DNA of 64,000 nucleotides from Kalmanozyma brasiliensis GHG001 (Eukaryota > Basidiomycota > Ustilaginomycetes > Ustilaginales): assembly GCF_000497045.1 (NCBI RefSeq), contig NW_015961957.1:310001-374000 (forward strand). Reading direction: 5' to 3'. The notes beneath the pieces are model-generated. The model had not been told where the DNA came from. It saw nothing but the letters and a program-made list of their open reading frames with translations, and did not search any database. Position numbers and translations under genes: made by a program. Shown here in pieces: positions 1 to 64,000 of the stretch (position 1 is the first letter of the stretch; each line of letters opens with the position of its first letter).

Positions 1-1947
1 GGAAACACACCAAAATTCCAAATCTCACCGCCGCTTTCCCACCGATTGGTTGTGTCTCAGATGGTTGTGGTCTCACTTTCGGCACTACACACTCATTGTA
101 GTGCGAGAGGATTCGAACTCTTCGCGCATTCAACCCTTCTCGCCCTTATCGGGTGGCAAAGGTGTTTGTATTGGTGAGCTCTTCGCCCTAGCTGACAAGT
201 TGCAAACTCGCTTTCGGCTGATTGGCTGTTTTGGGCCTCTTCGCCTCCGGCGTGTTGGACCTCGCTTCGGCTGTGTGAACGCTTTGTTTCCGCATCTGTA
301 TCAGAAGTCGGATCGCTCAGAGACTGCAGCTCGATCCACCCGATCGGGGCGATCTTCCCACTTTCGTTTGCCACCCATGCCCACGCAGCTTGGGAGAGAC
401 TCTTCCAGCTTGATGCGCCCACGCATGCAGCCACGCAAAACGGCCAGGTCAACGTCGTGAAATCGAGAACAGGCCACGTCTTGTTATTCTTATCGGGCTA
501 CTTGCTACTAGTGGATCCGTGGTATCACTAGCGCGCACGTGACGGAGCTCATGCGAACACTGACGCCAACCCCGATGTCTTCGACCAGGTCCGAGTGCAG
601 GTCTGAGCTCATGAAGCCAGGTGCAGCTCGCCATAAAGATGAGGATCAGGGCCTAGCGGCAGCACTAGTGAGAGGCAGCTTCATGTGATCAGGGCCCTGG
701 CTAGCCACGATGCCATACGACAGCGGATACTGCGTTGGCGGTGGCATGCTGTTTGATGCATTGGCTAACGACTAGCGAGACAGGCCCGAACGTGAGGCAT
801 GCGGCCAAGTGTCATTCTCAGCTGTCCCATTGATGGATCAGCCAAGACAGCAATGCATCTCATGGTCGAGCCCCTCGATCAGCAGCGGGACGTTGCTCGA
901 CACCATCACCATGCATCACCCACCACAAGTCCATCATGGAAGTCGCACTTCGAACCCTGGGCGCGATTGACAGACGCCAACGTGTTCAGCGCTTCATCTC
1001 CTCCCAATGCCACCAAGTCGGAGGCTCTTGGCACGAGCTCGACTGTCTTTGTGACGAGTGTCAGCGACAACAAGGTGCGTTGCCCTCGTCGGCTCCGGTT
1101 TGTCTCGTTCGCAGGCTGACTCTCGCCCCTCCTGATCTTTGACTCGCAGTGCTCGGACTGCGAAGGGTTCGTCGCAAGGTGCCGCGCAATGCTCGAACCT
1201 CCTTAAGCGAACAGGCACGAGCACGCGGAACCGAGCTCGATGGTGAGGGCAACGACTCAAGCGTGACACCCCGGCCTAGGCGCCATCGCGTCGACGAAAA
1301 TGCCATGAGAGGAGAGAGCAAGATCGGAAGAGCCGCACGGCTGAGGCCTGGTAGGATCACGTTGCCTCCCCAAAGGCCGGCGAAGGTACCTGTGGGAGGT
1401 GAGGGTGACGTTGTTGAGCTGAAGCCGCATGCAAATGCGCCGACTCGACCAGACGCGGACGACATGCGGCTTGAGGACGTCAACGAATGCACCGAAGAAG
1501 AAGGAGCAGAAAGCAGCTGGAACAGCGACGAACATTCCGAACACTCGAACGACGTGCATCGAGCAGCAAAGCGCGAGAGACGCATTACGGAGCCTCCTCA
1601 GGCCGCAAATCAGGAAAATGGCCGAGGGAGGGACTATACGGAGCACTACGTCAACGACTTCTTCACCCGCAATCCGGCAGCCAAGGCGAACGGCTGGTTG
1701 GCACTTCCTCACCATCGCATGATTCCGAATCGAGCGGAGAGAGAAGGACGAGAGTCGGTCATCGATCGTGCTGCTCGTGGATTGATCAAGGCTCAAGAGT
1801 CCCGGCTAGTCGGATTGCTGCCGAAGCTGAGCTGTAGGAGGTCCCGACACAGCGGCGACAAGCGTCGTCCATGAAACGCAACGGAGGAGCCAATGGAAAG
1901 CAGATTCTATGACGTGTTCTATGAATGGTGTGCTTGAACGAGTGTGT
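1..1947. other. Intergenic region, no convincing gene
   Basis: No ORF here matches a family I recognise. The longest is a plus-strand open stretch at 1150-1874 (about 241 codons, Arg/Glu-rich). It could be joined to an upstream exon ending at 1074 through a GTGCGT...CAG intron (1075-1149), but opposite-strand frames of 170-180 codons overlap it, so in this GC-rich DNA it may be chance. A hairpin near 82-127 contains a T-loop-like ATTCGAA but has no matching D-arm or 5' acceptor strand. Confidence 0.4.
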
Positions 1948-3195
1948 TCATACCAGCTTCTCCTGCGGATCCTCCGACTTGATCTCTTTTTCCACCGTAG
2001 ACCACCCGAGGAAGCGATACAGCCCGTCCCACACTTCAGGCTTGCATCCCATCGCCAACAGCATCACCGCCGGAAGATGAATCAAGCTCACCCAGAAACA
2101 CCACCTCGCCGCCTTGACCGTCTTTTCCCGGTAGAACTTCCACGCCGCATGCGCCATCAACAGGTTCAACGGCGTACTGAGCACGGCGAACGCTACAGGG
2201 CTCACGATCCCACTCAGCGGCACCATGACCGTGCAGATGGGCAGCAGCGCCACCGCGTACCTGAGCGACACCCTTCGGTTGAGCGCCGGATCGACCACCG
2301 CCATCATTCGGTATCCTCCCCGCGCGTACTCGGCACGCAGCGTGTGGGCGAGCGAGTTGAAGTGCGGGAATTGCCATGCGAACAGCAGCGCTGCGAGCGA
2401 CCAGCCTCCCAGATCGGCGGACGTGAAGAGCGTGCCCGTGCAAGCTGCCCAACCCATGAGCGGAGGCAGGGCACCGACGACAGCGCCAACCCACGTGTTG
2501 GCGATCGTACTCCGCTTCATCGGCGTGTAGGTGAACGAGTAGAGGACGACGTTGGCTGCGCCCAGTGCGGCGGTCAAGGGGTTGACCATGGTGGCGAGCA
2601 GTCCGACTCCGGACGCGGCGGACGCCGAGGCGAACGTGAAGGCGTGCAGCGGTGTGACGGAGCGAGATGGGAGTGGGCGGGCTCGTGTACGTTGCATCTG
2701 GGCGTCGTAGGGCGACTCGACAAGCTGGTTGAGCGCGTTTGCTGCGGCCGAGCAGAGCGTCATGCCGGCAGTGAGGGCGAGCAAGGTCGTGACGGGCGAA
2801 GCGACGGCTACGGTGAGCGACGCCGGGCACAGAGCGTAGCCAGCCATACCAGTGAGCACAACCAAGAAGGTGAGACGTGACTTTGACAACTGCTTGTAAA
2901 GCTTCGGCAACGTCGCGGTGGTGAGGGGAGGCACAGGTCGATAAGCAGAGAATGACGTGGAGGGCTCCCGTGATCGCAGACCACCGAGTGTGCGCAGATC
3001 GACAACGGTGGGATCGTCGGAGAGCGGCGCGAAGGATGTCGCGTCGACAGCAGCTTCAACTTCAGCCTGCGCAGGTGCGGCTGGAGCAGAAGGAACCGTC
3101 GAAGGAGCGGCCATGACGGCAGATCTGCTCGCAGAGGTGCTGAACGATCGACGACCATCCGAGGTAGACGCGACCAGCGGTGCTCGTCCGTGGAC
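1948..3195 (-). other. COX10: Module 3 of fusion ORF: Cox10 heme O synthase
   Basis: Residues 1123-1537. The segment GRRSFSTSASRSAVMAAPS looks like a mitochondrial presequence, but no Met precedes it within the module. The first Met (M1150, at 3112-3114) lies after it. The core is a UbiA prenyltransferase with the first Asp-rich motif NQLVESPYDAQMQRTRARPL (about 1276-1295), followed by SFTYTPMKRSTIANTWVGAV and alternating hydrophobic helices, and the conserved WQFPHFNSLAHTLRAEYARG loop. It farnesylates heme B to heme O for cytochrome c oxidase in the inner membrane. The lack of its own start codon ahead of the presequence-like segment is the strongest argument that Cox10 is translated as part of the fusion. 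Confidence 0.9.
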
Positions 3196-6100
3196 CTTGG
3201 TTCGCAGCGTCCTGTACGTGCTCCAGATCGCGTCACCGTCCACGTAGCAGCCTTTGAGCCAACGCTTGACCTCGCCCTGCTTGCTTTCGTCCCATTCGAA
3301 CCCCTTTCTCGAGTGCAGCACGCGCCTGTTGTCGAAGATGACACACTCTCCCTCCTCCATCTGCTTCTCGTACCTGAATTCCTCGGCCAGCGTGAGATCC
3401 GAGAAGCGTTTCAGAGCGCGGTAGAAGGTCTGTCGTTGCTCTGACGTCTGGAGATGCTCGGTCGGGTGCAGCGGGATAGGCGACTGGAAGGGAGGCGAGT
3501 AGTTGACAGCGCTGAGCCTGGGCATACTTGTTCCAGCCAAAGGACCACCTGCGTGCCCCTCTGTGTCATGAGCCAGCTCGAAGGTCGGGTGCGTGAACCT
3601 GTAATGTCTGCCATCGTTGACGTAGTGGAATCCGACCGGGACCTTGGTAAGCACTTCCCAAAGCTCACGATCCTCCTCGTACATGCGCTCGGCCACCTTG
3701 AAGCTGTCGACAAAGATGCTGGCACCACCGCGCACCTTGTTCCTCAGCATGTGGAGGAACTGGAAGCGAGGTGGGTTTTGGAAGTAGAGCAGATCCATAT
3801 GAAGTCCAAGATCAAGGTTGGTGTAGGCGATGTTTCGGGCGTCCGCCTTGGACTGAACGTCCCAAAGCAGGCCGTAGAAGGTATTGCGTAGCTCGCCCAT
3901 GGTGTTGGCGAGATCACGAAGACGGGCAGACTGTGGGCCTTCTTCGGTGGATGTCGTGTCGGTGGGCAGGCGAGTCACAAATGCAAATCCATCGCGGACT
4001 ACAGCCTCGGTGAGCGCGTACAATGCCTTGGTGCGGTCAGCATCATTGGATGACGCTTCGTCGGGTCGGATGGCGTCCCAAGGGATACGGGCGGGTCGAG
4101 CAACGGCACCACTTGCGAGAGCATCGGCGGACAGAGGTGCGTCAGGAGACCACGGCTTCGTCTTGAAGTGCGTCAGATCCTTGGCAGCCCAGCCTTCGGA
4201 CACCGCCATGACGTCCATGTGCGTGTCTGCATAGAAGGTGTCGATGGCATGACGAAGCAGAAAAGGGATGGGGTAGTCCGAGACGTGCGGAGCGTCGGCT
4301 TGCTTGACCTCGCCGAACGTGACGGTGAACGCATTGACGACAGCGTGCTCCTTAGCAAAAGTGAGACGAAGTGCTGGCTCATCGCCAGAGGTAACGATCT
4401 TTGGAGGGTGGCTGGGATCGAGCAGTGCGACATCGAGCGGGACATCGCTGGTGTGAAAGAGCTTTTGACGATTGCTCGGATGCACTGATTGCTGCGCTTG
4501 ACAGGCATCGCGCAGCCAGACGTGGTCCAATTGGAAGGGCTGCAGGCCTAGCTGCTGCGATTCGATCGTGAGGCCGTCCGGAAGCAGTCGGATGATCACG
4601 TCGGAATTTGCAACACGTAGCTCTTGAGCATGCTCGCGGGCAAGACACGCCGTTGAGCTCAGCTGACGGCCGAAACCAACACTTGTCGCTGGAGCTGCGA
4701 TACCGTGACGACCCTGAGCATGCTGCTTGGCAGCTCTTTGTGATGCTGATGCGGTGTAGAGACCGGCAGTGGCAACAGTTGGAGCATGACTTGAAAAGTG
4801 ACGGCGCAGGTCACGGCAAGCCCGACGGCCAGCTGCTCCAAGGCGACTGTTGGGCTTGAGGAGCATGATTGGCAAGACGGAGAGAATTCGACCCTCGGTA
4901 GCCCAACCGAGCGCAGCAGAGGCTGGCGGGTTTCCAGCGTTGACAGGCTGACTACTAGCCGCTGCCTTGGCTGCCTCGTCATCCCTGGTGAGGTAGTCGG
5001 CGATGGCGAGGTTGGCAGCGACGATGGCGGCGATGCCAAACACGAGGAACAAACTGCGTCTTGTGGCATCCCACTTGACATTCTGCTCGATCTCGGTCTT
5101 GAGATCCGAGAGACTGATGGTGAAACGATTGTTGAGATCCTGGATCTCCTGCTCCAAATTGTTTTGTTCGCCCTTGGACTCGGCTTTGCGAGTGCTCATG
5201 TCCACCTGGATGTCGTGCTTGAGGCGCTCGACGTCTTCCTTCATCTTCTGCTCGAGCGCGTCGACTTCGCGTTGAAGAAGTGTGGTGATGCTGCGGAGTC
5301 CAGCAGCATCGTTCCTGCCTCGCACTTGAACCTCGGTGCGAATCTCTGACAGGGCGGCCTTGAAGAGGTACGCTTGATTCTCGACGTCGCTCTTGTTGAG
5401 GCAGGCGTGAGCAAGCTGTCGACCTCGGGTGGTGATGAGGTGTCGAACACCTTCCATGATGGCCTCTGCCGGATCGTGGCGACGCGCAATCTGTAGCTGA
5501 AGCTCTTGGGCGGCTGGCTCGGTCTGCGCTTGCTTGCCCTTTCCTGCCTTTGTGCTGGCTCCGCCGCGCTGAGTCTTGGCGGCGGCAGAGATCCAGCCGC
5601 CGGTTTCCAATCGCTTGACAAAGCCATGCGTGTCGAAGGGGACCTGCAGACTTTGCAGGGACTGCGATGATGCAGGACGATGCAGTCTGGGATCGAAATC
5701 GATGTCGCCAGGACCGCTGCTGGATGCTGTTGTCGTCGTCTGCGAAGCTCCCGAACTATCCGAGGTAGTACCTGATGAGCTTGCGCCCTGTTGCAAAGGA
5801 TCTGGCGATGCGGAAGACGATGATGCTGCGTTGCCGGTAGTCTCAGGAGGGATGATGCGCTGATCAGAACCAGGTGTGCTGAAGGACGGGTGTAGGTTTG
5901 CTGCAGGGTTGGGCGGAGAGGTGAGACCAGAGAAGACCCTTTTGTTCTGCTCCTGAGCGTGGAAGAAGCGCTGCTTCAACAGGTCCTCGCCTGTGACAGG
6001 GCCTGTGCTGGCTGGAGGAGTGCTGGCGCTCGGCTGAGCCTGCTGCTTGGATGAGGCATCCTGCTTCTCGTTCTCTGCTGGAGTTTCTTGCTGCCGCGAA

Positions 6101-6561
6101 GACGACGCCTGCTCAGATGCGGTGTTTGCAGCAGAGGGAGACGAGGGCGCGCTCGCGGTGTTGGGGGCCTGCTTTGTGCTTTGCGCTGCCGCATCAACCT
6201 CGAGCACTGTTTCGGCTTCAGGCGTGCGGGAAGTAGTGTCGGCCTTGTTATCAGACGACTGATTGTTCCTGCTGTCGGTCACCTTCACGGAAGGGCCCGC
6301 GTTCGCCTCGCCCTCTGTAGTGCTGCCAGCGCCAGAGGTGCGCGTCGCCCTGCCTTTAGAAGAGGCACTCGCTCTCAGCGCCGAAGATGTAGAAAGATGG
6401 AGCCTCTGAGCGGGGCTGAAGAGTCTTGAGCGGCGCGGGTGATGAAAGAGATGACGCGGCAGAGAATGCCTGTGCGGTATGGTGAATCGGCGAGATAGCT
6501 CGGCAGCCGCCTGCTTCGAAAGCAAGGCCGCGGTCTTACAGCCTGCGCCCGTCAAGCCCAT
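1948..6561 (-). CDS. Tripartite mitochondrial fusion ORF: DUF1640 protein + 2OG dioxygenase + Cox10
   Basis: One uninterrupted 1537-codon frame begins at an ATG (6559-6561) and carries three unrelated mitochondrial protein families end to end. Residues 1-80 look like a presequence (Arg/Ser-rich, RLHLSTSSALRAS). Residues about 308-523 are a DUF1640 (Fmp32/MCUR1/CCDC90-like) coiled coil plus one membrane segment. Residues about 645-1122 are a gamma-butyrobetaine/trimethyllysine dioxygenase-type 2OG oxygenase with iron ligands H921, D923 and H1083. Residues about 1150-1537 are protoheme IX farnesyltransferase (Cox10) with the prenyltransferase aspartate motif near 1276-1292. Presequence-like segments lie at both internal junctions (RRHFSS 586-591, RRSFSTS 1137-1143). 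I see no consensus splice donor at either junction. It could be a processed polyprotein, or three genes that happen to share an open frame. The frame is certain; the product form is not. Confidence 0.85.
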   Translation of the reverse strand: MGLTGAGCKTAALLSKQAAAELSRRFTIPHRHSLPRHLFHHPRRSRLFSPAQRLHLSTSSALRASASSKGRATRTSGAGSTTEGEANAGPSVKVTDSRNNQSSDNKADTTSRTPEAETVLEVDAAAQSTKQAPNTASAPSSPSAANTASEQASSSRQQETPAENEKQDASSKQQAQPSASTPPASTGPVTGEDLLKQRFFHAQEQNKRVFSGLTSPPNPAANLHPSFSTPGSDQRIIPPETTGNAASSSSASPDPLQQGASSSGTTSDSSGASQTTTTASSSGPGDIDFDPRLHRPASSQSLQSLQVPFDTHGFVKRLETGGWISAAAKTQRGGASTKAGKGKQAQTEPAAQELQLQIARRHDPAEAIMEGVRHLITTRGRQLAHACLNKSDVENQAYLFKAALSEIRTEVQVRGRNDAAGLRSITTLLQREVDALEQKMKEDVERLKHDIQVDMSTRKAESKGEQNNLEQEIQDLNNRFTISLSDLKTEIEQNVKWDATRRSLFLVFGIAAIVAANLAIADYLTRDDEAAKAAASSQPVNAGNPPASAALGWATEGRILSVLPIMLLKPNSRLGAAGRRACRDLRRHFSSHAPTVATAGLYTASASQRAAKQHAQGRHGIAAPATSVGFGRQLSSTACLAREHAQELRVANSDVIIRLLPDGLTIESQQLGLQPFQLDHVWLRDACQAQQSVHPSNRQKLFHTSDVPLDVALLDPSHPPKIVTSGDEPALRLTFAKEHAVVNAFTVTFGEVKQADAPHVSDYPIPFLLRHAIDTFYADTHMDVMAVSEGWAAKDLTHFKTKPWSPDAPLSADALASGAVARPARIPWDAIRPDEASSNDADRTKALYALTEAVVRDGFAFVTRLPTDTTSTEEGPQSARLRDLANTMGELRNTFYGLLWDVQSKADARNIAYTNLDLGLHMDLLYFQNPPRFQFLHMLRNKVRGGASIFVDSFKVAERMYEEDRELWEVLTKVPVGFHYVNDGRHYRFTHPTFELAHDTEGHAGGPLAGTSMPRLSAVNYSPPFQSPIPLHPTEHLQTSEQRQTFYRALKRFSDLTLAEEFRYEKQMEEGECVIFDNRRVLHSRKGFEWDESKQGEVKRWLKGCYVDGDAIWSTYRTLRTKVHGRAPLVASTSDGRRSFSTSASRSAVMAAPSTVPSAPAAPAQAEVEAAVDATSFAPLSDDPTVVDLRTLGGLRSREPSTSFSAYRPVPPLTTATLPKLYKQLSKSRLTFLVVLTGMAGYALCPASLTVAVASPVTTLLALTAGMTLCSAAANALNQLVESPYDAQMQRTRARPLPSRSVTPLHAFTFASASAASGVGLLATMVNPLTAALGAANVVLYSFTYTPMKRSTIANTWVGAVVGALPPLMGWAACTGTLFTSADLGGWSLAALLFAWQFPHFNSLAHTLRAEYARGGYRMMAVVDPALNRRVSLRYAVALLPICTVMVPLSGIVSPVAFAVLSTPLNLLMAHAAWKFYREKTVKAARWCFWVSLIHLPAVMLLAMGCKPEVWDGLYRFLGWSTVEKEIKSEDPQEKLV
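3196..4866 (-). other. Module 2 of fusion ORF: GBBH/TMLH-type 2-oxoglutarate dioxygenase
   Basis: Residues 566-1122. M566 (4864-4866) could itself start a protein, because it is followed by an Arg-rich segment and RRHFSS. The N-terminal domain keeps WLRDAC, matching the WLRDNC motif of gamma-butyrobetaine and trimethyllysine dioxygenases, but the second and third zinc cysteines of the CxCxxC pattern are Ala and Ser (CQAQQS). The catalytic jelly-roll has GLHMDLLYFQNPP (H921, D923) and FDNRRVLHSRKGFEW (H1083), the usual HxD...H iron triad followed by the oxoglutarate-binding Arg. The domain ends in GCYVDGDAIWSTYRTLR, typical of the family C-terminus. Carnitine biosynthesis is the likely pathway. 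Which of the two hydroxylation steps it catalyses cannot be decided here; a mitochondrial signal favours trimethyllysine dioxygenase. Confidence 0.8.
4867..6561 (-). other. Module 1 of fusion ORF: DUF1640 coiled-coil inner-membrane protein
   Basis: Residues 1-565 of the fusion. After a presequence and a long Ser/Thr/Ala/Gln-rich disordered segment (about 80-300), the conserved part opens with FDTHGFVKRLETGGW, continues through an alpha-helical coiled coil rich in E/K/L (about 370-495) and ends with the membrane segment SLFLVFGIAAIVAANLAIAD (about 501-520). This order is that of the DUF1640 family (yeast Fmp32, animal MCUR1/CCDC90B), inner-membrane proteins implicated in cytochrome c oxidase assembly and calcium uniporter regulation. 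Family members normally end shortly after the membrane segment. Here the frame continues for another 1000 codons. The disordered N-terminal half is longer than usual for the family. Confidence 0.8.
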
Positions 6562-7338
6562 TGTGCTACGAGAGTGCCGATGCGATCGCAGGCATACGAA
6601 AGCTCAAGCCAGGAGGTGGAATTGCTACCGCAAAGGCTACGGTGCGTGGACAGGAGCGTAAGAGGTTGGTCAATCGCCCATTGTGACGCTCGATTGCGTG
6701 TCGACGATCGGTGGCAGGAGGTGCTGAGGGTGAACGAAGCCGTAGAGATGCTGGTGCGAGGATGAGGAAGACGAGGTGAAAGCGCTTTCCTGAGGATCTT
6801 CACATCCGAAGTCGGCCTTCCTCTGCCGACACGCGAGCCCTTTTTCTGCGTCTTTCACAACTCTAAATCGAGATCTTACATCCATGGAGGGAAAATTCGG
6901 CGATGCATGTGAGCGCGTGCTCTCAAAGGTGTTGGTCTCGGAGCATTGCGCTTCTGCTGCGAGACTTTAGCCCATATGTCCACAGGAGCCTGATGTTGTC
7001 GGAGGGCTCACATTCTTGCAATCGAGCTTGCTTGATGTTGAGTTCCAGTGTGTTCGCAGCCATAGAAGCCCCTCGGTGCAGGGAGCTAGACCCCTTGCAC
7101 TGCCAAGCTGGTCTTGCATTGTGTCGAGGCGTCGAGCTGCACCGGGCACGCACGCGTAGCGGTGTTGGCGCAGTTCGAGGCACAGCGCAGCGCGGAATTG
7201 CTCATTCCGGGTTGGCCCCTGCGACAGCCCCGTTCATCTTGCCATCATCACTTTATCAAAGGGACTCAGGCCACCTGATTAGACGCCGATCACTACGCTA
7301 CCGTCAAGAGCAGCACATACACCACTAGCACCATCACA
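6562..7338. promoter_or_regulatory. Divergent intergenic region between the fusion ORF and RhoGDI
   Basis: The 777 bases separate two divergently transcribed genes and must hold both promoters. I see no ORF with family similarity and no clear TATA box. The bases just before the RhoGDI ATG (7300-7338) are rich in CAC/ACCA, like a basidiomycete leader. Confidence 0.4.
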
Positions 7339-8192
7339 ATGTCGCACGCACAGGATCCCACCATTGGCGACGAAGAGCTGGCCACCACCGCCACCGCCGG
7401 CTACAAGGTCGGGGAAAAGAAGTCGCTCGCCGAGTACTCGCAGCTCGATGCTGAGGACGAATCGCTCGCAAGATGGAAGGCGAGCCTCGGTATCGGTGCT
7501 TCCACCGGAGCTGTTGACCCAAATGCTCCCAAGGTGAGTCTTCGTGCACATTTCCGTTCAGCGATTCCGGTGATTGATACTGACATCGTTCCATGTGAGC
7601 CATGACCTGCAGCTCTCCCTTCACAGCCTCTCGCTGGTATCGTCAACGGCCCCTGGTGGCAGCGTCTCGATCAACCTGCAGCAGTCCAAGGAGCAGCTCG
7701 CTCAGATCAAGCAGAACCCGCTCACGGTCAAGGAGGGTGTCGAGTACAGTGTCAAGATCCGCTTTGCTGTGGGAAGCGACATTCTTTCGGGTCTCAAATA
7801 CGTCCAGGTGGTCAAGCGAGCAGGCATCAAGGGTAGGTGAACACTCAGGATCGCGCATAGCAACGCGACAGCTCACTCACTCGATTCAACTTGCGCTTTG
7901 ATCCAACAGTCGACAAGATGGAGGAGATGATCGGCTCGTATGGACCGCGTCCCGAGCCTTACGAGAAGACCTTTGCTTCGAGCGAGGCACCCAGCGGCAT
8001 GATGGCCCGCGGCAACTACAGCGTTCGCAGCCGTGTGGTGGATGACGACAACAACGTCTTTGCTGATTGGGAATGGGCTTTCAAGGTAAGTCATCTGCAT
8101 ATCAGTGAGCAGTGGAGAGCGATTCATGCGCTGACCTATCACACCGACCTCGCCTTTCCATTCAATGCCAACAGATCGCCAAGGACTGGTGA
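7339..8192 (+). CDS. RDI1: Rho GDP-dissociation inhibitor (RhoGDI)
   Basis: Four exons (7339-7533, 7613-7832, 7910-8085, 8175-8192) give 202 residues, the usual size for RhoGDI. Donors are GTGAGT, GTAGGT and GTAAGT; acceptors are CAG. The last exon adds only IAKDW before the stop. The N-terminal regulatory arm has SLAEYSQLDAEDESLARWK, matching the conserved Y..LD..DESL.KWK helix that contacts Rho switch regions. The immunoglobulin-like domain follows with ILSGLKYVQVVKRAGIKVDK, EEMIGSYGP and SEAPSGMMARGNYSVRSRVVDDD, all diagnostic. RhoGDI extracts prenylated Rho/Cdc42/Rac GTPases from membranes and keeps them soluble and GDP-bound, so it acts in cell polarity. Bem1, a Cdc42 scaffold, lies 46 kb away in the same window. 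Confidence 0.95.
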
Positions 8193-8371
8193 ACATCCGT
8201 CCCCAGATGCTCGTTCTGTCCTTTTCTCTCCCGTCTCCTCTCGCTTCCGTACTCGTCGCAATGCAACAAATATAAGATCTTTCGTCTACACTTGAGCGTC
8301 CGCACAAGCCATTGTCAGGCCTCGAGATAAACTGCTGTTCAATGTTGTCATTCGCAATGTACCTGGGACGT

Positions 8372-8969
8372 CTAGCCCAGGAAGTTGAAGACGAAGAAGT
8401 GAAGTATCACTGAGCCGAACAAGAAGTCGCCAAATGCTCTGTTGGAAAGGACGATCAGGAAGTGATTCGAATGGTCAGATCAGCGACACGCATAAGAGGA
8501 AGATGCAGTACGACCCGGCGATGACCTACCTCTCTGGTGTGACCTTGGGGAAGGTCTTGCCGTTCTCAGGATTTGCCTGAATACGAAGTGATGCTGCGAG
8601 GACAAACTGGCCGACGGTTGATGCAAAGCTGTTGAATGAGGGGTGAAAGTAGTGTCCGATTCTGTCAGCTTCAAGACGTCAAAGAGCAAGCAGTAGTGAC
8701 ACGAGCACTCACCCAGCGATGAAGGAGTTAAAGGGGAAGTTGGTGATCAGGGCGCAGTAGACGAACTGAATGATGCCCGACAGCATCAGGAAGACCAGAA
8801 ATGCATCGATGACCTTGAGTCGTTTTGGCGTGTGTTCGACGTATGAGTTGTATAGTGTCGACAACGGTGACGATGTCGATGAGGAGGATGTTGCGGATGT
8901 TGCTGGTGCTGGCGTGGAGCTGCGAGACCGGCTCCCGGCGTTGGACGCCTTTGAACCTTTGGGCGGCAT
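8372..8969 (-). CDS. OST2: Oligosaccharyltransferase subunit Ost2/DAD1
   Basis: Three exons on the minus strand (8969-8713, 8628-8530, 8438-8372) encode 140 residues. After a Ser/Thr/Pro-rich cytosolic N-terminus starting MPPKGSKASN, the protein has the DAD1/Ost2 body: LSTLYNSYVEHTPKRLKVID, the hydrophobic FLVFLMLSGIIQFVYCALI, then FPFNSFIAG, FVLAASLRIQANPEN, SPER-like TPERAFGDFLFGSVILHF and FNFLG at the C-terminus. The ending F(V/N)FLG is typical of the family. It is an essential membrane subunit of the ER oligosaccharyltransferase that N-glycosylates nascent proteins. The ATG was chosen at 8969 because upstream in-frame sequence (to 9203) is unlike the family. It is divergent from Sup35. 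Confidence 0.95.
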
Positions 8970-9612
8970 TGTAAAGGAGGTGGAGTGGCAGACCCGAGGG
9001 AATGAAAGTGCGAAAGGATGAGCTGTACGGTCCAGACGAAAAGCGCTTGTACCGTTGTTCAACGCGGACGATGTTGAAAGTGAGTGTCGAGATGACCGTG
9101 TCAATGAAAGATGGAGTGAGTGGTGTGGACGCCGTTGGCCCGAACGCCAAAGGGCGTGCCGGCTTGCAAGCTGCCAGATCTTCTTCCAGCGTGGCCGAGT
9201 CAATTGTTAAAGTTGTTAGACTTTGATCCAGTCGGCCGTGAGGAATTCCTTGAATTGAGAAGATTGGAAAATTTTTCGAAAGCGTGCTGCTGTGCTGTTC
9301 TGTGCTGTGCTGTGCCGCTGCTCAGCCGACAAAGCCAAAGCGAAGATCTGAGCGCACAGCTGAGCCGCTAAAAGTGCGCATCGTCCATGCCAATTGCACT
9401 TGCACCTCGACATCGCCGTCTTCCACCACCACGAACCAGGCCGATCCTCTCAAACTACGGTCGCAAACAAAGAGATAACACACAGCGCTTGGTCAAGCAC
9501 ACACGCTTCACGACTCACAGACCCGAATCGCAACCGACCTCCTCTCACGAGTACAGCGCATCCGAAGTTTATCTCAAACTCGTTCCGACACGCCCTCTAG
9601 CGCACCGTCACA
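8970..9612. promoter_or_regulatory. Divergent promoter region of OST2 and SUP35
   Basis: The 643 bases lie between two divergent essential genes. A short imperfect CTGTG repeat runs from about 9289 to 9315. No gene is visible. The last 200 bases before the SUP35 ATG are C/A-rich, as expected for a leader. Confidence 0.4.
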
Positions 9613-11853
9613 ATGAACCCCAACGCTCGCAGCTTCGGCTTCAACCCCAACGCCTCGGGCTTTACGCCTGGTGGACCACCGCAGCAGGGTCAGCAGCAGC
9701 AAGGTGGTGCTCCTTACGGTCAGCAGGGTGGCTACTACCAGCAGGGTTTCGGTCAGCAGCAAGGCCAGCCACAGCAGGGCTTCAACGGCGGCTACCCCAA
9801 CCAGCAGTATCAGCAGTACCAGCAATATCAGCAGCAGCAGCCCTACGGCGGTGGCTACGCTCAGCAAGGGTTCAACCAGCAGGGCTTTGGCCAGTACGCC
9901 CCGCAGGGCTTCAATGGTCTGCCCGCTCGCCCCGCCGCATCGGGATCGAGTCAGCCTTCTGTCGAAGCAGCTGCATCTGCCGCTGACGCTGCTCCGCGCA
10001 AGCCTGTGAGCATCTCGATCGGCGGTGGTGCCAAGCCTGCCGCTCCTTCCAGTTCGGACGCTCCACGAAAGCCCGTCAGCATCTCCATCGGAGGTGGCGC
10101 CAAGCCAGCTGCTCCTGCCGCCGACAAGTCGGACGCACCTCGCAAGCCCGTCAGCATCTCCATCGGCGGTGCCAAAAAGCCAGAAGCCGACAAAGACGAC
10201 TCCGCGGCCTCAGCACCTGCCCCCGCCGCAGCTGCTGCGGACAAGCCAGCACAACCTGCAGCCGTCGCCGCCGTCAAGAACGCCGAGGCGCCCTCTTCCA
10301 CAACTGCAACAGGCCCTTCGTCTCGCGCCGAATCGCCAGCACCGGCGGCCAAGACCGAGTCCAAGGTGGCCTCGCTCTCCTCCAAACCTGTCCCCACAGA
10401 ACGCGCCACCACCAACGCCGACCAGATTCTCGCCGAGGCCAGCAAGGTCACCGACGAAGAGACGCTCAAGGACCTCTTTGGTGACAAGAGCGACGAGCTC
10501 AAGTCGCACTTGAATATTGTCTTTATCGGCCACGTCGATGCTGGCAAATCCACCATGGGTGGCAACCTGCTCTTCCTCACCGGCATGGTGGACAAGCGAA
10601 CGATGGAAAAGTACGAGCGCGAGGCCAAGGAGGCCGGGCGAGAGTCGTGGTACCTCTCGTGGGCGCTCGACTCGACGGCACAGGAGCGCGAGAAGGGCAA
10701 GACGGTCGAGGTGGGCCGTGCTTACTTCGAGACGGGCAAGCGTCGTTACACCATCCTCGATGCGCCAGGACACAAGTCGTTTGTGCCCAGCATGATCAGC
10801 GGTGCGGCCCAGGCCGATGTGGCCGTTCTCGTCATCTCGGCGCGAAAGGGCGAGTTCGAGACCGGTTTCGAGCGAGGTGGACAGACGCGCGAGCACGCTG
10901 TGCTGGTCAAGACCGCCGGTGTGCAGCGTCTCATTGTGGTGGTCAACAAGATGGACGAGTCGACGGTGCAATGGCAAAAGTCGCGCTACGAGGAGATCCA
11001 GGGCAAGCTCACCCCTTTCCTGCGTTCGGCCGGTTTCAACCCCAAGACGGACCTCACCTACATTCCCGTCTCGGCGTACGCCGGGCAGAACCTCAAGGAG
11101 CGTGTGCCCAAGAGCGTCTGCGACTGGTACGACGGTCCGGCGCTGCTCGAATACCTCGACAACCTCGAGCTGGGCGACCGCAAGATCTCGGCGCCGCTCA
11201 AGATGCCCATCTCAGAAAAGTACAACGACATGGGCACGGTGGTGGTGGGCAAGCTCGAGGCGGGCAAGATCAAGAAGGGCGACTCGCTGTTGCTGATGCC
11301 TAACAAGGTGACCGTCGAGGCGGTGGCCATCTTCAACGAGCAGGAGGAGGAAGTGCCGGCGGCCATCTCGGGTGACAATGTGCGTGTCAAGCTCAAGGGT
11401 GTTGACCACGAAGAGGTGACGGTGGGCCACGTGCTCACGGATCCGACCAACCCGGTGCACGTCGCGACGCACTTTGAGGCGCAGCTCGCGATTCTCGAGC
11501 ACCGCAACATCATCTGTGCCGGGTACAGCGCCGTGGTGCACTGCCACACGGTCTCGCAGGAGGCCAACCTCGCGGCGCTGCTGCACTACTACGACAAGAA
11601 GACGGGCAAGAAGAGTCGTCGTGGACCCCAGTTCGCCAAGAAGGGCATGAAGATCATTGCGCTCGTCGAGCTCGCTGGACCCATTTGTGTGGAGAGGTTC
11701 AAGGACTACCCGCAGCTGGGTCGCTTCACGCTCCGAGACGAAGGTCGCACCGTTGCGATTGGTAAGGTCACCAAGTTGATCACGTCGGCGGACGAGTTGC
11801 CGGACGTGGCCAAGTTGAGCGTCAGTGATGCTGCCGCTGCTGCTGCTAGCTAA
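9613..11853 (+). CDS. SUP35: Translation termination factor eRF3 (Sup35)
   Basis: Intronless, 746 residues. Residues 1-20 hold FGFNPNASGFTPGG, which fits a PAM2-like poly(A)-binding-protein motif (L/F-N-x-x-A-x-x-F-x-P). Residues about 20-105 are a Gln/Gly/Tyr-rich prion-like domain (QQYQQYQQYQQQQPYGGGYAQ). Residues about 125-190 hold three copies of APRKPVSISIGG, followed by an Ala/Pro/Lys/Glu-rich M region. The GTPase domain begins near 300: GHVDAGKST (G1, about 306), REKGKTVEVG (G2), DAPGH (G3, about 384), NKMD (G4, about 446), followed by the two beta-barrels typical of eRF3/Hbs1. With eRF1 it promotes GTP-dependent peptide release at stop codons. The ATG at 9613 is well placed and the family N-terminus begins there. 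Confidence 0.97.
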   Translation: MNPNARSFGFNPNASGFTPGGPPQQGQQQQGGAPYGQQGGYYQQGFGQQQGQPQQGFNGGYPNQQYQQYQQYQQQQPYGGGYAQQGFNQQGFGQYAPQGFNGLPARPAASGSSQPSVEAAASAADAAPRKPVSISIGGGAKPAAPSSSDAPRKPVSISIGGGAKPAAPAADKSDAPRKPVSISIGGAKKPEADKDDSAASAPAPAAAAADKPAQPAAVAAVKNAEAPSSTTATGPSSRAESPAPAAKTESKVASLSSKPVPTERATTNADQILAEASKVTDEETLKDLFGDKSDELKSHLNIVFIGHVDAGKSTMGGNLLFLTGMVDKRTMEKYEREAKEAGRESWYLSWALDSTAQEREKGKTVEVGRAYFETGKRRYTILDAPGHKSFVPSMISGAAQADVAVLVISARKGEFETGFERGGQTREHAVLVKTAGVQRLIVVVNKMDESTVQWQKSRYEEIQGKLTPFLRSAGFNPKTDLTYIPVSAYAGQNLKERVPKSVCDWYDGPALLEYLDNLELGDRKISAPLKMPISEKYNDMGTVVVGKLEAGKIKKGDSLLLMPNKVTVEAVAIFNEQEEEVPAAISGDNVRVKLKGVDHEEVTVGHVLTDPTNPVHVATHFEAQLAILEHRNIICAGYSAVVHCHTVSQEANLAALLHYYDKKTGKKSRRGPQFAKKGMKIIALVELAGPICVERFKDYPQLGRFTLRDEGRTVAIGKVTKLITSADELPDVAKLSVSDAAAAAAS

Positions 11854-13307
11854 ACGGGGGGAAAGGTGTAATGTAGATAGGTTATTGGCGAAGATGTTGC
11901 ATGCATGTTCTGCTTGTGTCGTGCTTTCTTCGATGCGTTCGTGAGCATGATCAACATGATAGATAACGATACGTGAAACGGCCTGAGCTTGTCGTTTCAC
12001 CTTACCACACCATGCAAGCGGCATATCGGGCATCCAGCTCTATATGTTTCGGAGAAAAAGAGCTCGTTCGGCGACCTGCTTCACCGACTCGTCTTTAAGG
12101 CCTTGCTCAGAACGTGGTCAGAACTTGACACGGTCAACTGTGTAGCAACGACCGAGAGTGGCCCGATCCGACGGGGCGGAACCTAACCTGTTTCGAAGAA
12201 ATGATGTCACGCCCTTTGGTACCGTAGATTTCCAAACCGAAAGGAATCGGCGTCGGAACGCTGCACAAAACTCCGATCGGTCAATCGAGGCGGGAGGGAA
12301 ATTTGCCGCTTGATTCGAAAGGCATTGTCAGCCCGCTTCCTTGTGGCTGTCAGAGAACCACTACCGCCGTGGTGAGAGCAAGGGAAAGGAGCTCTGCAAA
12401 GAAGGTCGGTCCACCCCCCCGTTCGCAATCGTCCCGAATTTATCCATCGATGCCGTGAGATGGCACAAGTTAGAATGGACTTGCAAGCGCGCAGAGTCGA
12501 TGCGCCGTCGAACAGACAAACAGATGCGTTGTCAAGCGGCACGAGCATCGTACGGCAACCACAAAGCTCGATTTAGGCCCTCGCAAACAAAAATAGGAAC
12601 CAGACAACAAAGTCTCTCAGCCGAATTTTCTCGCGTGGTTCTGCGGAGCGGAGATAGAGCTGAGACACGCTGCAGACATCGTCATTGTGCCCCTCCAAAA
12701 GCCGTTGTATGCATGCTGGCCTTGCGTGTGCTCGGCACATGTTTCGATGGTGTGCTCAGTCTTTTCCATTGGTCCTTGCCCGCTTCGAGAAGAAGGCATG
12801 GTTTCATCTTACCCGACGTTGCGTCTCAGCTCTTCGAACGCAGCCTCGTGGGTAGGATGGACTTCGGCGAATGCTTTTGTGGTTGACCGACCGGCAATCT
12901 TGCTGCTCAGCAGAACCTTTTTCCGATGCGAGTGTTGGCTGTACCATAGAGAAGCGGGTTGCCTGGATCGAGATCAACGGATGACGAGCTCCCCCACGCT
13001 CGACGAGAGAGGCTTTGAGGGGGAACGTGAGCCCGCGTGTTCCCATTGTTCTGTCGGACTCCGTTTGTGCTTACAAGCGTCCCCCGTGGTCGTCGAGCGG
13101 ATTGATATATGAGAAGATCCGATCGTCGACGTTGCGACCCCTCCCCGAACATCATCAGAACGATCACTCGCACAAGAGGTCGACGTATACTCGCTGTCGA
13201 AACCTTTGTTCCCTGCTCTCCGTTCGCATCCCGTCTTCCACGCTATAGCATCGAACCACTCGTCTTCGACACCACTCGATCTGCAAACCTTCTCGCAGCT
13301 CTCCAAC
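11854..13307. other. Intergenic region between SUP35 and the bZIP gene
   Basis: About 1.45 kb without a supported gene. Several 100-180 codon frames overlap on both strands, have no recognisable domain and look like chance ORFs. It should contain the SUP35 3' end and the bZIP promoter. Confidence 0.4.
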
Positions 13308-14114
13308 ATGGCAGCAGCAGCCCAAGTCTCCTCCTGGAGCGCCCTCCCGGCTCCCGCGCACTATCCAACGCAACGCTTTGCGCCACATCCGCACTGCCCC
13401 ACCCCCACATACGCATCAACCAGCATGCCGTCGTACCACACGCTCGAGTCCACCTCTCGTGTCCCCTCCCCACCGCGACCCATGGGTCCCATGGGGTACG
13501 ACTACCTTCCCTCGCCTTCCGAGTACACCTCGCACCTCCCACCGAAAAAACGAACCCGCTCCAAACTCTACCCGTCCGAAGAGGCACGAATGGCCGCCAA
13601 GATGGTGCAAAAGGCCAAGAGGCGGGAGCAGAACCGCAATGCGCAGCGTCGATTGCGGGATCGCAAGGAGGAACATATTTTCACGCTCGAGGGGGAGGTG
13701 AGTGGGTTGAGGAGGGAGTTGGAGGAGGAGCGGGCGGCCAGGGAGGGGTTGGAGGAGATGGTGAGGCGGTTGGTGGGCGAGAGGGATGAGTTGAGGAGAA
13801 GGGTGGGGGAGGGAGAGAGGGAAGAGGGGTACGAGAGGGAGAGAAAGGAGAGCAGCGTGTCGACTGCGAGTTCGACGAGCGTGGCTACGCCTTCGCCGGA
13901 GGAGGGCAGGGGAAGGGGAAGTATGCCCCTCACACCGAGGTCGGGCACGTTTCCGCCTCTGGGGACGATGGGAGCGGGGATGGGATTGGGAATGAAGTCC
14001 CCAACACAGGTCATGCTGCCTAGGATGAAGCTCGTCGACTCGACTCAGGAGGGATCGATGATGCAGAGCACGCTCCTCCCCCCCGTCTCAGCTTTCCAGT
14101 GGAACCTGCACTGA
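13308..14114 (+). CDS. bZIP transcription factor (fungal AP-1-like)
   Basis: Intronless; 268 residues from the ATG at 13308. An upstream in-frame ATG at 13206 would add 34 residues, but the later start sits in a better leader context. The basic region is RREQNRNAQRRLRDRK (about 105-120), matching the fungal N-x-x-A-Q-R-x-x-R-x-R-K pattern. A leucine zipper follows with Leu at 127, 134, 148, 155 and 162, and Glu replacing the heptad Leu at 141. KKRTRSKLYPSEEARMAAK before the basic region is a likely nuclear localisation signal. The C-terminal third is Ser/Thr/Pro/Gly-rich. I see no clustered cysteines like those of redox-sensing Yap1 factors. It is a sequence-specific DNA-binding regulator; its targets cannot be told. 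Confidence 0.85.
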   Translation: MAAAAQVSSWSALPAPAHYPTQRFAPHPHCPTPTYASTSMPSYHTLESTSRVPSPPRPMGPMGYDYLPSPSEYTSHLPPKKRTRSKLYPSEEARMAAKMVQKAKRREQNRNAQRRLRDRKEEHIFTLEGEVSGLRRELEEERAAREGLEEMVRRLVGERDELRRRVGEGEREEGYERERKESSVSTASSTSVATPSPEEGRGRGSMPLTPRSGTFPPLGTMGAGMGLGMKSPTQVMLPRMKLVDSTQEGSMMQSTLLPPVSAFQWNLH

Positions 14115-14304
14115 GATGTCAACACTGTATACCCATATTGTACTTCTATACGATCGCAAAGCCAGAAAAGTGCGCCGCGAAGTGGTCTACATTCACGCAA
14201 GACCTGGTGCACGCCCCCCAAACATCCTCGTTTCGGTCTGTGTCCGTGTGTGGCTCGGTGATAAGCCGTCGGGTATGGATTGCAATCTGAGCTGTGGTGA
14301 GGTG

Positions 14305-15023
14305 TTAGAGAAACTTCTTTGCAGCTGCGCGGACTCGGGCGTCGAAGGCAGCGTTCTCGATGGGTGCGTTCGCATCTTGAAACGGGTTCAGTGATACCTT
14401 GAGATACGCCTCCCATACGTCGAGGAAGAAGTTTTTGATCCCATCTTCGTGCTTGTGTTCGTGCAGCAGGACCATCTTGATGTTGCCTGGCAGCACGAAA
14501 CAGCTTGTGGTGTATTCTTGTATCCTGTCGATGCTCTTGAGGTACCTGTTGTTGTGAGTCGCATCCGAAACCAGCAATTGACGATCCTGTCAGTACTCTT
14601 CTTGAAACGCTATGACTGTTTGCAGGGTTCGACGACTTACAAATATGGACTGGTGACCAGTGCATCCTCGATGGTGTCCAGTGCCGAGTGGGCGATCATC
14701 TGGAGCTCGTACCTCTGTTTCCTCCTCACCGCCGCTGCTGCTGCACTACCTCCGCCAGACGTACTTGCCGTACTTGCCCCGCTCGATGTAAGCGCGCTCG
14801 TTGTTGTCGGAATGCGCGAGAGCAGCCCACCAAACATGCCTCCTCCACTGCTCGAGCCTGCTTCCGACGCTGCACTGCTGCCAGCCGCAGCATTGCTGGA
14901 AGACGAAAAGTAGCCGCTGCTCGTCGATGCAGCTGAGGATGAGGACGCGGCGGTCTTAGGCGTGATCTCCGTCTCGTATAGCGGATTGTCGCGTGTGCCT
15001 ATCAACGTTAGGTAGTACGACAT
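14305..15023 (-). CDS. TRS20: TRAPP complex subunit Trs20/sedlin
   Basis: Two exons (15023-14641 and 14545-14305; GTAAGT donor, CAG acceptor) encode 207 residues, against about 140-175 for most homologues. The longin fold begins MSYYLTLIGTRDNPLYETEI. Residues about 24-100 are an inserted Ala/Ser/Gly/Thr-rich stretch. The fold then resumes with YELQMIAHSALDTIEDAL, YLKSIDRIQEYTTSCFVLPGN, IKMVLLHEHKHEDGIKNFF and ends FDARVRAAAKKFL, all sedlin-like. It is a core subunit of the TRAPP tethering complexes, which activate Rab1/Ypt1 in ER-Golgi transport and autophagy. The start at 15023 is the ATG of the conserved MSYY. Confidence 0.9.
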
Positions 15024-15476
15024 CGTCAGGTGCTGTGGCTGCTCGGTGTGCCGAACGTGGCGATGAGTGGTGGGAAATTTGGGCACTTTGGACGTCGTTG
15101 CAGGTTTGAGGTTGTCTGTGAGTCTTGCTGCCGCTGCAAGCTGGGTCGAGATGATGGAAGATGGGGAGAAGCAATCCAAACGCATCAAACAATGCGTGTG
15201 TCCGTGCGAGCTTTAATTCTCTCAACCTCAAAAAGTGCCAAAAAAGTCGGCGAGAAATAGGGGCCTGAAAATCAATGTCAAGCGGCCCCAAAGTTGGCAG
15301 TCTCTCACCTCGCGAGTCTCGACAAGATCATGAGTCTAACGAGGAAGGCCGAAGGCACATCCGAACAAGTCACTACAACAGACGAAACAGTGACGATTGC
15401 GTGCAGACTGAGAGACAGTGTGTGGGAAAGGAAGGAGGAGGTGACACGGGTTCTAAATGAGGCTACAAGAGCCAGC
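15024..15476. other. Intergenic region between TRS20 promoter side and kinase 3' end
   Basis: The 453 bases hold the TRS20 promoter and the 3' end of the kinase gene, both on the minus strand. No gene is seen. Confidence 0.4.
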
Positions 15477-17678
15477 TCAGTAATCGTCGTGCTTGAGCGT
15501 GACACTCGAGAAGCCGCTGAAAGGGTTGCTGACGACGGCATCGCCCTCTTCATCGTTGACGTTCTTCTGACCTGCAACAGCCTTGATCTCGGCGGGTGGC
15601 TTAGCTTTGCCGTTCTTGCCTTGGTCGTCGAGATCCAGACTGCGGCTCTCGCGAACGTTGCGGAAGTTGACCGCATCGACGCCGTTCGAGTAGGCCGGAA
15701 CAATCGGCGGTGTCGAGTTGCGAAGCAGACCCCAGGAAAGGTTGGAGAACCACTTGTGCTGCTTGACCTCGGACGCACCCGATTGCGAGCCCATGCGCTT
15801 GACATCGTCCTTGATCAGCAGCTTGCGGATGAGCGACTTGCCGAACGACGAGATGGGTGTCGAGTCAGGGAATTGCACTTCGTTGCGCAGCACATTCGAG
15901 AAGGTCTCGTTTCGTGTGCTGCCCTTGAACGGCGTAGTGGCGAAGATCATCTCGTAGATCAAGATGCCAAGCGTCCACCAATCGACCGCGGAAGTGTGTC
16001 CGCAGCCCTTGATGACCTCGGGAGCAATGTACTCCTCTGTGCCTACGAACGAATTGGTTCGCAGATCAGCGATGCAGCTCCTCGTGTCGACGAGCGGCGC
16101 GCTGTTGGGCGTGGCTTGACGAATCATGGCAGGTGCACCACCGCGCTGCGTTGCCCTTGCCGACAGATCGAAATCGGAAAGCATGACGTGTCCGCTCTGG
16201 TGGAGCAGGATATTCTCGGGTTTGAGGTCGCGGTAGATGAAGCCCATCAGATGCAGGTACTCCAACGCAGCAATGACTTCGGCGGCGTAAAACTTGGCGT
16301 CTTCTTCCGCGAGACACTTGCCCGGGCGTGTTTGCAGCGCTCGGAAGAACTCGCCGCCCATGCAGTATTCCATGCAGAGGTAGAGGTAGTCTTCGGACTG
16401 GAATGAGTGGTAGAGCGTCACGATGAAGGGATGGTTGGACGCGGCGAGGATCTCCTGTTCGGCCATGACACGCTTGATCTTGTTGCGCTTGATCATCTCC
16501 TTCTTGGAGAGCACCTTCATGGCGTACAGCTTGTCGGTCTTCTTCTCGCGAACCAGGTAGACTTTGCCGACATCACCCTTGCCGAGCATCTTGACCTTGC
16601 TGAAGCTGTTGGGCCCGACTTCGACGTCTCTGGCCTTGATGCTGTTGCTCGAGTAGGTTCGACGGAAGCTGCCAGGGCCGTTTCGGCTGACGGAAGAAGC
16701 ATTGGCATTTGCTAATGCGGCGAGGTTGGCCGAGCTGCTGGAGGGTGGAGGCTGCGAGCGTTTGTCCTTGCCGTTGGAGCTCTTGGAGCGGCCTGTGCCG
16801 GGGAAGTTGATTCGACCCGACTTGGGAGTGGAAGATCCCTTTGCGCTGACCGATCGACCCTTTTCGAAGTCCTTGTAGCTGAATGAAGTGGCGCTGCTGT
16901 CCATGCGAATGGGCGTGTTGGTGAAGTAGGTAGCATCCTGGTCCTTCAGAGCGCCACTCTCAGAGACGAATTGGCCGTGCTTGCCGCCAGAAGCCTCAGG
17001 GGACAGGTAGCCGTTCTTGGTGGTCGATGCACCGTCGTTGGGCTGTCCATTCTTGTAAAGCTTGTTGTTGTCTGGAGCACTGGATACTCGTCTCATGAGA
17101 CGCGAAGCAAGTCCCTGATGGGCCGACTCATTGTCGCTGATGTCGGCTGGAGGCTGAAGCTTGCCAGATGCGGATGCGGTCATGGCATCACCAATCGAAC
17201 CAGAGCCGTTGCGATCTTCGGACGAGTAGCTGTCGTTGGAGAAAGAGCTGGGGTCGGTGGCGACGTGGGAACCGTTCACGCCTCGGAAGCTGGACGAACC
17301 AGCATTGGAGCCATTGTACTGTGCGTGCTCAAAGTAGTCGCCGTTCTTGCTGTTCTCGGCGGAGTCGGTCTGCCAGCTACGGTCGTTGGAGGCGTTACCG
17401 CTGGCTTTTCTGCCAATGGAACCGAATTTGAACATTTGCTTCCACTTTTTGTCCTTGCCTCCGCTATGGGAGCCATTGTTGCGCGAGCCGTAGGCGGCGG
17501 GCGACTCGCCGATGCCAGAGCTCTGACCGTTGAGGCGAATCTGATGCGATGGAGTGTTGGAACCGCTGGCGAAGGTGGACGAGGATTGCGTGGGCGGAGT
17601 GGCATACGCCGCACCGGATTCGTTGCCGGGAGTGCCCTGCATACTGTTCGATCCAGAAGAGGAGACAAGCGTGGGCAT
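15477..17678 (-). CDS. AGC serine/threonine kinase, Nrc-2/Fpk1-Kin82 type
   Basis: Intronless, 733 residues. Roughly the first 345 residues are Ser/Asn/Gly-rich and disordered. The kinase domain has the Gly loop [23 protein letters not shown] (catalytic Lys), [25 protein letters not shown], and SDFDLS where most kinases have DFG. The DFD form together with an inserted loop before [14 protein letters not shown] marks the AGC-VIII/Nrc-2/Fpk1 group. A C-terminal [15 protein letters not shown] resembles the hydrophobic-motif region of Nrc-2. Yeast Fpk1/Fpk2 activate aminophospholipid flippases at the plasma membrane, and Neurospora Nrc-2 affects hyphal growth and development. A role in polarity and membrane asymmetry is inferred from the family. 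Start at 17678 is the first ATG of the frame. Confidence 0.92.
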
Positions 17679-19772
17679 GCCGGGGTTTCGTCGATGGATG
17701 GGTGAGAAAGAGGTGGTGACGAAGCCGCTTGCTTGTCGTGATTCAATTTGTGCCGACTTGACAGGTCAAGTAGCGGGGTTGCGGCACGACGAATGGACGT
17801 AATGGCGTGGCTCGAGATCCTAAGTTTGCGTTGAAGGGTGGAACAAGGCGCAGTATACCGAGGTGGCTGCAGTGATGTGATCGCGTACTGCTATGCGTGC
17901 ATCCAGATCAGCTAGCAGCTGTCCCTAAGGTTGCTAAGGGGCGTGAATGGAGGAGAGCGTCGTATTGAGAGAGGACGCGGTGCGGATAGCGTCAAGAGAT
18001 GATGCAGACGGTGACGACGATGAGATGGATTGGCGGGAGGGAAGGTCGTTCTACCCAACTGTCGGTCGGGGTCACGGCGGGGAAGGCGATCAGCGTGGTT
18101 GTGATTAGGGTTCGGTGATTGTGTGAGAGAGACTGAGAGGGCGCGGACAGTGAGATGAGCTGGAGAGACCAGAGAGAGACAGATGTGACCGAATGAGGCG
18201 TGTGTATGTGCGTGTGCGTGTCTGTGCCTTTTTGCCTCATTCTGCTGCTGCTGTCGGTGATGCAAGCCAGCTCTGACACCGACTGACTGGCAGACTGCAG
18301 CGTCAGCCAAGCGGGCGGAGCCAGAATTTTACGGTCAACCAAAAATTCCAGCTTGCAAGCGAGAAGGGCGCGGCGAGGCGAGGGCGACGGTCTCAGAGCA
18401 AAGCCGATTTTCTCAATGCTCGACAGAGAGGCAGAGTCAAAGCGAGAGCCAGACAGAGTGGGGCTCGTGGCTCGCATTTTCTTTGTCTCTCGAGCTCGAA
18501 TCGCCGTCCGTCTGCCTCTCTCTGTTGCCATTGAGCGCTTAGCCAGCGGCCAGGCTCGCCTATTTCAGACTGCGACACAAACAAATTCCAGGACGCCCAG
18601 CTCAAGCCTTCTCCCCAATGCGAACGAGCAACTGCCAACGACGTCAAGATCTGAGCCTCGTGCTTCTCAGGACACTCCGCACTCAGATGATCGTCAGATT
18701 CTTCTTGGCAAGGTCCATCGAAGACGCGCGCTAAGACGGATACTGTGTACGGTCGAGGTCAGGGCAATTTGATGCGGACATTCGCCAAGCGAGGCCAGCA
18801 AACCAATTTGAGGGTGCGTGCCATGTTGGGACGAGCTGACGACCGGTCAGAGCATGCGCACTGTTTCGAGGGCAACTCACGCCACGCATTGTCCACAACC
18901 CACCGTCGATGGCTTCGGCTCGCTGCAGCTGCATTTCGAGCGAGACATCCCGAGCAATCATCCGTCCATCCGTCACCGTGCCTGATCCACGAGAGCAACT
19001 GATCGACGCGGGACGGTCCTGCCAGATCCGCAACCCTGCAAGATAGCGTGACAAGACCAAGATCGGCTCCAGGTCCTCGGAAGCAGCCCGATCATCTCGG
19101 ATGGCGAGAGAGTCTCTTCAGCGATCGTCTCTCGTTGCTTTCTTGCATACCCTTGTGGGTCGCGAAACAATCCTGGACGAAGCACCGCGTGCTGGATGAC
19201 AGGATGGCTGCGGGGATCTCCTTGCTTGAATCTGCTTCTACGCATGCCGTGCACGCTTGCCTTACAGAGACTCGTGCATCAGGGCCAAGAGCGCGCAGCG
19301 TGCAGACAAGCCTCACCCTGTAAAATGCAAAGCCGGACGTCCTCCAACCGTACCAACGCCGCTGAGGGTGACCTAACACGGAAGCATCGTCGAAAATGCC
19401 CTCCCCCGCTTTCGAGCCGGACGCTCGCACTTGCTCACCTCGTCCGTATCGACTGCCGATGGACCACCACTGAAGTGGGCTGACTGTCATTTCGCCGCTG
19501 AATAAGATGCGGAACCGTAATGATGCGAGGGCGAGCTCACAAGGAGCCGCAGATGTGTCAGGCCCGCCAAGTCAGCAAAGCGCACCGATTTGATAGAGAT
19601 GCAATGCGATGATCGACGAGGTAATAATACAATCCAAAGGAGACTGTCGTAGAAGCCTACGCTCGCTGACGGCACAGCGAGAGATAAGCGAGGCGCTGGA
19701 ACACGCCAGAGATGCGACAGTGCTGACGTGGCGCTGAGCGGTGGGTATCAGGCCTGATAGGCGGATTCGAGC
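17679..19772. other. Intergenic region upstream of the kinase
   Basis: About 2.1 kb with no supported gene. On the minus strand between 18970 and 19490 there are several open stretches and GTGAGC/GTGAGG-like donors, but no combination gave a protein I could recognise. Both strands carry competing frames of similar length. Confidence 0.35.
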
Positions 19773-20070
19773 TTAGCGGACCCGCTCAAAGGAGCTCGAT
19801 CGGCCCAGAATGACGACCGAGAAGTCCATGACCTATGGCGGGAGCGTGTCAATAGAATCAATTGTCAGCCGACAGTATCACGACGACCACTCGAAGGACG
19901 CTTCCACTTACCCATTCTCCCGCCTCGAGGTAGATTCGCATCAGATTCCGCAGGTCCTTGTTGGGCATGCGCGACACGGCCGGTGTAAGTCCTGTGCTTC
20001 GCTTGATGCCAGAGAGCGCCACGCTGACCAGCATGGCGTCCACGAGCAGGTGAAAGATGCGTCCGAACAT
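19773..20070 (-). CDS. Small DUF1748 membrane protein
   Basis: Two exons (20070-19912 and 19832-19773; GTAAGT donor, TAG acceptor) encode 72 residues. Exon 1 reads MFGRIFHLLVDAMLVSVAL, then GIKRSTGLTPAV, NKDLRNLMRIYLEAGEW, and exon 2 continues VMDFSVVILGRSSSFERVR. The order HLxxDAxLVSxxLxGIKRSTGLT...NKDxRxxxxxYLxxGEWVxD is that of the fungal DUF1748 family of small, single-helix proteins; family function is poorly known and yeast relatives are linked to mitochondria. An in-frame upstream extension to 20127 exists, but the family starts at the Met used here. It is too short and too spliced for simple ORF calling. Confidence 0.85.
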
Positions 20071-21555
20071 GGTGGCTGAGTCGTCCTCGTCGAGATGTTG
20101 CTGTGAAACCGACGTAGATTGTCCCAAGCGCTAATGGCTCCGAGAACGGCTGCCGCTTGTGATAGGCTCGAGCTTTTCGCTTGTTTGACCTGCGTGTGGT
20201 TACTTGAGGACCGTACGAAGCGAGACGAGATGGTGGGCGGGATCAAGTATCGATAGCGTTTGATCGAGCCAACTACTGCACGAGGGTCCTAACGCAGGGT
20301 TCAATTTGAGCTCAGTCTCGTGCGCTCCGCACGCGCACACGACCTTTTTCTCCGCCCGCTCGCCGCTCAAAGCATTTTCTCGGTTCAAGCCGAAGCGATC
20401 CCGCCTCTTCGACCAAGCCCACCTCGCTCGTTCGCTCGCTCGATCCGCTATCTCTCTTGCCGCTCGCGATGCTTGGATCCACGACACACGCAGCTCTCAC
20501 ACGCAGGTTGAGCTTGGGCCGAGCGAGCTCCGTGAGATGAAACCGGCCCGAAAGGGAAGCAAACAACAATTTTGCGATCTCAAATGAGTTATAACAACTT
20601 CAGTTGAGGATGCTGAGGTTGACCTGAGGTTGAATGAAGTTGAGTTGAAGTTGAGGTGAGGTTGAATGAGGTTGAGGTCAGGTTGAGGTGATGATGAGGT
20701 CAAGTTGAGGTCAAGTTCAACTGAGGTTGGACTGAAACTGCGCCAGACAATCTAGCGCTGGCTCTAGCGAAAAAGTCTGCGCATTTCTGTCCAATTTTCG
20801 AGGCTGAATCAGGGGCACTTGGGCCAATCAGCTTCGAGAGGTCCAAACTCAGCTTTTTCGGGCACCAGAGCAGAGGACTCGAAGTTTCAGCTGCTGGGTC
20901 AGCTCAAACTTCAGCTGAGGGCTGAGTTGGAGCCTCCTCTTCACACCAGAGCTGCTCTTTATATATACACACCCTCAGAGCTCCAACTTGCCCCTGCTCT
21001 TCATTCATCCTCCTCTTCCAACTTCCCTCTTTCCTTCAGACCTCAACTGCCAACCTTACACCTTGACCATATTGATCTGCAGCTGCTGTGCAGTGTTGCA
21101 AGGCTTCGAGAGATCAGGTATTCGAAATTCACTTTGCGCGACTTCCTCGTCGCGTTGTGTTGTTCTCGCTGCGGGTGCGCGTGTTTTTTCCGCCTCTCCT
21201 CGGCAATCTTCGCCCGCCAAACCTTCCCGCAACGGCTTGCCATCGTTGATCGCTCGAGATCAACCACCGCTCGCCGCCAAGCTTCATCTCCATCGCCCGG
21301 TCCGTCGATCGGAAGGGCTGACGCACAGCATTGACGAGCTGACTCGACTGCTACGGTTCGTCATAGTCTAGACGCAAGCAAGGCTTGCAGCCATCGAGCG
21401 GTTCCAACTGGCGGACGGACATCGAAGTCAGGGACAAAGACATACCTCGGAGCTCGCGACGCCAAGCGCAATTCTCAGCCGCAACAAGGCTTTCCTCCGC
21501 TCAACGATCTTGCATAGGCCACCGTCTCTCACCAGCAAGAGCATTCCGGCAACGA
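20071..21555. other. Intergenic region upstream of the DUF262 gene
   Basis: Contains the degenerate GAGGTTGA repeat (20590-20740) and a TATATATA at 20961-20968, which may mark the transcription start region of the DUF262 gene about 600 bases upstream of its ATG. The 170-codon plus-strand frame at 20819-21334 has no family similarity and is probably leader. Confidence 0.4.
20590..20740 (+). repeat. Degenerate GAGGTTGA/AAGTTGA short tandem repeat
   Basis: About 150 bases are built almost entirely of variants of TTGAGGT and AAGTTGA with a spacing of roughly 6-18 bases (for example GAGGTTGAATGAGGTTGAGG). The array is imperfect and purine-biased on the plus strand. No coding meaning is visible. 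Confidence 0.75.
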
Positions 21556-23390
21556 TGTCGGTCAAACCAGAGGGTAAGTAGTTTGACGACTCACGAGAGG
21601 CCATCTTCTAAGTGCGGAACACATGCTGACCATCACAATCTCAATCACATCCTCGTTCGTTTCTTCTAATCACAACGCATCTTGGTCACAATCGCTGCTT
21701 CATGCACATCCTCGTGCGCTCATCGCTTTCCGCACTTGCACCTGCATCTGCATCCGCACCGATGCCGCACTTCTCTAACTGTCTTCGACCAACAAAACGG
21801 ATATGGACACCGCCTCGCCGCCTGTCACCATCATCCCCTTCTCGGACTCTCGCAATTCCTCACCGACTTCATCACTCGACTTCCAACACGGTTCTCATCG
21901 TGGCGATCCCACCTTATCAACGCGCTTCCCCTCATCAAGGCGACGAGCTCGACGAGCTATTCGACTACCGCCCTGCTGTCGAGTCAGAGTCGGACCTGTC
22001 CGACGACGATGATGGCGAATATGGCAAGACGAAGTCACCGACACGCCGTCCTAAGAAGACAGCATCGTCGAGAGTGCTCGACCTGGGTCACATCCTCAAG
22101 GCACCTCGCGCAGCACAATGGTCAACGAAGACGGTCCACGAGATGGTGGACTCCGACATCATCGATCTGGAACCCGAGTACCAGCGAGGTGTTGTCTGGA
22201 CTGCCGAAAAACAGTCCGCGGTCATCGAATCGATAATGCGACACTACTACGTGCCGCCGGTTCTGCTATCCGTACAGAAGGAGGAGAACCCGGGCGATGA
22301 GACGAGGTACGTCTGCATCGATGGAAAGCAGCGTATCTCGTCGGTTTGCGCGTTCCTCAACAACGAGATTCCGGTCAAGGAGCCGGGGACGAGTCGCAAG
22401 TTCTGGTACAAGGAGGACCTGTCGGAGGGCAAGACGCCCGCGCTCAACCCTGCTCAGCGCCGTCGCTTCGAGAACGAGCAGCTCACGATCGTCGAGTTCG
22501 ATGGTCTGGACGAGGAGACCGAGCGCGACATGTTCAGTCGTGTCCAGATGGGCGTCACCTTGTCTTCGGCAGAGAAGCTGGGTGCTCACTTGGGCAAATG
22601 GCCGGACTTCATCCGCCAAATGGTCAAACGATTCATTGATCCGACCCCCTCGCTAGTGCACGACGATGACGGTAACGCCATGCTGATCGTCTCGCGAGGG
22701 AAAGACTATCTCTACATGGCGCAGATCGCGTTGCTCATTTATCATGCCGACCTCACCTCCTACGTGCCTACGGCGCACGGCATCGATTCGTTCCTGAAGC
22801 AGCATGCCAAGAGCGAACCTCCTCGCCCTCTCAAGCAAAAGATGCAACAGACTCTCGAACGATATGTCGCCTTAGCCAACCACAAGCGATACGGGGCTTG
22901 CATCAAGCCCGAAACCAAGCTCAAGAGCAATGGACAGCCGCAGAAGAAGCCCCTTGCTCCCGCCGAGTTCGTATACATCGCCTTTATGATCTTCAAGTTT
23001 CCGGATGCGACCATCTCCCAACTGTTCCGACTCGTCCAAGGCCTCAAGCAAGAAGTGCGCTCACAGTTCAAAGACGTCATGTTCAACAATAACGTCTCGA
23101 CGGTTATGCGACGCTACATCAACGCGGCCAAGGTCACGCCGGACGCGGAATCCAATCGGGCCTCGCAGCAGAACAACACGAGTCCGCGCAACAAGCGTCC
23201 GCGTCAAGCTTCGAGCGACAGCGACGAGGATGGCGACCAGCCCCTGTCCGGTCGACGCAGAGCCGCCAACGGCACCATCACCGCTGGGCTGGAGCTCAAT
23301 CCGGACGCAGGCCTCTTTCGTGGCGAGGGCAGCGTCGGCTCCTCCCAAAACCCGCTCACCAACATGTCCCCCGCTCCTCCCCGTCGTTAA
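21556..23390 (+). CDS. DUF262 (GmrSD N-terminal-like) nuclear protein
   Basis: Proposed two-exon model: exon 1 21556-21574 (MSVKPEG), GTAAGT intron, exon 2 21940-23390; 489 residues. The phase fits and gives MSVKPEGDELDELFDYRP. The DUF262 domain has DLEPEYQRGVVWTAEKQSAV, SIMRHYYVPPVLL and YVCIDGKQRISSVCAFL; the DGKQR motif corresponds to the DGQQR of bacterial GmrS/ParB-sulfiredoxin-fold proteins that cut modified phage DNA. Next comes a helical region with EKLGAHLGKWPDFIRQM and VYIAFMIFKFPDATISQLFRL. The C-terminus is Ser/Asp-rich with KRPRQASSDSDEDG, a likely nuclear signal. Such proteins are widespread but uncharacterised in basidiomycetes. The function is not known. The start could instead lie elsewhere if the 365-base intron is wrong. 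Confidence 0.8.
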
Positions 23391-23633
23391 GTCTCTGATC
23401 AGCTTCTCCAATCATTCAATGTACTTGTAGTTCGTCATCAGCAATGGTTCCTTCCTCCCTTCCAACTTGATCACGACTAGCCAGCCTGAGAAGCATCAAA
23501 AGGCCAAAAAAAAGTGAGTGTCCATTCTTGGTCCAAGACGGTTATGCTACAGAGAGAATGCAAAATAAATAGAGACCCCTTGATGGTGACGGGGCTTTTT
23601 GTAGAGTGCGAATCCGGTTGCTGACGAGCGTGA

Positions 23634-25780
23634 TTACTGCTCTCCGTTCCTAACAGCCAATCGACGGCCATAGTCCTGGTCGTCCCTGAGGCTGACGCTG
23701 GATCCGCCATTGTGAGCGGTCATGTCGATTCTCCCATCCGTTTCGTTCGAGCTGCTGCTTGGGTCTGCGAACACGTTACCGTTCTGACCTTGTGCAGCAC
23801 CAGCGGCGGCGTACTCGTGGTCCAACGGCGGCGACGCACCCGGTTGCCAGTTGAGCTGGGGTGCACCACCCGCGTATCCACCGTACGCATCCTCGTGTCC
23901 ACCCTGGCTATATCCGTTGTCATGAGCCATCGAATACGCGTGGTCCGACATACCCGCAGGAACGCTCTCGTAGTAGTGCGAACCCTCGGTGCCCGCCCCG
24001 GCACCACCGTAGTAGCCCGCCGCCGCCGCGCCACCCGCGGCACCCGTAGCAACAGGACCGTACGCACCCATACCGGCATACCCCGGCGCAGTGCCGCCCG
24101 ACATGTGCGATGGCTCATACCCCTCGCTCTGCGCACCGCCGTAGTTGGAGTAGTACTGCTGCATCATGGCGTTGCTCGCTCCGTATGCGCCGGCTCCGGC
24201 GGCGGCACCACCGAGACCAGCAGTGCCAATGCCGTAGGATGGATCCTCGATCATCTCCGGATCGTCGTCGTCGAACGGCGTGCGCTTGGTCGCGGCTGCA
24301 GCCGAAGCGGCGGCTACAACATCGGCGTCCATACGCTGCGCCTTGCGTCGGCGATAGAGCATGTAGAAGATCCCACCGATGATACCGGCGACGACGAGAC
24401 CGACGACGGTGAACGTGCCACCGACCGCGCCCGAATTGCTGAAGAAGCCATTGTCACTGCCCGAGTTGCTGCCCGAGTTGCCGGAGAGCTGGCCGTTGGC
24501 CGTGGTGACGGCGAAGGCGGTCGAGGTGGAGGTCTGACCGTTGGGTAGGGTGATGGTGGTGAGCGAGGTCTGGGTGGTGATGACCGAGGGAGTGAGCGAG
24601 GTCGAGGTCGAGACGACGGCAGTGCTGCTCGATTGTGTTGTGGATGATGGTTCAGAGGAGGAAGGTGTCAGAACGGCTGAGCTGGATGTCGTACTGCAGA
24701 AGCAGGAACATGGGCGACAGTAGGCGCAATACAAAGACATGAACTGATCAACATCACGCATCCCTTCCGACGAGCTGACGACCACAACAAGGGGCATCAA
24801 TACGAGAGAGGGAGGGAAAGCTTGCGCGTGGGATCTGTTCGCGCTCGTGTGCGCGCCGCTCGCATGGAAGTGGTCTGATGCTTGCGAGCGCGCGATGGGA
24901 CAAGCAATGGAATGGGCTCTGGGATTGGGGAAGTTGGTTCTATGAAACTTACGTGGTGGGCTCTGTGCTTGTGCTTGAGCTCGTAGAGGTCGTCGAGGTG
25001 GTCGAAGGGACACTCGACGAGCTCGATGATGTGCTGGTCGATGAACTCGTCGATGTCGTGGAACTTGAGGTGGTGCTGGTGGAAGAGCTCGTGGACGTTG
25101 TCGACGACGAAGACTGTTGACGAACGGAGCAAGCGGGCGAGACGCAATAGAAAGGGGGGTCAGCTACGTTCGAAATGGCAGAGCGAGACTGCCAGTGGGA
25201 GCAACAGAGGGCAAAGGTGATCGCCAGCTGCGATCTGTCTGGGGTGGTCGATCCTATGAGTCTAAACGAAAGCACCACCCTGACTCCTCGCGAAGCTGGC
25301 CGAGCGCAAAGCCCATGCTGATGGCAAAGAGGAAGGGGAATGGAGCTTACAGAAGAGGCCCTAGATGTCGACGTGGATTCGGCCGCTGCGGAAGTCGAAC
25401 TTACGCTGGAGGACGACGAAGAGGCGACGGAAGATGATGTTGAGGACGAGACCGGGTCCGAAGTGGACGAGCCGATGCTGATGGTGGCTGATGAGGAGAA
25501 GGCGGAAGTGGAAGAAGAGGCGGATGTTGTTGACGAATCGATGGAATCGGAAGTGGAAGAGGGCACATTGCCAGTAGATGGATTGGTGTCAGCCATGGTG
25601 GTCGCGGGTTGTGAGGATGTAGAAGAGGAGACGAGATCGGATGAGGTGGAGGATGACAAAGTCGCCTGCCCCGATGTCGACGGTGACGCCGTTGTGGACG
25701 CCAGGTCCGTCGATGACAGGCCAGAACTCGAAGCCGTGTTCGAGCTCACGATGGATAGTGAGAGCTGGCTCGATGACCAG
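23634..25780 (-). CDS. Ser/Thr-rich single-pass cell-surface protein (Mid2/Wsc-like architecture), 5' end unresolved
   Basis: At least three exons on the minus strand: 25780-25351, 25113-24953 and 24693-23634, with GTAAGC/GTAAGT donors and CAG acceptors in matching phases. The first two encode an ectodomain of almost pure Ser/Thr, likely heavily O-mannosylated. The third adds TLPNGQTSTSTAF, then the membrane segment GTFTVVGLVVAGIIGGIFYMLY followed by RRRKAQRM, and a cytosolic tail rich in Gly/Ala/Tyr ending RRLAVRNGEQ. The layout resembles wall-stress sensors or other anchored mannoproteins. No signal peptide lies in these exons, so a further 5' exon is needed. A Met-initiated hydrophobic stretch at 26374 (MRSDDCWLLRLAALPLTLHL) could supply it in the right phase, but its GTGAAC donor is poor. 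Confidence 0.7.
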
Positions 25781-28589
25781 CTGTGAACGATGCTTTGAAA
25801 GCGAGTTCTGGTCTCGTCGATCGGCAACGAAGCACCGTCCGATCACGAGGAGGACGAGACGATGAACGGCGAAGGAAGTGCGCGCTACAAATCGGAGCTG
25901 AGATGGAGTGAAAGCTCTACGACGATGCGGGCAGAGAGGTGTTGCGGACGAAGACGATCGAGAGCAGGATGAAGGGAAAGGAAAGATAGAGAGGAATGTC
26001 TTAGAGTGACAGGAGTGGCAGCCAAACGCCGCACAGCATTTTGCCCAAGTGGATTTCCAGGGTGGAAAAAAGGCAAAGTGGCGAGCGAGGGCAGTGGAGA
26101 AAGGAAAGTGTGTGAAATTTGGGCGCCAGGGTGGGAGGGAAAAATCGAAGAAAAATGGGAAGGGGGATCGAGGGCGCAGGTGCAGGTGGCGATGCAAAGG
26201 GGCTGATGCACGTTGACAGTGGGCGATGCACGATGCGAGAGGGTGCAGGACCACAACTATACTCACGAGTCACTCCATCTAAAAGGGAGTTCACGGCAGA
26301 GATGATGCCGGCTGCAAATGCAACGTCAGCGGCAAAGCAGCCAATCGCAGCAGCCAGCAGTCGTCGGATCGCATGCCGAAGGGGATTCAGCAAAGCATCA
26401 CCAAACGGCGGAAGAGGCCGACGTCGAAGAACCGGCGTTTCCGAGAATGCAGTGCAAAGATGCAAAATCCACGGAACAGCGATGATCCAACGAGCAGGGG
26501 CCAAGGCGAAGACGCGCAAAAGAAAAAGGACGAAAGTCCACATGAAACGGTCCTTTTGTCAACGTTTGCTTTGTCGACAAGGGGGAAGAAACGCAAGAAT
26601 GACATCGACTCGAGCCAAGTCGACGCTATTCTGCGATGCCCTGTCGGTGGCACGTAGTGACCAGTCTCTTGCTTGCTGCGCTGCGTCGAGATGTGACACA
26701 GCAGCAGACAGCCGATATGAGAACTCAAGATCAAAGTGAAGCTTGGGTCGCACCAAATGTAACCTAGAAACATCCACATCCTGAGTCATAGAATGGAGCA
26801 TGTACAACCGGCGGTCCTCGCCGGCTGACTGAGAGCAAGCGTCTCCTCAGCCTCGCTGCTCGAGCCATCATCAACGAATGATGAGGATGCTGAACGTGTG
26901 ATCCCGATCAAGCCCGCAATGGTCGTCCCGACTGCGTCAGTGAAGCGGGCACGGCTGCATTCTGCCAAGTCTCGCTGCCATGGGACCGTGCCGACGGACG
27001 AGATTGCCTCGTGTGATCGTGTCCAAGAAAATCCCGATGTCAAAAGTCGGAGGTTGGAGCGATGACAGCGAAGCGAGCAGCGAGGAGCGAGGACCAACGA
27101 GGACCGGACCAGTCGACGATGCGAAGAGCTCAAGAGATGGGCTGCAGGCCAAGGACAGGGCGGGATTCATGCGAGCAAACTTACCCATTGTGTCTACTGG
27201 TGTCGAGATGAGCTCAACTGCGTGGCGCTATGCAAGGGCGGCAGGCGAGGTGTGTGTTTGCGATAGGCTATGCGGGCCGAAGGAAGCGTGGTCGAACCGG
27301 CAACCGTGTAATGAAGGTGGAACTTTGCGGCGGCAGTGCGGCTGACGGAAGCGAGCAGCTGGGAAAGCTTATTCCTGATCCGAAGGGCGAGGCTGATTGC
27401 GAGGCTTGGCGGATCGATAAACAGAGGAAGAAGAGGCGCAGAGGTGGAAAGATGAGGTGCAGAGGAATGTGCTGTGCGTGGGATGATGATGGAGGGTGGG
27501 AACGTAGCATCAAAACCAGCGGTTGTGCCGATCTTGCGCTGGGATGAATGAGCAGGAAAACCTCGCGGATCACCGCGGCACCGATCAACAACACAGACAC
27601 CAAAAGTCGGGCTCCAGTGGAGGCGTCGATGGTCGGAAAAAGAATTTCTTGAAAAACATGGCAGGGCACAGCAACAGAGACGCTCTTGGCGGCGACTTGC
27701 GTCTTTCCCTAAAATTAGCCTTGCCGCTCAGCTTTGGTTGGCTCCCTCGCTTCGTCTCGACCTGACCGCTCCTCACCCTCGAAATCGCCCCTGCATGGTC
27801 GTGCTCACCGGGATAGACTCCTGATAGGTGGCACTTTCGTTGAAGCGCATGTCATGTTGCTTTCACACACAATGCTAGACAATCAGCTGCTCTAATCTTG
27901 AAGTCCTCCTTCTTAAAGATTGATCGAGCAGGTCGACCTCGTGCTGCTTCTATCACAAGCGAGGCGGCCTTCGCCGCGATCGGAAAATTCATGCATTTCG
28001 TCGCAATCAAGCATACGCCCGCATTCTCCCCTTCGACGGTGGATATTGCCAGCAGTCGGAGTGCAAAGAGACACCATCCCGATCCGACCAAGCGATAGCA
28101 ACCGAGGCTCGACCCTTGCCGCCAAGCTTGAATGGCGTGCGAACAGAACAGCAACCCTCAGAGAAGCGGGATCTGTTTGCTACTTGCGTTGACAGGCCGC
28201 GAGATCGAGAACAATCTTCGGCAATCACGCTCCAGCTGCACCACCTCGCTAGCGTCGATGTAGAGAGTCGGCTCTCGTTTCCCACGCTCGTGCCAACGAC
28301 TCCTTCGATCAGGAACAGGTGCCAGTTCGGACAAGACGACCAGCAGCTCGCTTCGTCAAGGACGGAGGACTTCCGTCAACAGCGCCTAAAAAAGAAGCGC
28401 CTGTGTGTGTGCACGACCCATATCTCGTCGCCGATATCGCTTTACATCTCACCCGATCTGCTCGATCCCGACTTGGAGCCACGCCTCCCATGGGTTTGAC
28501 AAGCCTCATCGATGCGCACAGCATTCTCCCTTGCTCTTTGAAGTGTCGGGGTTAGACCTCTGTATGGTGATCATGACATTAAAACCTGC
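25781..28589. other. Intergenic region, includes unresolved 5' part of the surface-protein gene
   Basis: About 2.8 kb. The first 600 bases probably contain the missing 5' exon and promoter of the Ser/Thr-rich protein gene. From 26600 to 28589 only overlapping unsupported frames are seen on both strands. Confidence 0.35.
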
Positions 28590-29624
28590 CTACGACCGGG
28601 TGGGACGGTAGCCCGCGCTCAACCGAGCCTGCAGATGCTGACCGCCCGTGAGCCCTGTTACATCCGCCACGCCTTTCGCTCTGCACCTCGTCTCAAACTC
28701 GCTCCTATCCATCAGATTTCCCCCGCACTTCTCCCTCACGCTCTGCGAGATCGGTAACGCCTCCAAGCGCGCATCCTCGTCCGGCTGGCAGAAGTAGGCG
28801 ACCGAAAACCTGGATGCCGTCTCGCTCTCCACCCTTGGCAAGACCACTCTATGCTGTGTAGACCGAAACAGCCCTGCGCTCCAGAACTCCATCGCGTCAC
28901 CCACGTTGACCACGATACACCCTGGTTGGGGTGGGATGTCGACCCATCGCCCGGGTTGCGTCTCAACCTGCAGCCCACCGACGTCCTTCTGGAAGAGCAG
29001 CGTGCACGAGCCGTAGTCCGAATGTGATCCAGCACGGATGCTCATCGATGCTGACGCCGCGGTCGACACCGGTGCAGGCGGATAGTGGATGAGCCGCAAC
29101 CGATCGTGCTGCCCATGGTGCGAGTCGACGAAGTAGCGTGATGGCAGATCGATCGCTTCAGCGAAGCCCGCGAGCACGGTATCGCAGATGGACTTGCACT
29201 TTTCGATGAACGCCGCAATTGATGACTCGTGCTCTGCGAGCGATGGTGGCAGCAGTTGGGAGGGAGGTTGGTATTGTGGTGGCGCAGGGGAGGAGCCAGA
29301 CGCAGTGCGCGCCAAACCTGCTAGGTAGAAGGACTCCTTGAGGTCACCCCCCGCTTGAGTCGGGTCCAGCCGCTCCTGCCGCATCGAGGTATAGCCTGTG
29401 TTGTTCGGTCGGTCTTGACATTTCACTCGCTCCGACTCGGGCTCGTGCAGGAAGAATTGCGCGCTCTGGCGGAACAGCGAGTCGATCTCGGGTTGGGTGA
29501 TGCCGTGATCCGAGAGGTAGAAGAAGCCTGTCTTGACGACTGCGTCGAGGATACGTGGGCCGAGCGCGGGTCCGTCTTGGTCAGTGCGGAGGGAGATGAT
29601 CGAGATGGGAGTTGTACTTGCCAT
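28590..29624 (-). CDS. 2OG-Fe(II) oxygenase, isopenicillin-N-synthase-like
   Basis: Intronless; 344 residues from the ATG at 29624 (MASTTPISIISL), chosen because the upstream frame to 29852 is unlike the family. The N-terminal DIOX_N part has GPALGPRILDAVVKTGFFYLSDHGI and FFLHEPESERVKC. The core has GSHSDYGSCTLLFQKDVGGLQV (HxD iron ligands), WVDIPPQPGCIVVNVGDAMEFWSAG, STQHRVVLP (distal His) and RFSVAYFCQPDED with the oxoglutarate-binding R-x-S. The family oxidises small metabolites, including pathways for secondary metabolites, gibberellin-like compounds and amino-acid derivatives; the substrate here is unknown. It is divergently paired with the flavin oxidase gene starting at 29913, with only 288 bases between them, so the two may share control. 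Confidence 0.9.
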   Translation of the reverse strand: MASTTPISIISLRTDQDGPALGPRILDAVVKTGFFYLSDHGITQPEIDSLFRQSAQFFLHEPESERVKCQDRPNNTGYTSMRQERLDPTQAGGDLKESFYLAGLARTASGSSPAPPQYQPPSQLLPPSLAEHESSIAAFIEKCKSICDTVLAGFAEAIDLPSRYFVDSHHGQHDRLRLIHYPPAPVSTAASASMSIRAGSHSDYGSCTLLFQKDVGGLQVETQPGRWVDIPPQPGCIVVNVGDAMEFWSAGLFRSTQHRVVLPRVESETASRFSVAYFCQPDEDARLEALPISQSVREKCGGNLMDRSEFETRCRAKGVADVTGLTGGQHLQARLSAGYRPTRS

Positions 29625-29912
29625 CTTGGCCTGATTCGAGTGCGCAGTGATCGTGATGAGGAGGTGAGGTTGAAGCGCTTGGCGAAGCGGTTGAGAGGAC
29701 CCTGGACTGAGCTCTAAATGGCGCGTGCCTGATAAGAGAGAAGAGCCGCTCAATTTGCCGGCCAAAAAGTCGGTCCAGAGAAACTTCTTGATTGGTGGCT
29801 GACTCGCCCTTGTCACACCCCACACCATCTTCCGAAGCGACCAAGAGTCCACTCACTACCTTTTCAACGTCGCTCGATAGTATTGCTTCAGATGCAACAT
29901 TCTAAGATTAAG

Positions 29913-31092
29913 ATGGATCAAACACACATTGTGGTGCTCGGAGCAGGAGGTACGTTCCACGATCAAGGTGCTTCTCTCCACCTCTGACCCATCTGATAGC
30001 TGACCGTTCTGCCCTCTCCTCGACCCCTTAGTGCTCGGCCTGACGGACGCATTCGAGCTGCGTGAACGAGGCTACCGCGTCACGATCCTCGCACGCGATC
30101 TTCCGCACGATACCTTCTCGCAAACTTTTGCGAGCCCATGGGCGGGTGCCAACTGGTGCTCCTTCGCCACGCTCACCGACATTCCCGCGCAGCGTCGGGA
30201 CGAGATCACCTTTCGCAAGTGGCTCACTCTCCACACGCACCTTCCGCCGGAGGTGATGGCGATGGTGGGTTTCACGGATATCAGTCCGCAGCGGCGCGAG
30301 GCGAAGGATTTGTGGTTCAGCCGGCTCACGCCTGACTTTGCGGTGGTGGAAGGGGGTGACGGGACCGGGGCGCATGCGATTCGGTACAAGTCGTTTACGA
30401 TCAGTGTACCGCTGTACACGCGATGGTTAGTATCAGAGCTCACTTCCCCAACGCCGACTCTCTTGGATGCAACACGGGCGGGACCACCGGTACAGATCCG
30501 ACGCTGTTCCACCCTGACCTCGCTCAGCGCGGTCCGCTCGCTCGTGCCCACCGCTACGCTCATCGTCAACGCCACCGGTGTCGGCGCTGCCGACCTGAGC
30601 GATGTCCGCGACCCCAACGTCTACCCCATTCGCGGTCAAACCGTGCTCGTCAACGTCCCCGCCTTTAAGGCTCCCAGTCCCGCCGCTAGGTGCGTGATGA
30701 AGCTCGGCAGCCCAGCCAACTACGTCATCCCCCGAGCACGCTCCGGACAGGTCATCCTCGGCGGCTCGTTCGACATCCGACAATCCAACACCACCCCGGA
30801 CAAGGTGCTCGCGGAGACGATCCTGAAGGAGTGCGCAAAGCTCGTTCCGGAAATCGTGCCCGAGGGGAAGACGTGGCGGGAGATCGACGTTGTCTCGCAC
30901 AACGTCGGGTTGCGACCGGCGAGGGAAGGTGGAGCAAGGGTCGAGGTGGAGGAGAAGGGTGGAGTGACGGTGGTCCATTCGTATGGGATCGGACCGGCGG
31001 GTTACCAGGCGAGCTTTGGGATTGCTAAGGAGGTGGCGGATCTGGTGGATGGTGTGGTGGCGAGAAAGGGTGGTGTTCAGTCGCGGTTGTAG
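29913..31092 (+). CDS. D-amino-acid-oxidase-like FAD enzyme with PTS1
   Basis: Two exons (29913-29949, 30032-31092; GTACGT donor, TAG acceptor), 366 residues. An in-frame ATG at 29892 would add seven residues. The FAD motif VVLGAGVLGLTDAFELRERG spans the intron. SPWAGANWCSF, LIVNATGVGAADL, PIRGQTVLVNVP, VILGGSFD and the C-terminal HNVGLRPAREGG...HSYGIGPAGYQASFGIA match the D-amino acid oxidase family signature. The protein ends SRL, an accepted peroxisomal PTS1 variant. It would oxidatively deaminate D-amino acids (or D-aspartate) to oxo acids with release of ammonia and hydrogen peroxide in peroxisomes. Substrate choice between neutral and acidic D-amino acids is not decidable here. It faces the 2OG oxygenase head to head. 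Confidence 0.92.
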
Positions 31093-31340
31093 GAACAGCA
31101 GCAAGACTCATGCGAGATCAGACATTCAGAGTCACGCTATCAGGCTATAAGAGTGACGAAAGGGTGAGGACCGCTCTGCGGCCCTGAACACCGTAATGAA
31201 CATTGAGAAGAAAAGGTGAAAGCGGCCAATGCGATGCCAGATCGCGGCGCTAGAGAAGACAAAACCCAATCAGGGTGCGGACGACGAAGCACGACTTCTA
31301 AGGCGGCGACTCATAGAGCACTCGGCCATGCAAGAGGGCT

Positions 31341-32402
31341 CTAAAGGCCCGCGTACGTGCGGAAGAGCGAGGTGGGGTTGTTGCCGTTCGACAGGCGCTG
31401 GGTCTCAGAGACGCCCTGGAGGTTCTGGATGACAGCAAAAGGTGCGAAGCCCTTGATCCAGTCCTGCTGGTTCATGAAGCTGGTCATCTCGTTGGCAAAG
31501 GCGTTGGTGTCGTCCTTGTTGCACTGGGCACCGCCCGAGAAGTTCTGGCACGCAAACTCGGTGACCCAAATATCCTTCCCAAAGGTGGTGTGCCAGTCCT
31601 GAAGGTACTTCTTGAAGTCATCCGTGGAAGTACCGTAGTAGTGGATGGCGATGGAGTCGAGCTTATTGAACGCGTCGGGGCAGGTCTTTTGGAAGTCTTG
31701 GTACCAGGTCTTTCCATCGGGAGCATTGGTCGTCGAAGGACCCATGAGGTACCATCCCTTCTCCTTGAGGGGCATGAGGTACTGCTCGACGAGCTTGCAC
31801 CCGTCGGAGGCGCTCATGTCCGACTGACCCTGCTGGTTGACCTCGTTCATGCCCATGGCGCACTTGTGCTGGTTGAACTTGGAGTCGAGGTTGTCGAGCA
31901 CGTTTTTCTGGAACGAGTCGGTGTTCTTCCAACCCCAGAGCATGGGACAGTACATGAGCTTGTCCACAGGCGCAGCGTCCCAACCAGGCGTGGCATCCCA
32001 CGAGTAGAACCACGAGGTGGAACCAAGGTCAAAGTTGTTGATCGGCATACCGTTTGCGTTGGCCCAGCACAGACCGAGCTTGCCGCCAGAGGTGTCGCCA
32101 TGGGCCGAACTGCTGCTCGATGATGATGAAGAAGAAGAAGAAGACGACGGGGAGGAGGAGGAGTTGGCCTCGGATTGAGACTGCGAGCTGGAATCGGAGC
32201 TGGAATCAGAGCTGGAGGCGCTAGGCTTCTTGACGTTGGCCGCGGCCTTCTTGGTGGACGAGCAGGTGCTGCGAGCGTGGTGCCTGTGGTTGTGACGACG
32301 GACGACCCTGGCAACGTCCGACTGTCCGAGGTTGGAGGCCGAGACCATGGTGGTGCTGGCGATGAGCGCGGCAAGCGCGAGCGAGGTAGCGAAGGACTTC
32401 AT
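31341..32402 (-). CDS. Secreted GH128-type beta-1,3-glucanase
   Basis: Intronless, 353 residues. A signal peptide (MKSFATSLALAALIASTTMVSA) is followed by RVVRRHNHRHHAR with an RR that could be a Kex2 site, then a linker of more than 40 Ser-rich residues (about 60-100). The catalytic domain starts at GGKLGLCWANANGMPINNF and has WSWD-like FYSWDATPGWD, CAMGMNEVNQQGQ (acid/base Glu), IAIHYYGTSTDDFKKYL and DIWVTEFACQ (nucleophile Glu), ending RTYAGL. This is the Asl1-like glycosyl hydrolase (GH128) fold, endo-acting on beta-1,3-glucan. The long Ser linker suggests an O-glycosylated spacer or wall association. It probably acts in remodelling its own wall or on plant or competitor glucans. ACAAAGGGA, the smut pheromone response element, occurs 266 bases upstream. 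Confidence 0.9.
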   Translation of the reverse strand: MKSFATSLALAALIASTTMVSASNLGQSDVARVVRRHNHRHHARSTCSSTKKAAANVKKPSASSSDSSSDSSSQSQSEANSSSSPSSSSSSSSSSSSSSAHGDTSGGKLGLCWANANGMPINNFDLGSTSWFYSWDATPGWDAAPVDKLMYCPMLWGWKNTDSFQKNVLDNLDSKFNQHKCAMGMNEVNQQGQSDMSASDGCKLVEQYLMPLKEKGWYLMGPSTTNAPDGKTWYQDFQKTCPDAFNKLDSIAIHYYGTSTDDFKKYLQDWHTTFGKDIWVTEFACQNFSGGAQCNKDDTNAFANEMTSFMNQQDWIKGFAPFAVIQNLQGVSETQRLSNGNNPTSLFRTYAGL

Positions 32403-32667
32403 TGTGCTATTGAGAGGGTGACTGAGGATGAGGTACGGATCGGTGAGGATGGCGAGACGACTGCGAGGAATGATCGTACGAAGCTAGAAAGACAGGCACG
32501 AGTCGGATCTGAATGGAGGTGGGGAGACGACGATGTTCACGAGACCAGCTTGTGAAGACGACTTTGGACGGATCTACCGGTAGATGGGTTGAGGAGAGGC
32601 GAACGGAAGGTCAGAGATGAAGGTGAGGATGGGGATGAGGTTGAGGACGAAGACGAGAGGAGGGCAG

Positions 32668-32676
32668 ACAAAGGGA
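32668..32676 (+). promoter_or_regulatory. Pheromone-response-element-like 9-mer (ACAAAGGGA)
   Basis: The exact sequence ACAAAGGGA, the core bound by the HMG factor Prf1 in Ustilago maydis, lies 266 bases upstream of the GH128 start codon. A single 9-mer is expected by chance about once in two windows of this size, so the functional claim is weak. Confidence 0.3.
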
Positions 32677-35600
32677 GGGTTAATAAGACTGGAAGCCTAC
32701 CTCATAACGAGCCGGCGGGAAGTGCAAGGAGGCGCAGCTCAGGAAGCGACGATCAGTCGAGATCTCGGAACGGTCGCCCTCGCCTACTCAGGGCAATTTC
32801 GAGGGTGCCCGTAGGCATGGACCACACGCATGTCGAACGGCGCTGTGCATGGAGGACGCCGAGATGCCAGGGCGGTTGCGCAGAGGCAGTACGCCGCGCG
32901 AAGGGCGGGCATGACAATGGGCGATCGACAGGCTTGCCAGCGGAGCTGGCGGCCGCTGCTGCGCAGCACTGTACGCCGCCGCTGCCGTGGGTAAGTTGCG
33001 AGGCAGAGTGTGGCATTGTTTGCATGATGCACTTCGGCAAGAGCAAGAGAACAACACTTTTTGTTCGCCGCACTGTCGACACCAACACGCCCGCCTGTGG
33101 CAGCGCGCAGCCAGCCTTTGACAAGAACGCGTCGATCCGTTGAATTTCTTGGTCGCCAGCGAACACCTCCCAACCTCGCGCTGGGCTGGCTGCCTTCGCA
33201 AATCGCCTGACCGTTATTTCCATCCTCAGGCTGGGCAGAAGTGGTTGAGCCCTCAACGTATCACTGGGCAGTGCGGAGCATCGTCTTTAGCCTCAAGCTT
33301 TGTCCGCCGTGCCCCTTTGTCTTGCCCACCGTGAGAAATGGCCCACCTCAAGCCGCGTGCGTTTGTCACAAGCTCATCTCATGTGGGTTTTGGTTGAGAA
33401 AACGCAGGCCCCGTTAATGTCGAGGTGAGCTTGCTTGGTTTGCACAAAGCTTGGTACGAGCAGCACGTTGACACAAGCACTGACGATCGCAGACCCACGT
33501 CAACCACTCAGGGATCTCACCGGCGGCAGAGCATCCGCAGGGATCGTGTGGGAAACGCTTTTTCAGCAGCCCACCGTTGCCGTCTGTGACTGCCGCGACC
33601 TCGAAAAGAAAAAAGGAAGGACTCGTCCAAGCTGCTCGGGTAGGTTGAAAGCGAGGGTGGGAATCGAGGGTCCACTTCAACGCCATGAATGCATTCACTC
33701 GCATCGCCGTATCGTCCGAGTGAGAGATGGAAACATCGCCGATCAAGCGTTCGCAGCTGCCACCGATGTCGGCTCGGGAAGCGTCGTGAAACGGCTGTCG
33801 AGGCCGACCTCACCGGTCGTGCCGACGACAAGAAGGCAAAAGGCGGCCCGAGTTGTCTCGGACTATCTCTGCCTCGGATCAACCCTGCTCGGGCAGACTC
33901 AGACATGCTGCGTTGCGCAAGACGGGATACCAAATGTCTGGGACCTCGCTTCAAGGCGTACATGGCTGGGTTCTCAGGCTTCGCACGGCAGTACCATTCT
34001 CTGCTCAGGTTCTAGCGCTTGACGTCGATCATACGAGGGCTCGCTTAGGGCGCTGATCTGCAGGTGAGCATAACCTGAGTCAGTGCGGTCGGACGAAGTC
34101 GCACGATCGATCTCTAGGCGATACAACGGGAAAGCCACCTCCTCAGAGGACAAGAGGAGCATCTCGAGAGGGCGCAATCAACTTGGTTCATGCCTTTTAA
34201 AACTCCGCCGAGAAAAGGCGCCTAACGCAGTCATCGGCCATCAAAGACATTTCGAGACAGAGTCGCCCTGACTACGCCTGCTGTAGGACCGCAGCCTGAA
34301 CCTGAAAGCTGGACCTGGCTCGCAAAGGACCCGTACCTGATCGACATGTGCGCGCGATCTTGGTCTCCGATTATCCCTTGCACACCGTGTGTAAGACAAG
34401 GGACTGAGCATGCTACACAGCAAACAGATGCCCTGCAGCAGTCAGCCGAATCGATCAGGCTGGGAGAGGGTACCGCCAGGCACGGTCGATGGTCGTCGTG
34501 ACATGATCGATTCTGGCGTGATGTGATCCGCGTCCGGGGCGGCAAGGACAAATGTCGTTGCGCCAACGCCTTGGAACATCCTGCTTGCCGAATTGCTATC
34601 CATGCGCTGCTGCTGCACCTCAATTCCGCCCTGCAATTCCGGGCTGCAAGGAAGCGCCTTGTTCCACTTGCTCTGGCTGCACAATCGGCAAGCGAGTCAG
34701 CATGAGTGATGATCGCGGTTGCTCTACCGACGATCGATGATCAGCGAGCAACCATTCGTCGATTTTTCGGGAGAAGCAGGTACAATATCCCGACTCAATG
34801 CCTGCTCGGCGCCTACTGTTGGTGTTACATATCCGCTCGAATTTGAGAGACCACGAGATTGGGATCCCGCGTGTGAGATTTGGCTCCGCCCGTCTGGGTT
34901 CCCGTGAGCCGCCGAACAAGATCCTCCCTCTCCCGCGGCTGTCTATGGGAAAGAAAGACAGAAAAGCCTCGGCAGTCTCTCAGCGAAAAAAGGACTCGAA
35001 TTTTGGATTGGCCAGACCCTTGCTCCTGGAGCTTAGGCCCAGGTTCCTGCAGAGTCCAGTACAAACCTTCAATCTGACTTCAAGTCGAAAAAGAATCGAC
35101 TTCAAATTTGAATTCGAAAAAGCTTGTTCAGGAAGCGAAAGCAAGCGAAGGCGGCGGCTGGCGCTTTATTGAAATGACTCCTCAAGTGCTCCCAGTCCCT
35201 CAGGGGGCAGTGCTGGCTAGCAGAAGCGACGCTGAGACTCTGCGCCGCTGTGTTGCCGTGCCTCGCTTCAAGCAGATGCATGAACCTTTTGTTTGGTCTG
35301 GTAAAAGCGGGGACAAGCAGCACAGCGCGTGCCCACGCTAGTCAAGCTCAATTATCAGCCAATAGCAAAGAGGCTTCGCTTCGCTCCTCGGCTCGCCTCG
35401 CCTCGCCTCGTCGTGCATCGCATCTCATCGCACGGTAAGGCCTGCGACTGTACTCCCGTGTGACCGAACTGAGAGGCCGGCCGTACGACCTTGGCACTGC
35501 TCCCCGCAACCTAGCGCAATCCCGAGCAGCTTATTTCGAGCAGCTCTCGCGTGGCGTCCATGACCTCCTATTGAACCCCGTCGACTGGCTGTGTTTGTAA

Positions 35601-35810
35601 GTTCGTCATGGTCTGGTGCTGTCGAGAACCACAAACAACGTCAAGCCCAGCTGCGCATGGTTTGCTATCTGAGACTCATCGACCAAGGTCTCACAGGTAA
35701 GGCCCAGAGGAGCGGAGGCGAAAGGGCAGCACGGCGGCAGCTGATACGGTCAACCTCTTGAAAATGCGAGACAGCCAGGGGCTGAGAAACCCTTGGCTGC
35801 CCTTGAACCG

Positions 35811-35811
<1 letters not shown>

Positions 35812-35859
<48 letters not shown>

Positions 35860-35890
35860 NNNNNNNNNNNNNNNNNNNNNNNCTCTCTCT
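35812..35890 (+). repeat. CT/GA dinucleotide microsatellite with assembly gap
   Basis: Uninterrupted CT repeats run from about 35812 to 35859, then 23 N (35860-35882), then CT again to 35890. The N-run is an unsized or estimated gap in the repeat, so its true length is unknown. Confidence 0.97.
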
Positions 35891-36230
35891 ACGAACGCCA
35901 GGTTCATACTCCGCTCGCTTGTCTCTCTGCCGTTCCTCGCCTAGAGCCAGCTTTGTGTCGCCTGGGAGCTCTCCGCCTCCCGCTCTGCTGGTCAAGCGAG
36001 GACCTGCTGATGCGGTGGCAAAACCGCTCAGCTGCCCCTTGTCTCGCGTCTAGCCCTTCGGTCCACAATCCAGGGTCGAGTGAAGCAAGACCAGCAGTAG
36101 AGCTCTGTCGTGCAAGGTTTTTCCCCCTGTCCGCGTGTGCCAAGGAGACAGCCATTCATGCAATGCTACACTAGCGCCTGTCTTGCCGGGCGTGGTGCAG
36201 AGTAGCGTGACCCTCGAACCCCACAAACGA

Positions 36231-36236
36231 TATATA
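36231..36236 (+). promoter_or_regulatory. TATA-like element upstream of the 36.4 kb gene
   Basis: CGATATATACATT lies 149 bases before the ATG at 36380, in otherwise GC-rich sequence. Position and composition are consistent with a core promoter. Confidence 0.45.
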
Positions 36237-36379
36237 CATTTAGCTCACGCATCGTCGTGCCTGATCCTGATCATCTCTCCCCTATCATCGTACCTCTCTC
36301 ACCTCTGCCAGCGCTACAACTATAAGCACTCCCTACATCCCGACCGCATTGCAGCACCGGCCCATATCATCATTTCACC

Positions 36380-37129
36380 ATGGCTGACCGCGAATTCACA
36401 GGTCCCAGGTCGTTGCTCTCGGCCTTGTCCGGTCGTACACGCACCTCGTCCAAGAAGGAGACGGGCACGTCTTCGAGCAAGGCACCACACACCTCGAGCA
36501 AGTCCTCCACTGCCACCAAGTCCAGCCGTCGTCATCGCTTCGACGACAAGTCGGGACCTCCTCCACCGCGCGGCTCGCTCACCCCCGAGAAGCTCTCCTA
36601 CCTCGACTGGCGTCTGAAGCGTATCAACCACGTGCGTCAAAAGTCCGAGAACTCGTCCTTGTGTTGGTACGATGGGCGGGACACGATCGGGCGCAACTCG
36701 ATCGACGTCAGTTCGTCGTCCCGTATCGACGTCGTGGTGCAGGAGCGCATCGTACCGGCGCCAGCGCCAACGTCGAAGCCCAAACGGAGGGTGCCGAGCA
36801 GCATGGCGTACTATGCCGACGAAAAGGCGGCCGGTCTCGAGGCGCTCGAGCATGCCTACTCCGACAGCGTGTTTGCCAACCTGCCCCGTCTCTCCAAGGG
36901 CGATTCCTGCTCAGGATCCGACATGTCCGGCTCGTCTGATCAGCACGCCGCGCATCTGCCACCGGTTGTGCTCCATGCTGTATCGGACAAGGACGTCGGC
37001 GGTCAGTACTTCGCCAAGCCCAAAAAGTCGCTCTTTGCCCGTGCCGGCTTCAACAAGAAGAAGACGGTCGAAGACACCGAGGCGTCCATGCGCAACAGCG
37101 GCCCCATCGCTCGCATCTGGGGTCGCTGA
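36380..37129 (+). CDS. Unknown basic, serine-rich protein
   Basis: Intronless, 249 residues, start in a CACCATGG context. I do not recognise a domain. The N-terminal third is basic and Ser/Thr/Lys-rich (TRTSSKKETGTSSSKAPHTS). A more conserved-looking stretch follows: LTPEKLSYLDWRLKRINHVR, then NSSLCWYDGRDTIGRNSIDV and PSSMAYYADEKAAGLEALEHAY. The C-terminus has KPKKSLFARAGFNKKKTVED and ends PIARIWGR. There is no signal peptide or membrane segment. A clear TATA-like element and leader support expression. It is probably a cytosolic or nuclear protein limited to smut fungi, which is inference. Confidence 0.75.
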   Translation: MADREFTGPRSLLSALSGRTRTSSKKETGTSSSKAPHTSSKSSTATKSSRRHRFDDKSGPPPPRGSLTPEKLSYLDWRLKRINHVRQKSENSSLCWYDGRDTIGRNSIDVSSSSRIDVVVQERIVPAPAPTSKPKRRVPSSMAYYADEKAAGLEALEHAYSDSVFANLPRLSKGDSCSGSDMSGSSDQHAAHLPPVVLHAVSDKDVGGQYFAKPKKSLFARAGFNKKKTVEDTEASMRNSGPIARIWGR

Positions 37130-38834
37130 GAGGGATCACCCCTCGTCTCTTCTCTTCTCACCGTCTTTGGAGACAAGCATACCACGGATCACTACCTTGA
37201 TACCCCACATTCCCACGGATGTTCAATTGATAGGCTTGTCTTTACCCGCTCCTGTTAAGAGCGCTATGTATTTGTACCGCAATGGGTTAGTGTGTCTGTC
37301 CCTTCCATCTGTTTGTGCAACACTGGTCTGTGATGACAACAAAACTGAATGCAGACCTCGTCGTTGAGCTCAAACGAGACAGGACGAAGACTCCGGGAGG
37401 TGGAAGCTACGAGCTTCTCGAGCCTGCGCAACGAAGGCGGCCTCATCGGTCGAAATCGGGAAGGACGAGGAGCGGATCGATAGCAAATCGAGAGGATTTT
37501 CACTCGCTGTGAGATTGAAGGAAATGTTCGGCATCTCCAAAAAACGAGTCGAATATCGGAAAAAGGATGAAAGAGGCAGCAGAGCTTGGTGATGATTGGC
37601 TGTGCCCCCGCAATGATCTGCTGCTGCCATGCAGAGACGTCGATCTGTGTGCCAAGTTTGGTTAGGCTGTGGAGCGTGGGAACTACTAGAAATCCACCTT
37701 TCAACTTGTCCTCTTCTTTTCTGGTTCGAGCCAGCGGTCGGCGGTCTTGCGACGTTCCATCCTGAAACGTCACTCGACAGCCAAGCTGCAGGGACATCGA
37801 CTTGCAGATCCATTTTCCGACAGGAGGGTGGCTGCCATCTTGGTGTTCCGCATTCCATCCAAGGCTGATCCAGACAGTGGGGTACGCTGCGGAGAGATCA
37901 CCAAAGCTTCAAATTGCAGCGTGAATGGACGCAAGGTTGTCGTCGATCAAAAGGGTCCTTGAGCTCGCTTAGGCCGTCGATCCGATCGCGCGATTTCACA
38001 TTGTTGTCCCGTTGCGCTCTGGCCCTCCCATTCTCAAACCAAGGCCCGTGAGAGGATCGCCAGGGACACCGTCGACGTGGATAGATTCGGATCTCGATGC
38101 TGAGCTTCGTCAATGGCAAGAGCGCTGAAGCGGGTCAAAGTGGCTGCGACGGACAACATCGAATCCTCTCACAAGGGCAAACGGCGGTCAAGACAGGCGG
38201 CTGACTTCAGACTGGATTGCAGGCCAACGGATGGACAGGTTCAGAAGCTTGCCCTCTGCAATCGATGCGCATTCCATATGGTCTCACCTGGCTTCCTAAC
38301 GGCGGCTCCAGTGTGCCGCGGTGACTTCTGTGAAGAGCAAAGAGGGGCACAGAAGGGAGACAAAGAGGACCGGATTGGAACTCAGTCTACTATTTGTTCC
38401 GGCTGCTGCTGGTGTGCATCGAAGATGCTTCCGGTCTGCTACAGAATTTCCCCTTCTGAGCTGCAGCTCTCTGCCTGTGTCCTGTCGATCCATCCAAATG
38501 CGTAGCGGCTCGAGCACGGACTGTGCCCTCACTCCATCCGCCCTCAGCATTCCTTCCAGAGTCTCCGCTCGTCCGCTCCTCCCCCTTCCATTCGGCTTTC
38601 CTTCCATCACTTCGCGGCTACCTCTGTGTCCTCACGCTTCATCCGCTACCTGACCATATCGCTGCACACTTCGCTGCAAACACCGTAGACAGAGACATCA
38701 ATCGTGATACCCCGTCTCAACGTCAACAGTCTTGCACGAAGCCTCCAAAAAGCGAAGGGCGAAACCGTGATAAAGCAACAGTAGATCGACGCTTCGCACC
38801 AGCCAGTGGCGACCATCTCCGCAACCACATCAAC
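37130..38834. other. Intergenic region and probable 5' leader of the PX/DUF3818 gene
   Basis: About 1.7 kb without a supported gene. The reading frame of the following gene stays open from 38523, but the first in-frame ATG followed by plausible sequence is 38835, so the upstream part is likely leader. Confidence 0.4.
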
Positions 38835-41800
38835 ATGCGTCGACCCTACGTAGAGCCGGGCCACCGCTCTGCTCGTCCCGGGATCCGACACAGGTCTCGA
38901 CAGGACGGTCCCGATCGCAAGGGCCGTGACCCCAACACACTTGGTCGCAACGGAAGCGACAGGCGGCCTGCACGACTCGTCAGCGATCGCGACTCGGAAA
39001 CCGAGACCACGGACTCTTATATCGAAGACGACGACGACCAGGGCTTCAGGACCGACGAGAACGCTGTCACCGCCAACGAGGAGCTCGACGATGACGACGA
39101 CGACGAGACATCGATCGTAGACAGCTCTGTGACGGGCGCCTCTGTAACCGACAGCTCTGTAGGCTCCGCCGGTCGCTCTCGACCTGCACCTGCCATCCGT
39201 GGCGCTGGTACCCGCGCTGTTCAGGACTCGGAAGACGACTCCGAAGACGATTCAGACGATGATGATGATGCCTCCACCGATGCTCCAACGCCGCGCAACC
39301 AGAGCAGAAGCAACCTCGCCGCTGCCACGCCTCGCAGTCGTCCCCGCGCCTACTCGCGCTCCAACAAGCTCGCACCTGAAGACGAAGGTTGGGCTCCCGA
39401 GGGCGGGGCCCCCAAAGAGCGTCGCAAGGGCGGCATCTTGGGAAGATTGACGCGTATTGGCCGCAAGCGAAAGGGTTCCAGTCCACCTGCTGCTCAATCT
39501 CGTCAAGCTGCCAACACCGACCTCGTCCTTGGACGGTCGTACGGAGCCGTCCGCGAGCTGCGCAGCCGCAAGAGCAATGTCGGGCAACGACCCACTTCGA
39601 TGATCTCCAACGGCACCGGAGATCGACGACGTGGCGCAGCTGCCGCCGCCGCCGTCGGGGCTGTTGCCTCGGGAGCTGGTGTTACAGGCCGTTCCGCCGC
39701 CCGTTCCTCCAACCTTGCGAGCAGCCGAAGCACTTCCGGACGTGGCGGTTTCGAGGACGACTTTGACAGCGAGCTTGGCTCTGCTCCCCCCCGAGGTGCC
39801 GGTCTCCGAGCTCGTCAGCCTCCTTCCACCATCGCCAGCGACGATGCAACAGATCTGGTCGATCGAGACGATGCACCTCTCCAAACGTCCGATGTTCCTC
39901 CCCGCATCCCCCTTCCGATCGCCCTGCGGGACGCAGAGAATGCTCGTTCTCCTGAGATCGTCGACCCCTTCGGCGAGCGGGCCGCCACCAAGCAGTCCCA
40001 CGTCCGCAGCAAGTCGGTCGCTGAAAGCGTGCAGCCCAGTGTCCTCGACAGCAGCGACAGCGCCTCGCTCGCCCGACCCGCCTCGCCTCTGATTCCTGCT
40101 TCCGGCCCACTCAGCCACAACGATGCTATCGTGCCCAGCCAGCGTCCTTCGATGCAGTCGCTCAGGGACAATGAGATCGACGAGGACGCTCTCTCGCGAT
40201 CCCGCAAGCCCAGCATCGACCTCCGTGCCGCTGCTGGCGGCGCTCTGGGCGGCCTTGCTGCCATGATCGGCTTCGACGCGCTTCGCGAGAAGAAGAACGG
40301 TCTTCCTCCTAAGGATGACCCGGTCGCCAGCGCACTCGGTCTCGTGCCTTCCGACGATGTTGCCACTCAAAACGCTGCCGCGGCGTCGACCACCTCGGTC
40401 AACACGGCTACGCCGGCTGCTCCCATTGCAGCTGCTGAGCCTGTTTCCAACGAGACTCTCTTGCCCAGGAGGACCCGACGACAGGGCAGCAAGGCTTCTG
40501 TTCTGACCGGCGCCACGTCAGGCGAGTCCCCTTCGGAGCTTCCTTATACCCTCGAAGACGGAAGCCCAGCCAACAGATCTGCGCCAGCACCTGCCATCAC
40601 GGGTCCTCTGGCACTCGGAGCCGGTCTTGGCGGTCTTGCGGCTGCTGCTGGCGTCGCTACCGGAACAGATACCGACAGCGAGGTCAAGCTCAGGAGACAA
40701 AGGTCTTTGAAGAACAAAGGCAGGGCTCTCGCAGAGGACGACTATGAGAGGACCGAGGCCAATATCGCGCCTGTTCAGACTCGAGACTATGCCGCTCCTC
40801 CCTCGGTCGTAAGCGCTGTGTCCGAGATTCCACCGGCCGACGACGAGGTCGAACCTGCTTACACTGCCGCGCCGCTTAACGAGAAGAGCGGCTACAGTCA
40901 GCTCGGTATGGCTGCTGCTGCTGCTGCTGCTCCCATCGCCGCTGTCGCTGCTGCTGCTGGCACTCGAAAGCCCAAGACGTTGAAGGACAAGAGCGCAAAG
41001 CCGCCCAAGGGCAGTCGCGGTGTCGAGAAGCTGCCGGCGGTCAACGAGGACGGCTCCATCTACCGTCGTCCCATTCCCAAACCAGAGAAGGGCGGCTACT
41101 TGCTCACACCAAGCGTGGCTCCGAGCGTCGCCGATCCTCTGAGCGTGCGAGGTGTGGGTCGCAGACGTCCTGTTGCGTCCCAAGGCGACTGGCTGTCCAA
41201 GGATCTCTCGCCGCAGCAGACCCACTACTTCATCCGCGAGCTTTCGGCACGAGAGCTGCGTTGGGAGCTCGACCGCGCCTTCCTGCTGACCAGCCTGGAA
41301 AAGCCTCAGCGACCTTCCCGCTTTGCCCGCAAGGACCTTTCGAGCGTCGAGGACGACTCGCGCATCAACGACTTTGACGAGTCGTCCGACGAGGACCTGC
41401 TTGCCGAAGATGAGGACGAAGACGAGGAAGCCGTCTTCCGACGTGCACCGCAGCTCGGCCAGGGCGTGTACAATCAGCCCACCATCCCGGACCTGCCGCT
41501 CCTGCGCTTCCTCTTCAAGAACGCCTTCTGCACCTTCCCACTCTTTGTGGCCAACGAAGAGAAAGCGGATCAGTACGTCGGCGGACCACCGGACAAGGCT
41601 ACGCTCGCGCGAAACTACTTCTTCACTGGCATCCTGCCTCTGCTGCGTGCGATCCACACGCGCTCGCTGTCTGCCTGGGTCGACCGTCACGGCGAAGGCG
41701 ACGGAACGCCCTTCAGCGCCGTTTCCACCACCGGCTCTCTCCGCAGCCTCCTCACCAAGTGGGCTTCTCGCTACGTCACCGCCGTGCTGCGCGTCGGGCC

Positions 41801-44384
41801 TGGCGATCCGTACTTTGAGGACGACGAGCCTGTTGAGAAGGAGTCTTGGCCCTGGCCGGCCTCTAATCTCCTGCCACCCGAGGCGTACTACGCCTTCCGC
41901 AAGCCGCTGGATCGCCTCAAGTATGGAGGTTACGAAGTCGACCTGGTCGGCATCCGCAAGCACAGCTCCACCGAGCGCGACTACATCCTCCGTCTCCGAC
42001 GCCCCAACGCTCCCGACCAGTACGTCGTGCGCAACGACAACGACTTCGAAGAGTACCGACGTAACCTGGCCAAGGACCTGAGCCCGTATGCCTTTGTCAA
42101 GCCTCTGCCTCGAACTCGCGGTCGTCCCGATGAGGGCGAAAGCGATATTGAGGACGGCAGCCCGTATGGCTCGGAGCGCTCAGAAGGGTTCAATGCGGCC
42201 GGTCTGGGCTCTGCGGCGCTGTACAAGTCGCAGGATGATCGACTGGGTCGCAAGGCCTCGGAGCGAGAACTGCGTGGCGGCGGACGCGACGGACGAAGAC
42301 GCTACAGCTCTGCTAAGCAGAACGGTCGTCCTGTTCTGGGCCGTGACGACCGATCGGAGTACGGAAGCGAGGTCTTCGAGGACACTGCGGACGAGAAGTA
42401 CCTCGACGACGATGACTACTCCGATGCTACGCTGCAGCCTAGGCGTGGTGCTTCTCGGCGAGGAGGACGTGGCGGGCAGGCTCAAGCGAATGGTAAGAAC
42501 CGTCAGTCGCTGCTCGACAAGGGCAAGGGCTCTTTGCGCAAGCTCACGGGCAAGGAGTCGCAGAACACGTCGCGCAACAGCTCGCTCCGACGAAAGGATG
42601 GTCCCAAGAACTCGATGTCCAGGCAGAACTCGAATCGCCTTGCTCCGCCTATGACGAGCGTCGGCGGTGCGGGTCGGCCCGAGCGCGCCAGCACTTCGTC
42701 GCGCCGCCCTCCCGCTGCTGGTGCTATGGACTTCGAGGCTCGACGCAACAAGCTGCGAACGTGGCTGCGCGACACGCTCGCCGTGCGCGAAGCAGGTCAT
42801 GCCAACGAGACGCAGAACTTCCTCACCATTGGTGGCTTCATGGAGCGCAACCTGCGACGCAGCGACTACGAAGACATCAAGGAGCGTAGCCGCGAGGACA
42901 GCCATCGTCGCAAGGAGCACGGTCGGGATGCGGCCGAGGCGGGCGACGATGTTCACGACCTGCGGGACGTACGCGACGAAATCTGGTTCGATTGCGTCGA
43001 GGGCGATGGCTTCCTCAAGATGTACGATTCGCTCCGCGAGACGCCCGACTATGCGCGTCTGCCGCTGGGCTACCAGAAGATTGTCTCATGGGGCAACTTG
43101 CAGATGGCACGCTGGCTGTACGGCGTCTTTGTGGCGGGTGACGAGTCGCGTGCCAACCTGGCGCGCGTGCAGGACGTCTACGAGTCGGTGCCGTGGAGGA
43201 AGCTCGCGTTCGCTATGAAGTCGCCCGTCGCTCAGATGGTGCGCTCGTGGAGGGACGAGTTCCTGCGACGTGGCTTCCTGCAGTCGATGCTGCACGTCAT
43301 GTTGGAAGACGAGCCCGAGACGATCGAAGAGGACCTCGTTGAGCTGCGGGCCGCCATCGGATCAGACGTCATGTTCCAGAAGCTGCGTGTCTTTGTCGAC
43401 TCGCCAGGCGATCTCAAGCGTCTCATTCGACAGCACGCCGAGAAGGCCGGTGTTCCGCTCGTGGCTGCGATCGTTCGTGGCTCCGAGCAGCCCAAGCTCA
43501 ACAAGATCGAGGTGCAGCGCGTCATGGACGCCTCGGAGGCTTACCAGGACTTCATGAAGACCCTCCCCTCAGTGACCAAGAAGAACAATCACAAGGAGCC
43601 CGGCTACCTTCTCATCTGCAACCTGCAGCGGGCGCTGCGTCTGCTGTCGCTCCAGCGCGATGGTGCGCAGGTGCGAGGCATGCTGCAGGACCCCATGATC
43701 GCTGACGCGCTCACCGCCGCCTTTGAGCCGCTGATGGAGGAGGTGAGGCGTCTGCACAAGGTCAAGGGCATTGGCAACGCGGTGATGGATCTGCAGTCGT
43801 TCTTCGCTCGACTCTTGGACCACCTCACGGGTCTGCGTGCTCGTGTGGTGGACCCGCTCACGGCGGTCAACAGCATCGCCGAGATGCTCGACGACGCTGC
43901 GCCCGCATGGTACCGCTTCCTGCACACCGCTGCCGACTCCACCCCCACGGTGTTCAGCTTCTTCGCGTGGTTCCGTCATCTTGCGATGACCATCGGTGCT
44001 GGATCGGACGACCTAGCCCAAATCTGGACCAATCCGCCCGCCGCGCCTGCTGCTGAGGAAGACGAGGGCTCCGACGGCGACCGTCAATCGGTCGAGCCCA
44101 GTCCGGAGTACGAAGGCATCCTGGACCCGGCGACGATGCGCGAGATCAACTCGCTCTCGGAACACGGTCGCCGGAAGCGCAATCGTCAGATGGAGATTGC
44201 GTGCCGCTGGGCGGCGGGTGATACGGAGGAACACCACCCGGTGCAGATCCAGGGCGACGGCAGAGGCAAGACGCGAAGCGAACCTTACATGCCTCGCGAA
44301 CCTAGGCCGGCGAGGAAGGCGCCTGGACTGGATAGGTTCAGGAAGTCGTTCCGCGAGGCTGTGTCGAGCGCTCTCGCCCGCTGA
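38835..44384 (+). CDS. Giant PX-associated/PX/DUF3818 protein (Lec1-like)
   Basis: Intronless, 1849 residues from the ATG at 38835 (MRRPYVEPGH). Roughly residues 1-780 are disordered: acidic clusters (EDDDDQGF, DDDDDETS), Arg/Ser stretches and Ala/Gly runs. A PX-associated (PXB) domain follows at about 785-1020 (QQTHYFIRELSARELRWELD; FLFKNAFCTFPLFV), then a PX domain at about 1035-1100 (YILRLRRPNAPDQYVVRNDN), a basic linker, and a DUF3818 helical domain at about 1295-1740 (VSWGNLQMARWLYGVFVAGD; GYLLICNLQRALRLLSLQRDG; FFAWFRHLAMTIGAGSDDL). The order matches yeast Ypr097w/Lec1, a phosphoinositide-binding protein connected with sterol and lipid distribution. Yeast Lec1 is about 1070 residues, so the N-terminal extension is the main difference. 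It probably acts at membrane surfaces. Confidence 0.9.
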   Translation: MRRPYVEPGHRSARPGIRHRSRQDGPDRKGRDPNTLGRNGSDRRPARLVSDRDSETETTDSYIEDDDDQGFRTDENAVTANEELDDDDDDETSIVDSSVTGASVTDSSVGSAGRSRPAPAIRGAGTRAVQDSEDDSEDDSDDDDDASTDAPTPRNQSRSNLAAATPRSRPRAYSRSNKLAPEDEGWAPEGGAPKERRKGGILGRLTRIGRKRKGSSPPAAQSRQAANTDLVLGRSYGAVRELRSRKSNVGQRPTSMISNGTGDRRRGAAAAAAVGAVASGAGVTGRSAARSSNLASSRSTSGRGGFEDDFDSELGSAPPRGAGLRARQPPSTIASDDATDLVDRDDAPLQTSDVPPRIPLPIALRDAENARSPEIVDPFGERAATKQSHVRSKSVAESVQPSVLDSSDSASLARPASPLIPASGPLSHNDAIVPSQRPSMQSLRDNEIDEDALSRSRKPSIDLRAAAGGALGGLAAMIGFDALREKKNGLPPKDDPVASALGLVPSDDVATQNAAAASTTSVNTATPAAPIAAAEPVSNETLLPRRTRRQGSKASVLTGATSGESPSELPYTLEDGSPANRSAPAPAITGPLALGAGLGGLAAAAGVATGTDTDSEVKLRRQRSLKNKGRALAEDDYERTEANIAPVQTRDYAAPPSVVSAVSEIPPADDEVEPAYTAAPLNEKSGYSQLGMAAAAAAAPIAAVAAAAGTRKPKTLKDKSAKPPKGSRGVEKLPAVNEDGSIYRRPIPKPEKGGYLLTPSVAPSVADPLSVRGVGRRRPVASQGDWLSKDLSPQQTHYFIRELSARELRWELDRAFLLTSLEKPQRPSRFARKDLSSVEDDSRINDFDESSDEDLLAEDEDEDEEAVFRRAPQLGQGVYNQPTIPDLPLLRFLFKNAFCTFPLFVANEEKADQYVGGPPDKATLARNYFFTGILPLLRAIHTRSLSAWVDRHGEGDGTPFSAVSTTGSLRSLLTKWASRYVTAVLRVGPGDPYFEDDEPVEKESWPWPASNLLPPEAYYAFRKPLDRLKYGGYEVDLVGIRKHSSTERDYILRLRRPNAPDQYVVRNDNDFEEYRRNLAKDLSPYAFVKPLPRTRGRPDEGESDIEDGSPYGSERSEGFNAAGLGSAALYKSQDDRLGRKASERELRGGGRDGRRRYSSAKQNGRPVLGRDDRSEYGSEVFEDTADEKYLDDDDYSDATLQPRRGASRRGGRGGQAQANGKNRQSLLDKGKGSLRKLTGKESQNTSRNSSLRRKDGPKNSMSRQNSNRLAPPMTSVGGAGRPERASTSSRRPPAAGAMDFEARRNKLRTWLRDTLAVREAGHANETQNFLTIGGFMERNLRRSDYEDIKERSREDSHRRKEHGRDAAEAGDDVHDLRDVRDEIWFDCVEGDGFLKMYDSLRETPDYARLPLGYQKIVSWGNLQMARWLYGVFVAGDESRANLARVQDVYESVPWRKLAFAMKSPVAQMVRSWRDEFLRRGFLQSMLHVMLEDEPETIEEDLVELRAAIGSDVMFQKLRVFVDSPGDLKRLIRQHAEKAGVPLVAAIVRGSEQPKLNKIEVQRVMDASEAYQDFMKTLPSVTKKNNHKEPGYLLICNLQRALRLLSLQRDGAQVRGMLQDPMIADALTAAFEPLMEEVRRLHKVKGIGNAVMDLQSFFARLLDHLTGLRARVVDPLTAVNSIAEMLDDAAPAWYRFLHTAADSTPTVFSFFAWFRHLAMTIGAGSDDLAQIWTNPPAAPAAEEDEGSDGDRQSVEPSPEYEGILDPATMREINSLSEHGRRKRNRQMEIACRWAAGDTEEHHPVQIQGDGRGKTRSEPYMPREPRPARKAPGLDRFRKSFREAVSSALAR

Positions 44385-47300
44385 AGGATGCGCTCACACC
44401 ACCATATGGACCTTTCCCCCTCATTCACATTCACAGACGGACACTTTTGATACATTCGACATTCCTTTACTCGACCGACACATGTTTCATACCTGTACCA
44501 TCGACCGATTGACTCTGTAGATACTGTGCTCGAATCTGACCCTATGAACCCTGCTCTCCGTGCCAGTGTTGCTAGATGGCGCGTGCGTTTGTGCGCACGA
44601 CTGAAACACGATGCGACCCGATCCGGAGGATCGAAGGGGGGTTGTGGTTGCTATCCGGGTCGCCACATGTCTCAGAAAGGGACCGGGTCACGTGGCGTCT
44701 TTTTGTGGCACGGCGCAGAACAACGGTGCAGAGGAGTGAGACAAAGTGGACTGTCTTTCTGAGACCTGGCCAAGGAATGTTAGCGCTGTCGCTTGGATGA
44801 ACATGGAGCGCGAGCGCGGCAACGACGACAGGCTAAAAGCACGATAGCGTTGTGCTGAGATGAAGTCACTTGCGGTCTTTGCTTCGTAGAAGCCTAGCCG
44901 GTGTCAGCGTGTGAAACGTGACTACCGTAGGCCACCGGGCTGTGGATGGTTGGATGGAATTTGGCCCGCTTCTCGCATGTGCTGCCGCAATCCAAGCGGT
45001 GACGGGCCAATTTCGGTCTCTCGATCGACGAGATGCCCGAGATGATCTCCTCGTCGAGACTATTGCTGACGATGACGAGAGCAACGGTCAACCATCCGCA
45101 CATCTCCATGTCGCCATGTCTGCACCGACAATTGACACGTCAAGAGAACACACCTGAAACACAATCCCCACGTTCTGCTGACACTGAGACATGTTGCGGA
45201 GTTTAAAATTTCTGTCATTCGGGCGGGTGACTAACGGCCGTGAGCCTGGTGACAGGACGAGAGGAGGGGTCGGAGTTAGGCAGGCGCGTACCCGACCTTG
45301 GACTGAGCTCGAAATTGACCGTCGTGTTAATGAGGGCCGTTGGTGATCTTGCGAGCGCAATTCGCACGCTCGCGTGGGATAGCTGGATGAGACATCGACG
45401 AAGGAAACGAGTACCGCAACGGTCAGGAGCGCAATCTAAGCGCCGATGGATAGGTATGTCTCTCACTTCGAAAAGACGGGAGCGTCGGGGACGGCCGATG
45501 GGTTTTGGTTGCCAAAGAGGTTGCCGCTCGCTTTCAGCGGGTCAAGCGCTCTGTCAGTCGGCCATTGGCGGCCGAACCGTACCAACCCAGACACGCCTTC
45601 TGCCAGGAAAAAAGGCACGGCATTCTCAACGAGAAAGAACATTCCAAGCGAACAAGCAGATGAGCATGGAGAGGCGCTTGGCGGCTAGCTCCGCCGCTCG
45701 GCCTTAGGCGATGTCGATGCGGGGGCATGCTCGTTTCATGACGGCATGCTTATGGGGCGTGGACAACGCGTGGGAAATGGCCAATGATTTGCCAAGCGAT
45801 AGAAAACGATGGATGGGGGCTTGGCCGATTCACCGGCTGAACTCTTGGTAAGGCACATTGATATTAAGGTTCAGACTCCTTCGAACCGAACGGGCCATCA
45901 TCCAGTCATCGTAAAAGGGCCAGCTCCGACAAGTCGAACTCTCTCTCTCTCTCGGCGTTCAGCGGTTCGAAAACCGATTTCTCACGCCTCAGTTTCGACG
46001 GCGGAAGGCTGCCGTCATCGAAGCCATGATGGGCATTAAAGTTTGCGTGCTCATAGCGAGAATACATGGGATGGACGAGCGGAGCGGAGTAGGGCGCAGC
46101 AGAAGCGATTCGCGGTTTGCCGAGAAGTAGCGCCCCGGCGATGCTCGCTAAGGCTGAGCTTGACCTTGTTTGCCGCCGTCTTCCTCGCGTTCCTGGCAGT
46201 GATGATGACGGCGACCAAGCTCGATGTGGCTTGCGAAACAATGGTCGCTCTCGGACCAGGCCCTATAATGTAGGCATCCGACGGGTAGTCGAAGCCCTGA
46301 TGACACGGACATCGTGACAACAAGGAACGCAATGGCCCGAGAAATCTACGCTAGTCGTCGTCGTTACGACCCGAGCGCAAAAAATGCAGGTCCAGGCCTG
46401 TTCGATGCTGCCTTGCCCTGCGGCACGCTCTCAGCTTCTCAAATCGAACCGAACCACGACTAGTCCTCGTGCCTCTCTGCCGTCATCCAGCTTCTAGATG
46501 CCGTCTTTTCGCCGGCAAACATGGCGCTAGAGTCGGTCGATTGCAGCCCAGTCCGAGCTCCCGACCGTTCGCCGCTCCTTCGTTCCTGAACTTTACTTCA
46601 AAAGAACACTGAGACCTCCTAGTGTTTTTTCCCACCTTGTGAAACAAGTGACCTGGCGTATCAATGAGATCACGAAGCGGCTTCCCAACCTTGTTCTTCG
46701 CTCATCGTCGACGGGTCATCGCGGTGAGGATAAGACGGATGCACGACGTCCGAAGGGGCTCCGAGTGTGCCCACTGTGTACCGGTCAAAAGACAGCTTCG
46801 ATGAGACACACAAAATCAACCCAGCCGAGCCGCTGACAGTTTTTGGCGCTCCGACGGCTCCGACGTGGTTTGGACAGTGAACAGCTTCAGAGTCCGCACG
46901 CCCGCTTAGCCTTCTTGAGCCCTTTCGACATCCGCCCTCGCTTGGCACAATGACCGCACAAGGCATGCGATCCCAGAGTGCGTCGCTTTCATATTCAGCC
47001 TTCCTCCCTCGACGGAGCCTTCTTTCATGTGTGAACCCTGATGAGCAAGTGAGCTCTATCCTTGGTCGATGATGATGTGAGTTTGGGGATTTCGGTTGTT
47101 CGATCTGACCGCCCATAGCTGAGCTTGAACCTTGTAAGCTATTCATTTTTAGCAACCAATTCATGCAAGGCGGATGAGATTGCCGTTGGAGCCTGTCGCT
47201 ATGCACGCCTGACTGTTGCCCTGATACCACTTACGACGATCGACAATCCAGTCGCAATCGTCTGAGTCTCGACTCCTGTGTCGAAACACAGGTTCGGAGG

Positions 47301-48374
47301 AGAACGAGGACATTCGATACGAAGGCGTCGAAGCAGTGGCGGATGGAACGGAATGCCCGGCCAAGCCACTTCGATCCCACGCTAACCACACGTCCAGATC
47401 TCGAAATTTCGATTTAATCACGAAAAACAAGATGGAAAATTCACAATTTGGGCCTGGCCTTAGCCTAGCCTAGCCGAGCCCCCGTCCTTGAGCTCGCTTG
47501 ACCAGGCGTCTGACATCCCGTCGGATGGCCTCATGCCGTAATGCACTATCGTTCAACCTCCGCTCTGCACTTTGCTCACAGTTCAAGAGGCTGGGCAGAG
47601 AGCCTTCAAGTCGGAGACGGCCGCTTGATCGAGAGGCGCTAACGTGGGTCATCCTCCCTCCTGTGGAAAATGACGCTCATACCCCCTTCCCCCTGCTCGC
47701 TGCCCCTTGCGTGCCGCCAAGCATGCGTTCAAGCCGGCGTACCTAACCTCTCCTCCTCAAGTGCCTGGTCGTAAAATCCATCTGAGCTGACCTTGAAAAC
47801 TTAGGCTTGGTAGCAGGCAGAGGCGGCGGCGAATTCCATACTGTCAATATACCGCCAGCGAATCTGGTCGATTTTCCTAAGAAATTGCGGTCCATGTGCC
47901 GCTCCAGCCTTTTGTCTGCAGTTTGTCAGTCAGTCCCCCTGGCATTTTGCCCGGCTTTCTCCCTGCTCAAACGCACAGCATCGCGTCGGGTTGGGGCGTA
48001 CCTGAGCTAAAATGGCATCGGCTCGCCGTTGAATTGGCAAGCGCTTTTGCTTGTTGTTTCTCGTATGTCTCTTGCGGCAGCTGATCCGACTCGCCTGGCA
48101 TTCTCCGCGCTTTTGTCCCCTCCCTGCTGTTGCCCCTGCGTGGCTGCCCCTCTGCCCTTGCGTGCTGTGGGATGCAGCTCGGCTTCTCTCGCTTCTACGC
48201 ACGGCTTCTATACCTTTTCGAGTCCGCTTAGCAGCAGGGCAAGAGGGTAAAGCGACACAATCCATGCCCCCCATTTGACTTATAAGCAGCCCCGGTAGAA
48301 TTGGCACTTCCTCCCCTTCTTTCATCCGTCACCATCTTCCCTTCCCTACCACCCCTCCACCATCTACTACAACA
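44385..48374. other. Gene-poor region of about 4 kb upstream of the repeat-peptide gene
   Basis: No supported coding gene. The longest frames (46670-47230 minus, 45240-45707 plus) lack domains and overlap frames on the other strand. Small features include TAGCCTAGCC repeats at 47460-47476 and a TATA box at 48281. A long upstream region is compatible with complex regulation of the secreted peptide gene, but nothing in it demonstrates that. Confidence 0.4.
48281..48286 (+). promoter_or_regulatory. TATA box of the Kex2-type peptide precursor gene
   Basis: GACTTATAAGCAGC lies 94 bases before the ATG at 48375. The leader between them is C/T-rich (CTTCCTCCCCTTCTTTC and similar), as in highly expressed fungal genes. 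Confidence 0.6.
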
Positions 48375-49040
48375 ATGCACTTCCGCACCTCGTTCCTGTT
48401 GATGGGCGTTGCCGCTGCCAGTCTGGCCGTTGCTGCCCCTGTGGTGGCCGACTCGCCCGCCGCTGTGGAGCGTGCCAACGGTGCCCCTGCTGCCGACTTC
48501 CTCCAGCCTAGCAAGCAGTTCTCCTACAAGCGCGACGAGGTCGAGGAGCGCGCCAACGGTGCCCCCTCCAAGGACTTCCTCCAGCCCAGCAAGCAGTACA
48601 GCTACAAGCGCGCCAACGGTGCCCCTTCCAAGGACTTCCTCCAGCCCAGCAAGCAGTTCTCTTACAAGCGCGACGGTGAGATTGAGGAGCGTCAGAACGG
48701 TGCTCCCGCCGCTGACTGGGGACGCAACCCCAAGCAGTACCAGTACAAGCGCGAGGTTGAGGAGCGCCAGAACGGCGCCCCTGCTGCTGACTGGGGACGC
48801 AACCCCAAGCAGTACCAGTACAAGCGCGAGGTTGAGGAGCGTCAGAACGGCGCCCCTGCTGCTGACTGGGGACGCAACCCCAAGCAGTACCAGTACAAGC
48901 GCCAGAACGGTGCCCCCGCTGGTGACTACGGTCGCAACCCCAAGCAGTACCAATACAAGCGCGACGAACTGATGGAGGAGCGCGCCAACGGTGCCCCCAG
49001 CAAGGACTTCCTCCAGCCCTCCAAGCAGTACTCGTACTAG
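48375..49040 (+). CDS. Secreted repeat precursor with Kex2 sites (KEP-type), eight 18-residue peptides
   Basis: Intronless, 221 residues. A signal peptide MHFRTSFLLMGVAAASLAVA is followed by a short propeptide. The rest is eight repeats with identical 18-residue cores at 34-51, 60-77, 80-97, 107-124, 132-149, 157-174, 177-194 and 204-221. Class A is ANGAPxxDFLQPSKQ(F/Y)SY (four copies), class B is QNGAPAADWGRNPKQYQY or a close variant (four copies), in the order AAABBBBA. Each core except the last is followed by KR, and many are preceded by an acidic spacer ending in ER (DEVEER, EVEER, DELMEER). The last core ends exactly at the stop, which fixes the mature C-terminus as SY or QY. The architecture is that of Kex2-processed fungal peptides (alpha-factor precursors, Ustilago Rep1, dikaritin RiPP precursors). 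The peptide family itself is not one I recognise. A signalling, wall-coating or RiPP role are all open. Confidence 0.93.
   Translation: MHFRTSFLLMGVAAASLAVAAPVVADSPAAVERANGAPAADFLQPSKQFSYKRDEVEERANGAPSKDFLQPSKQYSYKRANGAPSKDFLQPSKQFSYKRDGEIEERQNGAPAADWGRNPKQYQYKREVEERQNGAPAADWGRNPKQYQYKREVEERQNGAPAADWGRNPKQYQYKRQNGAPAGDYGRNPKQYQYKRDELMEERANGAPSKDFLQPSKQYSY
48474..49037 (+). repeat. Tandem coding repeats of the peptide precursor
   Basis: Eight units of 60, 75, 78 or 81 bases (18 codons of core plus KR and an optional acidic spacer). The three central class B units (about 48693-48902) are nearly identical at the nucleotide level, which suggests recent duplication or gene conversion, while class A and class B units differ through the core centre (DFLQPS against DWGRNP). 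Confidence 0.9.
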
Positions 49041-49852
49041 ATCCGTTTAGAGTCAGCATGTATACCACTTTCCTTTTGTTCTGCTCTGTCTTTCCCCCGT
49101 CGGGGTCGATGAGATCGATCCCCAATTGCACACATCGTATACCGTTCCGCAAATGTGTGTGTGTGAGGTCCGCGGAGAGATGACGGTGAACGGAACTGAA
49201 TAGATGAATGGAAGGGATGGGCAGCGCATGAATGACGCTGATCCGATCAGGTGGGTGAGGCGATCATGAGTTCAATGCGGCGGAGCACGAATCGATGGCC
49301 ACAGGGTTCCGCATCAATGGTTGTGAGGGTAAGGCGACCTGCCTTAGGTGTACTGGCTCATGCTGGGCGCCTTCCCTGCGAAATGATCGGAATCTCGATG
49401 CGCGTCTGATGAGCAAGCTTCGGCGTTGTTGGAGCGTGGGTTGCGGTGGGGATGACAGCTGAATGGTGGAGCGAGGCGGTGGTGGGGAAGGACCAGAGTT
49501 GACCGACGAAGAGGTCGTCGGAAATCGGCAGTGTTGCTCTCTCCACACCCGCGTGTTTCACACTTTTTTGGTCTCGTCGACGATATTCATCTTCACAGTC
49601 GACCATCTCTTTCATCTCTCCCTGCCTCGATCGCTGCCAGAGCGACCCATTCGTCGAGTCGGAAGCGTGTTCCGAGCAGCCGCAGTGTCCGACGTAGTGG
49701 AGTAGCAGCGCATTACACGAGCGTAACTGGAGGGGCTGTAGCAATCGACTTGTAACAAGGCGGACCGGGCGTATCGACAGACTCAAGGTCGAACCTCTTC
49801 GAACGCGAAAGGGTTTGAGCAGCAGCATCAGCAAGCAGGGTCTTCGAGCAAG
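49041..49852. other. Intergenic region between the peptide gene and GPI8
   Basis: The 812 bases hold the peptide gene 3' region and the GPI8 promoter and leader. A GTGTGTGTG run occurs near 49154-49163. No gene is seen. Confidence 0.4.
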
Positions 49853-51022
49853 ATGGGAGATGGTACCGTTGATGCAGTCGTGGTCAAGTCAACACGGCGC
49901 AAGTCGCGCACCTCTACAGCAAGCATCGCGTCCAACTCAAAACCACGGTCGTCACGGCGCACCTTGCGCATCGTCCTTCTCAGCCTAATAGCCGCCACAC
50001 TGGCGATACTTGCGCCTCTCGCCTTCCCTTCCGCATTCCTGACCTCTGAACAGGTCTCTCAGGTGACGCACTTCTTCGAGCGTGCCGGGCTCGACGTTCT
50101 CTCCACCACAGACGTGCCCGCGTATCCTCACCCGAGCAACGACGTCCCGCAAACAACCCCCCTCCGCGGCGGCCACACAAACAACTGGGCGGTCCTCGTT
50201 TGCACCTCGAAATTCTGGTTCAACTACCGTCACATTGCCAACACGCTCGGCATGTATCGCACCGTCAAGCGACTCGGTATCCCTGATAGTCAGATCATCC
50301 TCATGCTGGCGGACGATGCGGCGTGCAATTCGCGCAACAAGCATCCCGGACGGGTATCTTCCTCGGCCCAAAAACTCGATTTGTACGGGTCGAATGTTGA
50401 GGTGGATTACCGCGGGTATGAGGTTTCCGTCGAAAACCTCATTCGTCTCCTCACCGGCCGGTTGCCTGCGACGACCCCGAAGGGCAAGAGGCTGGACAGC
50501 GACGCACGAAGCAATGTGTTGCTGTATATGACCGGTCACGGTGGAGATGAATTCTTGAAGTTTCAGGACAGCGAAGAGATCAGCGCGGTCGATATCGCAG
50601 ATGCCCTCGAACAGATGCATCAAGCCCATCGCTACCATGAACTCCTCTTCATCGTAGATACCTGCCAAGCAAATACCCTCTACTCGCGCATCTACAGCCC
50701 CAACATCCTCGCCACCGGCTCGAGCGAAAAAGGCCAAAACAGCTACAGCCACGGCGCAGACGACGATCTCGGCGTCGCCATGATCGATCGGTATACAAAC
50801 TTCATACTCGAATGGATGGAGGGCGTCGACAAGAGAGGAAACGAGACCATCAAGATGCTCTTCGATGCGTATGATCGGGAGAAGATCGAGAGCGATCCGG
50901 GGGTGAGGAGCGATTTGTTCAGAAGGGAGCTGGGGGATGTCAAGGTGACCGACTTTTTTGGGGGCGTCAGTCAGGTCGATCTCACGCCCAAGGTGCGGGA
51001 GGTGATGCTCATGTCATCGTAA
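49853..51022 (+). CDS. GPI8: GPI transamidase catalytic subunit Gpi8
   Basis: Intronless as read, 389 residues. A basic N-terminus precedes a hydrophobic segment IVLLSLIAATLAILAPLAF (about 40-58), acting as signal or anchor. The C13 caspase-like peptidase domain starts at NNWAVLVCTSKFWFNYRHIANTLGMYR (about 110), with GIPDSQIILMLADDAACN, LYMTGHGGDEF (catalytic His229) and FIVDTCQANTLYSRI (catalytic Cys271), and ends LTPKVREVMLMSS. It cleaves GPI-signal propeptides and attaches the GPI anchor in the ER lumen with Gaa1, Gpi16, Gpi17 and Gab1. Yeast and human homologues end with a C-terminal membrane helix that is absent here. The stop TAA lies within TCGTAAGC, which could be a splice donor, so a missing 3' exon is possible; I found no convincing hydrophobic exon downstream. 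Confidence 0.95.
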   Translation: MGDGTVDAVVVKSTRRKSRTSTASIASNSKPRSSRRTLRIVLLSLIAATLAILAPLAFPSAFLTSEQVSQVTHFFERAGLDVLSTTDVPAYPHPSNDVPQTTPLRGGHTNNWAVLVCTSKFWFNYRHIANTLGMYRTVKRLGIPDSQIILMLADDAACNSRNKHPGRVSSSAQKLDLYGSNVEVDYRGYEVSVENLIRLLTGRLPATTPKGKRLDSDARSNVLLYMTGHGGDEFLKFQDSEEISAVDIADALEQMHQAHRYHELLFIVDTCQANTLYSRIYSPNILATGSSEKGQNSYSHGADDDLGVAMIDRYTNFILEWMEGVDKRGNETIKMLFDAYDREKIESDPGVRSDLFRRELGDVKVTDFFGGVSQVDLTPKVREVMLMSS

Positions 51023-52101
51023 GCTCAGAGCACTGGTTCAAGAGTCATACTGAAAGTGCGACGAGTGCGAGCTAGGTGCAGCAGTGTGAGTAAGGATGAG
51101 ATTTGATTGCATCGATTCAAGGCATGGTGCGATGACCAGCCAGGCTGTGAAGGAAGACAAGGGGAATGGCGGGCCTCACACAGGCTCACGTGCTATCGCC
51201 CGCCATGGTTGAGCACTCACCTGATACGCTCGAAGCATCGTCGCAGCGATTGCTGGGCCATTCTGTGATGAGATCGTCTGAGCTGTACTTTGGTGCCGTC
51301 GAGAGGGCCGCGTCGGGCTGATCTCGAAGCGAGTCGGCATGAAGAGCCGATGGATGATGCTGCACTGGAAGAAGCGACGGCTAGGCGATCAGAATGTGCG
51401 GATCAGCACTCAACAAGGGCAACCGAAAGTCAGAGGTACAGGTCAAGCTCGTGAGTCAGACTCGCGAGCTTTTGCGTCAACAGCGTCAACAACGGAGCGG
51501 CGACAGATACGAGAACATCACCTCGAGTCCAGATGATTTGCGTCGTCGGAACGTCAGTGTCTTGCGGCATTCGTGGATCGTGAAAAGAACCAACCCGATC
51601 GCTCAAGTAGTCGGGATCATGCACCGATAGCAGGTCTGGGAAGAAGGCGGTCCATATCGTGAAGTCGAGGCAAACTGCCGACCTTGACACATTCGTTCGG
51701 CGAATCCGATGATTGATCGAGACTCGGTCCGTCGGGAGGAGGCTGTGTCCAGGTAAGCGTCAGTGTGAAAGTCGGCGGGACCGTCGATCGGAGTAAAGCA
51801 CAGATTGCGTGAGAACGAGAGGATTGCTTGTCACGAGCTCGGAAGCCATCGTATTCGCAGAAGAGACCAGACCAGTGCATCGAAGCGGTGCGGACCTTGC
51901 CGTGCATGAGCGACCATTATTGACCGTTGACCAGGAGATAGACGCGAAATGAAGACGTTTGAAGAGCCAGTGCGAGAGACAATCGTACAAGAGACACAGA
52001 ATACATTGAGGTCTTTGAAGCATCAGCGGAAGGAGTAGAGGCAGGCCTTCTTGCAAGGGCCCGTTCTGCTGGTCCTCGAGCGAATTCGCGTGCCGGGACG
52101 C
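51023..52101. other. Convergent intergenic region after GPI8 and SR protein
   Basis: About 1.1 kb between two convergent genes, without a supported ORF. Any extra 3' exon of GPI8 would lie in its first part. Confidence 0.4.
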
Positions 52102-52987
52102 CTAGTCATCGCGAGGGCGAGGGACGTCGTCGTCATCACGGGGAGGAAGAGGGCTTCGGCTGTCGTAGCGACCGTTGCGCTCGGGGACGGGCTCGCGGCT
52201 GTCCTCGCGGTCACGAGGCTCACGGCTGTCGTCACGTCGACGAGGAGGAGGGCTGTCATCGCGACGACGAGGAGGCGGGCTGCGGTCGCGTTCATCACGA
52301 GGAGGACGAGCGGGGTCGATGCGCAACTTGTAGCCTCGCAGCTCGGTACCTTCGATCTTGTCGAGGGCACGCTCGTAGTCGTCACGGTTGTCGTACTCGA
52401 TCACACCTTCGTCGGGGCGCGCAGCATCAACGTCGGCGAAAGTGACGGTGCCGTGCTCACGGCCGATGTCCTTGACGTCCTGCCAGCTGGTGTTGGGGGG
52501 CAGGTTGGAGACGACGCAGCGGAACTGGCCACGACGCAGACGGGGCTCACGGCGCGGGGGAGGGGCACCGCCGCCGTAGCGGGAGGACGGCGCGTCCCTG
52601 CCGTAGCTGCTGCCGCCAGCACCAACGCGGCCGTACGAGTCGCCTCCATAGCCAGCAGGCTCACGGCGACGCTCGCCGCTCTTTGCGTGCTGAACTAGGA
52701 TGCGCTCGCCCATGAAGTTCTTGCCGTCAAAGTCCTTGACGGCGTCTTCGGCGTCACGAGGGTGCTCAAACTCGACAAAGCCGAACGAGCCCATGATGCG
52801 GACATCGTGGAGGCGCTGTGAGGCGAAACGGACCGCAGAGGCAATTGGGTTAGAAGGCTGGAGCATCGGAGCGTAGCGAGGTTCGAGGAAAAGATCTGAG
52901 ACTTACGCCGTAGTCGCGGAAGAGGTCCTCAATGTCGCCGCGGCGGACATCAGGAGGAAGCTTGCCAACGTAGACTCGAGTGGACAT
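52102..52987 (-). CDS. SR-type RNA-binding protein (SRSF1/Srp2-like)
   Basis: Two exons (52987-52907, 52815-52102; GTAAGT donor, CAG acceptor) encode 264 residues. RRM1 starts at MSTRVYVGKLPPDVRRGDIEDLF (RNP2) and continues after the intron with MGSFGFVEFEHPRDAEDAVKD (RNP1) and ILVQHAKSGERR. A Gly/Ser/Tyr-rich linker follows. RRM2 is a pseudo-RRM with CVVSNLPPNTSWQDVKDIGRE, where SWQDVKD is the SR-family heptapeptide. The tail is Arg/Asp/Ser/Pro-rich (RSPPPRRRDDSPPP) in place of a plain RS domain and ends in PRPRDD. It is likely a nuclear splicing or mRNA-export factor, phosphorylated by SR kinases. The tail's RDD repeats rather than RS repeats are notable. Confidence 0.92.
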
Positions 52988-54288
52988 GATGAGCTGCCCT
53001 GAAGAAAAGTGGATGGAGATGCAGAAGAAAGGCGGGAAGAACGAAAGGATTCAACTCTGTCTAAAGTCGGCGCAGCCACTCCCTCACCTCGCGCAAAGCC
53101 AGCCTTTGCGGGGAGAGCAGGCGAGATTGGCTGAAAATGTGCAAAGCGACGATCTAGCAGTCAAGCTTTTATTGTCGTGGCTTGGCTTTCTAGGAGAAGG
53201 AAGGCCTTGGGAGCAAACGTCGCTGGAGCCTCAAAGTGGGCTCGATCCGACAGCTGACAACACACAGCGAGACCCGACTTCAGCGTGGAAAAAGGTTTGA
53301 TTCACTTGCCGTGATGATCATGCAAGCTGAACCGCGGCTAGATCCATCAAGAAGCAGCTGATAGGCAAGATGGCAGGCGGCAACGGAAAAAGGAGAGAGA
53401 GGGAACTTCTACGCTGCGTCTGATCTGCAGGCCACCGCGTCAAGAAGCAGCAGCTGCGCTTGAGCCCTTTCGCTCTGCAACCAAGCCGGTGAGGACCGTT
53501 TGGGATCGACGCATCCGCCTGGTCGGAAGATCTCGCTTGGAACCCAAATAGAGTGACAAACACACTTCTCTCGCTCTGCAAGCTGCGCCGCGCACAGACA
53601 TTGGGCTGCGAGAAGAAGCAGGGTCGCGCTTCATTGTCATTTGACCAGATCTGGCTCGGCAGAACCACTCTGCAGTCGCATTTTCTCACAGCTGATCCCT
53701 TTCCTTTGTCTTGCGAGACGCACCTGTCGATGCTCATTGTCCCAAGACGCTCATCACCCGTGTCAATCATCTTGAACGCTGAACGCAAGACGATCAGGAT
53801 AGCCACTTGGTCCATCTGGCAGTTCGCAGAGCGATCGGCATGACGGAATGGCTTGGGCGCAGCAGGTAACTTAGTGAAACAAGGCGCCATCTTACCGCGT
53901 GCGGCAGAGCGCGTTTTCCTTCGAGGCTAGGCTTGCTGCTCTTCGCATGTTTACGGATAGAAATTTTTGGCCTTGATTTTATTAAATATTTTATGGCGAG
54001 TTTCCGAGGATTGCACTCCCGCGTGGATGTGCTCAACACGACGTGGTGTCAGATCTCAAAAAAAGAACTGCACGGCGCTGCTAACCACCGCCGCGCTCGT
54101 CGACTGGTCCGGGCTGATGCTGCAATCTTTCACTCCACCATCCTTCGCGCTTCATCCATCCGCACTTTTGCCGGCTGTCTCGTCGTCGTCGAAGCGTCGA
54201 TCCGGAACACGCTCACCCTGCACTCGTACACTCCCTCAGAACCTCTCGACAGTCACGACGCACGGTTAGTTGCTATAGCTGGTCCATC
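52988..54288. other. Divergent intergenic region between SR protein and BEM1
   Basis: About 1.3 kb holding both promoters. A patch at 53965-53995 (TTTATTAAATATTTTATGG) is conspicuously AT-rich against the GC-rich background. No supported gene. Confidence 0.4.
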
Positions 54289-56469
54289 ATGAAGGGTCTC
54301 AAGGACTTTCGTAGGTCCCTCAACAAAGACCGCCATTCCGGTGGGAAGCCCTCCGCCTCCAGTGCGAGCCCAGGTACCTTCTCCAACGTCAAGAGTGCCG
54401 TGACCATTCAACCACCCAAGCTCGTTATCCGAGCCATCCGCGACTACAAATCCGCATCCCCTCACGAGCTCAGTTTCCATAAGGGCGACTTCTTCCATGT
54501 CATCACCGACCCGGCACCCAACGCAGACTGGTTCGAGGCCAACAATCCTATGACCAACGCGCGCGGTCTCGTGCCAGCCAGCCACTTCGATGTGTTGTCC
54601 AAGAGCAACCGTGCCGCCTCTGGCACTGCCGCTGGTCCCGGCGCTTCCTCGCCAGCAATTGGCAGCATGTCGCCTCCTTCCGGTTCCGTGCCCCTCCCGA
54701 CAGGGGCTTCTTCATCTCAGGCATACGGTGGACGCGCTGCAGGTGCTGCCATGACCGCAAAAGGCGGCGGGGGTCTCTACGCCGTGGTCAAGTATGACTT
54801 CCTCGCAGAGCGGGCCGACGAACTCGAAGCCAAGGCGGGCGAGTCGATCATCGTCATTGCGCAATCCAACTTTGAGTGGTTCGTCGCCAAACCCATTGGA
54901 AGGCTCGGTGGTCCCGGTCTCATTCCCGTGGCTTTCGTCGAGATCCGCGATCTGGTCACAGGGCGACCCATCGAGGACGTGCAGGAGCTCATCGAGAGCG
55001 GTGTCGTGCCCAAGGTCGAGGAATGGAAGAAAATGACGGCCGAGTACAAGAAGAACACCATCCCTCTGGGTCGCTTCGACTTCCCACAATCGTCCCAACC
55101 CGGCGTCAACTCTCCCTACTCCAACATGGCAGCAGCCGCTTCAGGGAGCAGCAGCAACAATGTTGGCGTCCCCTCCAATGGACTTCACGGCCAGCAATCT
55201 TCCATCTCGTCCATGCCCGCTCCTACCCCAGTCTCGAAGGACGACCTCTACCAACAAGCACAAGCTCCCTTCGGCGGTGTAGACCCCTTGCAGCCCTTCG
55301 ACAACGATGCCATCGACCCGCTCACCTCCCTTCCACCCGGCATGTCGCCCGGCGAGCCCCTCCCCACCGGCATCATCACCTCCGCCACCGTCGACTCGTT
55401 CCACTACGAGCAGGGCGACTACTGGTTCCGCATCCAGGCTACGCACGTTGCCGGCCCCTCCGCATCCGCCCCCTCCAACGCCCCCACCGCCCCCGACGGC
55501 GAAGAGCGCGACCTCATCCTCTACCGCCTCTACGAAGACTTTTACGAATTCCAGATCGCGCTTCTCGACCACTTCCCAGCCGAAGCGGGTCGTGAGACGG
55601 ACGCCAACGGGCACGCCAGCGAGCGCATCCTCCCCCTCATGCCTGGCCCGCTCGACGTCGTCGACGACCTCATCACTTCGCAACGTCGCGTCGACCTCGA
55701 TCAGTACATCATCGAGCTCTGTTCGCTGCCCGAGTACATCATGCGATCGGAGCTCGTGCGGCTCTTCTTCGAGCCGCGACCGGGAGATCACTGCACGTCG
55801 CATCCTGCCCGTGGGCCCACGGATGCGCGCAACAGCAGTCTGCAGTACAAGGACTACGGCTACCTCGCTGGTGAGGCTGACGGCGGCAATCAACGATCGA
55901 GTCAGTTGGGTCAACCGCAGCAGACGCAAGCGGAGCTGCGAAGCAACGGCAGCAATCGATATGCGGAGGATCAGCCGGTGGGGCGGAGCAGTACGTCCTC
56001 CCGCGCGGAGGACGAGTTGAGTGCCAAGATGCGCAATGCCTCTCTGCTCTCCGGGTCGGCAGGTGCCTCTTCGGGTCAGCGCGATTCGACGCGCAGCAGT
56101 GCGGTCTTTGGTGGTCCCGGTGGAGCGGCTAGTACAGGTCGAACCTCCGCCTCGAGTGGTCATCGTAAGCAGAACTCTTCCGGACCTTCCTCACAACCAC
56201 AGGCGACGTCGGGGTCGAGTGCAAACGTTGCGTACCATCGAATCAAGGTGGCACGCCGGAACGATTTGGATAGCGTCATCGCCCTTCGTATGCCTCCCAG
56301 CCCGACGTTCGCCCAGCTGCTCGAAAAGGTACGCGAGAGATTGGGTGCGGATGTTACCGCATTCAACTGCAATGAGAGGCCAGAGAGCATTGCCGACGAC
56401 GCAAGCCTCACCGCTTGGTTGGACGAGGCGACGGACAAAGGATGGAAGCTGATGCTCCACGCTTCGTAG
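54289..56469 (+). CDS. BEM1: Polarity scaffold Bem1
   Basis: Intronless, 726 residues, start at MKGLKDFRRSLNKDRH. Two SH3 domains: 44-103 (KLVIRAIRDYKSASPHELSF; NARGLVPASHF) and 163-221 (LYAVVKYDFLAERADELEAK; PGLIPVAFVEI). A PX domain at about 362-497 has YWFRIQATHV, ILYRLYEDFYEFQIALLDHF and the basic RRVDLDQYIIEL. A PB1 domain occupies 648-726 (RIKVARRNDLDSVIALRMPP; AFNCNERPESIADDASLTAW). This order SH3-SH3-PX-PB1 is specific to Bem1/Scd2. It bridges Cdc42-GTP effectors such as PAK kinases (SH3-2) and the Cdc42 exchange factor Cdc24 (PB1) at sites of polarised growth. It converges on the AP-3 mu gene with 100 bases between stop codons. Confidence 0.97.
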   Translation: MKGLKDFRRSLNKDRHSGGKPSASSASPGTFSNVKSAVTIQPPKLVIRAIRDYKSASPHELSFHKGDFFHVITDPAPNADWFEANNPMTNARGLVPASHFDVLSKSNRAASGTAAGPGASSPAIGSMSPPSGSVPLPTGASSSQAYGGRAAGAAMTAKGGGGLYAVVKYDFLAERADELEAKAGESIIVIAQSNFEWFVAKPIGRLGGPGLIPVAFVEIRDLVTGRPIEDVQELIESGVVPKVEEWKKMTAEYKKNTIPLGRFDFPQSSQPGVNSPYSNMAAAASGSSSNNVGVPSNGLHGQQSSISSMPAPTPVSKDDLYQQAQAPFGGVDPLQPFDNDAIDPLTSLPPGMSPGEPLPTGIITSATVDSFHYEQGDYWFRIQATHVAGPSASAPSNAPTAPDGEERDLILYRLYEDFYEFQIALLDHFPAEAGRETDANGHASERILPLMPGPLDVVDDLITSQRRVDLDQYIIELCSLPEYIMRSELVRLFFEPRPGDHCTSHPARGPTDARNSSLQYKDYGYLAGEADGGNQRSSQLGQPQQTQAELRSNGSNRYAEDQPVGRSSTSSRAEDELSAKMRNASLLSGSAGASSGQRDSTRSSAVFGGPGGAASTGRTSASSGHRKQNSSGPSSQPQATSGSSANVAYHRIKVARRNDLDSVIALRMPPSPTFAQLLEKVRERLGADVTAFNCNERPESIADDASLTAWLDEATDKGWKLMLHAS

Positions 56470-56569
56470 GGGATTGGCTTTGTACGCTTTCACTCGATAC
56501 CAGTTGGTTGTACTCATATAAAGTCACCGTCACGCTCATTGGTCTGCCGTTTGTGATGCTGGAATTGCT

Positions 56570-58456
56570 TTATACCCTGAAAGTGATCTTGCCTTTGCTG
56601 AAAGAGCGGACGCCCTTGAATGGGCGATACGGGTGGTTCTGCGTGTTCGTCAGGTTCACGCTATCCACCTTCAATTGCGATAGGCCAGCGGTGGGGTTGG
56701 TCCATCCAACAGATACCGCGCTAGAATGCGACGGCTTGGCGCTTGCATCGCCCGTCGTCCACGTGACCTTCAACAGGCACGGCCGTTGGGCGTTGGAGGG
56801 GAGCAGTTTGGGAATGACCCAACGGAGGATCTTGGTGGTAGGATCGTAGATGTAGCTGCCGTAGAGGTCACCTGGGGACGGCACGAGGGTGGGGGAGAGT
56901 GTCCAGGTGGGTGGGACGGGGCCGCCGCCGACGACCGCTTCGATAGACACGACGCCGGGGCCGAGGCCGAAGGTGAGAGTCACGTCCTCCAGTGTGCCGG
57001 GTGGATCTGGACCTTTCGCCGCCCGGCCAGTGGGATGTGACGATAACGAGGACGACGTGGTGGAGGATGAAGAGGATGCTTGAATCTGAAACACCGCCGT
57101 CGCTGATCCTTTCCCCAGCTCGATGCAGTGTGAGAGGTGGAGCGGCATTCGATTCGTCCATCCGTTGGTCGGCCCTTTGCCTGCCCCTCCCTCTCCGCCA
57201 GCAAGGAACGGCGATCCCACGCGAAACAACACCAGCTCAAAATTCCCATCTGGCGGCACAAACGACAACCTCCTCTCCTTCCTCCACACCCGATACCTCA
57301 CGCACGGATGGAAGCTCTCGTCCTGCACCAGACCCGGCGCATTGAACGTCAATGACAGATCCGGGGTCCCCGACAGCCTCGCATTGCACTGCAATGTTCC
57401 CCACACATCCATCGCCACCGGCCGCCCATTCCTCGCCACCACGCCCTCCAGCGTCTCTACCAGGTCGACAAAGATCTCGTTGTTCGTATACTTCGAATTC
57501 GCCCTCCTCCACGGAATCGTCGAGATCAGCGGTGGCGGCGCGGCGGATGCCAGTCCCGACACACCCACCGCTTTCACCAGCTTGCCCACCCAGTTCGGCG
57601 GCAACACCAGGCTCTTGAGCATGTTGACTTCAGTAGTGAGGATGTTGCCATCGGTATCTACAATCTCTTCGAAGAGCTGGTAGACGATGTCGAAGTTGTC
57701 GCGCAGCGTGTCCTCCGTCAGAAGCGAAGGGTCGGTCGACTGGGTGAGGTACTCTTGCAGGATGGAGATGAACGAGCGGAGGAACGTGAGCGGGAGGAGC
57801 GGGTCGACCTCGCGAGAGACGGGACAAAGAAAGCGGAGAGGACCGGAGGCGATGTGGATGAGCGCAGCACCTTGTTCGGCCAGCGCTTCGGCGGCTTGTT
57901 GTACGACTTGAACCCCTCGCATTTCGTCGGTTGCCGGAGCGGCGGAACGAGGGAGGGATATGGTGTCGGTCGTTGTGTCGTCGATTGGTATTGATGGACG
58001 CTGTGATCCAGCTTCATCCCAGACATTGGGCTCCAGTGTTGGATTCGATGGAGCAGTACGGCTCGCTGTGATCCTCGCACTGAGCTGACTCGCTAGCGAT
58101 AGCTCGCCCATATTGGCCGTGACGTCTGCTGCATCTTCGTCGTCCTCCTCGTCATCTTCGTCGGCCTGATTTTGCAGATCCATAGGGTTGACATCCGGAA
58201 CGCCAGGCACCCAGATGACGGGCTTGACATCCTTGGTGAAGTAGATGCGGTTGAGCGAGGGGCCCGCTATTGCTGAAGCGCCTGACGTACTTGAGCTAGA
58301 GATCTGCGCATTGGCCGAGTTGATCCCGGCCAGGAGGGTTGCAAAGTAGTCTGAATGGAGCAATGGATACGATGGGATCCGGTTGGCAAAGTGCGAATGG
58401 ACCACGGGCCGACCGTCGGCTGCGAGGACGATGATGCCCTCCAATGGGCCCGACAT
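56570..58456 (-). CDS. APM3: AP-3 adaptor complex subunit mu
   Basis: Intronless, 628 residues from the ATG at 58456 (MSGPLEGIIVLAADGRPVVHS); upstream in-frame codons to 58708 lack family similarity. The N-terminal longin-like domain includes FANRIPSYPLLHSDYFAT and, after a divergent Asp/Glu-rich insertion (LQNQADEDDEEDDEDAAD), FLCPVSREVDPLLPLTFLRSF and DTLRDNFDIVYQLFEEIVDTDGNILTTE. The C-terminal mu homology domain begins IPWRRANSKYTNNEIFVDLVETLEG and continues GTLQCNARLSGTPDLSLTFN and RYRVWRKERRLSFVPPDGNF. The PWR start and the sequence pattern point to the AP-3 rather than AP-1/2 type. It sorts cargo from endosome/Golgi to vacuole and recognises tyrosine signals. It is divergent from RPB12, 281 bases apart. 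Confidence 0.92.
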   Translation of the reverse strand: MSGPLEGIIVLAADGRPVVHSHFANRIPSYPLLHSDYFATLLAGINSANAQISSSSTSGASAIAGPSLNRIYFTKDVKPVIWVPGVPDVNPMDLQNQADEDDEEDDEDAADVTANMGELSLASQLSARITASRTAPSNPTLEPNVWDEAGSQRPSIPIDDTTTDTISLPRSAAPATDEMRGVQVVQQAAEALAEQGAALIHIASGPLRFLCPVSREVDPLLPLTFLRSFISILQEYLTQSTDPSLLTEDTLRDNFDIVYQLFEEIVDTDGNILTTEVNMLKSLVLPPNWVGKLVKAVGVSGLASAAPPPLISTIPWRRANSKYTNNEIFVDLVETLEGVVARNGRPVAMDVWGTLQCNARLSGTPDLSLTFNAPGLVQDESFHPCVRYRVWRKERRLSFVPPDGNFELVLFRVGSPFLAGGEGGAGKGPTNGWTNRMPLHLSHCIELGKGSATAVFQIQASSSSSTTSSSLSSHPTGRAAKGPDPPGTLEDVTLTFGLGPGVVSIEAVVGGGPVPPTWTLSPTLVPSPGDLYGSYIYDPTTKILRWVIPKLLPSNAQRPCLLKVTWTTGDASAKPSHSSAVSVGWTNPTAGLSQLKVDSVNLTNTQNHPYRPFKGVRSFSKGKITFRV

Positions 58457-58737
58457 CCGCGTTGCACGATCCGAGAACTGCTTCTTCGCAGCTTTTAAGA
58501 ATAGAGACCTGAGGCGGTGTGGTGATGTCGTCGCGATCAAGAAGGTGTCCCGTGCTTCAAAGACCAACACTTGTCGAACCTTGAGAAGAGTTGCTGGCGT
58601 CACGTGACGTGCTAGGGTCCGATTCGAGAATTTTTCGCCGGGCATTTCTCCACTTTCCAGCTTCGTCGATCCTTCCTTCCGTTTCATCTTGCATCTCAAC
58701 CCTACCACTTTTGTTCATCGAAAGACGAGGCAGCAAC

Positions 58738-58953
58738 ATGTCGTACCAGGCAAGACCAGCAGGCTCGGCGCCCAGCGGTGGCGCAGGAATGGGCGGGATC
58801 GCGACACGCAACCCGGTGATGGAGTACATCTGCGCCGACTGCGCCGCCACCAACGAGATCCGACCTAGGGAACCCATCCGTTGCCGAGAGTGCGGTCACC
58901 GTGTCATGTACAAGAAGAGGACGAAGCGCATGCTGCACTTTGAGGCTCGCTAG
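58738..58953 (+). CDS. RPC10: RNA polymerase I/II/III subunit Rpb12 (ABC10-alpha)
   Basis: Intronless, 71 residues from the ATG at 58738, the usual size. A Gly/Ala/Ser-rich N-terminus is followed by the zinc ribbon [20 protein letters not shown] with Cys32, Cys35, Cys49 and Cys52 ([18 protein letters not shown]) and ends HFEAR, as in Rpb12/RPABC4. It is a shared structural subunit of all three nuclear RNA polymerases and binds one zinc ion. Confidence 0.97.
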
Positions 58954-59783
58954 ACGCAGCATCGACCCCTCGAAGACCGCACGGAGCCGGACGAATGATG
59001 GATCTAGGATTCCATCGCCCATCCTGTGGACGTTTCGATTGGCGCTCGCGCAGGCCGTTTCCCGCATCAAAAGCATCTCGATCGACCCTCGTAGCCCTCT
59101 CGCACCATCCAGAGACTGGCTTCAGCGGATGTCTCACGTCTTCCCACATATGTGTGACCCTATCATCACTTTCGGACGCTGCGTCGTGCTAGCGACGACA
59201 GCGCTGTCCTTGGCATCTTCAGCGACGATGTCACATACTCCAGCACCCATCTTCTGCTCTTCTCGGTCCACACTGCCTGCGATGGCGCCCATTCGAGTCA
59301 GCGAGGGGCAGAGGCTGTCTCGCGCCTCCTTGCTCGTCTCTCCCTTCTTGTTTGTACTGTTTCACCTATCTTGTACTTTTAGCATACTCACCAGTTCCGT
59401 TCATACATTGACTCCGTCTCAAAGCTACATTTCGACCGATTGAGAAGCCAAGACGGAACGATCTGTCGCTTGTCGGCATGACATCAAGAGCACCTTGACA
59501 TGAGCAGATCGCTTTGCCTCGTGCGAACCTTCAGGAGGATAGGGACGTAGCCTAACCTAACAGATTCAAAAATTCCGCGGCGTGGCTTTGAGAGTGGAGT
59601 GAGATTTGTGCCACAAAAGGCGCAGGTGTTGGTGTGCGGAGCTGCGCGATGCTGTCACTGACAAGAGTGCGCTTGACAGGCGTGTCTCTCCGCGCTCTTT
59701 ATCTCGCATCCTTGCGGACCTTTCTCTACCTTTGCTCACACCACCCACTCTCAACAGCTGTCAGCTCGCCATCACCGCAAACG
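58954..59783. other. Intergenic region between RPB12 and GPC1
   Basis: The 830 bases hold the RPB12 3' untranslated region and the GPC1 promoter. The GPC1 frame is open from 59634 but the plausible start is 59784. No other gene is supported. Confidence 0.4.
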
Positions 59784-61322
59784 ATGGCGTCGGACACGCT
59801 CGCCGTCCCCGACACGGACGCCTCGGCTGCGTCCAACGACGCCAACGGAGCCGCGATGCGACGCGTCTCCTCGACCTCGTCCTCCTACTCGCACATCTCG
59901 GAAGGCTCTTCTTCGGGCGACGGTCTTCGCCCCACCCTGTCTCGCGCATCCAGCATCGCCTGGTCGGACGACGGCTCCGTTTCCGGTCCCTCGTTCCGCA
60001 CCAACAACTCGAGCGCCTCCGCCTCGATGGAGGGCATCGACCTTCTCGGCTCTTCTGGCACCGCTGGCGCACTCCCACTCTCCGACCTGCTGCAAACGTA
60101 CTTCTCACCGCGCATCGATCTGGCCGGACGCAAATGGTCCGCCTTCTCCGGCGACATGAAGTCGCGTGCGCGTCGTCGGCGCGAGGAACTCGTCCGCAAA
60201 GCCAAATCCAAGCGCGAGCTGGCCCAGATGGACGATGAACTCAAAAAGATGCGTCGCAAAGTCTCGCAACGAATCGAGAACCTGCAACAACGCTGGATGG
60301 ACTCGAAAACCGTTCGTCTCCGGGACAAGATCTCGTTCGTCGTGGGGGTCTGCAACCTCGTCGTCAGCTCGTTGGTCTTTGCCCTTCGACCCGAATGGAT
60401 TCCGCAACTCTACTCGCTCCTGGCGTTGTACTTTTTGCCCCTCAGAGTGTGGAGCTATACGAGCAAGAAGTGGCACTACTTCCTATTCGATTTCTGCTAC
60501 TTTCTCAACGTGGCCAACTTGATGTTCATCTGGGTGTTCCCACGATCGGAGTTCCTGTTCACGGTGTGCTACTGTGCAGCGCATGGACCGTTGGCATTCA
60601 GCGTTGCGACGTGGAGGAACTCGCTCGTGTTCCATTCGCTCGAGAAGATGACTTCGCTCTTCATCCATCTTTACCCACCATTTGTGTTTACCACCATGGT
60701 GCACTTCATGCCACCGGGCGAGGCGGTGGCGCGTTTCCCCGCACTGAAGAACCTCACCACGTTAAACGGATACACATCCTTCTGGTTCAACGTCACCATC
60801 TACCTCCTCTGGCAACTCATCTATTACGAGCTTATCGTGATTAGGAAGAAGCGCAAGATCGAGGCGGGCGAACGCATCAATTCCTACTCGACCATGAGTA
60901 AGGGTAAAGGCCCCGTGGCGAACTTGCTCGGCAAAGCCCCACCAAAACGCCGCGAACCCGCCTTTATGCTGCTTCAGTTCGTCTATACCATCATCACCAC
61001 CCTCCCGGCACCCCTTTTGTTGTATCCGAGCAGGACGGCGAGCGCCGTGTTCTTCATGGGCATTTTTGTGGTTAGCGTGTGGAACGGCGCGAGCTACTAC
61101 GTCGAGGTGTTTGGGAGGAGGTTCGAGAAGGAGCTGCTGGAGTTGAGGAGGGAGATGGAGATGATGAAGGCGACCGAGAGCGTGGTATCGGGTGCCGCGG
61201 CGGAGGGGAAGGTCGAGGAGGCGCTGGAGAAGGGAGCGGCGGATGCGGAGGAGGGAGAGGAGGATGCGGCGGTTGCAGCAAGCGGCTTACCCGATGGTGG
61301 GGAGGATAAGAAGCATGTCTAA
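59784..61322 (+). CDS. GPC1: Glycerophosphocholine acyltransferase Gpc1 (DUF2838)
   Basis: Intronless, 512 residues from the ATG at 59784 (MASDTLAVPDTDASAAS). The first 100 residues are Ser-rich and disordered. A coiled-coil-like stretch RRRREELVRKAKSKRELAQM to IENLQQRWM precedes the DUF2838 core: RDKISFVVGVCNLVVSSLVF, LYSLLALYFLPLRVWSYTSK, KWHYFLFDFCYFLNVANLMF, FLFTVCYCAAHGPLAFSVAT, EKMTSLFIHLYPPFVFTTM and YTSFWFNVTIYLLWQLIYYE, with further hydrophobic helices after it. The conserved H of the HLYPP and KWHYF motifs may be catalytic. The C-terminus is acidic. Family enzymes acylate glycerophosphocholine to lysophosphatidylcholine in phosphatidylcholine remodelling at the ER. It converges on ERB1 with 99 bases between. 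Confidence 0.95.
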   Translation: MASDTLAVPDTDASAASNDANGAAMRRVSSTSSSYSHISEGSSSGDGLRPTLSRASSIAWSDDGSVSGPSFRTNNSSASASMEGIDLLGSSGTAGALPLSDLLQTYFSPRIDLAGRKWSAFSGDMKSRARRRREELVRKAKSKRELAQMDDELKKMRRKVSQRIENLQQRWMDSKTVRLRDKISFVVGVCNLVVSSLVFALRPEWIPQLYSLLALYFLPLRVWSYTSKKWHYFLFDFCYFLNVANLMFIWVFPRSEFLFTVCYCAAHGPLAFSVATWRNSLVFHSLEKMTSLFIHLYPPFVFTTMVHFMPPGEAVARFPALKNLTTLNGYTSFWFNVTIYLLWQLIYYELIVIRKKRKIEAGERINSYSTMSKGKGPVANLLGKAPPKRREPAFMLLQFVYTIITTLPAPLLLYPSRTASAVFFMGIFVVSVWNGASYYVEVFGRRFEKELLELRREMEMMKATESVVSGAAAEGKVEEALEKGAADAEEGEEDAAVAASGLPDGGEDKKHV

Positions 61323-61421
61323 CCGCTGCTCCAACATACACTCACGAGAGATTTTGCACACAAACGCCAATGATACCACACAATGAAAACATGCAAAGGG
61401 TGGGATTGATTGAAAGTGATC

Positions 61422-64000
61422 TCAAGTGGTCCACAGGACGGCATTTCCATCAGCCCCCGCAGAGAACAACCACGGCTGGTTCGGGTGCCACTTGACATCC
61501 AACACTCCCAAACCATTCCTCACCTCGTGACCCCTCAGCACTTTGAGCGGCACCAGCGTCAGACTATCCCCGTAATCCTTGCCCACCTTGGCGTAGAACA
61601 GCTGCAACGTCCCATCGTCGCTTGCATCCGCAACAAGGTTCCATGCGGTACTAAAGTGCACCGCACGAACCGCCTTTGCGTGGTACTTGAGCACTTTGAA
61701 CGGTCGGGTGGAGAGATCGAGGTCGAACCAAGCCAACTTCTTATCGTAACTACCGACGATCACGTGGTCTCCCGAAGGGTGGACGTCGAGGGACGAGATC
61801 CACTTGAAGCCCGACTGGAGGGTCTTGACGAGCGACTGGGCCATCAGGTCATACACCCGGACATAGCGCTGCGTCGCCACAAACACCCACGGCTTGCTAG
61901 GGTGGAAGACGAGTTTCTGCACCGAAGACCCCCGAGAGGCTTTGCGGAAGGGCGACTGCGATCGGTGCCTGGACAGTTGGTGGATCAACAGCCCGGCCGC
62001 ACCGGCGGCGGAATCGGGACAGACGGTGGCAAAGTAGTCGCCCTTGTTGTGCCACACCACGGTCTTGAGGTTGCTCGCGTTGGTCGAGGTGATGTTGAGG
62101 TGCATCGCGACACCGGCGCGACGGTCAGGTTCAGCAGGGCGCGTCCAGGCGACGGGAGAGCGGGCGTCGGGCTTGCTCGGCATCGACGTCGCCGCTGCAG
62201 CGGTCGCGTAGAGGAACGAGGCGGTGGACGTGGCTGTCGAGCCAGAAGCGGACGAGGCAGACTTCGACGAGATGGCGTTGGCCGACGTCTTTGCATAGTT
62301 CTGGGTTTGCGGTGGCGCGATGATGGCGATGCGACCGTGAACGGCGGCAGCGAAGAGCGAGTAGTTTCGCGTCGGGCACCAGGCGATCGAGTGGACCGCG
62401 GAACGTTCCGCTTTGGGCATGCCTTCGCATACATCCCACGACGCGGTGCATCGGCCGATGGCAACGTCCCATAGTCGGGCGCGACCGTCGTCACCACCCG
62501 TAACAAGCCAGTGGCCCGTCGGGTCGACCGAAAGGCATCGCACCCTGCCGCCGTCCGGATGCGCGTACACCACGCTCGTCGTCGTTGGGAATGGCCTGAG
62601 CTCCTTGGGCGATGGCAACTTGGGCAGCAGGTTCTCCGGGTTGTGGATGTCGAGCTTCTTGCGCATCATCCTCGGCGCCAGGTACAGATCCAGACATCGC
62701 TCAAAGCGCTCCTGTACAAAGTTCTGATACGCGCCAACACGGCGTAACGAATCAGCCTTGGCGGGAAGGAAGTTCTGCTTGCGGTCTTCCGGCTCGGCCT
62801 CCTCCCAGTCTTTGCGTTCTTGCTCGTTGAATAGGTACTCTGCGGGTGGGTTGTACGACTCGGCGTGACCGGGGAGGGCCAGCTTGGGTGCGGCCATGAC
62901 AGCCCACGGACTGCGAGTGTCGTTCTCGTCAGCGTCGGCCCAGATGTTGTAGAACCTGGGCTTGGTGTCCTTCTTGGCAGCCGCTCCCGGGATGATGCGA
63001 CCTTCGCGAATAGCTCGCACGATCTTCATGACCTTCTTGTGCTCCCATTTGGAGGGCACGAATCGAGACTTGGGCTCGGGTCGACCAGAGAGCGCGGTCT
63101 GCATGACCTTGTCCTCGCCGGTGAACCAGTCGACGTAGTCCTCATACGGGTCATAGGCGTCGTCAGGAATTTCTGCGTTCTGAAGCTTGCGGATGATGGC
63201 GAGCTCCTCGTCTGACAATCGAACGTCTTTGCCGGTCGAGTTGTCGCGAGCCGAGAACCACGCCTCTCCATCACCGTCGACTGTGTCGAGGAACTTTTCG
63301 AGCTCGTCCTTGGTGGCTGGCTTCATGACCTTGCGTCCGTTGATGTCGTAGCCGATGTGAGGAAGGTCGTCATACCACTCGAGTGGCACATTGCCAATTC
63401 GGTTCTCTGCGTTCTCCGTGCTGCTGTCCGAGTCGTACTCTGCGTCGATCTCGGGGTAGACCCGCTTCATCTCTCCGGTGATCTCGCTGCGCTTGAAGAC
63501 GCCCTTTGCCGAGCCATCCGGGTTGCGAACCCGCAGGTCGAAGGCCTGTGCTGCTTGCGAACGTGGAATGCCGAGCTTGTTGGTGGCGGAAAGCGAGCCG
63601 GACTGCTCGTCGGGCTTCGAAGAGTAGCGTACCATCATGCGCGAGAGCTCTTCGTCGATGCTGGTCTGCGAAGCGTCGCTGCGGGCGGCGAAGGCAGAGG
63701 CACGCGCTTCCTCGTCCGCTGAATCGTAGGCGAGATCGCCCTCGTCGTCGTCTTCGTCAAAGTCGGAATTGTCGATGTCCGACGAGTTGTAGCCTTGTTC
63801 GGAAGATTCGCCCTCCTCATCCGCCTGACTGTCCTGAAGCTCCACAGACTCGTCGTCCGCATCCTCCTCGTCATGATCTTCGCTGTCTGCTGCGTCCTCA
63901 TCGTCGCTCGCCTCGAGGTCGATTTCGGGGAACTCGTCCTGAGCATCATCGTCAGATCCATTATCTGATGCTAGTGCTTCTTCATCTTCGTCGTCATCAG
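61422..64000 (-). CDS. ERB1: Ribosome biogenesis protein Erb1/BOP1 (5' end beyond window)
   Basis: The minus-strand frame is open from the stop at 61422 to the window edge, so the N-terminus is missing; at least 859 residues are present. It begins in an acidic tract (Asp/Glu/Ser-rich, to about 63700). The BOP1NT region follows: DLPHIGYDINGRKVMKPATK, LSDEELAIIRKLQNAEIPDD, VDWFTGEDKVM and FVPSKWEHKKVMKIVRAIRE. The C-terminal half is a WD40 propeller (HPDGGRVRCLSVDPTGHWLV; KYHAKAVRAVHFSTAWNLVA; LDVKWHPNQPWLFSAGADGN) ending AVLWTT. With Nop7 and Ytm1 (PeBoW in animals) it is needed for 27S pre-rRNA processing and 60S assembly in the nucleolus. Confidence 0.97.
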   Translation of the reverse strand, partial: DDDEDEEALASDNGSDDDAQDEFPEIDLEASDDEDAADSEDHDEEDADDESVELQDSQADEEGESSEQGYNSSDIDNSDFDEDDDEGDLAYDSADEEARASAFAARSDASQTSIDEELSRMMVRYSSKPDEQSGSLSATNKLGIPRSQAAQAFDLRVRNPDGSAKGVFKRSEITGEMKRVYPEIDAEYDSDSSTENAENRIGNVPLEWYDDLPHIGYDINGRKVMKPATKDELEKFLDTVDGDGEAWFSARDNSTGKDVRLSDEELAIIRKLQNAEIPDDAYDPYEDYVDWFTGEDKVMQTALSGRPEPKSRFVPSKWEHKKVMKIVRAIREGRIIPGAAAKKDTKPRFYNIWADADENDTRSPWAVMAAPKLALPGHAESYNPPAEYLFNEQERKDWEEAEPEDRKQNFLPAKADSLRRVGAYQNFVQERFERCLDLYLAPRMMRKKLDIHNPENLLPKLPSPKELRPFPTTTSVVYAHPDGGRVRCLSVDPTGHWLVTGGDDGRARLWDVAIGRCTASWDVCEGMPKAERSAVHSIAWCPTRNYSLFAAAVHGRIAIIAPPQTQNYAKTSANAISSKSASSASGSTATSTASFLYATAAAATSMPSKPDARSPVAWTRPAEPDRRAGVAMHLNITSTNASNLKTVVWHNKGDYFATVCPDSAAGAAGLLIHQLSRHRSQSPFRKASRGSSVQKLVFHPSKPWVFVATQRYVRVYDLMAQSLVKTLQSGFKWISSLDVHPSGDHVIVGSYDKKLAWFDLDLSTRPFKVLKYHAKAVRAVHFSTAWNLVADASDDGTLQLFYAKVGKDYGDSLTLVPLKVLRGHEVRNGLGVLDVKWHPNQPWLFSAGADGNAVLWTT

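What the first reader, a model, noticed from the sequence alone, without database searches (positions are those of the whole stretch)
1948..6561. Three mitochondrial proteins in one 1537-codon ORF: candidate processed polyprotein
A single ATG-initiated frame with no stop links a DUF1640 inner-membrane protein, a carnitine-pathway 2OG dioxygenase and Cox10. I know of no described fusion of these three. Fungal mitochondria do process polyproteins (yeast Arg5,6), so a presequence-peptidase-cleaved precursor is plausible. Two of the three modules (DUF1640/Fmp32, Cox10) are tied to cytochrome c oxidase, so co-production could have a purpose.
Basis: partly seen in the sequence, partly recalled or inferred. 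Interest (0 to 1): 0.88.

Follow-up and report, generated by a model that had tools for sequence, protein, structure and literature searches.

The report
Three-part mitochondrial polyprotein of smut fungi
In smut fungi and their relatives one long gene frame encodes three proteins, predicted to work in mitochondria, joined end to end by linkers that look like import signals, where the mitochondrion's own processing enzyme likely cuts them apart; the described examples of such joined precursors appear to have two parts, not three.

Summary
Order: CCDC90-like/DUF1640 membrane protein, gamma-butyrobetaine-dioxygenase-like enzyme (GBBH), Cox10 heme O synthase. It is no artefact: 16 database proteins (one from this species) have the same three parts, from three orders of Ustilaginomycetes; their GBBH parts form one clade (98/98). 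In Malassezia and Tilletia GBBH is a separate protein.

The linkers diverge (29-35% mean identity; modules 78-86%) yet keep the published MPP/Icp55 cut motif: 33 hits in 2,251 linker residues, 4 in 20,923 elsewhere. In most sequences the GBBH-side motif sits where part of the stand-alone GBBHs carry theirs. Linker 2 has no start codon before its motif in 14 of 16 sequences, and this is the genome's only Cox10 over the family cut-off. Likely mechanism: import as one precursor, cut by MPP into three. Cutting itself is not shown.

New: three parts, two of them membrane proteins, conserved over three orders, and other fusions of the same partners in Exobasidiomycetes (Cox10 behind an Mmu163-like protein; GBBH behind HMG-CoA lyase). 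New variant of a known kind.

The parts
1948..6561 (-). whole open frame, 1,537 codons plus stop (ATG at 6561, stop 1948-1950)
   Evidence: same three-domain protein in 16 database proteins, one of them this species' own
6322..6561 (-). aa 1-80, predicted N-terminal presequence of the precursor
   Evidence: 3.1% D+E, 15.5% R+K; presequence-like amphipathic 18-mers in 13 of 16 sequences; published cut motif in only 1 of 16 here
5014..5637 (-). module 1: CCDC90-like/DUF1640 domain, aa 309-516
   Evidence: PF07798, 157.9 bits; 86% mean pairwise identity over aa 301-527 in 16 sequences
4999..5055 (-). the only strongly hydrophobic stretch of module 1, aa 503-521, predicted transmembrane segment
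   Evidence: Kyte-Doolittle 2.37 over 19 residues
4621..4881 (-). linker 1, aa 561-647: internal presequence-like linker
   Evidence: 3.6% D+E, 14.9% R+K; 35% mean identity; 13.7% of 18-mers presequence-like; pLDDT mostly under 50 with one helix at aa 572-591
4789..4803 (-). RHFSS, aa 587-591: first predicted MPP/Icp55 cut motif of linker 1
4654..4668 (-). RQLSS, aa 632-636: second predicted cut motif, 47 residues before the DHVWLRD block of the dioxygenase
   Evidence: 12 of 23 stand-alone GBBHs carry a loose form of the motif 39-47 residues before the same block
3199..4620 (-). module 2: gamma-butyrobetaine-dioxygenase-like 2OG/Fe(II) dioxygenase, aa 648-1121 (TauD domain 847-1106 = 3244-4023)
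   Evidence: H921, D923, H1083 and Y896, W900, Y913, Y1106 the same in 16 of 16
3034..3198 (-). linker 2, aa 1122-1176: internal presequence-like linker
   Evidence: 4.8% D+E; 29% mean identity; published motif in 12 of 16
3136..3150 (-). RSFST, aa 1138-1142: predicted MPP/Icp55 cut motif before Cox10
   Evidence: no Met before the motif within linker 2 in 14 of 16 sequences
1951..3033 (-). module 3: Cox10, heme O synthase (protoheme IX farnesyltransferase), aa 1177-1537 (UbiA domain 2086-2823)
   Evidence: TIGR01473 over cut-off; only match over that cut-off in this genome

Best explanation
This is one open frame, found in three orders of the class Ustilaginomycetes, that encodes three proteins in a row, and the chain is likely imported into mitochondria as a single precursor and cut by the matrix processing peptidase (MPP, then Icp55) at two presequence-like linkers into a DUF1640 membrane protein, a GBBH dioxygenase and Cox10. 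Shown by sequence: the open frame, its conservation in 16 sequences, the fast-evolving basic linkers with the cut motif, the lack of a start codon ahead of the Cox10-side motif in 14 of 16, and that the dioxygenase is a separate protein in the neighbouring classes. Inferred: translation as one chain, import, and cutting. Linker 1 is likely the old presequence of the dioxygenase, kept inside the chain as a ready-made cut site after the fusion; linker 2 likewise for Cox10. For MPP to reach linker 1, the membrane segment of module 1 would have to pass into the matrix (or the internal presequence would have to re-enter) instead of arresting import; this is untested.
For: Same three-domain chain in 16 of 22 hits, one being this species' own; orders Ustilaginales, Urocystidales and Violaceomycetales. 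Linkers 35% and 29% mean pairwise identity against 86, 78 and 85% in the modules. Published motif RX(F/Y/I/L)(S/A)(S/T) (PMC8847149, passages): linker 1 in 13 of 16, linker 2 in 12 of 16, both in 10 of 16; 33 hits per 2,251 linker residues against 4 per 20,923 outside (N-terminal 80 left out); 0 of 10,000 shuffles reach it for either linker. Control: in 98 other Cox10s and 116 other GBBHs the motif is commoner in the first 100 residues (1.73 and 2.59 per 1,000) than in the rest (0.30 and 0.33), and the linkers have 14.7. A loose motif lies 47 residues before DHVWLRD in 10 of 16 fused proteins, 51-65 in 4 more; 39-47 in 12 of 23 stand-alone GBBHs examined. No Met before the linker 2 motif in 14 of 16; Met566 in 10 of 16. 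Only match over the Cox10 cut-off in the genome. Both linkers mostly under pLDDT 50, with a helix just before RHFSS (low-confidence model).
Against: No cleavage product, peptide or transcript was seen. The strict published motif is missing from linker 1 in 3 of 16 (P0013, P0014, P0015) and linker 2 in 4 of 16 (P0005, P0007, P0011, P0013); looser forms reach 16 of 16 in both linkers but also occur in 16 of 16 in the aa 81-300 stretch, 15 of 16 in CCDC90 and 16 of 16 in GBBH, so they are not specific. The sequences are related, so shuffles overstate independence. Of 23 stand-alone GBBHs, 11 do not have even the loose motif at the matching place, among them Acaromyces, Exobasidium and Ceraceosorus. 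The N-terminal presequence itself has the motif in 1 of 16, and only 14 of 98 other Cox10s and 30 of 116 other GBBHs have it in their first 100 residues. Third-position GC is lower in the linkers (0.47, 0.51) than in the modules (0.69-0.78). At least one presequence-like window also occurs in GBBH (14 of 16) and Cox10 (13 of 16), and in linker 2 in only 10 of 16. A membrane segment ahead of linker 1 could stop import. The K. brasiliensis public model splices out most of the N-terminal presequence.
Confidence: 0.85

Rival explanations
1. The chain stays whole: a trifunctional inner-membrane protein in which DUF1640 and Cox10 tether the dioxygenase to the membrane.
For: One frame in all 16 three-part proteins; no cleavage product is shown; all three modules are conserved.
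Against: Linkers are poorly conserved while a processing motif persists in them; in most fused sequences its place matches the presequence site of part of the stand-alone relatives; membrane sidedness is awkward, because yeast DUF1640 proteins face the matrix and Put7's C-tail may reach the intermembrane space (PMC7519068, passages), which would put an uncut dioxygenase outside the matrix.
Confidence: 0.06
2. The frame is shared but the proteins are made from separate transcripts, by internal promoters, internal starts or an alternative first exon.
For: A Met (aa 566) precedes the presequence-like part of linker 1 in 10 of 16 sequences, probably the old start of the dioxygenase.
Against: That Met is replaced in 6 of 16; linker 2 has no Met before its motif in 14 of 16 and none at all in 5 of 16, the nearest upstream Met in those 14 lying 67 or more residues back inside the dioxygenase; no GT[A/G]NG donor or CT[A/G]A[C/T] branch word in either linker of the window. 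Separate transcripts would put no pressure on keeping the junctions stop-free and in frame. A remote first exon cannot be excluded.
Confidence: 0.05
3. Only one junction is cut, for example DUF1640 is released and the dioxygenase stays joined to Cox10, or the reverse.
For: The strict motif is absent from one or both linkers in 6 of 16 sequences.
Against: With T/H/A variants each linker has a motif in 16 of 16, though these variants also occur inside modules; both linkers have similar composition and low conservation.
Confidence: 0.1
4. Assembly or gene-model artefact, or a sequencing error that removed stops.
For: One fragment (P0038) has what looks like an out-of-frame stretch in linker 2 (by eye), and the K. 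brasiliensis model has an odd intron.
Against: 15 proteins besides this species' own keep the same three-part frame, including residues just before linker 1 (W553, A554, E556, G557, R558 invariant).
Confidence: 0.01

Closest known systems
Arg5,6 of Saccharomyces cerevisiae (MPP-cleaved tandem precursor; Friedl et al. 2020, itself not held, known here from passages in PMC8847149 and PMC8835746)
   Same: Several mitochondrial enzymes in one nuclear-encoded precursor with an internal MPP site
   Different: Two enzymes, of one pathway (recalled); here three proteins of apparently unrelated pathways, two of them membrane proteins, with internal sites predicted and none shown
Etp1 and Rsm22-Cox11 of Schizosaccharomyces pombe (listed in PMC8847149)
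   Same: Fungal composite precursors that include a cytochrome c oxidase assembly or heme A pathway protein
   Different: Two parts and other partners. Etp1 is recalled as Cox15-ferredoxin; a passage of PMC7140478, citing the etp1 paper, instead describes a Yah1-Arh1 tandem fusion, a discrepancy I could not settle
Put6/Fmp32 and Put7 of yeast, MCUR1/CCDC90B of animals (DUF1640)
   Same: Module 1 belongs to this Pfam family and has one predicted membrane segment
   Different: Those are stand-alone; K. brasiliensis also has a stand-alone paralogue on contig C25
Cox10 behind an Mmu163-like protein in Microstromatales and unnamed close relatives (P0017-P0019, P0023-P0028)
   Same: Cox10 at the C-end of a two-part chain with RRx[FY][AST]T in the linker in 8 of 9
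   Different: Other partner, which is a separate gene in K. brasiliensis (C24:39129-40028); only 4 of 9 linkers fit the strict published motif

Membership tests
MPP-processed mitochondrial tandem precursors (Arg5,6 type) | two or more mitochondrial proteins in one open frame | tested here: met
   mitochondrial location inferred from the families
MPP-processed mitochondrial tandem precursors (Arg5,6 type) | internal presequence-like stretch with MPP cut motif between modules | tested here: met
   strict motif in linker 1 in 13, linker 2 in 12, both in 10 of 16; looser, unspecific variants in 16 of 16
MPP-processed mitochondrial tandem precursors (Arg5,6 type) | N-terminal presequence | tested here: inconclusive
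   composition and amphipathic windows fit (13 of 16), motif in 1 of 16
MPP-processed mitochondrial tandem precursors (Arg5,6 type) | MPP-dependent internal cleavage into separate proteins | not testable with these tools
   needs import assay or N-terminomics
Cox10 / heme O synthase | TIGR01473 over the curated cut-off | tested here: met
   258.2 bits against 210.3
Gamma-butyrobetaine dioxygenase (TIGR02409) | score over the curated cut-off | tested here: not met
   200.7 bits against 414.75, although the best of the three related models; filed only as GBBH-like
Gamma-butyrobetaine dioxygenase-like 2OG oxygenases | iron ligands HxD...H and aromatic cage positions (roles recalled) aligned to human GBBH 4bg1/3ms5 | tested here: met
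   alignment; the same in 16 of 16
CCDC90-like / DUF1640 (PF07798) | Pfam score over cut-off plus one membrane segment near the domain's end | tested here: met
   157.9 against 33.5; hydropathy peak 503-521
2A/StopGo polyproteins | NPGP skip motif at junctions | tested here: not met
   absent from all 16 sequences

The most novel reading that the evidence does not exclude
Ustilaginomycotina use mitochondrial polyproteins as a standing gene-organisation habit: because each mitochondrial protein brings its own MPP site, neighbouring genes can fuse without loss, and Cox10 and GBBH have done so with at least three different partner sets (DUF1640-GBBH-Cox10, Mmu163-like-Cox10, HMG-CoA lyase-GBBH), the first being a three-product precursor whose internal membrane segment is carried through the import channel.
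Probability: 0.4. Interest if true: 0.78.

Novelty: new variant of a known kind. Interest (0 to 1): 0.64.

Why it matters
Eukaryotic genes are expected to make one protein each. The review passage read here lists Arg5,6, Atp25, Etp1, Rsm22-Cox11, SPAC22A12.08c and rice RPS14 as tandem or composite mitochondrial precursors (PMC8847149); as far as I recall all are two-part. A three-product precursor conserved across orders of a fungal class would be a clear natural case of MPP working like a polyprotein protease, and it poses a sharp import question: how a membrane segment in the middle of the chain avoids arresting translocation before the downstream presequence is reached. It also offers a layout tested by evolution for building mitochondrial polyproteins, and it probably explains why stand-alone dioxygenases of Malassezia, Tilletia and Ceraceosorus are named heme O synthase or Cox10 in databases.

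Tried and rejected
Rejected: artefact (15 other three-part proteins); 2A skipping (no NPGP in 16 of 16); conserved internal start codons. Pfam listed five families for the chain at E up to 1, none an intein.

Led nowhere or weak: a loose cut motif proved unspecific, so the published form was counted as printed; the position comparison with stand-alone GBBHs still uses the loose form. The Pfam Mmu163 family does not reach its cut-off in P0019 (E 0.0075), was not listed for P0017, P0018, P0024, P0026 or P0028, and has no match over cut-off in the own genome, so 'Mmu163-like' is a weak label; the homologous stand-alone gene was found with the P0018 protein instead. Malassezia sp. CBS 17886 Cox10 (P0037, 842 aa) has a LYR-like N-terminal match under its cut-off (24.6 against 26.8 bits, E 3.7e-5) in one species only; not counted. 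AlphaFold of aa 551-1537 gave mean pLDDT 58.7, used only as weak support for disordered linkers; no fold search was run. DNA of related fungi was not available, so synonymous-site and synteny tests were not done and the order of these genes in outgroups is unknown.

Rows dropped before counts: P0001 (same species as the window), P0038 (fragment) and P0017-P0022 (not three-part) from the 16-sequence set. Five of the 16 are unnamed, so they are called sequences, not species; P0012 and P0016 lack some stretches. Searches listed only the best 120 of 285 and 264 hits, and in all three protein searches only the candidates sharing most words were scored. From, 23 stand-alone GBBHs were examined for motif position (P0162 had no anchor block) and 22 put in the tree with 8 agaric sequences of my choice.

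Literature: searches bearing on whether this fusion or its kind is in print showed no title or abstract start on a DUF1640-GBBH-Cox10 fusion; some searches listed only 20 of 30, 1,273 and 38 papers, and only open-licence PMC papers are searched. Friedl et al. 2020 is not held. Of the papers cited I saw passages only.
Full report
WHAT IS THERE. The frame reported at 1948-6561 exists, on the minus strand: ATG at 6561, stop at 1948-1950, 1,537 amino acids, with an in-frame stop 15 codons upstream of the ATG. Pfam gives three domains in order, CCDC90-like/DUF1640 (309-516), TauD-type dioxygenase (847-1106) and UbiA prenyltransferase (1247-1492); NCBIfam identifies the last as heme O synthase above its cut-off. 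The window is Kalmanozyma brasiliensis: a public protein (P0001) is identical over its length, and taxonomy places the species in Ustilaginales.

IT IS A CONSERVED FRAME, NOT AN ACCIDENT. A search with the whole protein returned 22 hits; 16 (P0001-P0016, P0001 being this species' own) hold all three domains in one chain. Named species are Sporisorium reilianum, S. graminicola, Pseudozyma hubeiensis, Ustilago hordei, U. loliicola, Moesziomyces antarcticus, Melanopsichium pennsylvanicum, Testicularia cyperi, Thecaphora frezii and Violaceomyces palustris, plus K. brasiliensis; five more are unnamed. Taxonomy look-ups give Ustilaginales (Kalmanozyma, Testicularia), Urocystidales (Thecaphora) and Violaceomycetales (Violaceomyces); the other genera were not looked up. 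For counts I used 16 sequences: the window and P0002-P0016. Mean pairwise identity is 86% (CCDC90), 78% (dioxygenase), 85% (Cox10) but 35% and 29% in the two linkers. Residues just before linker 1 (W553, A554, E556, G557, R558) are invariant, so the chain is read past the membrane segment. The whole-protein search accepts only lengths of 0.55-1.75 times the query; the searches for shorter proteins (best 120 listed each) showed no separate Cox10 or GBBH from a named Ustilaginomycete.

ORIGIN. The dioxygenase is a separate protein in Malassezia (Malasseziomycetes) and in Tilletia, Ceraceosorus, Acaromyces and Exobasidium (Exobasidiomycetes; Exobasidium's class is recalled). In a midpoint-rooted tree of 50 rows the 16 fused dioxygenases form one clade (98/98) next to a set that holds the Exobasidiomycetes (90/85). 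Separate Cox10 proteins of 536-610 aa are listed for Tilletia. The simplest history is one fusion in the stem of Ustilaginomycetes.

THE LINKERS ARE PRESEQUENCE-LIKE AND CARRY CUT MOTIFS. Linker 1 (aa 561-647) and linker 2 (1122-1176) have 3.6% and 4.8% acidic residues against 13.5-14.5% in the two other modules (Cox10 itself has 4.5%). The published consensus for MPP followed by Icp55, RX(F/Y/I/L) cut (S/A)(S/T) (PMC8847149, passages), was applied as printed. It occurs in linker 1 in 13 of 16 and linker 2 in 12 of 16, in both in 10 of 16; 33 hits in 2,251 linker residues against 4 in 20,923 residues elsewhere (N-terminal 80 excluded), and no shuffle of 10,000 reaches the observed number for either linker. 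As a control, in 98 other Cox10 and 116 other GBBH proteins the motif occurs 1.73 and 2.59 times per 1,000 residues in the first 100 residues and 0.30 and 0.33 in the rest; only 14 of 98 and 30 of 116 have it in the first 100. The 16 sequences are related, so shuffles exaggerate; but those farthest from the window share only 12-24% (linker 1) and 5-29% (linker 2) identity with it (P0013-P0016), and still have RNFHT, RQLHS, RPLHA or RHLSS in linker 1 and RGYHT, RMFST, RGFST or RSLST in linker 2. Against: P0013, P0014 and P0015 miss the strict form in linker 1, and P0005, P0007, P0011 and P0013 in linker 2; allowing T, H or A brings both to 16 of 16, but that looser form also occurs in the aa 81-300 stretch (16), CCDC90 (15) and GBBH (16). 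The predicted N-terminal presequence has the strict motif in 1 of 16.

THE CUT SITE IS WHERE MANY STAND-ALONE RELATIVES HAVE THEIRS. Using a loose motif, in 10 of 16 fused proteins it lies exactly 47 residues before the DHVWLRD block of the dioxygenase, and in 4 more 51-65 residues before it. Of 23 stand-alone dioxygenases examined, 12, from Malassezia, Tilletia and unnamed sources, have the motif 39-47 residues before the same block, now near their N-termini; 9 have none (Acaromyces, Exobasidium and Ceraceosorus among them), one has it 81 residues away and one lacks the block. This is what one expects if linker 1 is the dioxygenase's former presequence, with the motif drifting in some lineages.

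NO SEPARATE START FOR COX10. Linker 2 has no methionine before its motif in 14 of 16 sequences; in those the nearest one upstream is at least 67 residues back, inside the dioxygenase. Met566 at the head of the presequence-like part of linker 1 is present in 10 of 16 and replaced in 6, as if it were a former start codon no longer needed. In this genome the frame holds the only match over the heme O synthase cut-off; the second UbiA hit is below it. If the fungus respires with heme A, functional Cox10 must come from this frame (inference).

HOW IT LIKELY WORKS. Inferred steps: one mRNA, one precursor of roughly 165 kDa, import led by the N-terminal presequence, MPP cuts at linker 1 (two motifs, at 587-591 and 632-636) and linker 2 (1138-1142), Icp55 trims one residue, and three mature proteins result. 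Yeast DUF1640 proteins face the matrix, and Put7's C-tail may reach the intermembrane space (PMC7519068, passages); so for MPP in the matrix to see linker 1, the 503-521 segment would have to be imported through, or the internal presequence would have to re-enter. This is the least certain step. The structure model of aa 551-1537 has low confidence overall (58.7) but shows most of both linkers below pLDDT 50, with a helix at 572-591 ending at the first motif.

WHAT THE PARTS DO. The dioxygenase keeps the iron ligands and the aromatic positions aligned with human gamma-butyrobetaine dioxygenase (the same in 16 of 16; roles recalled), but misses that family's curated cut-off (200.7 against 414.75), while a stand-alone paralogue on contig C25 passes the trimethyllysine dioxygenase cut-off (341.7 against 268.3). 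The genome has five TauD-family matches in all. So the fused one is a good candidate for the carnitine-forming step, unproven. Module 1 is one of two DUF1640 matches in the genome, as yeast has Put6 and Put7.

A WIDER PATTERN. Nine Cox10 proteins (P0017-P0019, P0023-P0028; three named, all Microstromatales) are fused to a different N-terminal protein, which in one of them weakly matches Mmu163. The linker holds RRx[FY][AST]T in 8 of 9 and the strict published motif in 4 of 9; the form with T allowed gives 8 hits in 1,426 linker residues against 0 in 5,295 others (first 100 residues excluded). That partner and HMG-CoA lyase are separate genes in K. brasiliensis. Three unnamed proteins (P0141, P0147, P0153) join HMG-CoA lyase to the dioxygenase with RHAST or RYAST/RQAST in between, which does not fit the published motif; they form their own clade (100/97) inside the Exobasidiomycete set. 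Thus the same two proteins have entered different chains more than once; whether this is selected or simply tolerated, because a presequence is a portable cut site, is open.

PRECEDENT AND NOVELTY. Internal MPP cleavage of a composite precursor is established for Arg5,6, and internal signals and MPP sites were predicted for Atp25, Etp1, Rsm22-Cox11, SPAC22A12.08c and rice RPS14 (review passage, PMC8847149; original not held). The searches listed no paper on this fusion, within capped lists and open-licence papers. It is a new variant of a known kind: three parts, two membrane proteins, apparently unrelated pathways, conserved over three orders.

Noticed in passing
P0148, P0150, P0152, P0155, P0160 (Malassezia); P0158, P0159 (Tilletia horrida); P0139 (Ceraceosorus): Stand-alone GBBH-like dioxygenases with only a TauD domain are named 'heme o synthase', 'Protoheme IX farnesyltransferase' or 'related to cox10' in public records, probably by transfer from the fused smut protein.
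   Followed up: partly
P0017-P0019, P0023-P0028: A second composite Cox10: an Mmu163-like protein fused in front of Cox10 in Microstromatales and unnamed relatives, with RRx[FY][AST]T in the linker in 8 of 9.
   Followed up: partly
P0141, P0147, P0153: HMG-CoA lyase fused in front of the GBBH-like dioxygenase, with R-x-A-S-T in the linker; own clade within the Exobasidiomycete set; species unnamed.
   Followed up: partly
P0037 (Malassezia sp. CBS 17886): An 842-aa Cox10 with a LYR-motif-protein match under its cut-off in the N-terminal part; could be a third kind of Cox10 fusion or a gene-model error.
   Followed up: no
window 5727-6539 (minus strand): The public K. brasiliensis model (P0001) treats 813 nucleotides of the frame as an intron with a GTAAG donor; the 15 other sequences carry protein in that stretch, so it is probably a prediction error.
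   Followed up: partly
P0038: A fragment of the fused protein from an unnamed source with what looks by eye like an out-of-frame but still open stretch inside linker 2, either a sequence error or a compensated frameshift.
   Followed up: no
window 1321-1333 (+): The 13-base word AGATCGGAAGAGC (start of a common sequencing adapter, recalled) occurs once in the window and once in the genome, here; one copy in 17 Mb is close to chance.
   Followed up: partly
window 9613-11853 (+): A 746-aa frame that reads as translation release factor eRF3/Sup35 with a Q/G-rich N-terminal part; by eye only.
   Followed up: no
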